NCBI RefSeq assembly: GCF_026151205.1 | Contig: NC_087076.1 | Location: forward strand, 21,632,828 to 21,696,827 | Source: Bolinopsis microptera | Lineage: Eukaryota > Ctenophora > Tentaculata > Lobata > Bolinopsidae | DNA: 64,000 bases | Direction of reading: 5' to 3' | Part shown: piece after piece, positions 1 to 64,000 of the stretch | Layout: each line of letters begins with the position of its first letter | How positions within the stretch are numbered: position 1 is the stretch's first letter | Notes under the pieces: model-generated | What the model was told of the DNA's origin: nothing | Database searches by the model: none | What the model saw: the letters and a program-made list of their open reading frames with translations, nothing else | Program-made: the position numbers and the translations under genes

Positions 1-132
1 TTATTATAAACAAGCTGTGTCTTGTACATTCAGCTTATAAACAAGCTGTGTCTTGTACATTCAGCTTATAAACAAGCTGTGTCTTGTACATTTAACATTC
101 AGCTTATAAACAAGCTGTGTCTAGTGCCTTGT
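1..132. repeat. 31-bp tandem repeat, 4 copies, in EML intron
   Basis: About four tandem copies of a unit containing CTTATAAACAAGCTGTGTC, the last copies interrupted and diverging into TAGTGCCTTG. The stretch lies upstream of the first recognisable EML exon and is probably intronic. From 133 to 641 I see AT-rich sequence with no recognisable feature. Confidence 0.85.
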
Positions 133-641
133 ATAGTCTCAGAACCTGCTAATGCAATACTACATTAGGGATAATGTACTGATCGTGTCCTTTATCCCAT
201 GCATCATTGCATTAACTCCCTCGTATAATGTTTCACAGCCACATTGTCGACTGTGTAGCACGTTACATTATATTGAAATTATATTATTTGAATAATCAAT
301 GATGAGGAATAATATTAAATTCTGAGCTGTAGATCTAAGGTGTTTGTTTGAATGTCAGCTGTCTTAAAATTATTTGTAACACCGCTGCTGAAAATTTGAG
401 TTCAACTCTAACCTTATAATGGTCTCTGATCTGATCGCAGTAATATATTTACTTTTTTAGTATATATTTTAATGATGTTGAACAGAAATTCTAGGCACGT
501 GATAGTTTTCATTCATGCTTCCTGCAGATTACACCTTTCACGGAACAGTTACAGTGGAAAAAGAAACTGAAAAATAAAACCATTATTTTACCAGTTTTTT
601 TAAATGTTCAGACTCACCCTAATTTAAACCCCACTTTTCAG

Positions 642-3600
642 CCCCACGTCAGAGTGTGGAACTGCGAAACATTCGAGACACTCGCTGTACTGGGACTCGG
701 AAACTTACAGAGAGGAGTTGGCTCCGTGTCCTTCAGCCCCGTAAGTGTGGGGGACAGTGCACAACAGGTCCCCTGTAAGTGTGGGGGACAGTGCACATTG
801 CACAACAGGTCCCAACAAACCTGTCCTTCTCAAGTATTTCAAAATAATATGTAATGATGTACAGCCAAAATTTAATAATCCTCTCGGTAAAAGCCTCGAG
901 GGTACGTTCCCTAATAATCCTAGACGTATTTTTCTCTTGCAGTTAAGCTAATCACAATCTTGTTACAACTTGTGGAAGATTTATGGTAGGCTCTTTAAAA
1001 TAAGTGACAGTGATGTTACTCGGATAATTACATAAAGACTATAATCAGAAGGTAGGAAGAGGTCCGTGGTGGTCTTAATGTACCTCAAACATAACCCTTA
1101 ACATAACCCTGAAACTCACAAAGTCTACTAACTGATTCAAAACAGTAGACACGCTCCTATTTTAGCTATGTATATCAAGTGCAGCTGTTATAACACAGCT
1201 GTTATAATGCTGTTATAACACAGTTGCAGAACAGCTGTTATAATGCTGTTATAACACAGTTGCAGAACAGCTGTTATAATGCTGTTATAACACATCTGCA
1301 GAACAGCTGTATCTTGTATCTTTTGTAGTACAGCAAGATTTTAACTTACTTTTTTACTTACTTTAAGTCAAACCTTGCTATTTTTCTTGCACTTGACAGC
1401 AATAGCTATTCGGTGAGCCTTTCACTGACGAAAGAGCGTGGCCAGCGTCAAATGTTTTTAAAAATAACTCTACTTTAAATTTAATTCTTGGAAGCCTTAT
1501 CAAAGTCAATACACACCTAAACAGGTTCCTTACACAGTCGTTTCCGTGAACATTCTTACAGTTACATCGCTTGAAAACTGGAAACTCACTAAGTCTAGCT
1601 CCATAAAATGTAAAATATTCAGCATCTCTGCTTCGCATATTACACACAATGCATTCAGCTCGGACCCCGGGCTTCTTGATATAGATCTGTAATTCTCGAT
1701 ATAGATCTGTAATTACAAAATTACGCTCCATCGAAATATAGATACTGCTAGACTAATGGGTTCCCAGGTTACTGTGTGGATTTGCATGCACTGGATCCGT
1801 CTCCGCAAGCAGTTACATTTTTAGGACCCGATTAAAAAGTACCGACCTGATTTTATCGTGCAGACAAGAGACATTGTTTCTTGATTTGATTTATAAATAA
1901 TCTTATTGGGATGCATCGCTATTGATCTTAAGTTTTCTAGATTAGTCACGGTTATCGTGGGAGAACATTCAAATTATTGGAGGAAGGTTGTGGAAACATA
2001 TATAATTGAGAATATTCTGATTTACACTGCTAGATCCATCTCTCAGATCTATTTAAAGAAAACTTCGATCATGTTATCTTTAAAACTTTGACTCAAGAAA
2101 CTATTAATCATTCCAATTCCATTTTAAAAGATAAACTGGTAAAATTAACTTGTTATTAATACTGACTTTATTCAGGACGGCAGTAAAGTGCTGGCTGTAG
2201 ACGAAGGTAACGACCATACCATCTTTATCTACGACATCAAGAAAAAAGTTTCTGTCGCCAGCCAGAAGGTACCTTTCACTTTCACTTTCACTTTCACTCT
2301 AGTCCTCACATCTTATACTGTAAGGTACCTAAGAGCGTGCTAAAGATTAAGTGTACTTATTATCGTATTCCCCCTGATCACAATATGTCATGTGAGTGAG
2401 AAAGTGAGATATTCATTACATTTAGGTAACAGTATATAGATACAACATATTTTGACACAGAGTTGTGCTGTAAGATATGCACCGTGCTGATTATATGTGA
2501 AATATGTTAGATATTCGAGATATGTGAGCCGTACTAAAGCAGAGAATGTGTTCGTGTCAAATAAAATAAGGAACTGAAACTGCTATATTCCGTGCAGGCT
2601 CTTCTCACGTTGATATTCCTAATTTATACATACCCCCTGAGTAGACATTACGCCTCACTTCTACGGTGTTAAAAATGAGCTGTAGATAAAATAAATTCGT
2701 GTTCGTTACCTGATAGGCTGATATCGGATAATTTTATCAACACTTTTGACCAACTTCTCAGTGCATCACAATTTAGTTTATATATATGACACCAGCTGGT
2801 GAGAGACTAGCCTTTTATTATAATGTTATAATTTTGTGTAAAATGATGCAGGCAGTTTGTTTTAATACACTTATAATCGATTACTTATCATATTATTACC
2901 TTATCGGCCAATTTGGCGAAATTTGGCTCCTATGGCCAGGCCGCGCCGGCCAAATTAGGGTAGGAGAATTAGGACGAATAAGGTAATTCTATTTTCATTA
3001 TAATATAATATTATAATTATAGTAGGGTGTAGTCATAAGTCTATAACATATAAAATAATATATTATCTAGCGAGAATTAATTAGTCCCCACAGATATTTA
3101 CTAACGTAAATTTCTATTGTTTATAATCTATAACTGGATAAAGACAAACTTCTTAAGACGCACAAAATTAAGTCGAACTACTGCCATAGCACATTAATTA
3201 TAGTAAACTCAGTCGGCCACATCAAATAAAAGGCCCTTCGTCTTTCGTAAGATAATTATTGATTATTAGTTGCTAGAAACATCCAAAAGTCTACTATTCA
3301 TATAAGAAAGTCTATTTCTTCCGGATCTAAAATTGTTTTTAATGACTTCGTGATAATTCCTTTATACAAATATTTAACCACATTTTTCAAATATTATGTA
3401 TAATATGTTAAACCAAATTTTTTGCTCCCCAGGGACACCAAGATCCAGTGCTGGGAGCGGAGTACATACCAGGCCAGAACAACAAGTTTATCACGTACGG
3501 TAAAGGACACATAATCTTCTGGGAACAAGATGGCAATAAACTCGTCAAGAAATCTGGGCTTTTTGAGGTGAGGTCACTTTAATTTACTTTAATTTACTTT

Positions 3601-6600
3601 AATTTACTTTAATTTACTTTAATTTACTTTAATTTACTTTAATTTAATTTACTTTAATTTACTTTAATTTACTTTAATTTACTTTAATTTACTTTAATTT
3701 ACTTTAATTTACTTTAATTTACTTTAATTTACTTTAATTTACTTTAATTTACTTCAATTTACTTCCATTGCATTTGTCAAAGTATTGTCACAAACCAGCC
3801 TTATATCTTTAAAATTAATTAAGAGTTTGATTCGTTCTTTGATTAAATACGTTCGGAAATTAATTTAGATAATATCTCAGCAAATGATCGATCGAATATG
3901 AATTATGACTTACTTTGCTGAGTAACATACAAGTCAACTTCGAATTGACGTTAAATTTCGTTAGATAATTACTCCATGTATATATTCCAACATTATATTA
4001 TGTGCATAATATAATATGTTATGTAACAACCCCATAATAATATATTGCCCCTTACACACGCAAAACAATCACTAACCACAACTTTGTCTACGTCAACTCT
4101 TGCTTTACAATATAATATTATCATTCTAATGAACACAACTAAAACTTGCGTCGACCATAACCCACCAACAGCGTGTAATGGAATATGCGTGTAAGTTCTC
4201 GTATTACGTTCCTTTGTGGAGATCAAATCGCTGGTATACAATCTAAAATACACGTCCATTATTTGACTAATTATATATTACCGGTCGCGGTACACGACCA
4301 CTGCAGCACCTGTCGGTTATTAACACAGAATTGGGTACAGCCAAAAATATAAGAGCAATAATTATTGACCATCTACTAACTCAAAATCACATTTGGTGCA
4401 GATGAAATTGTAACATTATATATATAGGATGAACATAATAATATATTGGAATTATGTGGGCATTTGGTTACCATAATATACTGTCTATATTTTGTACACT
4501 TAACACGGACCTTACATGTTCAATTTGGTCATGATATGGTGGTGATTTACCAATTTCTGTTCTGTTTGAACTGTAGTTGTGGTAGTTGTGGTAGGTATGG
4601 TAGTTATGGTTACTGTAGTTGTGGTAGTTGTGGTAGTTATGGTAGTTATGGTTACTGTAGTTGTGGTAGTTGTGGTAGTTATGGTAGTTATGGTTACTGT
4701 AGTTGTGGTAGTTGTGGTAGTTATGGTAGTTATGGTTACTGTAGTTGTGGTAGTTGTGGTAGTTATGGTAGTTATGGTTACTGTAGTTGTGGTAGTTGTG
4801 GTAGTTATGGTAGTTATGGTTACTGTAGTTGTGGTAGTTGTGGTAGTTATGGTAGTTATGGTTACTGTAGTTATGGTAGTTATGGTAGTTATGGTTACTG
4901 TAGTTGTGGTAGTTGTGGTAGTTATGGTAGTTATGGTTACTGTAGTTGTGGTAGTTGTGGTAGTTATGGTAGTTATGGTTACTGTAGTTGTGGTAGTTAT
5001 GGTAGTTATGGTTACTGTAGTTACTGTAGTTATGGTAGTTATGGTAGTTATGGTTACTGTAGTTGTGGTAGTTGTGGTAGTTATGGTAGTTATGGTTACT
5101 GTAGTTGTGGTAGTTGTGGTAGTTATGGTAGTTATGGTTACTGTAGTTGTGGTAGTTATGGTAGTTATGGTAGTTATGGTTACTGTAGTTGTGGTGCTAT
5201 CAGAAGTTCAGAACATAGTTATCTGCCCAGTCCCTGCCACTGCAGAGGGACCCCATTAGATGTTGGCTATAAAGGTGGACCCCCATATTCTGGGTAGTCT
5301 CCATGAGACGCAGTCTCCATATTATGGGCACCAACAAACCATGCTGTCAGATAATGGTGGACGCTGATATCACTCGGAGCTATATCACCCGTGTCTTCCT
5401 TCATGGTCACGTGATGTTACATTTATTTCACTCCTTACTTGCTTTAACTTTATTCACAACACCATGTTCATGGCGACCTTCCTTTTTTGGAGCACAGGAG
5501 AAGTATTGAAATGTGAGCCTTTGTTCTGTTCGCATATTCTAACTTACATTAAACTTTTAAAATGTAAAATAACGACGTCATTTTCCATTTACTGCTTGTC
5601 TGGCCTTAGATTTAGTAAACTAAAATATAACGGTAAACCATTTCATGTTTTGGTCATAATGCGGTGTTTAGGTACAGGTTCCTAAACCTAAGCTTTGTGA
5701 ATTATATGGCTACCAATTCACCAGGTAGATCGTTGTAATATTTGGTACCTTTATATTACTGAAATACTTAGATATCGAAATTTATTGCCTGATAATTGGT
5801 GTATCATGGATTTATTTTGACAACTATGACAATTGCATGAAGCCTTGATACCGATGTAAACTCCAGGCTCATTATTTCCTGCCTAATAAAGGACTGGATA
5901 ATTATGCTTAATTATTATTATCATAGTAACTTTTATGCCTCATAATTACTTCTTTGCTCAGTGATCCCAATCAATAGTTGTCATTACGACGCCTTGTATT
6001 TATAATATAATTATATATTTACTGTACCCAACAATGGAGTTTACAAACCGGGACTTATTCGCTAGACCCGCAGGGCCTAAAACCAGATCTGGATCTGTTG
6101 TACTCCAAATACTGCTCTTATGTTATAACCAAATACCAGGATTATAATTAAATTCATCTATCACTGTAGTCTACAGAAAGCTAGAAATAGATTAATTGGA
6201 TAATTTACTGAGGCACGTGAACTGTTAGTACCTACAGTACCTATTAAGTTCAATGCCTAGTGCCTACACTCACTACAGTACCTATTAAGTTCAATGCCTA
6301 CATTACCTATTAAGTTTAGTGCCTACAGAACCTATTTAGTTCAATGCCTACAGAACCTATTAAGTTCAATGCCTACAGAACTTATTAAGTTCAATGCCTA
6401 CAGTGCCTATTAAGTTCAGTACCTACGCTACAGTGCAAGTGCCTATTAAGTTTAAATGAACGGAAACCCTCCCGCTGTACTGATTAAAAGCGCGGGAATG
6501 TTGTCAATGTAATCATTATTCCTTATTCAATTCGTTAAACATATTTTTGATGTGAGCAGTGAAATACACTTAGAAATAAGCTAAAATGTAATTCAAGGTA

Positions 6601-9600
6601 GTCTGAACACACCTTAGAGTGATGTTGATTGTTAATCGTAACTAAAATTATCGGGATGAGTAGTTTGAGTACCAGTATCTTGAAAAGTGGGTACTTTTGA
6701 GAGGTTAAAGTACGTGATAATGGACATGATGTGATATTAACCATGGACCAATGTATGAATGAAATTATATAGCGATGGCAATCACATTATGTATTTTTTA
6801 AATTACTCTCTACGACTCAACTTTCTACTTAACAGTTCAGCTGTTCTCGTGGAATGTATGCAGCGTGCATTCTCGTACATTACATACATTTGACACACTT
6901 ATTGCTGCAAGTATGGCGATTAACGGCCGGATTGGCGCGTAGAATGATGTAGCCTGTATGCTGTGTGTCCCAGGTACTGTAGACTTGATAACAGTATAGC
7001 CCTCTGTAAACGTACTGTGGATATAATGTTGTTCTAGAAGCTCGGACCAACTTATCACTGTTAACGTGTATGTAATACTTGTCTCAGTCTGAGGCTATGA
7101 TGGAGGAATCTGAAGTATTCCTGGGCTTCTTTCCGGTAATCGATTTGAGGTAGGGGGAAAATTATATTTTTGATCTATCCATTGACTCAAATTTGTGTTA
7201 ATATTAAATGCCAAACCTAAATTTTAGTAAGAAATATTCCTATTCGATTTGACTGCGGTACTATACGTTATATAGGAACGATTGGCTGCCATTCTAGCAC
7301 TGTGGTCGTCAGACAAGGTCGCATTATACCGGCTCAATAACTCCCCGGTGAATGCCTAAGATTCCCCAAATTCCTCACTCCTTCCATCTGCTCTGCCCTG
7401 ACTCCTAGTCCTGCGTGCTGTCGTTGTTAACTTAAAGGGTTTCCTTTCTGGCATGATTTAAACCTTTTGTTGGGTTAGCTGGATTCTCTTGAACTGTGAC
7501 ATTGTTTAAAGACGGATAGAATGATCTAAGTAAGGAATGATGTTTTGTTTTTGGAATTATAAGAATGTTCTATTTCTGTTTGCTAAAAGTGATCAACACA
7601 ATGTTGCTTGCATCGTTGAGATAGTAATTGTATCTTACAATTATGTTACAAAATCGGTAAAATATGAGACAAGCACACAAAAATTAAAATTATGATGCAT
7701 GTCATCAAAACAGGTTTTAAACAATCCAAGATAAAAATAAACGACAAATCAAGCAAAATATAGGCTTTAAAACCCCTAAAACGCCAGCACGCCGTAATGT
7801 AGATCATTCCCTTACTTTGTGGTATGGTTTCTATTTTAATAGCTGAATGTTCTTCAATGTTCTACGATTTGTAGAATATTCTTCCAGAACGGAATATTAG
7901 AATTTTATAAATTCCCAAATTTAAAGATTATATTTTGAGGCATACCTCTTCCCAAAACAAGGTAACTTCTTGAGATTCCTGTTCTTTAACTTTCCCAATG
8001 TCTTTGTTTCCTTCTAAATTATTTTCCGTTATCAAAGATAGTAATATTACCTTCAGCTACATAACAGTTACACAAGACAATAAAAAGTTCCTCGGCTTGG
8101 AGTTATTCCAATTTCATATTATCTTCTAATTGGCAAAAAAAGAGTGATTTGAAGACACTACACAGTAGTAGATTATCACGCCTTTCAACGGTGACCTTTT
8201 TTTCAGTGAAATCATTAACGATAAATTACTGTTCAGCTTCAGTGTTCACCAAGGTTAAACATTAAACAATGAAGGCTTTAAACACGTGTTTTTAGTAATG
8301 ATGATTCATGGTTATTCTTGATGCAGCATTCCTGAGTTTTGCTTAACCGTCATGTATTATGAAAACATTACATGTCCCCCTGTCCCTCGATCATTTATTT
8401 GTGAAGCTCTTCAGGCGATTTATGCATGTTATGCATGACATGGTGAATATGCAACTTGACGCTTTTCCACTTTAAACATCGTTTATGAGACGTGAAGTGG
8501 AGTAAATAACACACGAGACGTTCCCACAAAGTCATGTACAGTTGTGGCAGCCAAAACATTGTGTAAAAATACTGTGGAAGACGTGATAATTATTATGATG
8601 GCTTGGATAGCAATCTTGCAATGACTAATGACCAAGATATCAGTCAGTTGCAATGATGAATAAAACTTAAAGCAGTATTTGAAAGGAGGATGTGATTTCC
8701 AGGAACTTTAGCTAAAACCGGAACAGTATACTGTTTATGTTTACATTCATCTTTGTTCCTGTCATACAAATTTCCTATAATAATGATTACTCATTATGTA
8801 CTACTATCGAGAATACTCTGAAGTTACTTTGGTCCACCAAATGAATTCTGTATATATTGCTGTGCTGTAAAAATTGACTTTATTTATTTATTTATTTATT
8901 ATACTGTATACTCCATGGGAAGAATCACACTTGACTATGTTGATCATGAAAAGGATCTGGGTGTAATTGTGACATCAAATCTCGATTGGAAAGATCAGTG
9001 CTCCAAAGTCCTTTCTAAGGCAAACCAAAAATTAGGCATGGCGAGAAGAAATTGTTATTTTGTCCAAGACGTAAATCGTCGTAGAGTACTGTATCTCACT
9101 TTAGTGAGGAGCCTATTTGAGCATTGCTCGGTTATATGGAGACCAGTCACAAAATCCCAGATAAGCAAGCTGGAGGGCCTCCAAAAGCGTGCTATTAAGT
9201 GGATTCTTCACGAGGAGTATATGAGTTATCCACCATCCACATACATTCAAAAATGCAGACAGCTGAAGATTATGCCGATTGAAGACCGCTTTGACTTCTT
9301 GGATCTCATCTTCTTCTTTAAAATTGTGAAGCAACATATACCTGTCACTTTACCCTCATATTTGCAACCATTTCAAGGCCACTCAAGGCTCAGAAATAGT
9401 CACATGGACTCTCTATGTTTTGTAAGCTCTATCTCACCTCGAGCAAGCTCCAACGCTTTTGCCAAGAATTTCTTCTATAGGACCCACACTAAGTGGAATC
9501 ACATTCCTCTAGATATCCGTGAGATAGAGAGTATCACTGATTTTAAAAGTAAACTTTCCACTTACATGTGGGGGAAAATTATCCCGGTGGATTCGGACTC

Positions 9601-12600
9601 TGAACTTGACTATTCAATAGAAACAAATCCGTAAAATAGTTTATTCAAGATTATCTATTCTTGCTGTCTGCATTCACATATTTCTCAATTTCATCTCACA
9701 GCACAATATTTTATGAATTGATTGAATGGGTGTGTGATTTTGTTTAAAGTAACTTATTACAATTTTATAAGGGCCCATGCTTGTGCAGGAGCTGCATTTG
9801 CACTCAATATCTGTGTTTTGGTGACCCTCAGGTCCTTTGGTTACATACATTTTGTCCGAGACAATTTCAACTTTGACAATCCATGCTTAGAGGACAATAT
9901 TATATTTAACTAATTCATTGTGTAAACTTGTATGTAATTGACTGATTTGAAAGATTTCAATAAAAAAAATTTCTGTGTGTTATCTTTTCTAATTCTGGTA
10001 AATAACTGCTCTGGTCTTCAACTGGTCAAGGATAAGTCTTTACTGTGTTATAATATAGTATAATATATCTTATGAAGGCCAAGAGTCTAGATATTTCATT
10101 CTATAATATGTAAAAGTACAAAAGTGATACTGTAACTGTTTTCATAAAATATGGTATTTGAAATCCCTTTGAAATAAGATGTGTTATATTCCCAGGCGTT
10201 AAAATGCGAATACCTAACATTTGCATAACACCTCCACAAAGGAAAAGTACACAGATTGTACAATGATCCTAGCAATAAAGAGTTTACATGACTCATGAGA
10301 AAGTATTTAGTCAAGCTAAGGAGTAACAAAATACAAAATTTACATAACATAATTTTATGTACTGTTAAAAATACACATCTTTGTGCAAAAATACAAGTTT
10401 TATCTCTAAAAACTGTACTTAAACATACTCTATTTCAATAAATTTACCCATTAAATAACAGTTCTTGTCTTTTAATTAATTTAATTAATAAACGTTTATT
10501 TCAGAAACACCCCAAACCGCGTTTTATCACCGCTCTGGCATTCACTGCCGCAGGAGAGCCAATAACAGGAGATAGTAACGGAAATCTCTTCCTCTGGAAT
10601 CCTAGTGAGTTAATCTAGATTTTTAACCAATCACTGCCCTCTATTTGAAACTCATTATCCAATCACTGCCCTCTATTTTAGACTCATTACCCTATAAATT
10701 AGATTTTCAGAAACAGTCCTTATCATATTGATCATACACCTTGTTTCAATGATATTATTTCTAGTCTTAGATACTTCGATGACTTACTTAATACTTATCA
10801 TATTTTCCGGGTAACCTTAGGCCAGGGTTCAGAAATTTTACATATTTTTTCTTCAGATGAGAGGAAGATAAGCAAGCAGAAAGTCGGTGCTCATGAGGTA
10901 TGAAATTCACATGTTACCTATCTTTTCCGTCATAATTAATGAGAAGCCCAGGGATTGTGGCCCATTTTGTCGCTGTAAAGCGCACATGTTCACTGGAACG
11001 CGCGGAGAAAGTTTGTCTAGGATACTTTGACGAATTCGATCTAGCTATATATCGCACGCAGCGCACGTACGTACGTCCGTTACGCGCGTGCGCGCATCAC
11101 GACAAAATTGATCGAAAAAAACATGCATATCATCGCGATTTGAAATATCGCTTTATTGCGAATTTTGTCCGACAAAGGCTTAAATCAGGACGGATTTGAC
11201 TGTACTAAAAAGGTCTTCTGACGATATCATAGCCTTGAAATAAGTATCTAGAATAGTTGCATAAAGGATCCTGTACAAGCTAAATCTATCTCATTCAGGG
11301 ATCTGTTTACTCTGTCGCAGTGAAAGGGGACGAAATCTACACCGGTGGTCAGGACTGCAAAGTCAAGAAATTCAGCTGTAGCGACCTTGCGGAGGTAGAT
11401 TCTTGGCAGCTGGACTCCGCTACCCATGGGCGAGTGAGAGCCATTGCGTTTGTTGGCGAAGATCTGGCTGTCGGCACCTACAATAACGGCATGTTGTACG
11501 GAAAGTTCGGCGATGCTCCTGAGCAGATCATTTATGTGAGCAACCTTTAATCGGCATAATAACCGAAATATATAAAGATTTTGATATTTTCGATCAAAAG
11601 CTATAGTACAGACAGATCCGTCTAAAAAAATCGATCTGCTGACACTCAAAGCTTTCAGAGGTTTTTTGACGTTTTTGAGTCCCATTAGGTGCCCTTTATG
11701 GCTGACCAACTTTTCCAAACTTTTCCACTTGTCTTAAGGCCACTTTTTGCCACTTTACCACTTTTTACCACCTTTTTTGTTTGTCGAATATCTTTAGTTG
11801 TGAACATCGTAAAAGGTTGCGGATCAATCAAGTGTGTTCATATTATCAGGAAGAAAAACTTTTGTTCAAACAATTTTTACGTCAGATAATGAGTTAATTG
11901 GATAATTATCAATTAACTAATTAGCAAAATTCTAAAAAATTTTTATTGGCTAAAAATGATCGGAATAGCTTAAAACACGGAGAAAAGTAGTTTTTAGAAA
12001 AAATTTTAAAATTTTTCACTTACATTTTTTTTTCGAGACTTAAAAAAATTTCGAAAATTAAAAAAAAAATTTCCGCCAAAAGTGATCAAATCGCATGAAA
12101 CACGGATAAAAATGCCTTTCTAAAAAACGTAGTGAATTTTTCGTTTCAAGAATACTTAAATCGCCAATATTTGTAGTTGGAGTTCAGTAAATCTCGGCAG
12201 ATTTTAGTAATCAGGAATTAGTAATAGTATTACTAAGTGAAGAGGTCTGAAACTGAAAAACGTTAACCATACGATCGCGCGGCGATATAAGAGTTTCATA
12301 AACTAATTTTCACAGAAACTGCACCAATGGCACAGTCAAGATCGAAACGATAGCCTGCTGTACTGTCATTTTATTGATTTCAATGATGAATCAGTGGGGT
12401 TAAGATAATCACATTTGTAATAAAATATAAATAAAACATCTCTGTACCGTCAATTGTGCTAGTCTAAACCAGCCTACCTGTATTACCAGACCTCTTCTTT
12501 TCCTCGACAATCAAACCAAGTTGCTCATATCGCATTTGGTGGGTGATGTAAGTAGTAATGCGCTTAGTCAATAAAGACACCGTGATTTTTATTAAAAGGA

Positions 12601-15600
12601 GATGATGAAGCAAGTATTCATGACACAAAGAAGAATGGTCGGTGGGGATTGGGACCCACTTAAATCACCTTAACACAGTGCCCTCGGTAATCCATCCTGT
12701 CATTCAAATCACCTTAACACAGTGCCCTCAGTAATCCATCCTGTCATTCAAATTATTTGTTATATAGTAGTGTTGTAGGTATTGAAACTTATACATAACG
12801 AGCTGTATTCAATCAGAATACGACACAATACGTGTATAATATGGCTCTTAATGAGAAACCCGGTATAGAGACGTTTTAAAGTTTATCACGAAAAAGTATA
12901 CTTGGCCTCATTACATGGCTCATTTACAGTTCGAAGAAGGCAAGAACAGATCAAGGAAACTAAGGAACAGCCAGGTCCAGAAAGCAAGTGTAAATACACC
13001 TTCCAACATCAACTGTGACTTGTTTTGTATTGTTCTGCATACCGCTTCATTTGCTATGCTGGATACCTCAAATCACCCCCATATGTCAGGGTCGGCTAAA
13101 CGTAAAATCAGCAAGGGTAACATACTGGCAAGGGTAAGATGTAGATACGAGTGACGGGCAAGGGGTAGTAAAGAACCGGTAATAGTTAATTCAGTGAAAT
13201 ATTCCACGAGAGTCAGGATATTTTGGAAATTGCTAATAGAGACAGATTCTGATCAGGAAGGATTGTAAATGTTATTGAGGTTGTTGATTTGAAATCCGGA
13301 CGTCGTGAGGTAAAAATACAGGTTCTTCCCGTAGGATATTCGGGGCTATGATGATCAGCTCAGGATTAATGTGGGACAGATGGACGGGCATTGAAAAGAG
13401 CGAGTTGAAAGCTTTCTGGTCTTTTCTTGCCTTCTTTGAGCCATGAGGCCAAGTAGACGTTTTCGTGATAAACTGTAAAACCTCTCCATACTGGGCCTCT
13501 CACGGGAGAAACGAGAAGTGTACGATATAGAACGTTTCATATACCTCATTAAGGGCCATAATATAATATACACGTATTGCATTGTGTCGTTTTGTGATTG
13601 AATACAGCTCGATATGTATTACTACTTACATCACCCACCAAATGCGATATGAGCAACTTGGTTTGATTGTCGAGGAAAAGAAGAGGTCTGGTAATACAGG
13701 TAGGCTGGTTTAGACTAGCACAATTGACGGTACAGAGATGTTTTATTTATATTTTATTACAAATGTGATTATCTTAACCCCACTGATTCATCATTGAAAT
13801 CAATAAAATGACAGTACAGCAGGCTATCGTTTCGATCTTGACTGTGCCATTGGTGCAGTTTCTGTGAAAATTAGTTTATGAAACTCTTATATCGCCGCGC
13901 GATCGTATGGTTAACGTTTTTCAGTTTCAGACCTCTTCACTTAGTAATACTAATTCCTGATTACTAAAATCTGCCGAGATTTACTGAACTCCAACTACAA
14001 GTATTCTTGAAACGAAAAATTCACTACGTTTTTTAGAAAGGCATTTTTATCCGTGTTTCATGCGATTTGATCACTTTTGGCGGAAAATTTTTTTTTAATT
14101 TTCGAAATTTTTTCTAAGTCTCGAAAAAAAAATGTAAGTGAAAAATTTTAAAATTTTTTCTAAAAACTACTTTTCTCCGTGTTTTAAGCTATTCCGATCA
14201 TTTTTAGCCAATAAAAATTTTTTAGAATTTTGCTAATTAGTTAATTGATAATTATCCAATTAACTTATTATCTGACGTAAAATTTGTTTGAACAAAAGTT
14301 TTTCTTCCTGATAATATGAACACACTTGATTGATCCGCAACCTTTTACGATGTTCACAACTAAAGATATCCGACAAACAAAAAAGGTGGTAAAAAGTGGT
14401 AAAGTGGCAAAAAGTGGCCTTAAGACAAGTTGAAAAGTTTGGAAAATTTGGTCAGCCATAAAGGGCACCTAATGGCACTCAAAAACGTCAAAAAACCTCT
14501 GAAAGCTTTGAGTGTCAGCAGATCGATTTTTTTAGACGGATCTGTCTGTACTACTAACCAGTGTCACGAAACAGGGAATTTTTAACGTCCGGAAGCTTCC
14601 TTTCAAAGTAGAGTACTGAATCGCCTGATCCATTAGCTGACTAACAATTATCTCAGGGTCATGGAGCAGGAGACTTGTGGGGAGGAGCGAACCACCCACT
14701 GGAGAACTCATTCGCTACAGTAGGTCAGGACAAGGTCGTGTACATCTGGGATGCAGAAAGCCACACTCCCAAACAAGTGTTCAAAGTTGAGAAACCTGCC
14801 CAAGCTTGCTGCTTCTCTCCTGATGGTGAGAACTTATCCAATGATCTGATTTGGGTTAAATTGTAGGCCAGGCAATTCTACAGCAGGGTGTTATAATTGT
14901 TGGCGCGTAGATTTCGATAATAGAGATTTCGTTGAATAGGACCCGTTGAAAAAAAAATGATTTCGTCATCAAAATAAAATACACATCAAACTACTAACTA
15001 CATTCGATTTCCGTCTCAACTTTACTATTATTCCAGGAAGTGTGTTAGCTGTTGCCAGTACAACAGGGGAATGGTGGGTTTTGGACAGCAAGAACGGCCT
15101 CGTTCTCTCCTCCTACAAATCCGGACCGGAACAGATTGATGCTATGAGCTATAGTCCAGGTTAGAAGTTACACATATACACTATGGTGGTCACATTTGGA
15201 GACATTTTGGCTTTTATAAAATTAACTTGGTTCAGAGATACATTTTTCCGTGGTCTAAGAGTTGAAATTGTGTATATATCTGGCGCAAGGAATCGAGATT
15301 AGAGTTGATAAAAGTCAAGTATGTTGAGCAGTGTTAAAGTGTACCGTCTGTATTAGGGACTAGTGAGTATATTGTTTGTGCTAGGCGACTAATTTGACGG
15401 AAACTAGCAAAAAAAGTCATATTGTAATTATGAAGTCAACATTTTAAATGCTCCTATAAAGCTATAACATCAAGCTAGATACATAAGCACATAATCACCA
15501 GATATATAAAAAATAAAAATTCACTAAGTTTTTTTAAAAAGCATTTTTATCCACGTTTCATGCAATTTGATAAATTCGAAATATTTTTTAAAAATTTTCG

Positions 15601-17699
15601 AAGTTTTTCTTAAAAACTACTTTTCTCCGTGTTTAAAGCTATTCCAATCATTTTGAACCAATAAAAAAATGTTAAATTTTTGCTAATTAGTTAATTGATA
15701 TTTATCCAATTAATTGATTATCTAAGGTAAAAATTGTCCTTACAAAAGTTTTTCTTCCTGATAATATAAACACCCTCGATTAATATACAACTTTCTACGA
15801 TGTTCACAACTAAAGATATTTGACAAACAAGAAAGGTGGTAAAAAGTGGTAAAGTGGCAAAAAGTGGCCTTAAGACACGTGGAAAAGTTTGAAAAAGTTG
15901 GTCAGCCATGGAGGACACCTATTAGGACTCAAAAACGTCAAAAAATTCTTTGTAAGCTTTGTGTGTCGGCAGATCGATTTTTTCAGACGGATCTGTCTTG
16001 TCTGTACTAGATTAGTGATTAGGTAATCATTGATTACCAAATCGATTTTTCTAACGAGATAAACAAATTGCTTGATAACTTCGTCATTTTAAATCCGTTT
16101 CGCACCATATTTTCAGATTATATTCCGGATTTAATGACCTATTGCAATATGTTACAATAAATTTTCTAGCATGTTCGCAAATACGTGTATAAGCAATTAA
16201 ATGTTGATTGGGTGTTGCCCCTAAAAACCGAATTTTAAAATGTTGGTGACGGAATCCTCGAATGAGTAGTGACAGTATACCATCTGCAAAGTTACAGGTC
16301 TCAAATATGAAACACGGAGGTGGTATAAGACCCAACATAGGGGTACTGACTTTGCCCCCTCCCCCCCCCCCTGTAGTATTCCGATAACATAGTATATCGA
16401 GGAACAATTAATATCGCCGATTTTAACTGCAGATGGGAAGAGCATAGCAGTTGGGTCACACGACAACTACGTGTACCTGTTTGAGTGCGGCGACATAAGG
16501 GCGGAGTACAAGGCCATCGGAAAGTGTGCCGGACACTCCTCCTTCATCACTCATCTTGACTTTTCTGATGACGGAAAGGTACGTTTCTTTTCGGCACAAA
16601 TCCAAGATGTTTATTTGGATATCAAATTTTTAAATCGCACTTTCACTTGTCCACTAAAACTGAGACTTCTTTCTAATATCACAACCAACGTCTAGACATC
16701 TTACAAAAGTATAGAAATAACCACATATTAGCTGTACCCCTCACCAAGTCACCCCTCCTTATCAAATATGTGGTGCAGGTACTGCAGACAACGTCCGGTG
16801 ATTACGAGCACCTGTTTTGGGATGCTACAAGTGGGGACCAAATCACCAGCACGAAGGACATGAGAGACGTGAACATGTCCAGCTACACTTGTACTCTCGG
16901 CTTCCCCGTCTGTGGTATGACTCCTTACAACACTACAATTTACAAATCTATTACATTTATTAATATTGATGACGTTACAGAAGCGATATATTTATTTTAT
17001 GTAGTCCGAGGAGTCCTTACTCTCCTCGCGTCCTTAGATGTCGCATATTATATCATTCCTTTCCTTTTTTGTTCTTGTAATAATTCATTGTTATTGGCGT
17101 GTAATGAACACAATATATTTACACAATTTAACACCTATTTTACCTTCATGAATTAGTCGAAGCCATCTCAATAACTTAATGATGTTGTCAATTAAACGGT
17201 CAACTGAGATCACAGCCTTCAATGTTTATTCTATTTGACAACACTGAAGTATTCTCTACTACCAGGAATTTGGCCGGTTGGATACGATGGTACGGATATC
17301 AATGCTTTGTGTAGATCCCACAACGACAAGCTGGTTGTTACTGCTGACGATTTCGGTCTCGTCAACCTCTTTAGATTCCCCTGCTGCAACCCCACGGTAT
17401 AAACTTTCTCGGATTTGTACGAAAGATTCTGTTTTCGTTAAATATAATAAATGGATCCCAGAAGCCTACAACGTTACTCTCAATAGTTGCATGGTAAAGC
17501 GTGTATGTTCAATCTCACTGCATACAACATTGTTCAGTGTTACCATTACTAAACTAACCAACCCCTCTCCCAGGCTGAGTGGTCGAGTTTCCGTGGTCAC
17601 AGTGCTCACGTGACTAAAGTTCGTTTCCTCCTCGGAGACAAGGAGATATTCTCACTCGGAGGTCGAGACCAGTCCATCATTCAGTGGGGAGTGTGCTGA
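642..17699 (+). CDS. EMAP-like microtubule-associated WD40 protein (EML family), 3' 12 exons
   Basis: Echinoderm microtubule-associated protein-like; the family binds microtubules through HELP/TAPE domains made of tandem WD40 propellers. Exons read from splice sites: 642-740, 2176-2268, 3433-3567, 10505-10604, 10857-10897, 11299-11535, 14657-14825, 15037-15159, 16433-16578, 16779-16914, 17266-17396, 17574-17699. Phases agree at every junction, giving 511 codons plus a TGA. The first exon begins PHVRVWNCETF, which matches the end of the HELP motif. Next come VLAVDEGNDHTIFIYD and GHQDPVLGAEY, then WD-type blades with GDSNGNLFLW, GGQDCKVKKF, VGQDKVVYIWDA and VGSHDNYVYLF, and a C-terminal GGRDQSIIQW. 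The N-terminal coiled coil and start codon lie left of the window. The 6.9 kb intron 3 and the introns after exons 6 and 8 host repeats. Which vertebrate EML is closest cannot be decided by eye. Confidence 0.95.
741..813 (+). repeat. Tandem duplication of an EML 5' splice site
   Basis: The intron start GTAAGTGTGGGGGACAGTGC is repeated 34 bases downstream at 775, so two identical donor sequences follow the exon ending at 740. Using the second donor would add 34 nt and shift the frame, so the first is the productive one. Confidence 0.85.
814..2175. other. EML intron 1
   Basis: AT-rich intron. A tandem repeat of about 36 bp built on CAGCTGTTATAATGCTGTTA occupies roughly 1195-1310 in three copies. 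I recognise no coding sequence here. Confidence 0.6.
2269..3432. other. EML intron 2
   Basis: AT-rich intron opening GTACC, followed by four or five copies of TTTCAC directly after the donor. No gene or recognisable mobile element is seen. Confidence 0.6.
3574..3765. repeat. 10-bp tandem repeat (AATTTACTTT)n
   Basis: About 19 copies of AATTTACTTT start within a few bases of the donor of EML exon 3. One unit is shortened to 5 bp in the middle (TTTAATTTAATTTAC) and the last copies carry point changes. Confidence 0.95.
4575..5192. repeat. 42-bp minisatellite in EML intron 3
   Basis: About 14 copies of a 42-bp unit made of GGTAGT-TGTGGT-AGTTAT type trinucleotide blocks ending GGTTACTGTAGT, with some units shortened by a block. 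Because the unit is a multiple of three, a 283-codon frame stays open across it on the + strand (4446-5297, Cys/Gly/Ser/Tyr-rich, repeating CGSCGSYGSYGY). It sits in an intron between well-defined EML exons, has no signal peptide and loses the pattern at both ends, so I read it as non-coding. Confidence 0.9.
5193..8880. other. EML intron 3, middle part
   Basis: Intron sequence. A degenerate tandem repeat of 22-25 bp (ACCTATTAAGTTCAATGCCT and variants) lies at about 6228-6455. The rest shows no gene or clear mobile element by eye. Confidence 0.5.
8881..9980 (+). mobile_element. 5'-truncated LINE tail (CR1/L2/Jockey-like RT C-terminus)
   Basis: An open frame at 8915-9634 (239 codons) corresponds to the part of a non-LTR retrotransposon ORF2 that follows the RT palm. 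It shows EKDLGVIVTSNLDWKDQ (the usual LGV-x-L-x-W block), then KANQKLGMARRNCYF and SLFEHCSVIWRPVTKS, and a thumb-like C-terminus. The catalytic YADD box, the fingers and the endonuclease are missing, so the copy is dead on arrival. A (TTTA)n run at 8881-8900 marks the 5' break. Near 9960 the sequence AATAAAAAAAA probably marks the 3' end. It sits in the sense direction inside EML intron 3. It differs from both other LINEs in the window. Confidence 0.85.
9981..10504. other. EML intron 3, 3' part
   Basis: AT-rich intron ending TTTATTTCAG. No gene or repeat is recognised. Confidence 0.5.
10939..11199. other. CpG-rich insert in EML intron 5
   Basis: A block of markedly higher CpG content, containing ACGTACGTACGTCCGTTACG and a GCGCGTGCGCGC run, inside an AT-rich intron. 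An 86-codon frame is open on the + strand but resembles nothing I know. It may be a small mobile element or its remnant. Confidence 0.4.
11604..14553. mobile_element. Non-autonomous element with ~940-bp terminal inverted repeats
   Basis: The left arm (11604-12559) and right arm (13618-14553) are near-identical inverted copies. They differ mainly by a ~16-bp indel and scattered bases. The ends read TAGTACAGACAGATCCGTC and its complement. CTA lies just outside both ends (11601-11603 and 14554-14556), a candidate 3-bp target duplication; TA is an alternative. The ~1.06 kb centre holds a 44-bp direct duplication near 12660-12755 and no recognisable transposase. Each arm carries the same 66-codon frame beginning MPFMADQ, at 11689-11889 (+) and 14268-14468 (-), which I treat as incidental. 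It lies in the EML intron between exons 6 and 7. The superfamily is undetermined. Confidence 0.9.
15512..16009. mobile_element. Solo half-arm of the same inverted-repeat element
   Basis: About 500 bp in the same orientation as the outer half of the right arm at 13618-14553, ending in the same CTGTACTA terminus but visibly more diverged. The related 66-codon frame is at 15718-15918 (-). No opposing arm is seen, so it is a solo or deleted copy in the next EML intron but one. A C-rich run follows at about 16360-16372. Confidence 0.85.
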
Positions 17700-18721
17700 G
17701 ACATTTAACCGAGCCCCCACCGTTACTCCCGGAACTTATTATAAGTGTTGCGCCCATTATATTATATATCAACGTGTGTGTGTTTTAGTTGTAGTCAATT
17801 TGTTAGATGGTTGAGCCGCCGGGACAAGGTGCCTTTATAGATATTATATTATCTGCTCAGCTTCTTTCTTGCAATACTTTCTTTATTTTTATGTTAATTT
17901 TTATTTAAATTACACTACATTTTTGTTAGTTGAAGAAAGTACGAATTTACATCTAATTCTATTTTGATAACATTTACTTTAATACGATTGTGAATTTCGG
18001 CAAAATGTCGCGGCTGCAGCAAATTGTCGAGCTTTGGGAACGAGATCAAGCATTGACGGATGATACGCGTCCAAACGGACAGGGAGCTGACGCAGCTTGC
18101 ACGTTATTAACGGACATCACGCCCCGTGAAGTGGAATTGATATTTGTTTTATTTGTTTGCTCACGTGTACTGGCTGAATCATAAAATTTTATACAACAAC
18201 GAAATCGTATTCTTTCATTTTGTGAAACCATTTATATGTTGCATGATTAAATTTTAATGGTAATTTCGGGGGTATCCCGTATATTAATAATAATAGTAAT
18301 ATTAAATGAAAACTAATTTTGTTTGGTGGAAATTCGGGAAGTAAAATAAAAATGGAGACAATCTTGTAAATTTGAGAAAAATAAGAATCCCTACGTTTAT
18401 ACATGCTTTACAAGAAAATAATTTAAAAGAAATTTTCGAAATTAGCGAATTTCAAATAGGCTGGTGAAATGGATTTTCATATAATTTCAATCAAAAACAA
18501 CAACGGTCATCAATAACAGCGGTCATCAATAAACAGCTCCATGGTACAAATGACTGAAATTATCATCAAAATATGCGGATAGTGGCATACATTATGACAA
18601 TGCTGTACAACTACAATGCTGTTTTACCGCGCACCGAGTTGAATGATCTGTAAAAATGTTATGAATATGATTCTATCGACAAAACAACAAAATATCAGTC
18701 TCTATAAATCGTTTGAAAACT
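17700..18721. other. Convergent intergenic region between EML and CREB3-like gene
   Basis: It holds the 3' ends of two convergent genes. An ATG-initiated frame at 18005-18184 (+, 59 codons, MSRLQQIVELWERDQ...) is richer in GC than its surroundings. I do not recognise it and see no partner exons; it could be a tiny gene or a transposon or retrogene fragment. The rest is AT-rich without clear features. Confidence 0.4.
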
Positions 18722-21700
18722 TCAAGTTAGAAACAGCGTGTCGTTGTTGATAAACACGGTCTCGGAGGTAGAGGTATAGATATCCATTGTGTTGTCCAAT
18801 TTTTCAACGATGTAGTCTACTATTATCTCAATAAAGGAGGCCTTCGGCGTGTCTGAGATTGATAGCAGACTTCTGCCAGGAACTGAAAGATTGTATGTTA
18901 AATCACGCTCCAGCTTACAGTTTGGGTTAATCATAGTTAGTATTAGGTGAGGAAAATGTAAAATTTATTTTACATTTTATATCCAGTGCACATTGGGATA
19001 CATTAAATCGAATGCAAAAGTTTTAAAGTCGATATGGAATTATCCTCAGCTCTGTGCACAGCGTGTGCGTTTGTTAACAAATGTTAGCATGGCAACATGC
19101 CACATTGAGCATTACGACATGAACATAATATTATTATCACTGTCCGATAAGCGGTGATCTAATAGTAGTTTCTGCGGCCGGCCATGTGATTGTCCACGTC
19201 CACATTATGCGCGCGCGGAAATTTCCCAAAATAAAAACATCTGGGTAACACCGTGGAAATTCGTTAACATCTGAGTCATCGCGCGTTACTGTACAAACAA
19301 ACCCCGCCCAGTTTCTGAGTTTCCAGTAGATGTTTTCTTCTCAGAATTGTTATGTAAGCGAATTGTTATGTAAGCGAATGTCGCCACAGTTCAGATACAA
19401 AATGGCGCAAAAGTTAGGTCCGTGCGCAAATGTTACAATTTCGCAGGAACACCTCTCACCTGCAGTTTGATGAGATTTTGGCGCTGATAAGAATTGTTTG
19501 GCAGTCAAATATTGAAGAGATAAGTTTTCATAGTTCAGGTAAGCAATTTACCGACATGGATCAAATATAAGTAATTAGATTTCTGCAATACGTTGTTACA
19601 GTTCAGATGAAAAATAGTGCTTGAGACTGAATTCGAATTCGGACCTTCTGCATGCGAGGCGATAATGTTGCCACTGGGGTGACATTCGCTTACATTTCTG
19701 AGAAATAAACCGGGCGAAATTCTTACAATTTCGCTTACAATTTCGCTCGAACACCTCCAGTTTCTCAACTAAGTTTCGCCTTATTTTCTCGGTGAAAACC
19801 CCTTCAATAGGTATGTTAAATTGACGCAGGGGGGAGGCGATGCATTGTCTACATATTGCTCTGCACAATAAAGGAAACCAGCACGGTTTGACATCAGAAG
19901 TAACTTATTTAGTGGCCAGAAGTGAGAAAAGTTATGGAGGTCTGTTAATTAAACCCCACATAATATATCCACATAATATATCCACATAACACTGGAGTAG
20001 GCTCTTATGGTGTCACAGTTATTTTTAAGTGTATGGCAAATGACCTGAGCAGTTTTCGTAAGCCTCTTACTCCTCAGCCTAAAACATCATTAGTAGAAAC
20101 TTATTTAATTACGACTTAAAAAGAGTTTATAATAAAATTACTAAAGCTTCCTTAATAATGTAACTTACTGATATTTGATGTAGTTTGTGTGTCGACTGAC
20201 TGGAATGGTGACGAGAAGAGAGGGAAGAGGAAAAATGTGAAGGAAAGTAGGATACCCTGGAAATTAATTACAGTTAAATTCCGTACAAAAATAATCGTCC
20301 CATTTTGAAACATTTACGGTATCAGTTCCCTAATATTTGTGCAAGATACGTGCTTCATCACAACAACTTCTCCGGGAGAATTAATCCAGACCCATAATTT
20401 CCGGCTGTAATTATCACACAGGATTATGAGATTTAGTGAAATTATGAGATTTAATGAAATTACCATGAGGCATGTTGTGGTCTGGGATCCGACTGTGAAC
20501 TTCTTGGTTGCGCAAACAGCTTTCTTCAGCTGCTCCATCAAACCTCTGAGGAGACGAATTATTAACGTACATATTATCAGAAAATATGGCATAATTAGTA
20601 TTAGAAAAAATAATTAACTTCAATCGCGTGTAATTATTTTCATGATTACGTAATTATTTTCATGATTGTGGCTGTACAGGTATAATTGGTTAATGTCATG
20701 TTAAATCCTTTCAAACTGTGCTCTTATCTTGATGCAATAACAGCTTGGATTATGGGATTACCAGTGATACCTAATTAGGCTAAGTCAATAAAGAAAGTGT
20801 GGTTATGACCTCAATATTTTGTCGAACGATGAAGATAAGGTATTGCTGACCTAAAAAACTACATGAAATGTTAAGGAAACGCCGAGAATTGTTTTAAAAT
20901 AAATGAACCAAATGATTTCAGAGTCCGATGCAGGTCAATGAGAGGAGATAACCCATGTGGAGTCAGAGATTCTAAAATGGAACATATAACTATATAATAT
21001 TTGAAAATAAGAATTTTTCGGGCAAGACGATCTAAGTGAAGTGGAAAGAGACATAAATCTTAAAGATAAGAAATATAAAGTGGAAATTAATCATATTTTC
21101 TAGCACTGACTGGACGTGGTTAAATGGATAATGGGGACTTAAATCTAGAGGTGAGATTAACCATATTAAGCCTTTTGTGGGGGCAGTTTTTGTCACGCAA
21201 TAATCGCCCCAGTAATGGGAACTGCACAAATATGCTAATATGAAGTAAGGTAAAATTTGATTAAGTTTAATGCGTTCTAGGTAGCTGGAGAGGAGTTCAG
21301 GGTAAAGAACTGTACGGTACAAAGTTAAAGATTAGGGAACGAACAATACGTTCTAGGTAGCTGGAGAGGAGTTCAGGGTAAAGAAATGTACGGTACTAAG
21401 TAAAAGATTAGGGAACGAACAATGCGTTCTAGGTAGCTGGAGAGGAGTTCAGGGTAAAGAACTGTACGGTACAAAGTAAAATATTAGGGAATGAACAATA
21501 CGTTCTAGGTAGCTGGAGAGGAGTCCAGGGTAAAGAACTGTACGGTACAAAGTAAAAGATTAGGGAATGAACAATACGTTCTAGGTAGCTGGAGAGGAGT
21601 TCAGGGTAAAGAACTGTACGGTACAAAGTAAAATATTAGGGAATGAACAATACGTTCTAGGTAGCTGGAGAGGAGTTCAGGGTAAAGAACTGTACGGTAC

Positions 21701-24700
21701 AAAGTAAAATATTAGGGAATGAACAATACGTTCTAGGTAGCTGGAGAGGAGTTCAGGGTAAAGAACTGTACGGTACAAAGTAAAATATTAGGGAATGAAC
21801 AATACGTTCTAGGTAACTGGAGAGGAGTCCAGGGTAAAGAACTGTACGGTACAAAGTAAAATATTAGGGAATGAACAATATGTTCTAGGTAACTGGAGAG
21901 GAGTTCAGGGTAAAGAACTGTACGGTACAAAGTAAAAGATTAGGGAATGAACAATACGTTCTAGGTAACTGGAGAGGAGTTCAGGGTAAAGAACTGTACG
22001 GTACAAAGTAAAATATTAGGGAATGAACAATACGTTCTAGGTAACTGGAGAGGAGTTCAGGGTAAAGAACTGTACGGTACAAAGTAAAATATTAGGGAAT
22101 GAACAATACGTTCTAGGTAACTGGAGAGGAGTTCAGGGTAAAGAACTGTACGGTACAAAGTAAAATATTAGGGAATGAACAATACGTTCTAGGTAACTGG
22201 AGAGGAGTTCAGGGTAAAGAACTGTACGGTACAAAGTAAAATATTAGGGAATGAACAATACGTTCTAGGTAGCTGGAGAGGAGTTCGGGGTAAAGAACTG
22301 TACGGTACAAAGTAAAAGATTAGGGAATGAACAATACGTTCTAGGTAACTGGAGAGGAGTACTGTACGGTACAAAGTAAAATATTAGGGAATGAACAATA
22401 CGTTCTAGGTAACTGGAGAGGAGTTCAGGGTAAAGAACTGTACGGTACAAAGTAAACGATTAGGGAACGAACAATACGTTCTAGGTAACTGGAGAGGAGT
22501 TCAGGGTAAAGAACTGTACGGTACAAAGTAAACGATTAGGGAACGAACAATACGTTCTAGGTAACTGGAGAGGAGTCCAGGGTAAAGAACTGTACGGTAC
22601 AAAGTAAAATATTAGGGAATGAACAATACGTTCTAGGTAACTGGAGAGGAGTTCAGGGTAAAGAACTGTACGGTACAAAGTAAAATATTAGGGAATGAAC
22701 AATACGTTCTAGGTAACTGGAGAGGAGTTCAGGGTAAAGAACTGTACGGTACAAAGTAAAAGATTAGGGAATGAACAATGCGTTCTAGGTAACTGGAGAG
22801 GAGTTCAGGGTAAAGAACTGTACGGTACAAAGTAAAATATTAGGGAATGAACAATACGTTCTAGGTAACTGGAGAGGAGTTCAGGGTAAAGAACTGTACG
22901 GTACAAAGTAAAATATTAGGGAATGAACAATACGTTCTAGGTAACTGGAGAGGAGTTCAGGGTAAAGAACTGTACGGTACAAAGTAAAATATTAGGGAAT
23001 GAACAATACGTTCTAGGTAACTGGAGAGGAGTTCAGGGTAAAGAACTGTACGGTACAAAGTAAAATATTAGGGAATGAACAATACGTTCTAGGTAACTGG
23101 AGAGGAGTTCAGGGTAAAGAACTGTACGGTACAAAGTAAAAGATTAGGGAATGAACAATGCGTTCTAGGTAACTGGAGAGGAGTTCAGGGTAAAGAACTG
23201 TACGGTACAAAGTAAAATATTAGGGAATGAACAATACGTTCTAGGTAACTGGAGAGGAGTTCAGGGTAAAGAACTGTACGGTACAAAGTAAAATATTAGG
23301 GAATGAACAATACGTTCTAGGTAACTGGAGAGGAGTTCAGGGTAAAGAACTGTACGGTACAAAGTAAAATATTAGGGAATGAACAATACGTTCTAGGTAA
23401 CTGGAGAGGAGTTCAGGGTAAAGAACTGTACGGTACAAAGTAAAATATTAGGGAATGAACAATACGTTCTAGGTAACTGGAGAGGAGTTCAGGGTAAAGA
23501 ACTGTACGGTACAAAGTAAAATATTAGGGAATGAACAATACGTTCTAGGTAACTGGAGAGGAGTTCAGGGTAAAGAACTGTACGGTACAAAGTAAAATAT
23601 TAGGGAATGAACAATACGTTCTAGGTAACTGGAGAGGAGTTCAGGGTAAAGAACTGTACGGTACAAAGTAAAATATTAGGGAATGAACAATATGTTCTAG
23701 GTAGCTGGAGAGGAGTTCAGGGTAAAGAACTGTACGGTACAAAGTAAAATATTAGGGAATGAACAATGCGTTCTAGGTAGCTGGAGAGGAGTTCAGGGTA
23801 AAGAACTGTACGGTACAAAGTTAAAGATTAGGGAACGAACAATGCGTTCTAGGTAGCTGGAGAGGAGTTCAGGGTAAAGAACTGTACGGTACAAAGTTAA
23901 AGATTAGGGAACGAACAATGCGTTCTAGGTAGCTGGAGAGGAGTTCAGGGTAAAGAACTGTACGGTACAAAGTTAAAGATTAGGGAACGAACAATACGTT
24001 CTAGGTAGCTGGAGAGGAGTTCAGGGTAAAGAACTGTACGGTACAAAGTTAAAGATTAGGGAACGAACAATGCGTTCTAGGTAGCTGGAGAGGAGTTCAG
24101 GGTAAAGAACTGTACGGTACAAAGTAAAAGATTAGGGAATGAACAATGCGGGGTCTCAAAACCCCCGTCGGTTCCTAGATTCAAATTTCTGCAGCAGCTG
24201 TGGAAATGATAACGTAAGTGTTATTTTGACCTACATGAGCAATGCGCAGACCGAATTTAGAGAGGAGATAACCCATCATGCGGAGTTTGACATTCTAAAA
24301 TGGATTATATTTGAAATAATAATTTTGGTAGCTCTTTCGTGCACGACGATCCAAGTGAAGTGAAAAGAGACATACTTCAAGGTTCAGACTGGATATAAAT
24401 CTTAAAGATAAGACATTATATAAAGTGGATATTAATCATATTCTCTAGCACTGACTGGACGTGGTTAGGACTTAGGGGACTATAACTATCAAGGGGTGAG
24501 ATTGACCCTGTAAAGCTTTTTATGGGGGGCAGGTTTTGTGATGCAATAATATCAGACATTACTAAAAAATAGTTTCAAAACTTGAATTTGCCCTTAAAAT
24601 TAAATGTATACTTGTCAAATTAGTCACAAGACTCTCAAATTTGATGAGAGAAAGGTTTTAGAAAAATCTGGCAGTTGCCTGATGCTGATAGTAAGTGTAA

Positions 24701-27700
24701 GCTAATATTAAGTCACGTGTTGGTCACATGATGGAATAGCACATGATGAGAAATAATAGATGGTACCATCCTCCATATACCTATATCCACAAAGTTGGCA
24801 AACCCACCAGATATCTGGGAGGAAATTTGGGAAGAATGAGGAAATTTTTGGCATCTGAGAGGAAATTTCTTAGTTAGCGACTGACAATTGCCGTCCGCAA
24901 AGAGCAGTTCAATCATTGGGTATCGAGAGGAAATGTTTCCTCTCTAAATGACTTAAAATTCGTGCCATCTTTAATTTTAATTTGTCCAATGTTTTGAATC
25001 CAAAATATTACCGAGTGTCTAATCAACTACTTTGAACCTTCTCTATTGATATCCTATTGGTCTATCATATAATCCAGTTAAAAATTTTCCGGATGCTGCG
25101 CCCCCTGCCCTCTTAAAATATGACTAATAACCAAGTGTCTAATCAACTGTTTTGAACCTTCTGTATTGATATCCTATTGGTTTAGCATATAATCCAGTTA
25201 AAATTTTCCTGGGGCTGCACCCCCGAGCCCCTGCCGCAGTAACCTCGGAGCCGGCGCGTCGCGCCGACTCCTCGCCCACCCCTTCTAAAAATCCTGCGCA
25301 TGCCCCTGTTGGAAAAGTAGATTAGCCACAGCGAGCGAAGCGAGCGGGCCACAGAAGGGTCTGAAAATGGGTTTGGGAGGAAATTTTTAATTATGTGGAT
25401 ATGGGTCCATATATAAATGCAAACTGTCAGAATTGTTAGTGTTACTGGCTTTGTCAACATTAGTTAGGAATTCTTTGAAGCTTTGACAGGTTATAAAGTT
25501 TTAATAAGGGAGGATTACACCACTGTGAACCCCTTTATGATACCGCTACAGTATCACTTTATTGCCTACACAGATTATCAATACTTATCATCAATACCGG
25601 CTTATAGTTATATATACTGATAATCTATCTTACTGATGGAGGAAGAAAATAACATGTTGTAGTGAATTAGTTTAAATCAACCCGGCTTGTTGATGAAAAG
25701 TTGTAATATTTAACATGAAAACATGGCCCAACTTACATTATACAAATAACAGTAACACAATAAAAACACAATAAAAACACAATAAAAACAGAGTCAAAAC
25801 ACAGTGAAATCACAGTGAAAACACAGTCAAAACACAGTAACACAATAAAAACACAGTCAAAACAGAATGAGGTTTAAATACCTGTTTCTTTTCTGTAGCT
25901 CATCAATAGTGTTCTGCAGCTTGACGTTAACCACTGTGTGCTCCTCTACCCTGAATGTTTGTTTACATTCCACAAATTATATTATATCACTGGTCAGAAT
26001 GTAGTTGTACAAACCAGTGTTTATTTAACAGCTATTACACTCAACATTACATAAATCTTATTCAACGTATAAACAACACCAAGTCATCTTGACCTGAGTG
26101 TGTTCAGCTTCTTTTGGCTCACTGCAAAATCTAACTCGAAATAAGCCCGAGAATCTATGTTATAATCCAACCTTCTCTCGAGACCCCCAATATACTCCTT
26201 CCTTCTCTTCCTGCTCTCAGCTGCTGAAATCTTATTCTTTATTTTCCTTCTCACCCTCTTTAGTGCTCGCTCTTCGTTCTGAGAGAGTGTAAATGTTAAA
26301 ACACGGAGTATACAGATAGCTAATATATGGGGCATGAGCCAATCTAGAAATAGTTTGCTTTTTGGAGGGCTCTGTTCAGAAGACTGCTATAGATACCACC
26401 GTCCGGCAAACGATGGTGAAATCATAGCTGAACAGGGTAATTGTGATATTCCCTGTACGCCGGACAGTGGACACACTAGTTCACACTTCACACGTACCGT
26501 TGGTAACATGACCCAGCACCCTGGCCTGTTACAGGGATAAATCAATTTGTGCGTATGTGTGTCTGCACTCTGCAGGTAGCATCTCAGCTCTTAAGGCCAG
26601 AGGGGGGGGGGGGTAAGGGGTCAAAAAAATCGACCAAAATATTATTTTCTAAATCAATTTAATTTTCGATGACAAAAACATTGCTGCTATTCACATATTT
26701 TTAGCTGCTTAACTTTTTTTTATAATTGAGGTTAACCAATTTTCACAAAATTGATTATACAACATTGAGGTTAATAAAATTGAGGTTAATATTTTATTAC
26801 ACTCCATAATTTTTTGTTTTTTCGGTCAGCAAATGTAAACTCTAAATTTTAGGTTCATAATTATCAGAAAAAGTAATATCCAAACGTGATTAAATGAGGT
26901 TAACCTCTTAATTTAGGTATAGCGAAAATAGATTAGGTGATAGAGTTGTTATTTTTATCGTAAGATTACGACATACAAAATTCTTAATAGATGTAGTGCT
27001 GATTTACTTCATTTTATCTCGAGAAAGTGTTGAAAATGAGGTTAACCATATCATTTGGTAGTTTAAGAATTATTTACACAAGATTCTTACTTTTGTTATG
27101 TACCACAATATCTCAGTGATGTATCTATTTGTATTCCAATGCCTCAAATATGATCATGAGACAAAGGTGATTAGGACTGACCATATATAAGTAGAAGAGT
27201 TCACCCATAAATAGCTAAAAAATGAGGTTAACCTCTCATTTGTTGAATATCGGCCCAGTCAATCACATGTTAACCTCAAAATCTTAATTGTTACACTGGG
27301 CAAATGTTTCATTACATGTCTAACAATATATTGATAAACCAATTCCATTGTTATATGGTCTATAGTGAGGTTAACAATCATATTTTTACTACTACTACAA
27401 AATATCGTGATAGTTAACCTCATTTTTAGACAAATTTTGGTTTATGATATTGATTTTCCCAACATAAAGTATCTCAATAAACATCTTCTCACCTTAAAGC
27501 AAAAATTGTATGGAGACGCTACTAAATACGGAAAATAATGCACAATTTGAGATTTTGGCAGTGAAATAAAAACACCAAAACTCTTTTTACTCAAAACAGG
27601 TTTTTTCATACAAACGTCCCTTAGTTGAGAATACTGGCCACACCCAGAAGCTGAAACTTGGCACAGGTGTTCCTTGGGTTGTCACCCACAATTCTATTGT

Positions 27701-30700
27701 ACAAAATTTTGATATTTGCCTCTGTTCTTGAGTTATGAGGTTAACTGTCGAAAAACTGTTGAATTTGGGGTAAAGTTAACCTCATATCTCAAGAACAGAA
27801 GCAAATATCAAAATTTTGTACAATAGAATTGTGTAAAACAGTCTAAGGAACACCTGTGCCAAGTTTCAGCTCCTGGGTGTGGCCAGTCTTCTCAACTTAG
27901 GGCGTTTTAACTTTTTACAGTTTAAGTTAAAGTTTTACATGTAATTACATGTAAACCTCAATATTTGGCGCGCGATATCTTAAAAACGCAAGGTCAAATT
28001 TCGGTCCTGTTTTTTTCCTCTTGTTCGTCTCCAGCAGCTCTAATCAAATATGTGAAAACTGGAAAATCGACTTTTACCCCCCCCCCCCCCCCCCCCTCTG
28101 GCCTTAATAAGTCTGTGCAGCGGTTGCAGGGAATTACCAAGCGGACACTGGAGAACTAGAAGGATTATAATTCTAAATTTAGCGTTCGAGCTGTCCGGGG
28201 ACTGCAACTGGGTCAACGCTTTGTGTTAAAAATACCTCCGGCTTCAGCAAGCTAGACAGGGCATGCTTTCTGAATTAACGGAAACATATTGACGAGTCTG
28301 CTGCGTGCTAATATCATACTTTAGGCACATCAATGAGTCTGCTTATTATTATTTTTCTACTTCAGGCACATCAATGAGTCTGCTTATTATTATTTTTCTA
28401 CTTCAGGCACATCAATGAATCTGCTTATCGGTAATGTTTTGATACAGGCACAAAGTTGACAGTTTGCAGGGATAGCAAAGTTAGAGAGATCTTATAAATG
28501 TGCGGTTGTCGCACGATATCGCACGATAAGACCCAGTATGAAGCCAGAGTACAGACAATGGGAATGTGGGAATGTAGTATCATAGCTCAACTATTATTGA
28601 GAGATCTTGTTTAGTCTAATTAACGTTTTGAACGGTTAAAAGGGCTTAAAGAGTGTTTTGTTCGACAGAAATAATTGTTTAAATAAGAATTGCGCAACAA
28701 TGACCTTTCTGTACAATATAAGTGTGCGCTGTACAGAAAACTATTGTTTTGATGAAGGAGCAGTGATATGGGCGTGTGTTTTAAGGCAAGTCTTTCGCTG
28801 GAACGTGTTGCGCAAGAATAGTAAATAGTATAGCCTTTAGGTAGGGGACGTAAATCCCGTAAATAGCAGTGTGATAACTTATCAGTGTAGACACATGTAA
28901 AACCTAACTAAATCTACGTTGTTGAGCCTCCAAAGCCTTAATAAACTCAGAATTTAGACTCGGGTAAGTTTATAAAGTGACCAACTTTATTATTTAATTT
29001 TCATGAGTTATATTTAGGATTCGTATTTTATATCGTACGAACAACTATTTTCAATTCATCATCAAAAGTGTGGTTCAGTGGATCTTGACAAAATGAAACA
29101 TCTCCGGCAAACAATTTCCGAGCGTTAATGGCACACTGTGGAGCTTCTTTCTTCTATGCTAGAACCAGTTCAACTCCTTGCAAATGTATTCCGGTGGTTA
29201 ATTAAACATAACTTAATTTAGATAATTCAACTCCAGATGCTAACTTCCGGAACTGACAGCATTTCACTCCACAAAACAACATCCTGCTTTCCTCCTCATG
29301 ACTGAGCGTGCTGATTAGATCTACTTTCTTGTTTACTTAAGAACCATAACATTGTTCCATCCGACAAACCAATCATTGTAATATATCTGAGATCACATTA
29401 CTTCACTAAGTTGATCCAAGGTGCGGTGATGACAAATCGACTAACGATATAATCGCCCCCCTATAACAACACACTAAACCTCCTTTTTTGCAACAGCTAA
29501 CTAAATTAAATAGCGAATTATTATACCGGGCCGGGGCTCCTTACACCCCGGCGTAGTGACCAGACCTTAATCAAATTAGTGTGATAAATCACCCGGATAA
29601 GATTATCAGTGTCTATCTGGAGAGAGCGTAAACTTTAGATCACACTTTACACAATTTCTCCGAAAACCTCACATAGAAATAACAGTCGATGTTGTTGGAC
29701 TATTTTTAATCGGTATCCATTCTCCTCTCAGAGTCTCGGAGGATTAGTATACTTACTTAAACCGCCAGTCCCTCACGGAAAACCAGACATGTCTTGCTAA
29801 CTTCGTTGTATTGAAGTAATACTATAGGTTTATTTTATGGCTCGGAGTTAAACTAATTAGTATTCTCCAGTTTTCAACTCAATGGCAGTAAAAGTAATGA
29901 GATTAACTCCTGCACTGGAGCCGTCCAGTTTTTACCTAATCAGAAACAATTTAATACCCGTTACGTTTACGAGATAACTTGTACTGTGTGTGCTGGTTAC
30001 AGCCACCATGATTTGAACAAGGTAAATATTATTTTAGGGGCATGATCCAGACAGTTTAGTATATAATACAGGTTTGATATTATAAGGTTGATATTGAAGG
30101 ATAAGGTCCCCTAAATTGTGTATAATAATACGCATGGTTCGGTGTTGTGAAAAACTCAGTGCGGCCAAATTAATTCGATCCCTGGACTTATAGTGTAAAC
30201 ATTTTAGTAACCAGAGCCAATTACACAAGAGGTAAAGGTGTCACGTTATTGAGGAGACCCAATCCCTCCGTGACATCTAAATTAGGTGTTAAATAATGGG
30301 GACAAAGGGGTCCAGCTAACCTCTCTGAGAGCGAGCCAGCTGTCACGTGACCAGCGCTTAACAAATCACGTGACCACCACGAATGATGTGGAGAGAGAGC
30401 TGCTCCCGCATGGAGGACTGCTGGCAAAGTGTGAGATGGTACAAGGCTCCCTCTCACTGTCTCACATGAGCTTTATATACATTATATACACTCTACACAC
30501 ACTACGTGAATAATGAGATGATCATTCTGCTTAGTAAAAACTTGAGTAACCACCAGACTCATTCCAGATGATTACTCAGCTTGAAAGCTTGGAAGCATGA
30601 TCATCTTTGCGAATCCCCCACAATTTATTTCCAGTATGAAAACTGGAGAATTTGTTGATGGCCTGCACGCCAAGTAAACTTTATGCATGTGACAGAAGAA

Positions 30701-33368
30701 GTAATCTTAGTAACCTACTGCTCGTTGGTACATGGCAACCAATATAATAACACTTATGAGTTATGGCCAACAGTCATCCTCTTGGCACGGAATGTTAGTG
30801 AGGGATCAAAATTTGCCACAATATCCGCCAAGTTTGCAAAGTTGACAGATTGGGCAATTACAGCTGATAGATTAGAGTAACGTACTGACATCAGACAGGA
30901 TCAACCACGTTAAATGTAAGAAATATAAAGAATTTGGTTATATTTTGGTACAGATAATGGTTAGAGGTCTGACTTGCTGACACATACAGTATGTGACATA
31001 CTGTTCTGTCAAGGGAACATATCATCAAATACCAAATCATACTCGCAAATTTCATATTTTGCAAGAAAACGCAAACAAATAACGGCCTATAATAAGAGGA
31101 GTGGTGACTGAGTCGACATACCTTAGTAAGGATAACATTGTAAGGAATGGTCACTCCTTCCTCATCTAACATCTTCCTCTCTTCCTCTGTAATATCTCTT
31201 CCTTTCACCTGTCATAAAACCGAGTCAGATACAACTTATATTCTTAAATATAATGAAAAGAGATAAGTATAACATGAAGCAGTTCCCCAAAGTTCTAGAA
31301 TGTTGTACAGCATAAAAATACAGTTTATAAATCTGCAGTTTATAAAACTACTGTTTATAAAACTACAGTTTATAAAACTACTGTTTATAAAACTACTGTT
31401 TATAAAACTACAGTTTATAAAACTACAGTTTATAAAACTACAGTTTATAAAACTACTGTTTATAAAACTACTGTTTATAAAACTACTGTTTATGAAACTA
31501 CTGTTTATAAAACTACTGTTTATAAAACTACTGATTATAAAACTACTGTTTATGAAACTTACACTGCTGCACCGCAGATCGTCAGTATTGACCCTGCCTC
31601 TATGTGAGATCCTGCCTGTAGTGTAGATCCCAGTACGTTGAGGTATGTTCACCAGCACATCGTTATCAGCTCCTGAAGAGTGAAGACAATACAATGAAGG
31701 TACAGTATAGGTACAGGTACAGGTACAGTATAGGTACAGTGGGGTACAGTACAGGTACAGGTACAGGTACAGTACAGTACAGGTACAGGTACAGGTACAG
31801 TACAGTACAGGTAGAGTACAGGTACACTGTACTGTACAGTACAGGTACAGGTACAGTACAGTACAGGTGCAGGTACAGGTACAGGTACATGTACAGGTAC
31901 AGTACAGTACAGTACAGGTACAGGTACAGGTACATGTACAGGTACAGGTACAGGTACAGGTACAGGTACAGGTACAGGTACAGGTACAGGTACAGGTACA
32001 GGACACAGGTACAGGTACAGGTACAGGTACAGGTACAGGTACAGGTACAGTACAGTACAGTACAGTACAGGTACAGGTACAGGTACAGGACACAGGTACA
32101 GGTACAGGTACAGGTACAGGTACAGGTACAGGTACAGTACAGTACAGTACAGTACAGTACAGGTACAGGTACAGGTACAGGTACAGGTACAGGTACAGGT
32201 ACAGGTACAGGTACAGGTACAGGTACAGGTACAGGTACAGGTACAGGTACAGGTACAGGTACAGGTACAGGTACAGGTACAGGTACAGGTACAGGTACAG
32301 GTACAGGTACAGGTACAGGTACAGGTACAGGTACAGGTATAACAGTAGTGGGGTGTAGAAGATAATAAGCATTAGAAGCACCGTGTTTAATTTATCAGGG
32401 TTTACGAATCATTCGATACTTGTGAATTCAGAGGTATGACTTAGACATGATAAGATTAAGACGTGTCCTATTAGATTATTATCTTGGGTATTTTATACTT
32501 AAAGTTTTCCGAGAGCCAGCATAACCCGCGTATTGTTATAATAATATTATTAGGCCTTACACTGTGCTTTCAGCAATACTCATATAACTCCCTTCTATGT
32601 ATACTTTAATATATTATCGTGGTCTCATATTTTTCTAAATGCAGGGGTTCTGACGAAGACGTACTTAATATAAAGTGTAATTAGTTGTAGTGGTACAGTA
32701 TCTTTATATACTTTTTATTGAGACACAAAGGTTTTAACCTGAACATTCCTACCTGAGGGTTTGTTAAGGAAGATGTCTACATTGAGGAGGTTGTTGTTGA
32801 GATTCAGTGGATCTCGCTCTTCATCTGAGTTAATGGAGTACCTGTCTGCCCCGGACGAGTCAGGACTACCTCCATCACTTAGCAGCTCCTGGTGGTATTA
32901 CATGTTATTTGTATCGTAATTGTAATACATACTAATAGCACCTGATGTTGAGAAATGTTTTCATCATTGTGTTAGAAACCATCTCATGGACAGTTTCCTC
33001 CTACCTTTTTCACCATATTATTATCTTGGTCTACATCAGGATCAAACTCCCAGAGGTCTCGATTTCCTCCTGCTAGTATCTCCTTCTGAACAAATTAAAA
33101 ATAATTATCGACATCTGATAATATTTTCAACATATCACGGAGAGGAAGGAATGAATTTTAAAATCTGCAGAGTAAGAGTAATGTGCAATTTTTGACAATA
33201 TCTGTCTGATTAAAGATAACCCCAGATGCTGTACCAACTCACCACTGAAAAGGTTGATGTATCATCAACAGGAAGATGATCCAAGAAGAAGTCCAGCTCA
33301 GCGCCTGGCATTGGCAGATCGGATGATATCGCATCATCAAATAGGTGGTCTATGACGCTATCTGCCAT
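18722..33368 (-). CDS. CREB3-like ER-anchored bZIP transcription factor, complete, 10 exons
   Basis: CREB3/OASIS family: held in the ER membrane and released by site-1/site-2 proteolysis to enter the nucleus. Exons, 5' to 3' on the minus strand: 33368-33243, 33085-33005, 32888-32753, 31672-31563, 31208-31122, 26278-26172, 25950-25882, 20545-20464, 20256-20169, 18882-18722. All phases agree, giving 348 residues. Order of domains: acidic N-terminus ([17 protein letters not shown], 18-34). Next is the family-specific ATB segment [17 protein letters not shown] (about 157-173). The basic region follows, with [20 protein letters not shown] (about 188-207), then a leucine zipper (to about 245). The membrane segment [17 protein letters not shown] (264-280) spans the exon 8/9 junction. 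After it, RSLL at 299-302 fits the S1P RxxL consensus in the lumen. The intron between exons 7 and 8 holds a 76-bp satellite. Among CREB3L1-4 I cannot assign an orthologue. Confidence 0.93.
20925..21213. repeat. Left flanking direct repeat of the 76-bp array
   Basis: This segment, containing GAGGAGATAACCCAT and GCACTGACTGGACGTGGTTA, recurs in the same orientation at 24244-24545 with moderate divergence. The two copies bracket the 76-bp satellite. Confidence 0.8.
21268..24150. repeat. 76-bp satellite array in CREB3-like intron 7
   Basis: About 38 head-to-tail copies of a 76-bp unit containing GCGTTCTAGGTAACTGGAGA and ACTGTACGGTACAAAGTAAA. One copy (near 22360) is 14 bp short. The edge copies share GTAGCTGG and CGAACAATGCG, while the centre is homogenised to GTAACTGG and TGAACAATACG. 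Repeated 61-65-codon frames on the minus strand follow from the repetition and are not genes. Confidence 0.97.
24244..24545. repeat. Right flanking direct repeat of the 76-bp array
   Basis: Partner of the segment at 20925-21213. Shared blocks include GAGGAGATAACCCAT, GATATAAATCTTAAAGATAAG-like sequence, GCACTGACTGGACGTGGTTA and a G-rich run before GCAATAAT. The short unique stretch at 24151-24243 separates it from the array. Confidence 0.8.
25012..25222. repeat. ~120-bp tandem duplication in CREB3-like intron
   Basis: Two copies of a segment starting AGTGTCTAATCAACT and running through TATTGATATCCTATTGGT to a C-rich CTGC-CCCC end, about 120 bp apart and around 85-90% alike. A small GC-rich patch follows at 25215-25300. 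Confidence 0.85.
25735..25866. repeat. A-rich tandem repeat next to CREB3-like exon 7
   Basis: Irregular repeats of ACAATAAAAAC and ACAGTCAAAAC, 10-11 bp long, lie only about 15 bp downstream (minus-strand sense) of the exon 7 donor. Confidence 0.8.
26591..28107. mobile_element. TTAA-flanked non-autonomous DNA element (~1.5 kb)
   Basis: Both ends show TTAA followed inward by GGCCAGAG and a long G run (C run on the right), then TAA and a GTC-x-ATCGA-like block. This gives terminal inverted repeats with a TTAA duplication, a target typical of piggyBac-type transposition. The interior has no transposase. It contains GAGGTTAA or its complement about ten times between 26725 and 27790. It also has a large imperfect palindrome at 27616-27904, with arms of about 125 bp and a ~40-bp loop. 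It lies in the intron between CREB3-like exons 5 and 6. Confidence 0.75.
28321..28430. repeat. 41-bp tandem repeat, ~3 copies
   Basis: Copies of GGCACATCAATGAGTCTGCT followed by a TTATTATT-rich linker begin near 28321, 28361 and 28402. The last copy is partial. Confidence 0.9.
28431..31121. other. CREB3-like intron 5, 5' part in gene direction
   Basis: Intron without recognisable coding exons on either strand. Two CACGTGAC E-box-like sites (GTCACGTGAC at 30342-30351 and TCACGTGACC near 30366) occur together, so an internal promoter or enhancer is possible but unproven. Confidence 0.45.
31318..31560. repeat. 15-bp tandem repeat abutting CREB3-like exon 4 donor
   Basis: About 16 copies of AAACTACTGTTTATA, with ACAG in place of ACTG in some, run right up to the splice donor of the exon at 31563-31672. 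Frames open across it on both strands reflect the period of three. Confidence 0.95.
31695..32340. repeat. (GGTACA)n microsatellite in CREB3-like intron 3
   Basis: About 650 bp of GGTACA hexamers interspersed with AGTAC pentamers and two GGACAC interruptions. The array grows more regular towards 32340. It lies about 20 bp from exon 4 and about 410 bp from exon 3. Long frames here (up to 381 codons) are artefacts of the repeat. Confidence 0.97.
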
Positions 33369-34327
33369 CTTTTACTACTATGGTGGAAGATTAAGGTTTT
33401 CATAACTAATTTTGTTCAATTATGAACCAAATCAGGAAATTATCAGGAAATTATGGGAACTGAATCATCGAGACTGATTTACATACAATTCTATTTGACT
33501 TTTTTGAATATTAAACTAATGATTCAATTAAGATAATTTTTTCAGAAAAAATAAGAAAAAGAACACATAACTTTCTGATAGAATTTATTTATCTCAGTAG
33601 ATATTACAGTTTCCTTTTATTCTATTAGCACTAATCATATTATATATATATCCAATCTAAAATCTTAAAATCCCATATGGTTTAAAACTTTAAAATATTC
33701 TAATCACATAATAAATCGATTATAAATCAACAAAAACAACGAACTCGACTATTCAGTAACAAACAAACTTTTTAATAACAAACATGCTACTGATGTCGAA
33801 TTGCTGTTCAAAGAAAAAAGCATTTTGATGGACCCCATTTCAACGGGGGTAGCATTCCTCTTCATTACAGTGTGAGAAAGATAAAATCCAATTTCATGCA
33901 TAGTATGAAAATAAATCATCCTCAAGGATGTTCTCTGATGTAGAAACTATGTGAAACATACTGCATAACAAAAATAATTCACTATAAAACAAACTCCATA
34001 TTACAGCAATGAACATTGAACAAGACTGTATATGATATGATACATATCGTTATTAAGGCCAAACAAATTGTTCACCCCAGTTGGCAGACCACGTACTACC
34101 GGACGCTTTAATGCTTGATTATCTGAAACTTAGAATTATCTAAAAAGTATCTAAAAATTATCGAAAAGAGTCATAAAATGATTTTCTTGTTACTGTGGTG
34201 TCCCCAACTATTATTAAGACACATGATCTGTTGCACACTAAGTATGCTTCAAAGCACATGTCTTAGCGATGGGCAGCATCAACACAATAATTGTCCCAAA
34301 TTGGAACTTTAGTAGATAAGTTGGTCC
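33369..34327. other. Intergenic, UPRT 3' to CREB3-like 5'
   Basis: Both neighbours are transcribed on the minus strand, so this ~960 bp should hold the UPRT 3' end and the CREB3-like promoter/5' UTR. It is AT-rich. I see no clear core promoter element. Confidence 0.5.
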
Positions 34328-35020
34328 TTAATGGTTGGTTCCATAGTATCGGTCACCAAAATCTCCAATACCGGGAACAAGATACTTGTCATCGTTTAAA
34401 TATCCATCAATATTAAAGGTGATAACCTTCAAATCTGGAAACTTGGCTTGTAATTTTTGCATCCCATATTTACAGCATAATAGATTGACAAACAAGACGT
34501 TTTTGGGGTCAACACCATGCTCAACCAGGCAATCCATTGCACACATGCAACTACCAGCAGTTCCAAGCATCGGATCAACTAGAAGCACAAAGCAATCAGC
34601 TATGTCAGAAGGAAGCTTTTTGTAATAAAATATTGGGTGTTTGTCTTCGCTCTCTTCATCACGTTGAATCAGTATTTTGCCAACTCTTATTCCTGGTTCC
34701 AGCTTACGAAATGCTTCCAGCAAAGTGTCCCCTGCTCTAATAATAGAAACAGCACACAGTTGTTTTGTGCGAGTATCTTCAAGGCCCTTAAAGATCCCAG
34801 TAGGGGTTACAATATCTTGTGGCATCACTGATGGGATAATTGCAAGTGCTTCTTCAGCAAGAATTGTCATGAGCCGATCACCATATATCATGAAATCTTT
34901 GTAACCAGTATTCTTATCACTAATCTTGGACATGAGTAACTTAATGCAATTTAAGTTTTGTCCGATAACAGTGATTGCTTCCATGTTTAAACTGCATTCG
35001 TCCTCTTGATATTTGGCCAT
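34328..35020 (-). CDS. Uracil phosphoribosyltransferase, intronless
   Basis: Pyrimidine salvage: uracil + PRPP to UMP + PPi. The single 230-codon frame starts at ATG 35020 and ends in the family's C-terminus. SIIRAGDTLLEAF (92-104) matches the conserved RAG segment. VLLVDPMLGTAGS (145-157) is the type I PRPP-binding loop. YLVPGIGDFGDRYYGT (213-228) is the uracil-binding motif of active fungal, apicomplexan and bacterial enzymes. Length fits the family. Every other host gene here has many introns, so an intron-free copy suggests a retrogene or a lineage-specific single-exon gene. No frameshift, poly(A) tract or flanking repeat shows recent retroposition. Active-site motifs look intact, unlike vertebrate UPRT-like proteins in which they are altered. 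Confidence 0.93.
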   Translation of the reverse strand: MAKYQEDECSLNMEAITVIGQNLNCIKLLMSKISDKNTGYKDFMIYGDRLMTILAEEALAIIPSVMPQDIVTPTGIFKGLEDTRTKQLCAVSIIRAGDTLLEAFRKLEPGIRVGKILIQRDEESEDKHPIFYYKKLPSDIADCFVLLVDPMLGTAGSCMCAMDCLVEHGVDPKNVLFVNLLCCKYGMQKLQAKFPDLKVITFNIDGYLNDDKYLVPGIGDFGDRYYGTNH

Positions 35021-36053
35021 TGCTTAAGTCCAGTGCAGTGATGTTTGAAGACTGATTTAAAAGCAAAGTTAAAAACTTAAAGAAACTAACAAAATTGAGA
35101 TGACATGATGGAATTTGTGGGAGAGGCTTAAATGTTAAAAAGCCTTCTTCAACTCTCTACACAATAGAATCTGTCCTACCTTATAATATTAAAACTCTAT
35201 ATTGTTTTGATAAAACGGTCATTCAAACAATGTATACATTCAATTAAGTAAAACGAAATTCAAGCGATGCAATTGGCAGAGCACAATCAAATTTAGTGTT
35301 GCAATTGGCATGGAGCACGATACATATACAAGTTTCAAAACACATGATCTACTCGATTATAGGGCAGGGATGAGGTTGTATGAGACTTTTAATAGATGGA
35401 TCTCATGTTTGGCGTCCACCTTCTTTCCTCGGTACCCTACATCGCAGTATCTCTCCTATCTAAACCCTATATTATATAGAATTATCAATTTTGGGCCCTC
35501 TTTTCTACCCGTCAAAAGTAAATACATCAGATCAAAAAATGATGATTTACAAAAACCTTAAAAAGGCAAACACTGCAGAGATAGAAATAAAAAATACAAA
35601 AAAAAGAAATACAAAAAATTGATATGATATTTTTATGTATTCTGTGTAAAATTATCTTTATCCCGGTTGTTGTTTTTTGTTGGGGACCGGCCCGAAGTAC
35701 CAGCCAATGTTTACTCAAAAAATAATATATATAATAAGTGTTATCAATTCAAACTCAAAACTCATACAAGATTAGATCTCATTAAAACGATTAAAATGTA
35801 TATAATAGAGCTTGTCGAAACAAAACATAGCTGAGCACATATAAAGTTGCCTTTAGTTGAAATTATCATATTAATATGCTTTTAGAGTTGTTAGAGTGGA
35901 AACAGGCGCATAGCTACTGCTAGCTAGCTATTCCAAAATTTTTAAAATTTAACGACTGTTATCAGTCGCATAGCGTCATGCCGTTTTTGCTGGCGAATTG
36001 ATGGCAGTGTAACTGAGATGGTATGCAGTGAAATTGATTCTGTGATGGCGTGC
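35021..36053. other. UPRT upstream region and LINE 3' flank
   Basis: The UPRT 5' flank runs to about 35570. From about 35635 to 36053 is probably the 3' UTR/3' flank of the minus-strand LINE whose ORF2 stops at 36054. A 38-bp motif at 35635-35672 recurs inverted at 43090-43127. Confidence 0.45.
35635..35672 (-). repeat. 38-bp repeat, inverted partner at 43090
   Basis: Exact reverse complement of 43090-43127, with core AAGATAATTTTACACAG. A closely related sequence (CCC for CAC) forms both arms of a palindrome at about 56752-56827. The position suits one end of the LINE or of a composite element that includes both LINE ORFs. Confidence 0.8.
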
Positions 36054-39000
36054 TTATGGGACAGAGTTATTATTAGCATTACGGTTGATGTTGCGCTCTG
36101 ATTTCCTTAGTCCCGTTATATTGTATAACATAAAGTTAGGCCATTCGTCTGCAATGCCCTCGTTTTGTTGATCAATGAGCATGTTTTTTATGCACCTTTT
36201 GTAGATGTTAAGGTTGAATAGACTTGGCAAGGAAGTTGCTGCGACACTGTATCTGTTTATTGCTAATAGTGGACCTTTGTAGAATACTGAATTATTGTAA
36301 GGGTGTTTACCGTATTCATCTGACCATAAAGTTGTAAGACTCGAATCCGGATCGGCGACGTTAAATATTGGTGCACTGTTAGGTATTGTTTTCTTTATAG
36401 AGGGAGGCACTAGACTTGGGAAGTTTTTTAGCTTATGTATAAAAACTAATGCGTTCTTCACGATGATACTTTGAACTGTCAATATTTTGTGTACATAGAA
36501 ACCAGACTTGGTACTTGCTGGTGGTGTACCATCTTTGTACCAGTAATTAACAAAACCTGGTAGTATTGCTCTAAGACCCATTTTCTGTTTAACAAATAGT
36601 GTTTCTATATGGGATTTGGCAGCAAAACCCCAGACGAGGGAGCAGTAATTAAGGTGAGACTGCACAAAGCTGTGATATATTTGTAAACGTGCTTCCAGAG
36701 GCAAATATTTTTTAAGTTTGTACATGACTCCAATGTATCTGGCCATTTTCATTTTCATGGCAGAAATATTTTGCGACCAGTTCAGTTTGTTATCTATTAT
36801 AACACCTAAGAAACGGGCTTCTGTTTTTCTTTCGATTGTGACACCAGAAATTACTACATCGCGATAAATGAGGTTTCTTTGTCGAGAAAAGATCATATAA
36901 TTCGTTTTTTTAAGATTTAGAGCTAATCCGTTGTTATCTACCCATTTAACTAAGACATCGCTAAGAATTTTGAGCTTATCATAAACCTCGTTTATATTTT
37001 CTCCTGTTAGGAAAATGTTTGCATCATCTGCGTACATGATGAAATTAGCTATTTCTGATATTTGAGGAAGATCGTTTATGTAGATTATAAAAAGGAGAGG
37101 TCCCAAAATTGAACCTTGGGGTACACCGTAAATAATTGGATTGGCTGAGGATTCAGAGGATCCAATTGATACAAACTGGTTTCTGTTCATAAGATATGAT
37201 TTAAACCAGTTTAAAGCTAGACCTCTTATGCCATAGTGCTCGAGCTTATTCAGGAGTATGGAGTGATCCACAAGGTCAAAGGCTTTGCTAAAGTCAATCA
37301 AGAGGAGCAAAGTAACTTGCTTTTTAGACATTGAATTGAGGATTCTGTCTTTAGCATTAAGAAGTGCATGTTCACAAGACCTACCTGGGCGGAAGCCGTA
37401 TTGATTTTCACAAAGTATATTGTAGGTATCCAAGAAATTTATGACTCGATTGTGCATAAGCTTTTCGTAGACTTTTGAGAAAGTGGCAAGTAGAGATATC
37501 GGTCTGTAATTTTTGATGTCAGTTTTAGATCCACCTTTATGTACAGGAACTACTTTTGCCGTTTTCAAGGCTTGGGGAAAGACCCCTTGTTCGAACGAGC
37601 TGTTAACAACGTGGGCCAATACAGTGGTAAAATTATGACAGCTGTTGGCAATTTTGAGTGGTTGGATTTTGGTGTCAAGAGTAGCTTTATTCTTAAATAG
37701 GTTAATAACGTCTTGAACTTCGGTAGTTGTGACTGGTTTTATGTAGATACTATTTGGAGAAGGGTTACGTAGTGTCCCCTGGGCCCCACCAGGATCGAAA
37801 GTGGTCCTACTACTAATTTCAGATTTAATTTTTGGAGCGATGTTTGAGAAGTGATCATTAAATTTTTCTGCTACTGCTGCCGGAGTGCTGACTTGTCCGT
37901 TTTCGTCCGACAGTTTTATCGATGTAGGTTTGGCTGGTTTCCTATTCAGAAGTCCGTTAATCATCTGCCACTGCTTCTTAGAATTATCTTTGTGTTGTTC
38001 AAAGAATTTTTTGTAGTGTATGTTTTTGGCTTTGTCAACGTGTTTGGTGCAAAACTTTTTCAAACGGTCATATTTTAGCTGGTTCCTATCAACTGGTTCC
38101 TTAACAAAATCATGATATGCCTGATTTTTACGTTCTATAGCTTCTTCAAGCCAGGGCAGTATCCATGGTTTGGGATTAACACGTTCATTTTGTCTGCGCT
38201 CGGACTGTCTTTTTGTCGGGTAGGCAGCGTTATAAATCCTGTTGTAAGCCGAATTTAAACAATCAAACTGCTGGTTAGCATCAGGGGTATTTGTTAGTAT
38301 TACAGACCAATTTTCTTCCATTATTAAATCTCTAAATTTATGGTTGTTGGCCTCATTAAAACTACGTACGTTGGTTTGTGTTGGATTTTGATTATAAGAT
38401 GCGGAGCGGTAACTGCTGGTGGATGTATTATCAAGATTAATTGTTGTAACTATCGCTAAGTGATCCGACAGATCTGTCGTTAATACGTTGCAGCTTATTG
38501 TATCTTCAAGATTGTTCGTGTAGATATGATCAATAAGCGTGGCACTGTGGTCTGTTATGCGAGTTGGACGTGATACAATTTGGATGAAACCGTAAGAGGA
38601 TGCAATATCTATAATGCTTTGACATGCCTGGTTGCTACTGTGCTTCAGTAAATTTAGATTAAAATCTCCATGTAACGTCATATGGTTGCGAGAGTGTCTT
38701 CCCAGGTTGTGAAGCGTACTTTTAAAAATTTCAAGAAATGCTTCAGGTTTTCTAGCGGGAGAGCGATAAACATTTCCAATTATCTTTGTTCTATTATATC
38801 CTTTACACTGGTGGATCTTGATAAATTGAAATTCGCCGCTAGTATTTGAGGGTTCAGGGTTGGGATTGAAAATATCAATTTTATCAGAGTCAGCTACACG
38901 TTTGTGTATGTATATGGCAAGCCCCCCACCTTTACCCGATGTGCGGATGGGATCTTGGATATACGGTTCATGGAATCGATTTAATGTGATGTCGTTTATT

Positions 39001-39539
39001 CCGTTAGGCAATTTTTCTAGTGTGCAGTTAGTTTCGTTAAAACACAATACATCATACTTATCATATATTTCTATATCTTCTCGTAGTTGATCAATATTTT
39101 TGAAAAGGGATCTGATATTCATGGAAAATGTTTTAAGTTGAGAGGATGTCGACCTTTTTACGTTACGTTGCTGTTTATACTGACAGTGAGTTAGGAAAGC
39201 CGAAATGTCACTCCATGTTGAATCCTGGTGCTCTTCATTGGTCATGGCGTCTCCAATAAGATTACATCGACTATTTTGAGCGTATGGATTATAAATAGCG
39301 CAATTAAGCTTATTGTAGTCATCGTAAATTTCATAGTAAGTCGCGTAAAATCCAGGAATAAGACTTTCACAACAGCTTGTACAACCTAAATTTTCCTTAA
39401 AACATTTGACGTGGACGTTGTTTTGGCACCATGAACAGCTGCGGATGTTTTTGGAAGAATAACACCAGCCGCTACAGCTACCACATTTTATTTTGATTTT
39501 ATGACCAGAAGTATCAGTAACATTTCCATTCGCTGCCAT
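36054..39539 (-). CDS. LINE ORF2: PHD-like zinc finger, APE endonuclease and reverse transcriptase
   Basis: A 1161-codon uninterrupted frame of a CR1/L2/Jockey-group non-LTR retrotransposon. Residues about 19-56 form a Cys/His cluster (CGSCSGWC, CSWC, HVKC, CTSC) like a PHD finger. The apurinic-type endonuclease spans about 135-370, with MNIRS, NET (E169), HGDFN (290-294), IDH (336-338) and SDH (358-360). The RT spans about 640-920, with NYRPIS, LIDFSKAFD (D749), YGVPQGSILGP and YADD (826-829). A C-terminal thumb region follows with LGVIIDNKLNW. All catalytic boxes are present without stops or frameshifts, so the copy may be active or very young. The start at 39539 precedes the zinc finger and gives the full expected domain order. 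The predicted product is a nuclear target-primed reverse transcriptase. Confidence 0.95.
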   Translation of the reverse strand: MAANGNVTDTSGHKIKIKCGSCSGWCYSSKNIRSCSWCQNNVHVKCFKENLGCTSCCESLIPGFYATYYEIYDDYNKLNCAIYNPYAQNSRCNLIGDAMTNEEHQDSTWSDISAFLTHCQYKQQRNVKRSTSSQLKTFSMNIRSLFKNIDQLREDIEIYDKYDVLCFNETNCTLEKLPNGINDITLNRFHEPYIQDPIRTSGKGGGLAIYIHKRVADSDKIDIFNPNPEPSNTSGEFQFIKIHQCKGYNRTKIIGNVYRSPARKPEAFLEIFKSTLHNLGRHSRNHMTLHGDFNLNLLKHSSNQACQSIIDIASSYGFIQIVSRPTRITDHSATLIDHIYTNNLEDTISCNVLTTDLSDHLAIVTTINLDNTSTSSYRSASYNQNPTQTNVRSFNEANNHKFRDLIMEENWSVILTNTPDANQQFDCLNSAYNRIYNAAYPTKRQSERRQNERVNPKPWILPWLEEAIERKNQAYHDFVKEPVDRNQLKYDRLKKFCTKHVDKAKNIHYKKFFEQHKDNSKKQWQMINGLLNRKPAKPTSIKLSDENGQVSTPAAVAEKFNDHFSNIAPKIKSEISSRTTFDPGGAQGTLRNPSPNSIYIKPVTTTEVQDVINLFKNKATLDTKIQPLKIANSCHNFTTVLAHVVNSSFEQGVFPQALKTAKVVPVHKGGSKTDIKNYRPISLLATFSKVYEKLMHNRVINFLDTYNILCENQYGFRPGRSCEHALLNAKDRILNSMSKKQVTLLLLIDFSKAFDLVDHSILLNKLEHYGIRGLALNWFKSYLMNRNQFVSIGSSESSANPIIYGVPQGSILGPLLFIIYINDLPQISEIANFIMYADDANIFLTGENINEVYDKLKILSDVLVKWVDNNGLALNLKKTNYMIFSRQRNLIYRDVVISGVTIERKTEARFLGVIIDNKLNWSQNISAMKMKMARYIGVMYKLKKYLPLEARLQIYHSFVQSHLNYCSLVWGFAAKSHIETLFVKQKMGLRAILPGFVNYWYKDGTPPASTKSGFYVHKILTVQSIIVKNALVFIHKLKNFPSLVPPSIKKTIPNSAPIFNVADPDSSLTTLWSDEYGKHPYNNSVFYKGPLLAINRYSVAATSLPSLFNLNIYKRCIKNMLIDQQNEGIADEWPNFMLYNITGLRKSERNINRNANNNSVP

Positions 39540-40279
39540 TTTAAGTTAACTCTTATGCTTGTGGAGGAATTAGAGAATAAAAAATGTATAAATTTATAAA
39601 TAACGTAAAATATATCTATACTAGTGCAAATCAGATTCTTTCACGAGAACCGGAGGTCCTGTATGCTACAGAATCGTGATCTGAGTCTTATCTACTTATT
39701 TGTTAAAAATATTCGCTAAATCAAATGTTACAATATAGTGCCCTTATCTCGATTTTCGGGCTTATCAGTATGATAATATGACTTTACCTAAAGTGTATAT
39801 TAAGTCGTTGTGATTTGTATGTGTGAAATTGTTTCGTTGTGTAGTTTTGTGTGGTGATTTTTGCTATTTAGTTGTTTGTGAAGTTTTCGAAAATACTGTT
39901 GCACTGAACTTTGACTGAGGAAACGTGCTTGATGCTGATTTACCAGAGAAGCTTCTATAATTATTAAATAAAATGTGCACAGTTTTGTTTGGTAATGTGA
40001 AAATGTTTTAGGAAATGTATGGTGGGATGATAAGAGACAAAAATGCTTGATAGTGAAAGAATGTTCATCAGTTCATCTGATAAGCTTAAGAAGATAAGCA
40101 TTTTCGACCAATCAGATCATTTCTTCAAAAATCGATCGTGGTAGCAATCAAATGATGAATTTGGATGAGGAGTGAGGATGTACTGAAAAAGATATGAAAA
40201 TACTTGATGATATGCTTAATTTAAGGGCTTGACAGAAAAGGTTGATTTTTATATAATTAATTCATTTATGGATTAGTGC
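39540..40279. other. Spacer between LINE-associated ORFs
   Basis: 740 bp of AT-rich sequence between the stop of the AlkB-SGNH ORF and the start of the PHD-EN-RT ORF, both on the minus strand. No third frame or terminal repeat is seen. It is long for an ORF1-ORF2 spacer. Confidence 0.5.
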
Positions 40280-42073
40280 TCAACCACGGTGATATCTGAA
40301 AGGACTGTTAGGCTCATGGTGGTAGAGCCACGCACAGTTCCTGTGGCGTGGCAGTTCTGATCCACATAACTTGCCAACGCAGTTGACAAGTTCATATGCA
40401 ACAGCCCTTCTGACATCGTGATGTAAATGGATGCCATGCTTATCATTGCGGTCCCATACGTAGTATGAATGAACCCGCTTGATAACGGCATGGGCATCGT
40501 AAAATGTCAGATTGGGTATCACCCTGGCGAGATTCACCATACATAGATTAAAATCATCAATTTCTCTGTTCAACCAACCAATTCTCGTTAAAGACAAAGC
40601 ACAAAAAACAAACTGTGTGCTTTTGTTGCTCTTACAGCTTTCGACAAGGCGGGGACAAAAGTTATCAGCCAGACTCTTGGCAGATTTTCCATACCGTGAA
40701 AGATCGTTTATGCCACATGAGATGATCACAGTTTTGGCATGTTTGAGGTCATGATCCAAAGAGTCTATGAGCTGGTAGTTCAAACGCTTCTGACAGCGGT
40801 GGCCGGGTATCTGATCGAACAACCATTCAGGTGTTTCACGATGAATAGAGTCATGTATGAATAGGACCCTGGAGTGACGAGACTGAGAGGAGGAGTTCTG
40901 AGCTGGAGGGGCAACAGGTGGTATCCGATGGAGAGCTGGAGGTGCAGGCACAGTGCATGACTCTTGTTGTTTCAGTTTGCGGAAAGTCAGTGAAATGCGT
41001 GGAAACCTTACCGAGATATCGCGGTCAATGCCGTGGCGCCAGTTGTCCTGATCTGCTCGTGACATGACGTAAAGTGAACCGTGCTCAAGTGGAATGTTAT
41101 GCTCGACAAAGGGGCCTACTGTACTTGATATCCTAAGGTTTCTAGGTGCTCCAATCGACACTGTATAAATTTGACTATCCTCCATTATGCTAGGTTCGCT
41201 GTCATTATGCATCGGTATGCCGACCGATCCGTCCTTGTATAAAGTGCAAAGGCAAGTGTAGTTCTCTGGGGTTATGTCAGCGTCCAGTTTTTGCAGTTGC
41301 TCGTACGCATGTTCCAGAGTGGGTGGAAGTGGCCCAACAGAGACAGGATGTGAGGTTCTGCCGTACGTGTAGGGGACGGAGCCATAATAAGTTGTGATAC
41401 GGCCTCCAGGGTGGTGCATGTCAAAGTTTAGCTCACTTGAAACTTTATCAAAAGTTAACTCGGAAAGATCGCACTCTAAAAGTCTTACCGGCGAATGAGG
41501 CATACTTGTAACTTCTCTGGAAGTGTCGAGGTTCTGCGAGGGGGCTTCAGAGATGAGAGTTGCAGTCTGCTGTGTGATGAGGGTGGTCTGTTTCTTCGTT
41601 TCATCAGAGACTTCTTCGATCGCCGTCAGAGCACGTTCTGTTAGATGTTTCACCGCCTTCTCGCACTCCCCATTAACAGTACATGAAAGTAAGTTAGCTG
41701 CCGCAGTTAGACTATTCATGGATTGATCTATATCAACGACTATTTGACGTGTTAGATATTGTTTGATGGCGGCTTGTTTGGTGTCAGGCTTAGTGGCTTT
41801 GCCAGTAAATGCGGAGTCAATTAAACGGAGCCTGTTGTATTCAAAATCTATATCTTCTTTGGAGAGGGTAGGTAAAACGTTTAAACACGTCTTAGCGCAA
41901 AACGTGTAAATTGATGGCACACCAAAGCCCAACATACCGAGGGAGGGTGCCTCCGTGTCGGAGGGTGACCCGGAGGCAGCAGGTTTAGTGATACTGTTCT
42001 TCCTAGCAGGAGTCTTCTTAGCAGCAGGAGTCTTGTTAGCAGCAGAGGTCGACTTGTTAAGATGGCCGGACAT
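40280..42073 (-). CDS. AlkB-type 2OG-Fe(II) oxygenase fused to SGNH esterase, likely LINE ORF1
   Basis: A 597-codon intact frame. The N-terminus (1-40) is basic and Lys/Pro/Ala/Ser-rich. Residues about 60-180 are helical-looking. About 225-367 is an AlkB-type dioxygenase: CTLYKDGSVGIPMHND carries the HxD metal pair (H289, D291), followed by YTVSIGAPRNL, HGSLYVMS, NWRHGI (H347, third metal ligand) and RISLTFRKL (R359 and R365, 2OG-binding side). A Pro/Ser linker follows. About 402-570 is an SGNH/GDSL hydrolase: FIHDSI (S409 nucleophile), ISCGINDLS (G454, N456) and HGIHLHHD (H549). The Asp normally just before the GIH motif is H546, with D544 two residues earlier. Esterase-bearing ORF1 proteins are known in CR1-like LINEs. 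Orientation and proximity to the PHD-EN-RT ORF suggest one element; a domesticated or separate gene remains possible. Confidence 0.85.
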   Translation of the reverse strand: MSGHLNKSTSAANKTPAAKKTPARKNSITKPAASGSPSDTEAPSLGMLGFGVPSIYTFCAKTCLNVLPTLSKEDIDFEYNRLRLIDSAFTGKATKPDTKQAAIKQYLTRQIVVDIDQSMNSLTAAANLLSCTVNGECEKAVKHLTERALTAIEEVSDETKKQTTLITQQTATLISEAPSQNLDTSREVTSMPHSPVRLLECDLSELTFDKVSSELNFDMHHPGGRITTYYGSVPYTYGRTSHPVSVGPLPPTLEHAYEQLQKLDADITPENYTCLCTLYKDGSVGIPMHNDSEPSIMEDSQIYTVSIGAPRNLRISSTVGPFVEHNIPLEHGSLYVMSRADQDNWRHGIDRDISVRFPRISLTFRKLKQQESCTVPAPPALHRIPPVAPPAQNSSSQSRHSRVLFIHDSIHRETPEWLFDQIPGHRCQKRLNYQLIDSLDHDLKHAKTVIISCGINDLSRYGKSAKSLADNFCPRLVESCKSNKSTQFVFCALSLTRIGWLNREIDDFNLCMVNLARVIPNLTFYDAHAVIKRVHSYYVWDRNDKHGIHLHHDVRRAVAYELVNCVGKLCGSELPRHRNCAWLYHHEPNSPFRYHRG

Positions 42074-42149
42074 GATAAAATCAAGCAGTTTCTTATCAGC
42101 AAGTCAGTGCACTTGTGAAAAGATTAGAGAGCAAAAATGTTGATGCGTA

Positions 42150-42240
42150 ATGTAAAGTAAAAATGATTGGAATGAAATAAAAATGATTGGAATGAAGTAA
42201 AAATGATTGGAATGAGTAAAAATGATTGGACAAGTAAAAA
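42150..42240. repeat. ~17-bp tandem repeat upstream of AlkB-SGNH ORF
   Basis: About four copies of AAAAATGATTGGAATGA, the last ones shortened, 75-165 bp upstream of the ORF start. It is a candidate 5' UTR or promoter repeat of the LINE. Confidence 0.8.
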
Positions 42241-42241
42241 T

Positions 42242-43290
42242 GCTCTTATTAGGGGAAAGGAGATTACTCGACGTTTCAACATACAAATGAATTATTCAAA
42301 CAATATACACATAATATAGCAATGACCCTATATAAAAATAATTATAATTATAAAAATTCTGTAAAAATGGTACAAATTTAAAAACTGAGGTAAAATAAAA
42401 CCCTTTGTAATAATATATGTAAAATCCACTAAATCACATCACAACAAAAAGCAGTTTAGACCACCATTCAACAAGCACTCCATGACCTTTTAGGGTTTAA
42501 GAGTGTTGATCAGGTTAAGGTCCAAATCACTTATTGCCGTGGGTGGAAGGGTTCTGGTACCTCTGTACCCCCTGATAGAGATTATACAAACTCGACGTTT
42601 CAATGTAACTACATCGTATTCATGATCTAAAAACAAAATTCATAACAAAATTAGTTTATAAAACTAATTTTGTTATGAATTTTGTTATGACTTTTTTGTA
42701 TCGAATTTTTGGATAAAGTTGATTGATTAAAAATAAATTAATGTACACAAATTTTTGGTAAAAATTATTCAAACAATATAAACATAATATAACAATTACC
42801 CTATATAAAAATTCAATATAAATTCAATAGAAAACTAAATAAAATTTATAAACACCCTTTAAGTAGTATAGTAAGCCAGTAAAAGAACTGGCTCCAAATT
42901 TATATCTAATTCTGCTATTTTTACTGCACTACTACTTTTTAACCCTTTCTCTGTACACAAATTTTGCCTCAGATATATGTTTTTTACGTTTTGAATTTTG
43001 AACACTTGTTTTTAGATCATGAATACGATGTAGTTACATTGAAACGTCGAGCAATCTCCTTTCCCTAATAAGAGCTTTTTTACTTGTCGCAACAACCGGG
43101 ATAAAGATAATTTTACACAGAATACATTACAACAATGCGACTCATAAACAATACTCCAATCCGGATTTTACATGATATTTTTATACATAAAACAAATTTA
43201 TTGATACATGTACATCATTATAAATTTTTTACAAAGTAAATTATTCAAACAATATACACATTATTGTCACAATGACCCTATATAAAAACA
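42242..43290. repeat. Nested inverted and ~475-bp tandem repeats upstream of LINE
   Basis: Two patterns overlap. First, GCTCTTATTAGG...CTCGACGTTTCAA at 42242-42279 recurs inverted at about 43041-43077. Inside that pair, TGTAACTACATCGTATTCAT at about 42603-42622 recurs inverted at about 43019-43038, and 42640-42700 is itself a palindrome. Second, ATTATTCAAACAATATA followed by CCCTATATAAAAA recurs at 42291, 42764 and 43240 (spacing 473 and 476), as if a ~475-bp unit were repeated with strong divergence. No frame is convincing. Confidence 0.75.
43090..43127 (+). repeat. 38-bp repeat, inverted partner at 35635
   Basis: Exact inverted copy of 35635-35672. Here the match to the element at 56717-56830 extends about 45 bp further right, through ATGCGACTCATAAACAATAC and AATCCGGATTTTACATG, so this is a fuller copy of that repeat. 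Confidence 0.8.
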
Positions 43291-43624
43291 ACCCTTCAAA
43301 AAATCAATATATTCCCTATCTCAAATATTGGGAGAAACATTTGAAAATCATCCTTGGCCTTGTGGCTCCAAATTCAAATTTAAACTGTTTATCCTAACAA
43401 AGTTTTTTCTCGCACCTCTGTCTCCCCTAAAGAAATCACTGTTGTTCTTAGGATTTCGAAACGAAAGCGTTTCCTTATGTATCCTACAGCATCTGAATAC
43501 CTTTAACCTGTGTGGTATTCCATCTTACTAGCCAGCTTCTTTACAAGTCTTTCAGCTTCACCACCAGACGTTGAGTACATCATTATAATTCATTCTGTTT
43601 TGGTTGACGATGTCAACCCATCGA

Positions 43625-43655
43625 GATCGTTGCTCTGCGAAGCAGAGCAACGATC
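43625..43655. other. Perfect 14-bp-stem hairpin
   Basis: GATCGTTGCTCTGC, a GAA loop, then the exact reverse complement. It sits at the left edge of a GC-rich patch (43625-43805) that also holds two copies of GTTGTATGACCCGCCGCGCA at about 43751 and 43774. Confidence 0.85.
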
Positions 43656-43805
43656 GACGATGGGAAGCAAGAATGCTAGTTCGCGCGGCGCGTCGAAGCG
43701 GCGAAGTCCTCCAAATTCTGTCATACGTTGTATAAACAGGATTAAACGTTGTATGACCCGCCGCGCACGAGTTGTATGACCCGCCGCGCACGAGTTCGCG
43801 GCTCC

Positions 43806-45308
43806 CCTGCATCGTAGAAACTTTAATGTAGTGAAACGACCGTGGGGTCACAACGTGGTACAAAATCCATTCAAATATATTTTGTTTTAAATTCAAAAAA
43901 TAAAAACAAAATAAAACACATAACCATAGAAACATTGAAATAATAAAAGTTAATAACCAAATGTTAATCATTGAATTTACAATAGTTGTAATCTTCACAT
44001 AGCCATGTGCCTACGTGTACTGCGTGACGCGCTTGTTTCACAAGTAGGATTTGCCGCCTACGGCGGTCGCGCGCTACTGCAAGCGAGAGGGCTCTGGTTA
44101 GAGCAAGTTGTAATCCTCATATCATTTTAGTTTCACGTTTTGAATTTTCACAGCCGATTTGTATTAATTTGTTTTACGCGTACTGCGGTCTCGCGTGGAT
44201 GATGATTAATCAGTTGCACTTTTGACTCTACACTCGACTGTAACGTAACTTTTTCAATTTGTTCTCTAGCTGGTCCTGAACCACTATTCGAAACTCTTGG
44301 TAGGTTTACTACCTACCAGAACGCGCGCCGAGTTGGACTCGTCGACGGTCCAATATATGGAACAGATATTTTACGAGTATCACCCGTGAAGAAACTCTAA
44401 CCGGCATCGTCCCTTTAATATATCTAATATATCTAATCTATATAATCTGATCCAATTCCCTAACCCTTCACCTAGGCCTAGCCATGTGCCTTTGCGCCAC
44501 TGCGGGCGTGCTTGTTTCACATGAAGTGAAGGAAATCTTTTTACCGCCGGGAGGCGGGCACGAGCCACTGCAAACGTAAGGGCTTTGGATAGAGCAACCC
44601 TAACCATAACCGAATCCTTAGCATGAAAAGCATATGCTGAAAGCATATCACGTGATCAAAACAATTTTTTCGCCAATATCTCGTCAGGGGATTGACGGAT
44701 GTTACTTTGCTCTAACCAAAGCCCTCTCGCTTACTTGCAGTAGCGCGTGACCGCCGAACTGCCGAATGTCATGGGGATGATTCTTGACGGATATTACTCG
44801 TCTAAATTTCTTTTAACGGGTGATACTCGTAAAATATCTGTCCAACTTGGCGCGCGTCCTGGTAGGTTGTAAACCTACAAAATTTCTTTGAAGTAGCGCG
44901 CGCCGCTATCTTCTCGATGGTAATTGCTACAAAGTAGCGCGCTTCGGTCCAAATCATTATTAATGGTCAATTGGAAGATTCGGAATCAGCGTCCGAAAAT
45001 ACATCGATTAAAGTTGGTTTACAACTGTCGGAGGCCCTTTTAGAATAATGTCAAAAATCGACTGAACATGTAGAGTGATTTAGCACGCGCAGTCGCGCGT
45101 TACTGTAAAAGAAAGGGCTTTGGTTGTTGGTTATAGAGCAAGTTTGAATCGAAATAAATCATACGTATTTAAATGAGGACCTCATGTTGTAGCGCGATGC
45201 ACTACTGGGCCACGCCTTACCTGGGGACCTCAGGCTATCATGTTCATAAACATAGAATGGAGATTCGGCGGAATGAAAGGCTGAGCGCGGCCCAGTAAGT
45301 CCAAGTAA
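43806..45308. mobile_element. Cluster of small MITE-like repeats
   Basis: The motif CTGCAA...GAGGGCTNTGG..AGAGCAA recurs at about 44075-44105, 44566-44597, 44708-44740 (inverted) and 45098-45135. A second pair, GGTAGGTTTACTACCTACCA with downstream ATATTTTACGAGTATCACCCG (about 44299-44390), recurs inverted at about 44815-44878. ACTGGGCC at about 45209 and GGCCCAGT at about 45290 may bound another small element. I see no transposase, so I read this as nested non-autonomous elements. Exact borders are uncertain. Confidence 0.6.
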
Positions 45309-45542
45309 GAGCCTTGTCTCCAAAAACTCATTTGTACTAACGTTTCGGTGAGTTCAAAAGCTTCCATGCCCGCAAATTCCTTAACCAGTTATTTGCTTGT
45401 CCGTTTACAACCCAATTCGTACTTACCGACAAAAAGTCATACACAATACACCAAATGAGCATTTTTTATTGTTATAAATCGGTTGATTCTGTAAAATGCG
45501 CTAAAATTAAATTTCTTGTTTTAATGAATTTCTTGTTCCATT
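45309..45542 (+). mobile_element. Very short LINE 3' tail (same family as 47614-50800)
   Basis: Diverged copy of the last ~230 bp of the LINE at 47614-50800, on the opposite strand. It shares GACAAAAAGTCATACAC, CACCAAATGAGCAT and the terminal AAATTTCTTGTTT repeats. Extreme 5' truncation is typical of LINE insertion. Confidence 0.8.
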
Positions 45543-46332
45543 GGTACTATGATGTATAATGTAATGTTGCTTATCAGAGGCAGACTGCAATTCGATCTGC
45601 TCCTCTTTGTATCATCTCAATCAGAGGTTACAGAGGTGACAAAACTTTTCCAACCAATGCAACAAGTGATTCAGACTTAAACTTGATCAACACTCTTCTC
45701 CTAGATCATAATATATAAAAGGTTGGTGAGTGTTCGATAATAAGTGGGGGCCTGAACTGCTTGTGAATTTGTGGAATTTTATTTATTACGTTCGCCATTT
45801 TGCAAAAATGTTTAGTGAAAGGTTACGAATGGACATTTTTGCAGAAAAATATGGATTTTGGGGATCGGGGAAAGTGGCTCTCGATTTCGTTTCCGTTCGT
45901 GACAACCATGACAACAAAAAAGACGCGTGTAGCGTGCAATGGTTGCAGAGATTTGTACTTGTATAATACTGTAGTCAGTGCATGCGCAGCGCTCTTGTAT
46001 TTTAATGTATTATGTAATACTGATGTCTATAATACATTAGTAAAGTTCAGTTTTTGCTTCAAATTTCTTAAATTACATATAGAAGTTTAGTTCTATGGCA
46101 ATTGAATTTGATGATCACAAATGTTTACTGTATTTAAAGCATAATATTATGAAGTTATTTCATCAGAGCTTGGTAGTGAACGGAAATCTAGCTTCCGCCA
46201 CAACAAAAAACGGGCGCAATTCATGTTAGTTGACCATTTCAAATAATATTACAAAGGATTTAATTTTCTACCCTGGTTTAAAAAAATGTTTACCGTTTTT
46301 ATTACATTTCATTAATCGTATTGGTTTATTAG
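45543..46332. other. Intergenic, no feature recognised
   Basis: AT-rich sequence between two LINE tails. Frames of 78 and 96 codons at 45730-46090 resemble nothing known. Confidence 0.5.
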
Positions 46333-47187
46333 CCGACCCTACTTATTTGTCAGGCTGACCCACCTGATAACCATAATACAAGATCAACCAAAATTTTTAA
46401 CATGATTACTCCAAAACTTAGAATGGATGACTTTACCATGAGTGTGATGTGTTTGCGGGGAAAGCTTAAACTTGCACTATTAAATAATCAACACAGCCAC
46501 GCCCCTCTTGATTGGACCATCAAAGATTTTGACTGCAACAATATTGTCTTCGAAAGATCACTACTTGCTGGTCACACACATGTCAGCGAAATTCCCCTAG
46601 TCTAGTGTTTTCCAAGTCTTGTTCTGTGAGTAAAGTATGTGTGAGAAAGTCTTTAATAAAATAAAATGAATGTATATTTTTGAATTTTTAAGATTTAATT
46701 TGATAATTAGCACTGTATAGTTTAAGATATTTATAGCTTATTATAACCATTGATACAACGACCATAATTTTTCACCAGCTCTCCAATATCCATCTTAAAG
46801 TTGCATCTTATATCCTCAAACTACACAATTTAAACTTAGGCATATATAGTGTAGACTTTCTGTCACAACAAGACTGTAACCCATAGTAACAAACACAAAC
46901 AGAACCCCTAACGTCTGCTAACAATTTTCTTCTGATCCTCATATGAGCCCTGTCTCTAAAAACTCAACTGAACTAGCGTTTTGGTGTGTGCAAAGGCTTT
47001 CAGGCACGCACATTCCCTGCCCCGTTAGTTACCTGTCCCTTTAAAATCAAACTAACAGTCAAGGACAAAAAGTCATACACCAAATGAGCATCATATTTTT
47101 ATAAATTGTTTTACATCTCTTTATTCTGTAAAATGTGCTAAAAATAAAATTTCTTGTTTCATTGAAAAAATTTCTTGTTTCATTGAT
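46333..47187 (+). mobile_element. 5'-truncated LINE copy, inverted relative to 47614-50800
   Basis: The first ~270 bp encode the end of LINE ORF2 (PPDNHNTRSTKIF, SVMCLRGKLK, LDWTIKDFDC), matching the C-terminus of the frame at 48247-50784. The rest is the shared 3' UTR, ending in two copies of AATTTCTTGTTTCATTG. With the 47614-48483 segment it forms an imperfect inverted repeat, arms ~860 bp and spacer ~427 bp. It extends about 17 codons past the other copy's stop, so the two stops differ. Confidence 0.9.
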
Positions 47188-47613
47188 TAATATGCAACGT
47201 TACGTATCTGCTAAATATACAACGTTACGCCACTGAGTTGGACGAATTAAGCATAAATGACATCATTGCCATGTCTGAAGTGGTTTGTAAATGGGCCATT
47301 GTTAGCCCCACGCGTTTTGGTCCGTCATTTCTGCCACTCAGCATTGCCTACTGTAAAGTAGGAATTTTTCTGAGACAATAGAGAAACTGACCTTGTCGCA
47401 CTAAATTCAACCACTTTCCATAATAAAAACACTTACAAATAGAGTTTTTAAAATAATTATAAAAATTTGTTTCACTATTTTATTTATGATTTAAGGAATG
47501 TAAAATAAAACTCATTGTTTCATTGAAAAATTATTGTTTCATTGAACTCATCTAAATGCAAAATAATGCATATTGACTTAAATTATAATCGAATCCTAAT
47601 TTAAATTTTTCTC
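47188..47613. other. Spacer between opposed LINE copies
   Basis: AT-rich spacer. TTATTGTTTCATTGAA, a cousin of the LINE terminal repeat, occurs twice at about 47510-47545. No gene is seen. Confidence 0.5.
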
Positions 47614-50600
47614 TCAATGAAACAAGAAATTCAATGAAACAAGAAATTTAATTTTAGCACATTTTACAGAATAAAAAGATGTAAAACAATTCATAAAATA
47701 TAATGCCCATTTGGTGTATGACTTTTTGTCCTTGACTGCTAGTTTGGTTTTGGAAGGACAGGTAACTAACGGGGCAAGGAATGCGCGTGCCTGAAAGCTT
47801 TTGCACACACCGAAACGCTAGTTCAGTTAGGTTTTTAGAGACAGGGCTCATTTTAGGACTAGAAGAAATTTGTTAGTAGACATTAGGGGTTCTGTTTATA
47901 GTTGTTACTATAGGTTGCAGTCTTGTTGTGACAAAAAGTCTACACTAAAACATGCTTTAGTTTATATTGTGTGGTTCAAGGATATAAATGTGGCTTCAAG
48001 GTGGATATTAAAGAGCTTGCGAAAGATTATGGCCTTTGTATCAATGGTTATAATAAGCTATAAATATCTTAAACTATACAGTGCTAATTAAAAATTTCTT
48101 TATACTTCATTCTCAGATTAGATTTAAAAATTCAAAAAATATACATTTATTTTATTAATACCTTCTCACACATTCTTTACTCACAGGACAAGACTTGGAA
48201 AACAGTAGCCTAGAGGAATTTAATTGAGATGTGTGTGAACAGCCAGTTATAATGTTTGGAAAATAATATTTGTGCAGTCAAAATCTTTTACGGTCCAATC
48301 AAGCAGGGCGTGGTTATGCTGATTGGCTAATAGCGCACTTTTAAGTTTTCCTCGCAAGCACATTACACTAGTAGTAAAGTCAGTCATTCTGAACTTTGGG
48401 GTTAAAATGTTAAAAATTTTGGTTGACCTAGTGTTGTGGTTGTCAGGTGGGTCTACCTGACAGATAAGAAGGCAGGGTTTCCTAGACGAACATGTGTAAC
48501 CCTCATATAGGGATATTGGAGCACGGAATTTCATTATCTTGTAGAGCTCGAGGTAACTGTGGTATGTATAGAGATTTTGTATAGCTAGAATATTATTATG
48601 CTTGAATATCGGTTTGGTGTGTTCTTTTATGAAAAATTTTTGGTCAAGTTTCTGGTGTCCTATAGGCCTAGTACGTGCACAAGTCTTAAACTTATCAAGG
48701 TACGCCAGCCTATCACCAAATAGTACTCTGAGACAGTACTTCTGAGCAGTAAATATTGAGCTTATACGTTGCTTAGCTGCCCCACCCCATACAGATATAC
48801 AGTAGGAAAGATGTGATTCGAACAGAGTATAATATAATTGTTGATGTAGAAATTCTGGAAGGGAGCAGCGAAGTCTACATAAAGTGGATGTGGAATGATT
48901 TAGGGTTCGCTTAAGAGCTTTAATGTGATCTTCCCATGATAGGTTCTCGTCAATTATAACACCCAGAAATTTTGCGGATGAAACCTTTTTGATTGGATAG
49001 TTGTCTATAGTTAGTACAGGTTCAGGGTGTGATAAAATCTCTGACTTAGAACCTGCCATGTTGGGTTTGAAGTGTATGTAGCAGCACTTGGACATGTTTA
49101 TATGTAACTTATTCGCTCTCATATAAGACTGTAATGATGACAAAAGCTCATTTCCTCGTTCATATGCCTCACATTTTGTTTTGCCGACAACAAATATATT
49201 AGTATCATCAGCAAAGGTAACAAATGATCCTAGTTTAGAACTGTTTGTGATGTCGTTCATATAAAGAAGAAATAGGAGAGGTCCAAGAATTGAACCCTGT
49301 GGGACACCAAATTGAATAGATAGGGTATCTGATTTTTCTCCTACAACTTCAGTGTATTGTTGCCTGTTTGTTAAGTAGCTTTTTATGAGGTTATTTGCAA
49401 CTCCTCTCACTCCACATCCCTCTAATTTTATAAGAAGTGTTGAATGATCGATGGTGTCAAAAGCTTTGCTAAGGTCAATGAATATTCCTAAAACATGATT
49501 CTTAAGTTTAAGAGATTTCGTAATTAAATCTACAGAGTAATTGACTGCATGCGATGTAGAGTGAGATTTCCTAAATCCAAACTGTGTCTTCGATATAACT
49601 CCCTGGGAGCTAACAAATCCGTATATTCTAGAATATATGAGCTTTTCAAAGATCTTACCGAAGACGGACAGTGTGGAGATAGGACGGTAGTTCTCGATTT
49701 CTTCTGGGTTACCTTTCTTATATACAGGTGTTATTTTACCAGTTTTCAGGACATCAGGAAATATACCTTGGGTCATAAGGATATTGAAGTAATTCGATAA
49801 TACAGGTGCAATTACATGAGATGACTTTTTTATTACACTTATGGGAATGTCACTGGCTTTACCATTTTCGAACTCTCTTATGATTTTCAATATTTCGTTC
49901 GAGGAGCAATCTTCTAACCTAATATTTTTTTCATTTCTTGGGTTCAGGAAGTCATAGAAAGTTTTCATGGGTAATATAGGCAGGCCATTAGATAGATTAT
50001 TCAGTGTCTCATTCAGCTTTGGTGCGATAGAGACAAACCAAGCATTGAATCCATTAGCAATTGCTCTTCTATCAACTATTCTTTGGTTATCAATGATAAA
50101 TGGGGGCTTGGTTTGCCTCTTCTTTTTGCCTCTGAGTTCGTTAATAATTTGCCAGGTTTTCTTGCTGTTTTCACAGTTGTTTAGAATTTCGTTACAGTAA
50201 TGCCAACGTTTGGCAGCTTTAATGATAGCTTTGAGCATCCTACGATAATCACTAAATACTTGGTATAGCAAGATATTACCACCAGGGTTCTTATTGGTAA
50301 CGGTGTCAGACCACTCCTTACGTAGTTCATGCTTTCTTTCTACAGACTGGATGATACTGTCTGTAATCCATGGGTTAAGTTTGGGAGTTCTTTTTGTCAC
50401 TTTCGGTACCTCCAGTTTGCAGTGTTTGTCGAGTGTCTGGTCAAAACATGCCGTAAACTCATCAAATTTTGTTGAAGGAGTGAGCTGGTTTACCTTTACC
50501 TCAAGTTCAGTTACAAAGCTTTTCAATTTGGAACTTGAGTAATCATAATAGCGGACATGTTTCTGAGGCTCTGTACTGCGAGGGGTCTCTACTGAAGTGA

Positions 50601-50800
50601 AGGTAAATATAGGGGCATGCTCACCAAGCCGTTCTTCAATAACACCTGATAAGACTATATTCTCAATTTTATTTGTTAAAATGTTATCGATGCAGGAACT
50701 TTTACAGTTTTGACGAAAATGTGTTGCAATGGAGATAGTCGGGTAAAAGCCGTTTCTGTATAAAGTATCCTCAAAGTTGGTCACCCAGCACCCTTTTTTT
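47614..50800 (-). mobile_element. 5'-truncated LINE, CR1/L2-like, with long open RT frame
   Basis: The open frame at 48247-50784 (845 codons) begins inside the endonuclease: the tail with IDNILTNK and EHAPIF is present, but the N-terminal catalytic half is gone. The RT is complete: NYRPISTLSVFGKIFEKL, FIDLSKAFD, FGVPQGSILGP, FADD (524-527) and a LGVIIDENLSW block. The first codon of the frame is GTG inside the truncated endonuclease, so no natural start exists here. The break lies near a T run at about 50795. The 3' UTR runs to 47614 and ends in AATTTCTTGTTTCATTG repeats, a CR1/L2-like short-repeat end. It is a different family from the 36-42 kb LINE. It stopped ~190 bp short of the presenilin start. 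Confidence 0.9.
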
Positions 50801-50991
50801 AACCCACATTGTATAAAAATATGACTAATCTATCTTTCTGATTTTAAGTTATCAACTAATCAGGATATTATATTAATTGTATGTAAAACATTAGGAGAGA
50901 AGTGTTGCCAAGCTAATCGGCAAGTAAGCATTTATTGTAGTGCAATATTTTCACTGCATTCTTATATCAAATCAATTATCAAGGTATCAAT

Positions 50992-53111
50992 ATGTCTTCA
51001 AATGTGGCTGTGGGTCCTACCCAAGAAGAGGAACCAGATGTCCCAGAAAGAGTTGAAGCTGAAGATGATGATGCTGAAGAACAGGAAACACTTAAATATG
51101 GGGCTAAACATGTGATGATGTTGATAGTTCCAGTTTCGCTTTGTATGGTACTTGTGATTGTAACCATACGGGTTATCACCATGTACGATATTGGTTCACA
51201 ACCAACCGTCTACTTGGTTTACACACCATTCAATGAACAAAATCAATTATCAACAGGTTGGCATCTGAATGTAAATTAAAATTAGCTTAAAGTTATATCT
51301 TGTGGTCATTATAACCACCCGGGCACCGTCTCGGTTTACAATGCAGCATGTGATTAGATTTGCTTCATATCCTGATATTATATTGCTCAATATGTTGACA
51401 GTAATCGAGGTTCCACTTAGGTTCACCTATAAGTGATGCTGTTCTAAACATGCTTATAGTCCTTGGTCTAGTAATATTCATGACTTGCATCCTGGTTTTA
51501 CTCTACAAATACCGGTGCTACAAAGTCATTGAGGGATGGCTTTTCTTGTCCTCTTTAATACTCTTATTCATGTTTACTTTCCTGAACTTGCAAGAGGTAA
51601 GTCCTTTCATGTAATATACTGTTTATTAACAATGTGAGTAATAAACAGAGTAGCAGACTTTATAGTTTTTATTATAATGATGCACATAGTTTTGTATAGC
51701 TTTTATTATCATGTGTGATTTTAATAATATTCAATTTCTTATTTCAATAAGACATTCCAAGAACCAAGTAAACCTATTGTTTTGTATTATTAATTACATT
51801 CACAACTTTTTGTGATGTGAACATCAAATTATTTTCAGATTGTAGTTCGTTTTAACTTTGCAATGGATTATATTACTATTGCCCTAATAGTCTGGAACTT
51901 TGGTGTGATGGGAATCATTAGTGTTCACTGGAAAGGACCCTTGATCCTTCAGCAAGGCTACTTACTAATCATCAGTGCCATGATGGCACTTGTTTTCATC
52001 AAGTATCTTCCAGAGTGGACTCTTTGGTTTATTTTAGGTATGGTTTCAGTTTCAGATCTCAAGTTCAGCAACCATTTTCTCAGCTGGGTTGTCATTCTAA
52101 CCAATAGTCCAGCTGATAATAACATTTCAAATTGTGTCTTTATCAGTACCTGTCAGCTGTACCATCTAGTTACACTTATAATAATATGTTCCTGTAACAG
52201 GTGGAATAGCAGTATACGACCTGTTTGCTGTGCTCTGCCCCAAAGGACCACTGCGTATCCTGGTCGAAACAGCAGAAGAGAGAAACGAACCCATATTTCC
52301 CTCCCTTATCTACTCCTCCACCATGATGTGGACCATCACGACAATGGCGGACGGAGAACCAGTGAGTAGCTACAACCCGCTGAATAACTCCACTGGGAGC
52401 AGCGCTTCTCCTCCCGAACGGGCTCAGCCAGAGATGGTGCGTGATTTATCTTTTGATTGGAGGAACCTTGGAGAGTTCCGTTTTTGATCTGATAGTTTAA
52501 ATCACAGTGTTATCTCTCTATTACTGCTGTTGATTGATATTTTAATTTCGGTCTTCATTCAAAAATAAATTTGCACTTTAATCATGCGTGATTATCCTAC
52601 TCAAATTAATGAGTCCTACTCAAACTAATGAATTATCTTGACTGTTGAAGTGATCTCTAATTTGCACTAAATCATGAATTTTGTTTTACAATTTAATAAT
52701 ACGTTTACAATTTAATGATACGTATATTACACAACTTACTGTGCCAGAGACCTTGAAAATAATTACATTCGTGATTCCTCGATTAACCCCTACTTCTACC
52801 TTTTACCCTTTACCCCTTACCTACAACAGGAACCAGAAGAGCAAGGAGTAAAGCTTGGTCTGGGAGACTTCATCTTCTACAGCGTGCTGGTGGGCAAGGC
52901 AGCTACCGCAGACGATTGGAACACGGTGATGGCCTGTTTTGTGGCTATTCTGATAGGACTCTGTCTTACTCTACTGATATTAGCCATAGTCAAGAAGGCT
53001 CTTCCTGCCCTTCCCATCTCCATATTTGTTGGAATTATCTTTTATGTGTGTACACGATGGTGTATTAAGCCCATGTGTGATCAGATGGCACTTTCACAAG
53101 TTTACGTTTAG
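50992..53111 (+). CDS. Presenilin, catalytic subunit of gamma-secretase, complete, 5 exons
   Basis: Intramembrane aspartyl protease that cleaves Notch-type and other single-pass proteins within the four-subunit gamma-secretase complex in endomembranes and the plasma membrane. Exons 50992-51256, 51421-51596, 51839-52037, 52201-52436 and 52830-53111 join in phase to 385 residues. The acidic N-terminus is followed by [19 protein letters not shown] (TM1), [13 protein letters not shown], and [20 protein letters not shown]. The first catalytic Asp is in [14 protein letters not shown] (D220). The second is in GLGD (D305). PALP is at 351-354. The protein ends in a hydrophobic C-terminal tail. It is shorter than human PSEN1 (467) because the N-terminus and the cytosolic loop (about 262-297, Ser/Asn/Pro-rich) are short. 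AATAAA at 53234 is a plausible poly(A) signal. A truncated LINE lies head-to-head upstream. Confidence 0.97.
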
Positions 53112-54268
53112 CAGTTTGGGTAGGGCCCTTCTGTTGGCACAGATAAAGTTAGTTTTATTTTGGACTGATCTTGTGTTTTAATGGCGTTTGGGCCTGGAGG
53201 ATTATTAATACATCGTCAGTTCAAACTATTAAAAATAAATAGAAAACCGTACATTTCAAAAGCTATCGAATTTTTCTAGATTCAGTGTCAATTTGTTGCA
53301 GCACTGTTGAAAATAATAGTTGTTTTCTTTTAACATTGTTTGGGTATTTCATCAATAACTTTCAATGTCCACATCGAAATCCTTGCCTTGCACTGCCTCA
53401 GATTACACCACATTCCTGAATGAGCACGGAACGTAAATTCTCACACGACGTTATAAAATGTAATGGGTTGATTAAGTTAAGTTTATTTTTGTATTTGTTT
53501 TATTTGATGTTGTTGCTGCCATGGTCCTTTAATGATGATGATTCACATTAGAGTAATCGGCTGGAAAATTAGTTTAATTAGTTACGAATAGACTACTATA
53601 CTTATAGATTGAATGATATTCCATAATTAATTAGATAATTAATGAGATACAGAAGATTCGTGAGTAGCTAAAATTGTAGCTTAGCCACCAGAAGTTGTGA
53701 AGTGATTTGCTGTTCATCAATATTAACGTTTGAATGTATTTAGAAGTTCACTTGATTAATTACATGTTTAATATATATATATTATATTAACCTAGTAATA
53801 ACAACTTGAGTTAAAGTAAATTGTAGGTTGTATTGTCTCAGATTTAGTTGCAGTTTTTCACGGCCATTTGGTTATTACATATATTTTGATGTACAGAAAA
53901 TGATATACAAATTAAAATTGATTGTTTCCTTTGATTCGACAATATTGATTGCTTTATTGTTTCCTTAAAATATAAATCGATGTATTTCGAATGCAAATAT
54001 GTCTAATAAATTACCAACTATATCTTAAATATTATTTATAACTCAACCAGGCTACAATAAATGGATAATATTATGTAACAGACAAGCGGTCAGGTTTCCC
54101 TTATCAAATAAGCAAACATGCCTCACAAGGCTAAAAATACCACATTCAAACCATATACGGGATAATTGCCATGCGATTTGAGCAACCCGACCGCCTACAT
54201 TATAAACATACTATAAACATAATAAACACATCATTAATATACATCATTAACGTCACGTGACCTATTCT
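53112..54268. other. Presenilin-METAP1D intergenic region
   Basis: AT-rich; contains the presenilin 3' UTR and the METAP1D promoter. A perfect GTCACGTGAC E-box lies 8 bp before the METAP1D ATG. No other feature is seen. Confidence 0.5.
54252..54261. promoter_or_regulatory. CLEAR-type E-box GTCACGTGAC at METAP1D start
   Basis: Perfect palindrome matching the bHLH-Zip (USF/TFE/MITF) consensus, ending 8 bp upstream of the first ATG. Location at a 5' end makes it a plausible promoter element, but it could equally lie in the 5' UTR. Confidence 0.4.
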
Positions 54269-56268
54269 ATGATCCCAGCACAAGGTAGAATGATAGGTGG
54301 GCTGAGAGGTGTGGCCCTCTGTAGAGCCTGTTCAAGACAGTACACCGTGGTCGGGTTGGACTCTGTAAGTGAAATGAACCGTGTCCCCTCCTCTATTGTC
54401 CTGGCTAGTTATCACAAGAACGGTATTCCTCCTCCCCGACCACCTGTCATAGGTTTGCCTCATCTGTGCCCTTATTAGGAGATCTATAAGTTTTAATTAT
54501 TCAAGTAATTTGAACTTAAAACGTTTTTTTTTTCAAAACAGAAAATAACAAAACGTTCTCTCGCAGATATTAAGTCTAGAGATGAGGTAGCAAAGTTACG
54601 AGAAGCTGGCCACATTACAGGAGGAATCCTGGACAAAGTTATGGAAATGGCCCAGGTTTGATCAAGTTTTTATCAGGCTTTATCTTTCACACGTTGTAGC
54701 CTCAATCATCCTACATCAAGAATATTATTATTATTATTATTATTAAGTAAAACCTGTTGCACCTGAGCATAATCCTCTTCAGATGAGTGGTTATGGCTTA
54801 TTCTAGATATATATTCTCAAAGAGCCATAAGAACACAGATGTGAACCCGATTCAATATTCATAGTGTCCTCACTCTTCCCTCCCCGGTCAGGTGGACATA
54901 ACAACAGACGAGTTGGACAAGTTCGGGCATGACCAGATAGTGACACAAGGAGCTTACCCCGCTCCCCTCAACTACAGAGGCTTTCCCAAGTCTATCTGTA
55001 CCTCCGTTAACAATGTTCTGTGTCATGGCATACCCAACAGCAGGCAGCTACAGGACGGCGATATCATCAGTATTGATGTTTCTGTGAGTGCACTATATTG
55101 TACTGTATGTTTATATTGCACTATATTGCTCTTTAGTGCACTTTATTACACTATATTGGACTTTATTAACAAAACAAAGATTCAAATTTCAACAAACTCA
55201 ATAATTTAAATGTTTTTGGCATTTTCTCAGTTAATAAAGCCTGTTATTATAGTTGAAAATATTAAATTATCTATAACAATTATACCTGGACCGTAACCAA
55301 GCTGCAAACCCCCAGATATTCTACAAAGGAGTATTTGGTGACTGTTGCTCCACCAAAGTAGTAGGAAAAGGAGACAGCATCGCCCACCAACTTACCGCAG
55401 TAGCTAAAGACAGCACTTTGGCTGCAATCAACCAGTGTAGACCAGGAGTGAGGATTTGTGCTGTTGGTAACACCATCAGGTAACTTTTAGATTTGTTAGA
55501 TAACATACTCGTTGGAATTTTACTTTTACAAATATTATTACTGTTACAGACACTGAATAGTGCGGCTTTCTTGGGCTAAGTACATCATATCATCATGTTG
55601 CATTAGTTATTAAACTACAATTCAATTGAAACTCTAATAATATTTATTATTTTACCCTAGAAATAATAACTTAAGTTCAGAATTATCAAACATAACTCAT
55701 CACAATAACATCAATAACTTTAACCCTATAATTATAAGCATAGCTCTGGTTACTTACACATTATGATGAAGATGACGTAATATTTTACAGTGATCACGCA
55801 GACGAGGCTGGGTTCAGTATCTGTAAGGAGTTTATAGGACATGGTATCGGCTCCTATTTCCATGGGTTACCGGAGGTTTATCACTACACCAACAACCACG
55901 GTCCAATACTCCGGCCCGGGATGGTTTTTACTATAGGTATGATTTCATTATAGTAATTTATCAGCTGTGTTCAGCTGAATGTGGTAGTACTCATTCTTCA
56001 GAGACCAATTCGTATTCTCACTCATTTCAGCATTTTCTTATTATGTTACCTATGTTGAATTATTCCCTATAATGACCTACATCTTAAAGAACCTAAAATG
56101 ACAGTCTTATATTTGTCAGAGCCTATAATAATGGAAGGGCGGGACGAAATGCGAATATTATCAGACGGGTGGACAGCCGTGTCCGCGGACACTAAACGGG
56201 CTGCTCAGTTCGAACACACCATAGTTATCACGGACAATGGCCCCGAGATATTATCCCCCCATAGATAA
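54269..56268 (+). CDS. Type 1 methionine aminopeptidase, mitochondrial class (METAP1D-like), complete, 6 exons
   Basis: Removes initiator Met; the D class acts in mitochondria. Exons 54269-54452, 54567-54655, 54892-55083, 55316-55479, 55791-55936 and 56120-56268 join in phase to 307 residues. The acceptor at 54565-54566, not the earlier AG at 54540, is the one that keeps frame. The Arg-rich, acid-poor N-terminus suits a mitochondrial presequence. The N-terminal SH3-binding zinc finger of cytosolic MetAP1 is absent. Signature YRGFPKSICTSVNNVLCHGIP contains H136. Metal ligands: D153 (SIDVS), D164 (FGDCC), H227 (GHGIGSYFHG), E259 (FTIEPII) and E290 (QFEHT). The segment after D164 reads CCSTKVV where relatives have TSETF-like sequence. 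The in-frame stop at 54248 makes 54269 the first possible ATG. Confidence 0.95.
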
Positions 56269-56716
56269 CATCTGTACTATATTTGGATACAGTAAGCGTA
56301 TCCTGGTTTGTTATCTTAGATCATTTCTAACGAGGGTTTCGCTTGAGATAAAACGCCATTTGTTACAGTATAATATGTATTATGAAGCAAAGACCGAAAA
56401 TATTTGCATTACCCAGCTATCAATCGAATAATCATCAAATAGTATTTGATTAAATCCCTTACTTTTTAAGGTCGTGACCCTGTTGAATGTTGATGATGTC
56501 TGGTTTAGAGTCTTAACAGCCAAGATTGATTTTTATGTTAAAAATGATTTGATGTTAATTGTTAAAGTTATTATTTACATTGGTTTGATACTGTAACCTA
56601 TAATTTAAGTTATTACATTTGAACAAATGAGTTTCCTTCACTTCAAATCTACGCATTGAATCGTTTAAATATAACAAAAATTAAGAGGTTTTTAACCAAT
56701 ACATAGCTCCAGTTCA

Positions 56717-56830
56717 TGTAAAATCCGGATTGGAGTATTGTTTATGAGTCGCATTGTTGTAATGTATTCTGGGTAAAATTATCTTTGTCGCAACAACCGG
56801 GATAAAGATAATTTTACCCAGAATACATAG
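56717..56830. mobile_element. Short palindromic insertion with probable target duplication
   Basis: Between two copies of AATACATAGCTCCAGTT (about 56699-56715 and 56821-56837) lies ~105 bp. It contains ATGTATTCTGGGTAAAATTA, its inverted copy, and a central GTCGCAACAACCGGGAT. The left half matches the outer part of the repeat at 43090-43180. A ~13-17 bp duplication with an internal inversion resembles a small LINE-mobilised insertion. Confidence 0.65.
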
Positions 56831-56837
56831 CTCCAGT

Positions 56838-56996
56838 TATAGGTTTTTAACCAGCATATAACCTCATTTAGAGGTTTTAAACCAGCATATAACCTCATTT
56901 AGAGGTTTTTAACCAGCATAACCTCATTTAGAGGTTTTAACCAGCATATAACCTCATTTAGAGGTTTTAAACCAGCATATAACCTCAGTAGCCTAG
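56838..56996. repeat. ~31-bp tandem repeat directly before POLR2D ATG
   Basis: Five copies of GAGGTTTTAAACCAGCATAT followed by AACCTCATTTA, varying by one or two bases, end 8 bp before the start codon. GAGGTT and AACCTC at the unit ends allow each unit to fold on itself. The last copy ends AACCTCAG, which also looks like a splice acceptor. Confidence 0.9.
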
Positions 56997-57003
56997 TGTA
57001 TTC

Positions 57004-57802
57004 ATGACAGCAGTTCGGAAGCAGATAAAGCTAGAGGAGGATGAAGATGCAGCTCAGCTCAAGTTTCCTAGCGAGTTCAAAACAGCAGATGCTCTCCTAA
57101 TCTCAGAGGTGCACATGCTCCTCAAGGTAAGTTTAAAACAGCAGATGCTCTCTTCATTTCAAAGGTGCATATGAATTCCAACGCTGTTCGAAATAAAAGC
57201 AGATAAACCATTCCTTATATTAATATCAAGGCCGATTCAATATCAAAATTCGCCAAATATTAGACCTGATTCGCCATTTATTAGACCTGATCATCGATAC
57301 CAGATGCAGATCATTTAACAAACAGATGAAGTTAATTAGATGAGCTAATTAATTGAGCTGATTAACAGGTGAGAAAAGAGCAGAACGAGGAGATGGATGA
57401 GGACCAGGAGTTGTCAGCAGTATTTAACAAGACACTTGAGTACACAGAGAAGTTCAGTTTTTATCAAAACAGAGAAACCATTAAGGTAATTCTGTTAGTG
57501 CATTATATTGAATCACGTTAATTGACAAATCTATAAGCTTCTTGGAGCTGATTCATTGCGTTAAGAAATTTATCGAATTTATAACACAAGCAAACACATA
57601 CATTTTATGTTTTAAATAATTTTTAGTCAGGATTTTAGATTTAATTCTCATAACATAACAAATTTTAAATATTATAATACATATGCAGGCTGTAAGAGAA
57701 AACCTCCAGTCAAAGAACTTACACAAGTTTGAAGCCGCATGTTTAGCTAATCTGTGTCCTGATAACTACGAGGAAGCTAAAGCTTTGATACCGAGTTTAG
57801 AG
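57004..57802 (+). CDS. POLR2D: RNA polymerase II subunit RPB4 (POLR2D), first three exons
   Basis: RPB4 forms the stalk of RNA polymerase II with RPB7. Exons 57004-57126, 57369-57485 and 57689-57802 are all phase 0 and give 118 codons. [24 protein letters not shown] and the following EDQELSAVF-like block match the N-terminal half. Then come [24 protein letters not shown] and the diagnostic [12 protein letters not shown] with [11 protein letters not shown] (quoted in pieces). The expected last exon (about 25 residues, family end FEDEELQQIL-like) is not found before the minisatellite, so it probably lies beyond 64000, making the array intronic. Loss of the exon is the alternative. The ATG fits family length. 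Confidence 0.95.
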
Positions 57803-58096
57803 GTTTGTTACAACAACAACAACAACAAAATAATAGAATCTATGACGTTCCAGAGAGAATTGTATGTCCATTATCAGATCAACAATATGCTGTTAATTGT
57901 TCGGTAACTTTAGTAACGCATGCAGGAACGTGCATGGACAGGATTTGTCCATCACGGGAAAATCACGCTCAGTTATTTTCATATTTAAACTAGCGAAGAA
58001 CTACTGTATTTTAAGATAGAAAATAGTGTTCCGTGTCTACGAGATGAGATAGACCACCATCAGTTGGGGTAGGATGTCTTTGCTGTACAAACACAC

Positions 58097-61000
58097 AGTA
58101 CCACTCATGGCCCACATGCAGAGAAGAGCGAGTGAAGGGAGAGATGTTGCAGCAGTACCACTCATGGCCCACATGTACAGAAGAGCGAGTGAAGGGAGAG
58201 ATGTTGCAACAGTACCACTCATGGTCCATATGTAGAGAAGAGCGAGTGAAGGGAGAGATGTTGCAGCAGTACCACTCATGGCCCACATGCAGAGAAGAGC
58301 GAGTGAAGGGAGAGATGTTGCAGCAGTACCACTCATGGCCCACATGCAGAGAAGAGCGAGTGAAGGGAGAGATGTTGCAGCAGTACCACTCATGGCCCAC
58401 ATGCAGAGAAGAGCGAGTGAAGGGAGAGATGTTGCAGCAGTACCACTCATGGCCCACATGCAGAGAAGAGCGAGTGAAGGGAGAGATGTTGCAGCAGTAC
58501 CACTCATGGCCCACATGCAGAGAAGAGCGAGTGAAGGGAGCGATGTTGCAGCAGTACCACTCATGGCCCACATGCAGAGAAGAGCGAGTGAAGGGAGAGA
58601 TGTTGCAGCAGTACCACTCATGGTTCACATGCAGAGAAGAGCGAGTGAAGGGAGAGATGTTGCAGCAGTACCACTCATGGTTCACATGCAGAGAAGAGCG
58701 AGTGAAGGGAGAGATGTTGCAGCAGTACCACTCATGGTTCACATGCAGAGAAGAGCGAGTGAAGGGAGAGATGTTGCAGCAGTACCACTCATGGCCCACA
58801 TGCAGAGAAGAGCGAGTGAAGGGAGCGATGTTGCAGCAGTACTACTCATGGCCCCCATGCAGAGAAGAGCGAGTGAAGGGAGAGATGTTGCAGCAGTACC
58901 ACTCATGGCCCCCATGCAGAAAAGAGCGAGTGAAGGGAGAGATGTTGCAGCAGTACCACTCATGGCCCCCATGCAGAGAAGAGCGGGTGAAGGGAGAGAT
59001 GTTGCAGCAGTACCACTCATGGCCCACATGCAGAGAAGAGCGAGTGAAGGGAGAGATGTTGCAGCAGTACCACTCATGGCCCACATGCAGAGAAGAGCGA
59101 GTGAAGGGAGAGATGTTGCAGCAGTACCACTCATGGCCCACATGCAGAGAAGAGCGAGTGAAGGGAGAGATGTTGCAGCAGTACCACTCATGGCTCACAT
59201 GCAGAGAAGAGCGAGTGAAGGGAGAGATGTTGCAGCAGTACCACTCATGGCCCACATGCAGAGAAGAGCGAGTGAAGGGAGAGATGTTGCAGCAGTACCA
59301 CTCATGGCCCACATGCAGAGAAGAGCGAGTGAAGGGAGAGATGTTGCAGCAGTACCACTCATGGCCCACATGCAGAGAAGAGCGAGTGAAGGGAAAGATG
59401 TTGCAGCAGTACCACTCATGGCCCACATGCACAGAAGAGCGAGTGAAGGGAGAGATGTTGCAGCAGTACCACTCATGGCCCACATGAAGAGAAGAGCGAG
59501 TGAAGGGAGAGATGTTGCAGCAGTACCACTCATGGCCCACATGCAGAGAAGAGCGAGTGAAGAGAGAGATGTTACAGCAGTACCACTCATGGCCCACATG
59601 AAGAGAAGAGCGAGTGAAGGGAGAGATGTTGCAGCAGTACCACTCATGGCCCACATGCAGAGAAGAGCGAGTGAAGGGAGAGATGTTGCAGCAGTACCAC
59701 TCATGGCCCACATGCAGAGAAGAGCGAGTGAAAGGAGAGATGTTACAGCAGTACCACTCATGGCCCACATGCAGAGAAGAGCGAGTGAAGGGAGAGATGT
59801 TGCAGCAGTACCACTCATGGCCCACATGCAGAGAAGAGCGAGTGAAGGGAGAGATGTTGCAGCAGTACCACTCATGGCCCACATGTAGAGAAGGGAGAGT
59901 GAAGGGAGAGATATTGCAGCAGCACCACTCATGGCCCACATGCAGAGAAGAGCGAGTGAAGGGAGATATGTTGCAGCAGTACCACTCATGGCCCACATGC
60001 AGAGAAGAGCGAGTGAAGGGAGAGATGTTGCAGCAGTGCCACTCATGGCCCACATGCAGAGAAGAGCGAGTGAAAGGAGAGATGTTGCAGCAGTACCACT
60101 CATGGCCCACAGGCAGAGAAGAGCGAGTGAAGGGAAAGATGTTGCAGCAGTACCACTCATGGCCCACATGCAGAGAAGAGCGAGTGAAGGGAGAGATGTT
60201 GCAGCAGCACCACTCATGGCCCACATGCAGAGAAGAGCGAGTGAAGGGAGAGATGTTGCAGCAGTACCACTCATGGCCCACATGCAGAGAAGAGCGAGTG
60301 AAGGGAGAGATGTTGCAGCAGTACCACTCATGGCCCACATGCAGAGAAGAGCGAGTGAAGGGAGAGATGTTGCAGCAGTACCACTCATGGCCCACATGCA
60401 GAGAAGAGCGAGTGAAGGGAGAGATGTTGCAGCAGTACCACTCATGGCCCACATGCAGAGAAGAGCGAGTGAAGGGAGAGATGTTGCAGCAGTACCACTC
60501 ATGGCCCACATGAAGAGAAGAGCGAGTGAAGGGAGAGATGTTGCAGCAGTACCACTCATGGCCCACGTGCAGAGAATAGCGAGTGAAGGGAGAGATGTTG
60601 CAGCAGTACCACTCATGGCCCACATGCAGAGAAGAGCGAGTGAAGGGAGAGATGTTACAGCAGCACCACTCATGGCCCACATGCAGAGAAGAGCGAGTGA
60701 AGGGAGAGATGTTGCAGCAGTACCACTCATGGCCCACATGCAGAGAAGAGCGAGTGAAGGGAGAGATGTTACAGCAGTACCACTCATGGCCCACATGCAG
60801 AGAAGAGCGAGTGAAGGGAGAGATGTTGCAGCAGTACCACTCATGGCCCACATGCAGAGAAGAGCGAGTGAAGAGAGAGATGTTGCAGCAGTACCACTCA
60901 TGGCCCACATGCAGAGAAGAGCGAGTGAAGAGAGAGATGTTACAGCAGTACCACTCATGGCCCACGTGCAGAGAAGAGCGAGTGAAGGGAGAGATGTTGC

Positions 61001-64000
61001 AGCAGTACCACTCATGGTTCACATGCAGAGAAGAGCGAGTGAAGGGAGAGATGTTGCAGCAGTACCACTCATGGCCCACATGTACAGAAGAGCGAGTGAA
61101 GGGAGAGATGTTGCAGCAGCACCACTCATGGCCCACATGCAGAGAAGAGCGAGTGAAGGGAGGGATGTTGCAGCAGTACCACTCATGGTTCACATGCAGA
61201 GAAGAGCGAGTGAAGGGAGAGATGTTGCAGCAGTACCACTCATGGCCCACATGTACAGAAGAGCGAGTGAAGGGAGAGATGTTGCAGCAGCACCACTCAT
61301 GGCCCACATGCAGAGAAGAGCGAGTGAAGGGAGAGATGTTGCAGCAGTACCACTCATGGTCCACATGCAGAGAAGAGCGAGTGAAGGGAGAGATGTTGCA
61401 GCAGTACCACTCATGGCCCACATGCAGAGAAGAGCGAGTGAAGGGAGAGATGTTGCAGCAGTACCACTCATGGCCCACATGCAGAGAAGAGCGAGTGAAG
61501 GGAGAGATGTTGCAGCAGTACCACTCATGGCCCACATGCAGAGAAGAGCGAGTGAAGGGAGAGATGTTGCAGCAGTACCACTCATGGCCCACATGCAGAG
61601 AAGAGCGAGTGAAGGGAGAGATGTTGCAGCAGTACCACTCATGGCCCACATGCAGAGAAGAGCGAGTGAAGGGAGAGATGTTGCAGCAGTACCACTCATG
61701 GTCCACATGCAGAGAAGAGCGAGTGAAGGGAGAGATGTTGCAGCAGTACCACTCATGGCCCACATGTAGAGAAGAGCGAGTGAAGGGAGAGATGTTGCAA
61801 CAGTACCACTCATGGTACACATGCAGAGAAGAGCGAGTGAAGGGAGAGATGTTGCAGCAGTACCACTCATGGCCCACGTGCAGAGAATAGCGAGTGAAGG
61901 GAGAGATGTTGCAGCAGTACCACTCATGGTTCACATGCAGAGAAGAGCGAGTGAAGGGAGAGATGTTGCAGCAGTACCACTCATGGTCCATATGTAGAGA
62001 AGAGCGAGTGAAGGGAGAGATGTTGCAGCAGTACCACTCATGGTCCATATGTACAGAAGAGCGAGTGAAGGGAGAGATGTTGCCGCAGTACCACTCATGG
62101 CCCACATGCAGAGAAGAGCGAGTGAAGGGAGAGATGTTGCAGCAGTACCACTCATGGTCCATATGTAGAGAAGAGCGAGTGAAGGGAGAGATGTTGCAGC
62201 AGTACCACTCATGGTTCACATGCAGAGAAGAGCGAGTGAAGGGAGAGATGTTGCAGCAGTACCACTCATGGTCCATATGTAGAGAAGAGCGAGTGAAGGG
62301 AGAGATGTTGCAGCAGTACCACTCATGGTCCATATGTAGAGAAGAGCGAGTGAAGGGAGAGATGTTGCAGCAGTACCACTCATGGTCCACATGCACAGAA
62401 GAGCGAGTGAAGGGAGAGATGTTGCAGCAGTACCACTCATGGTCCACATGCACAGAAGAGCGAGTGAAGGGAGAGATGTTGCAGCAGTACCACTCATGGT
62501 CCACATGCACAGAAGAGCGAGTGAAGGGAGAGATGTTGCAGCAGTACCACTCATGGCCCACATGCACAGAAGAGCGAGTGAAGGGAGAGATGTTGCAGCA
62601 GTACCACTCATGGTCCACATGCAGAGAAGAGCGAGTGAAGGGAGAGATGTTGCAGCAGTACCACTCATGACCCACATGCAGAGAAGAGCGAGTGAAGGGA
62701 GAGATGTTGCAGCAGTACCACTCATGGCCCACAGGCAGAGAAGAGCGAGTGAAGGGAGAGATGTTGCAGCAGTACCACTCATGGCCCACATGCAGAGAAG
62801 AGCGAGTGAAGGGAGAGATGTTGCAGCAGTACCACTCATGGCCCACATGCAGAGAAGAGCGAGTGAAGGGAGAGATGTTGCAGCAGTACCACTCATGGTC
62901 CACATGCAGAGAAGAGCGAGTGAAGGGAGAGATGTTGCAGCAGTACCACTCATGGTTCACATGCAGAGAAGAGCGAGTGAAGGGAGAGATGTTGCAGCAG
63001 TACCACTCATGGTTCACATGCAGAGAAGAGCGAGTGAAGGGAGCGATGTTGCAGCAGCACCACTCATGGCCCACATGCAGAGAAGAGCGAGTGAAGGGAG
63101 AGATGTTGCAGCAGTACCACTCATGGCCCACATGCAGAGAAGAGCGAGTGAAGGGAGAGATGTTGCAGCAGTACCACTCATGGCCCACATGAAGAGAAGA
63201 GCGAGTGAAGGGAGAGATGTTGCAGCAGTACCACTCATGGCCCACATGAAGAGAAGAGCGAGTGAAGGGAGAGATGTTGCAGCAGTACCACTCATGGCCC
63301 ACATGAAGAGAAGAGCGAGTGAAGGGAGAGATGTTGCAGCAGTACCACTCATGGCCCACATGAAGAGAAGAGCGAGTGAAGGGAGAGATGTTGCAGCAGT
63401 ACCACTCATGGCCCACATGAAGAGAAGAGCGAGTGAAGGGAGAGATGTTGCAGCAGTACCACTCATGGCCCACATGAAGAGAAGAGCGAGTGAAGGGAGA
63501 GATGTTGCAGCAGTACCACTCATGGCCCACATGCACAGAAGAGCGAGTGAAGGGAGAGATGTTGCAGCAGTACCACTCATGGCCCACATGCAGAGAAGAG
63601 CGAGTGAAGGGAGAGATGTTGCAGCAGCACCACTCATGGTCCACATGCAGAGAAGAGCGAGTGAAGGGAGAGATGTTGCAGCAGTACCACTCATGGCCCA
63701 TATGTAGAGAAGAGCGAGTGAAGGGAGATATGTTACAGCAGTACCACTCATGGCCCACATGCAGAGAAGAGCGAGTGAAGGGAGAGATGTTGCAGCAGTA
63801 CCACTCATGGCCCACATGTACAGAAGAGCGAGTGAAGGGAGATATGTTGCAGCAGTACCACTCATGGTCCACATGCAGAGAAGAGCGATTGAAGGGAGAG
63901 ATGTTGCAGCAGTACTACTCATGGCCCACATGCAGAGAAGAGCGAGTGAAGGGAGAGATGTTGCAGCAGTACCACTCATGGCCCACATGCAGAGAAGAGC
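58097..64000. repeat. 57-bp minisatellite, ~103 copies, running off the window
   Basis: Head-to-tail units containing GAGATGTTGCAGCAGTACCA, CTCATGGCCCACATGCAGAG and AAGAGCGAGTGAAGGGA, mostly differing by one or two bases. All or nearly all units are exactly 57 bp (19 codons), so long frames stay open in several registers. The longest is 1676 codons on the minus strand (63872-58842), repeating GHEWYCCNISPFTRSSLHV. Plus-strand frames repeat ASEGRDVAAVPLMAHMQRR. Higher-order structure exists: a 171-bp three-unit block repeats at about 61010-61350, and six adjacent units at 63189-63531 share an ATGAAG variant. I call this non-coding satellite DNA in the POLR2D intron or 3' flank. Confidence 0.95.

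Follow-up and report, generated by a model that had tools for sequence, protein, structure and literature searches.

The window analysed here is a stretch of 64,000 nucleotides of the Bolinopsis microptera genome (contig NC_087076.1), and its minus strand carries a LINE element which starts with a short leader at its 5' end, followed by ORF1, a spacer of 740 bp, ORF2 and a tail. Within the window, the following features were assigned:

35670..42165, minus strand: LINE element, with the block common to other copies stopping at about these ends
40280..42073, minus strand: ORF1, 597 aa, with disordered N-terminus, long helix, AlkB domain, Pro-rich linker and SGNH domain
41555..41788, minus strand: ORF1 residues 96-173, one 78-residue helix predicted in the AlphaFold2 model, possible coiled coil
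40967..41503, minus strand: ORF1 residues 191-369, AlkB-type 2OG-Fe(II) dioxygenase with H289, D291, H347, R359 and R365
40358..40876, minus strand: ORF1 residues 400-572, SGNH hydrolase fold with S409, N456 and H549 present and H546 replacing the triad Asp
39540..40279, minus strand: spacer between ORF1 and ORF2, 740 bp, whose internal ORFs (among those of at least 25 aa) reach 45 aa at most
36054..39539, minus strand: ORF2, 1161 aa, with PHD-like Cys/His cluster, APE-type endonuclease and reverse transcriptase
39360..39491, minus strand: ORF2 residues 17-60, PHD-like Cys/His cluster, a pattern identified by eye (Pfam gave only C1_1, E 0.33)
38460..39119, minus strand: ORF2 residues 141-360, endonuclease (PF03372, 9.5e-06)
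36795..37526, minus strand: ORF2 residues 672-915, reverse transcriptase (PF00078, 5.4e-38)

The 5' end of the element is located about 92 nt upstream of the ORF1 ATG, with partial 5' repeats further upstream, and its 3' end reads ...GGGCCGGTCCCCAACAAA(A)n, a tail which is shared by 9 of the 14 window-type copies described below (L009-L015, L017, L018). An APE-type endonuclease and a reverse transcriptase (RT) reside in a single ORF2 downstream of ORF1, which identifies the element as a LINE, and by its domain layout it is probably CR1/L2/Jockey-like. Among the best 120 of 3611 ORF2 relatives, only two are assigned to a named organism, namely Mnemiopsis leidyi (53-54% identity).

Searching the genome (264.65 Mb, 232 contigs) with the ORF1 DNA yielded 47 candidates and 40 scored matches, 14 of which, window copy counted, are full-length ORF1 copies at 97-100% identity, while 16 matches at 72-75% identity to the window ORF1 constitute a second family (B). 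About 10 kb were fetched around 25 of the 40 matches, namely all 14 window-type copies, one copy each at 80% and 86% and nine of the 16 of family B. In 24 of these 25 copies, ORF2 sequence follows ORF1 downstream on the same strand. ORF2 was undetectable in copy L024 and present only as a fragment in L016, L022 and L026; nine of the 25 have ORF1 as well as ORF2 without interruption. Comparison of the 5' flanks of all 14 window-type copies revealed them to be unrelated except for L009/L021, which have a single 132-base match (86%), and L019/L020, which have 379 bases in common (99.7%) and probably represent one duplicated insertion or, alternatively, two insertions within one repeat. Since the 5' flanks are mostly unrelated, most window-type copies are separate insertions, and as ORF1 is identical in three copies, several of the insertions are considered very recent. 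As judged from its copies, the LINE family is young and multi-copy. Segmental duplication as general origin of the copies was ruled out by the unrelated 5' flanks, with L019/L020 as exception, and a single-copy host gene was ruled out by the 14 full-length window-type copies (window's included) at at least 97% identity.

With regard to family B, copy L026 (C6:20553964-20563880) has an uninterrupted ORF1 but keeps no more of ORF2 than its final ~47 residues, and is possibly a non-autonomous derivative. Between family A and family B (L009 versus L027, L030 and L032), dS was found to be ~1.8-2.0 in ORF1 and ~1.0 in ORF2, with protein identities of ~60-61% and 84-85%, respectively. Given this divergence contrast, ORF1 may have been exchanged between LINE lineages, whereby the dS values are saturated.

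The protein database search returned 7997 scored candidates, 30 of them proteins with E <0.001 and 29 of these strong homologues, which together with the window ORF1 protein constitute the 30 rows of the alignment (P0030, discussed below, was left out). Here, H289, D291, H347, R359 and R365, i.e., the HxD...H iron ligands and two Arg residues for 2OG/substrate, are invariant (30/30 rows), and E293 is found in 29 of the 30. The preliminary description had claimed that one 597-residue ORF unites the five metal and co-substrate residues of an AlkB-type oxygenase with an SGNH hydrolase, and this was confirmed. For the window copy versus three family-B copies, the NG86 dN/dS is 0.09-0.11 in the AlkB domain, 0.06-0.08 in the SGNH domain and 0.26-0.28 in the N-terminus, values which are only approximate because dS (1.3-2.8) is saturated; judged by these ratios, ORF1 is under purifying selection. 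The 30 database proteins and the dN/dS values rule out a chance ORF. The explanation by a chance neighbour, or by a host ALKBH gene that was captured without benefit to the LINE, could invoke a plain ALKBH3-like ORF, which is also present in the genome (L035; ALKBH3 E 4.6e-40), so that a source may have existed. This explanation is practically without a chance, as it was already refuted by the copies and is opposed by multi-copy occurrence, the ORF2 linkage, purifying selection and the 29 strong homologues. The idea of the preliminary description that the ORF belongs to a LINE was thus borne out, and the further copies with adjacent AlkB-SGNH and RT ORFs, for which it had pointed to a genome search, do exist (24 of 25), while the single-copy, syntenic host gene which it had named as the contrary outcome is at odds with a multi-copy ORF1. 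Its interpretation as a whole is partly supported, as demethylation of the element's own RNA or cDNA and escape from methylation-based control are conjectural. Of its wording 'beside a LINE', the linkage stands; the wording itself understates the situation, as the ORF is ORF1 within the LINE and the AlkB-SGNH pairing is also encountered in Helitrons as well as at a LINE-like locus that is divergent.

Within the SGNH domain, the catalytic Ser S409 and the oxyanion Asn N456 are invariant (30/30 rows) and H549 is found in 24 of the 26 rows with a letter at this position. The position three before the catalytic His is occupied by H546 in the window, by Asn in 19 of 27 rows and by Asp in one of 27, hence window ORF1 is devoid of the catalytic Asp of SGNH hydrolases. 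This position is the sole sign of ORF1 decay and, because the triad Asp is replaced, hydrolase activity is less certain than dioxygenase activity. Like the zebrafish element ZfL2-1 with its esterase-type (type IV) ORF1, the element possesses a helical N-terminus, here possibly a coiled coil, followed by SGNH and an ORF2 with endonuclease and RT (PMC3905857, PMC4120745). Unlike in ZfL2-1, an AlkB domain is located between helix and SGNH, the catalytic Asp is replaced and the equivalent of the transposon-specific H191 (Schneider et al. 2013), which precedes the oxyanion Asn by four residues, is S452 (30/30 rows), as placed by motif spacing. Among the best 50 matches listed for the SGNH domain, the ZfL2-1 esterase was not found. 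RRM domains occur in no RepBase esterase ORF1p according to PMC3905857, and together with an SGNH partner short of one triad residue this could be explained by a non-catalytic use, in which the AlkB fold would only provide the nucleic-acid-binding domain otherwise missing from esterase ORF1ps. Such use is considered quite improbable, as the five metal/2OG residues are not only invariant in all 30 rows but also kept in the 550-aa lineage, in P0030 and in the Helitron protein described below.

The wider AlkB family was addressed by a Pfam search of the genome with PF13532 (587 first-look candidates; such searches favour the best copies), which identified 151 AlkB-domain matches (150 scored), host AlkB genes among them. 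Those listed are free of internal stops except for the last row, and their frame sizes are ~551, 593, 611, 646, 676, 707, 777, 843 aa and more. A class of 550-552 aa is present in many copies, of which one place was read (L037). There, a helix-like N-terminus (by eye) precedes AlkB (1.8e-18), after which comes an SGNH-like end that stays below the cut-off (E 0.0009) and whose first block lacks the usual GDS. An RT (6.6e-25) was found ~2-3 kb downstream of the ORF on the same strand (L038). Judged from ORF and RT, this class is likely a second LINE lineage with the AlkB-SGNH pairing. The database protein P0030 (654 aa) is 27% identical to window ORF1 over 37% of the query and has, besides AlkB and a weak SGNH match, a Cys/His cluster which is PHD-like and what may be a coiled coil (both by eye); a DxxH motif was noticed by eye in its SGNH region. 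The search for relatives in IMG/VR gave 21 pattern matches, none of which was confirmed, and in bacterial and archaeal genomes no pattern match was obtained.

The largest AlkB frames of the genome turned out to be Helitron proteins. Helitrons are DNA transposons which move via single-stranded DNA and whose hallmarks are TC...CTRR ends and a 3' hairpin. At C10:16874403-16884548 (L034, L036), a single frame of 3388 aa, reading from stop to stop, encodes in this order SGNH (5.9e-6, below the Pfam cut-off), a Pro/Ala-rich linker, AlkB (3.3e-21), Helitron Rep (PF14214, 6.8e-23) and a PIF1-type helicase (PF05970, 4.5e-22), whereby the latter two identify it as a Helitron protein. Its C-terminus is protease-like by eye (SCGYIA...HGVHWYT). 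Genome-wide, 41 matches to Helitron_like_N were obtained, and six of the frames concerned (C3, 3321 aa; C10, 3388 aa; C12, 2459 and 3366 aa; C9, 3226 and 2225 aa) match AlkB frames in length, strand and neighbourhood; SGNH was checked in the C10 copy only. The domain order SGNH-AlkB of this copy is the reverse of the AlkB-SGNH order of LINE ORF1. In an AlkB tree of 49 rows, 32 LINE-type AlkBs, P0030 included, fall on one side of a branch whose SH-aLRT of 87 is below significance, and none of the groupings (LINE with Helitron p 0.45, LINE with host p 0.35, Helitron with host p 0.55) is rejected by the AU test; the tree is thus compatible with one AlkB capture as well as with several. As a tentative idea, to which somewhat less than an even chance is given, mobile elements of this animal lineage might share AlkB and SGNH as an accessory module of two enzymes, joined in opposite order in LINE ORF1 (at least two divergent lineages) and in the transposases of Helitrons. 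Such a module would serve to shield the single-stranded stage of transposition, be it RNA or DNA, against N1/N3 methylation, or to keep it copyable, and would thus be a selfish counterpart of direct-reversal repair.

The AlkB domain possesses the double-stranded beta-helix fold, and its nearest relatives are ALKBH2/3, which repair m1A/m3C-type lesions, while ALKBH5 and FTO are m6A erasers. As the domain is nearer to the former than to the latter, lesion repair or the clearing of RT blocks is likelier than m6A erasure, whereby the substrate preference as such (m1A, m3C or m6A; RNA or DNA) is not readable from sequence. Considering this, the on balance favoured explanation is that a LINE ORF1p equipped with ALKBH2/3-type and SGNH domains would clear m1A/m3C-type lesions from element RNA and cDNA. 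Like other ORF1 proteins, it would assemble on the element RNA, and the AlkB domain within the particle would oxidatively remove N1-methyladenine/N3-methylcytosine-type lesions from the RNA and the new single-stranded cDNA, which would leave reverse transcription unblocked and the copy intact. The SGNH domain would either tether the particle to membrane lipids, as was proposed for the fish LINE ZfL2-1, or retain residual hydrolase activity. LINEs, Helitrons and AlkB-bearing RNA viruses all pass through single-stranded nucleic acid, and since Helitrons do so by moving via single-stranded DNA, SGNH-AlkB in a Helitron fits a role on single-stranded intermediates. Reverse transcriptases are hampered by both m1A and m3C, marks which AlkB removes, and capture by the R2 RT used in OTTR is affected by m1A (PMC12140624); AlkB within the RNP would consequently bring a direct benefit. 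ORF1 proteins are presumed in general to package element RNA (PMC3905857). Several points count against the lesion-clearing explanation: the catalytic Asp is absent from the window SGNH, the ZfL2-1 N-terminal construct and esterase formed no stable complexes with oligo-A RNA, and ZfL2-1 ORF1p enhanced retrotransposition in HeLa cells without being essential (PMC3905857).

A further such point is F217, whose profile column aligns with F102 of ALKBH2, the aromatic finger of that enzyme, and which is Phe in 23 of the 29 rows with a letter there; from this alignment, duplex DNA might be the substrate instead. A role on the DNA side, i.e., repair of 3mC/1mA in the target DNA or the integrated copy, offsetting 3mC made by DNA methyltransferases, would also go along with AlkB in proteins of Helitrons, which are DNA transposons, and with the co-evolution of DNMT1/3 and ALKB2, which was attributed to 3mC being a further product of DNMTs (PMC9246332). 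As ORF1 proteins are presumed to package RNA (PMC3905857), this role is regarded as rather improbable. Alternatively, AlkB would strip m6A from the element RNA, which would thereby escape m6A-dependent RNA control, as was proposed for orchid Ty3/Gypsy elements. To this, the AlkB profile contributes a weak match to a DNA N6-methyladenine demethylase (8hb2, E 1.3e-5), and m6A is kept as a possible mark because the AlkB of the orchid Gypsy elements was shown in vitro to bind RNA and to act as a demethylase, for which m6A is named as the mark (PMC9289625); overall, an m6A eraser is deemed unlikely.

In comparison to known systems, the LINE AlkB shares ~26% identity with human ALKBH2/ALKBH3, and unlike these is fused to helix and SGNH and encoded by a retrotransposon. 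Its structure matches include AlkB domains of plant RNA virus polyproteins, where AlkB is likewise carried by an element that passes through single-stranded RNA, whereby the replicons differ. LINE ORF1 proteins are mostly viewed as RNA chaperones. The orchid Ty3/Gypsy elements are similar in being retrotransposons with an acquired AlkB-type domain and shown demethylase activity, but they are LTR elements with an ALKBH5-like domain in an additional ORF, whereas here a LINE carries an ALKBH2/3-like domain, and SGNH is unmentioned for them in the covered portion of that paper (PMC9289625). LINE ORF1s were sorted into five types in PMC4120745, which has zero occurrences of 'dioxygenase' and of AlkB, and esterase ORF1ps were called unique in harbouring enzymatic function (PMC3905857). 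At the level of listed titles and opening lines of abstracts, a literature search found no AlkB-bearing LINE. AlkB in an LTR retrotransposon is already published (PMC9289625), while for the AlkB-SGNH LINE ORF1 architecture this search found no earlier description. The ORF1 of a young multi-copy LINE family thus holds a second conserved enzyme fold, of nucleic-acid demethylase type, and is made more surprising by the recurrence of the pairing in a Helitron, whose transposition machinery differs from that of a LINE. If the AlkB activity is true, this would suggest that transposition is held back by N1/N3 methylation of the transposon's RNA or DNA, strongly enough for elements to bring a repair enzyme of their own; how RNA/DNA methylation acts in transposon control would become directly testable, and RT-linked demethylases for sequencing modified RNA may be derived.

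Beyond the element, the window holds on its minus strand a uracil phosphoribosyltransferase ORF (PF14681; 34328-35020), and, on both strands of 31236-32381, open frames of considerable length which consist of simple dipeptide repeats (LY, TG, QV) and are microsatellite DNA rather than genes. A second LINE fragment resides at 48247-50829 (minus strand) with an RT ORF (PF00078, 4.8e-37), where an endonuclease match is absent and no ORF1-like ORF was noticed upstream. Directly adjoining this fragment, presenilin exons (PF01080, four pieces) were found at 50941-53108 on the plus strand, followed at 54865-55206 (plus strand) by a Peptidase M24 exon, which we take to be methionine-aminopeptidase-like.
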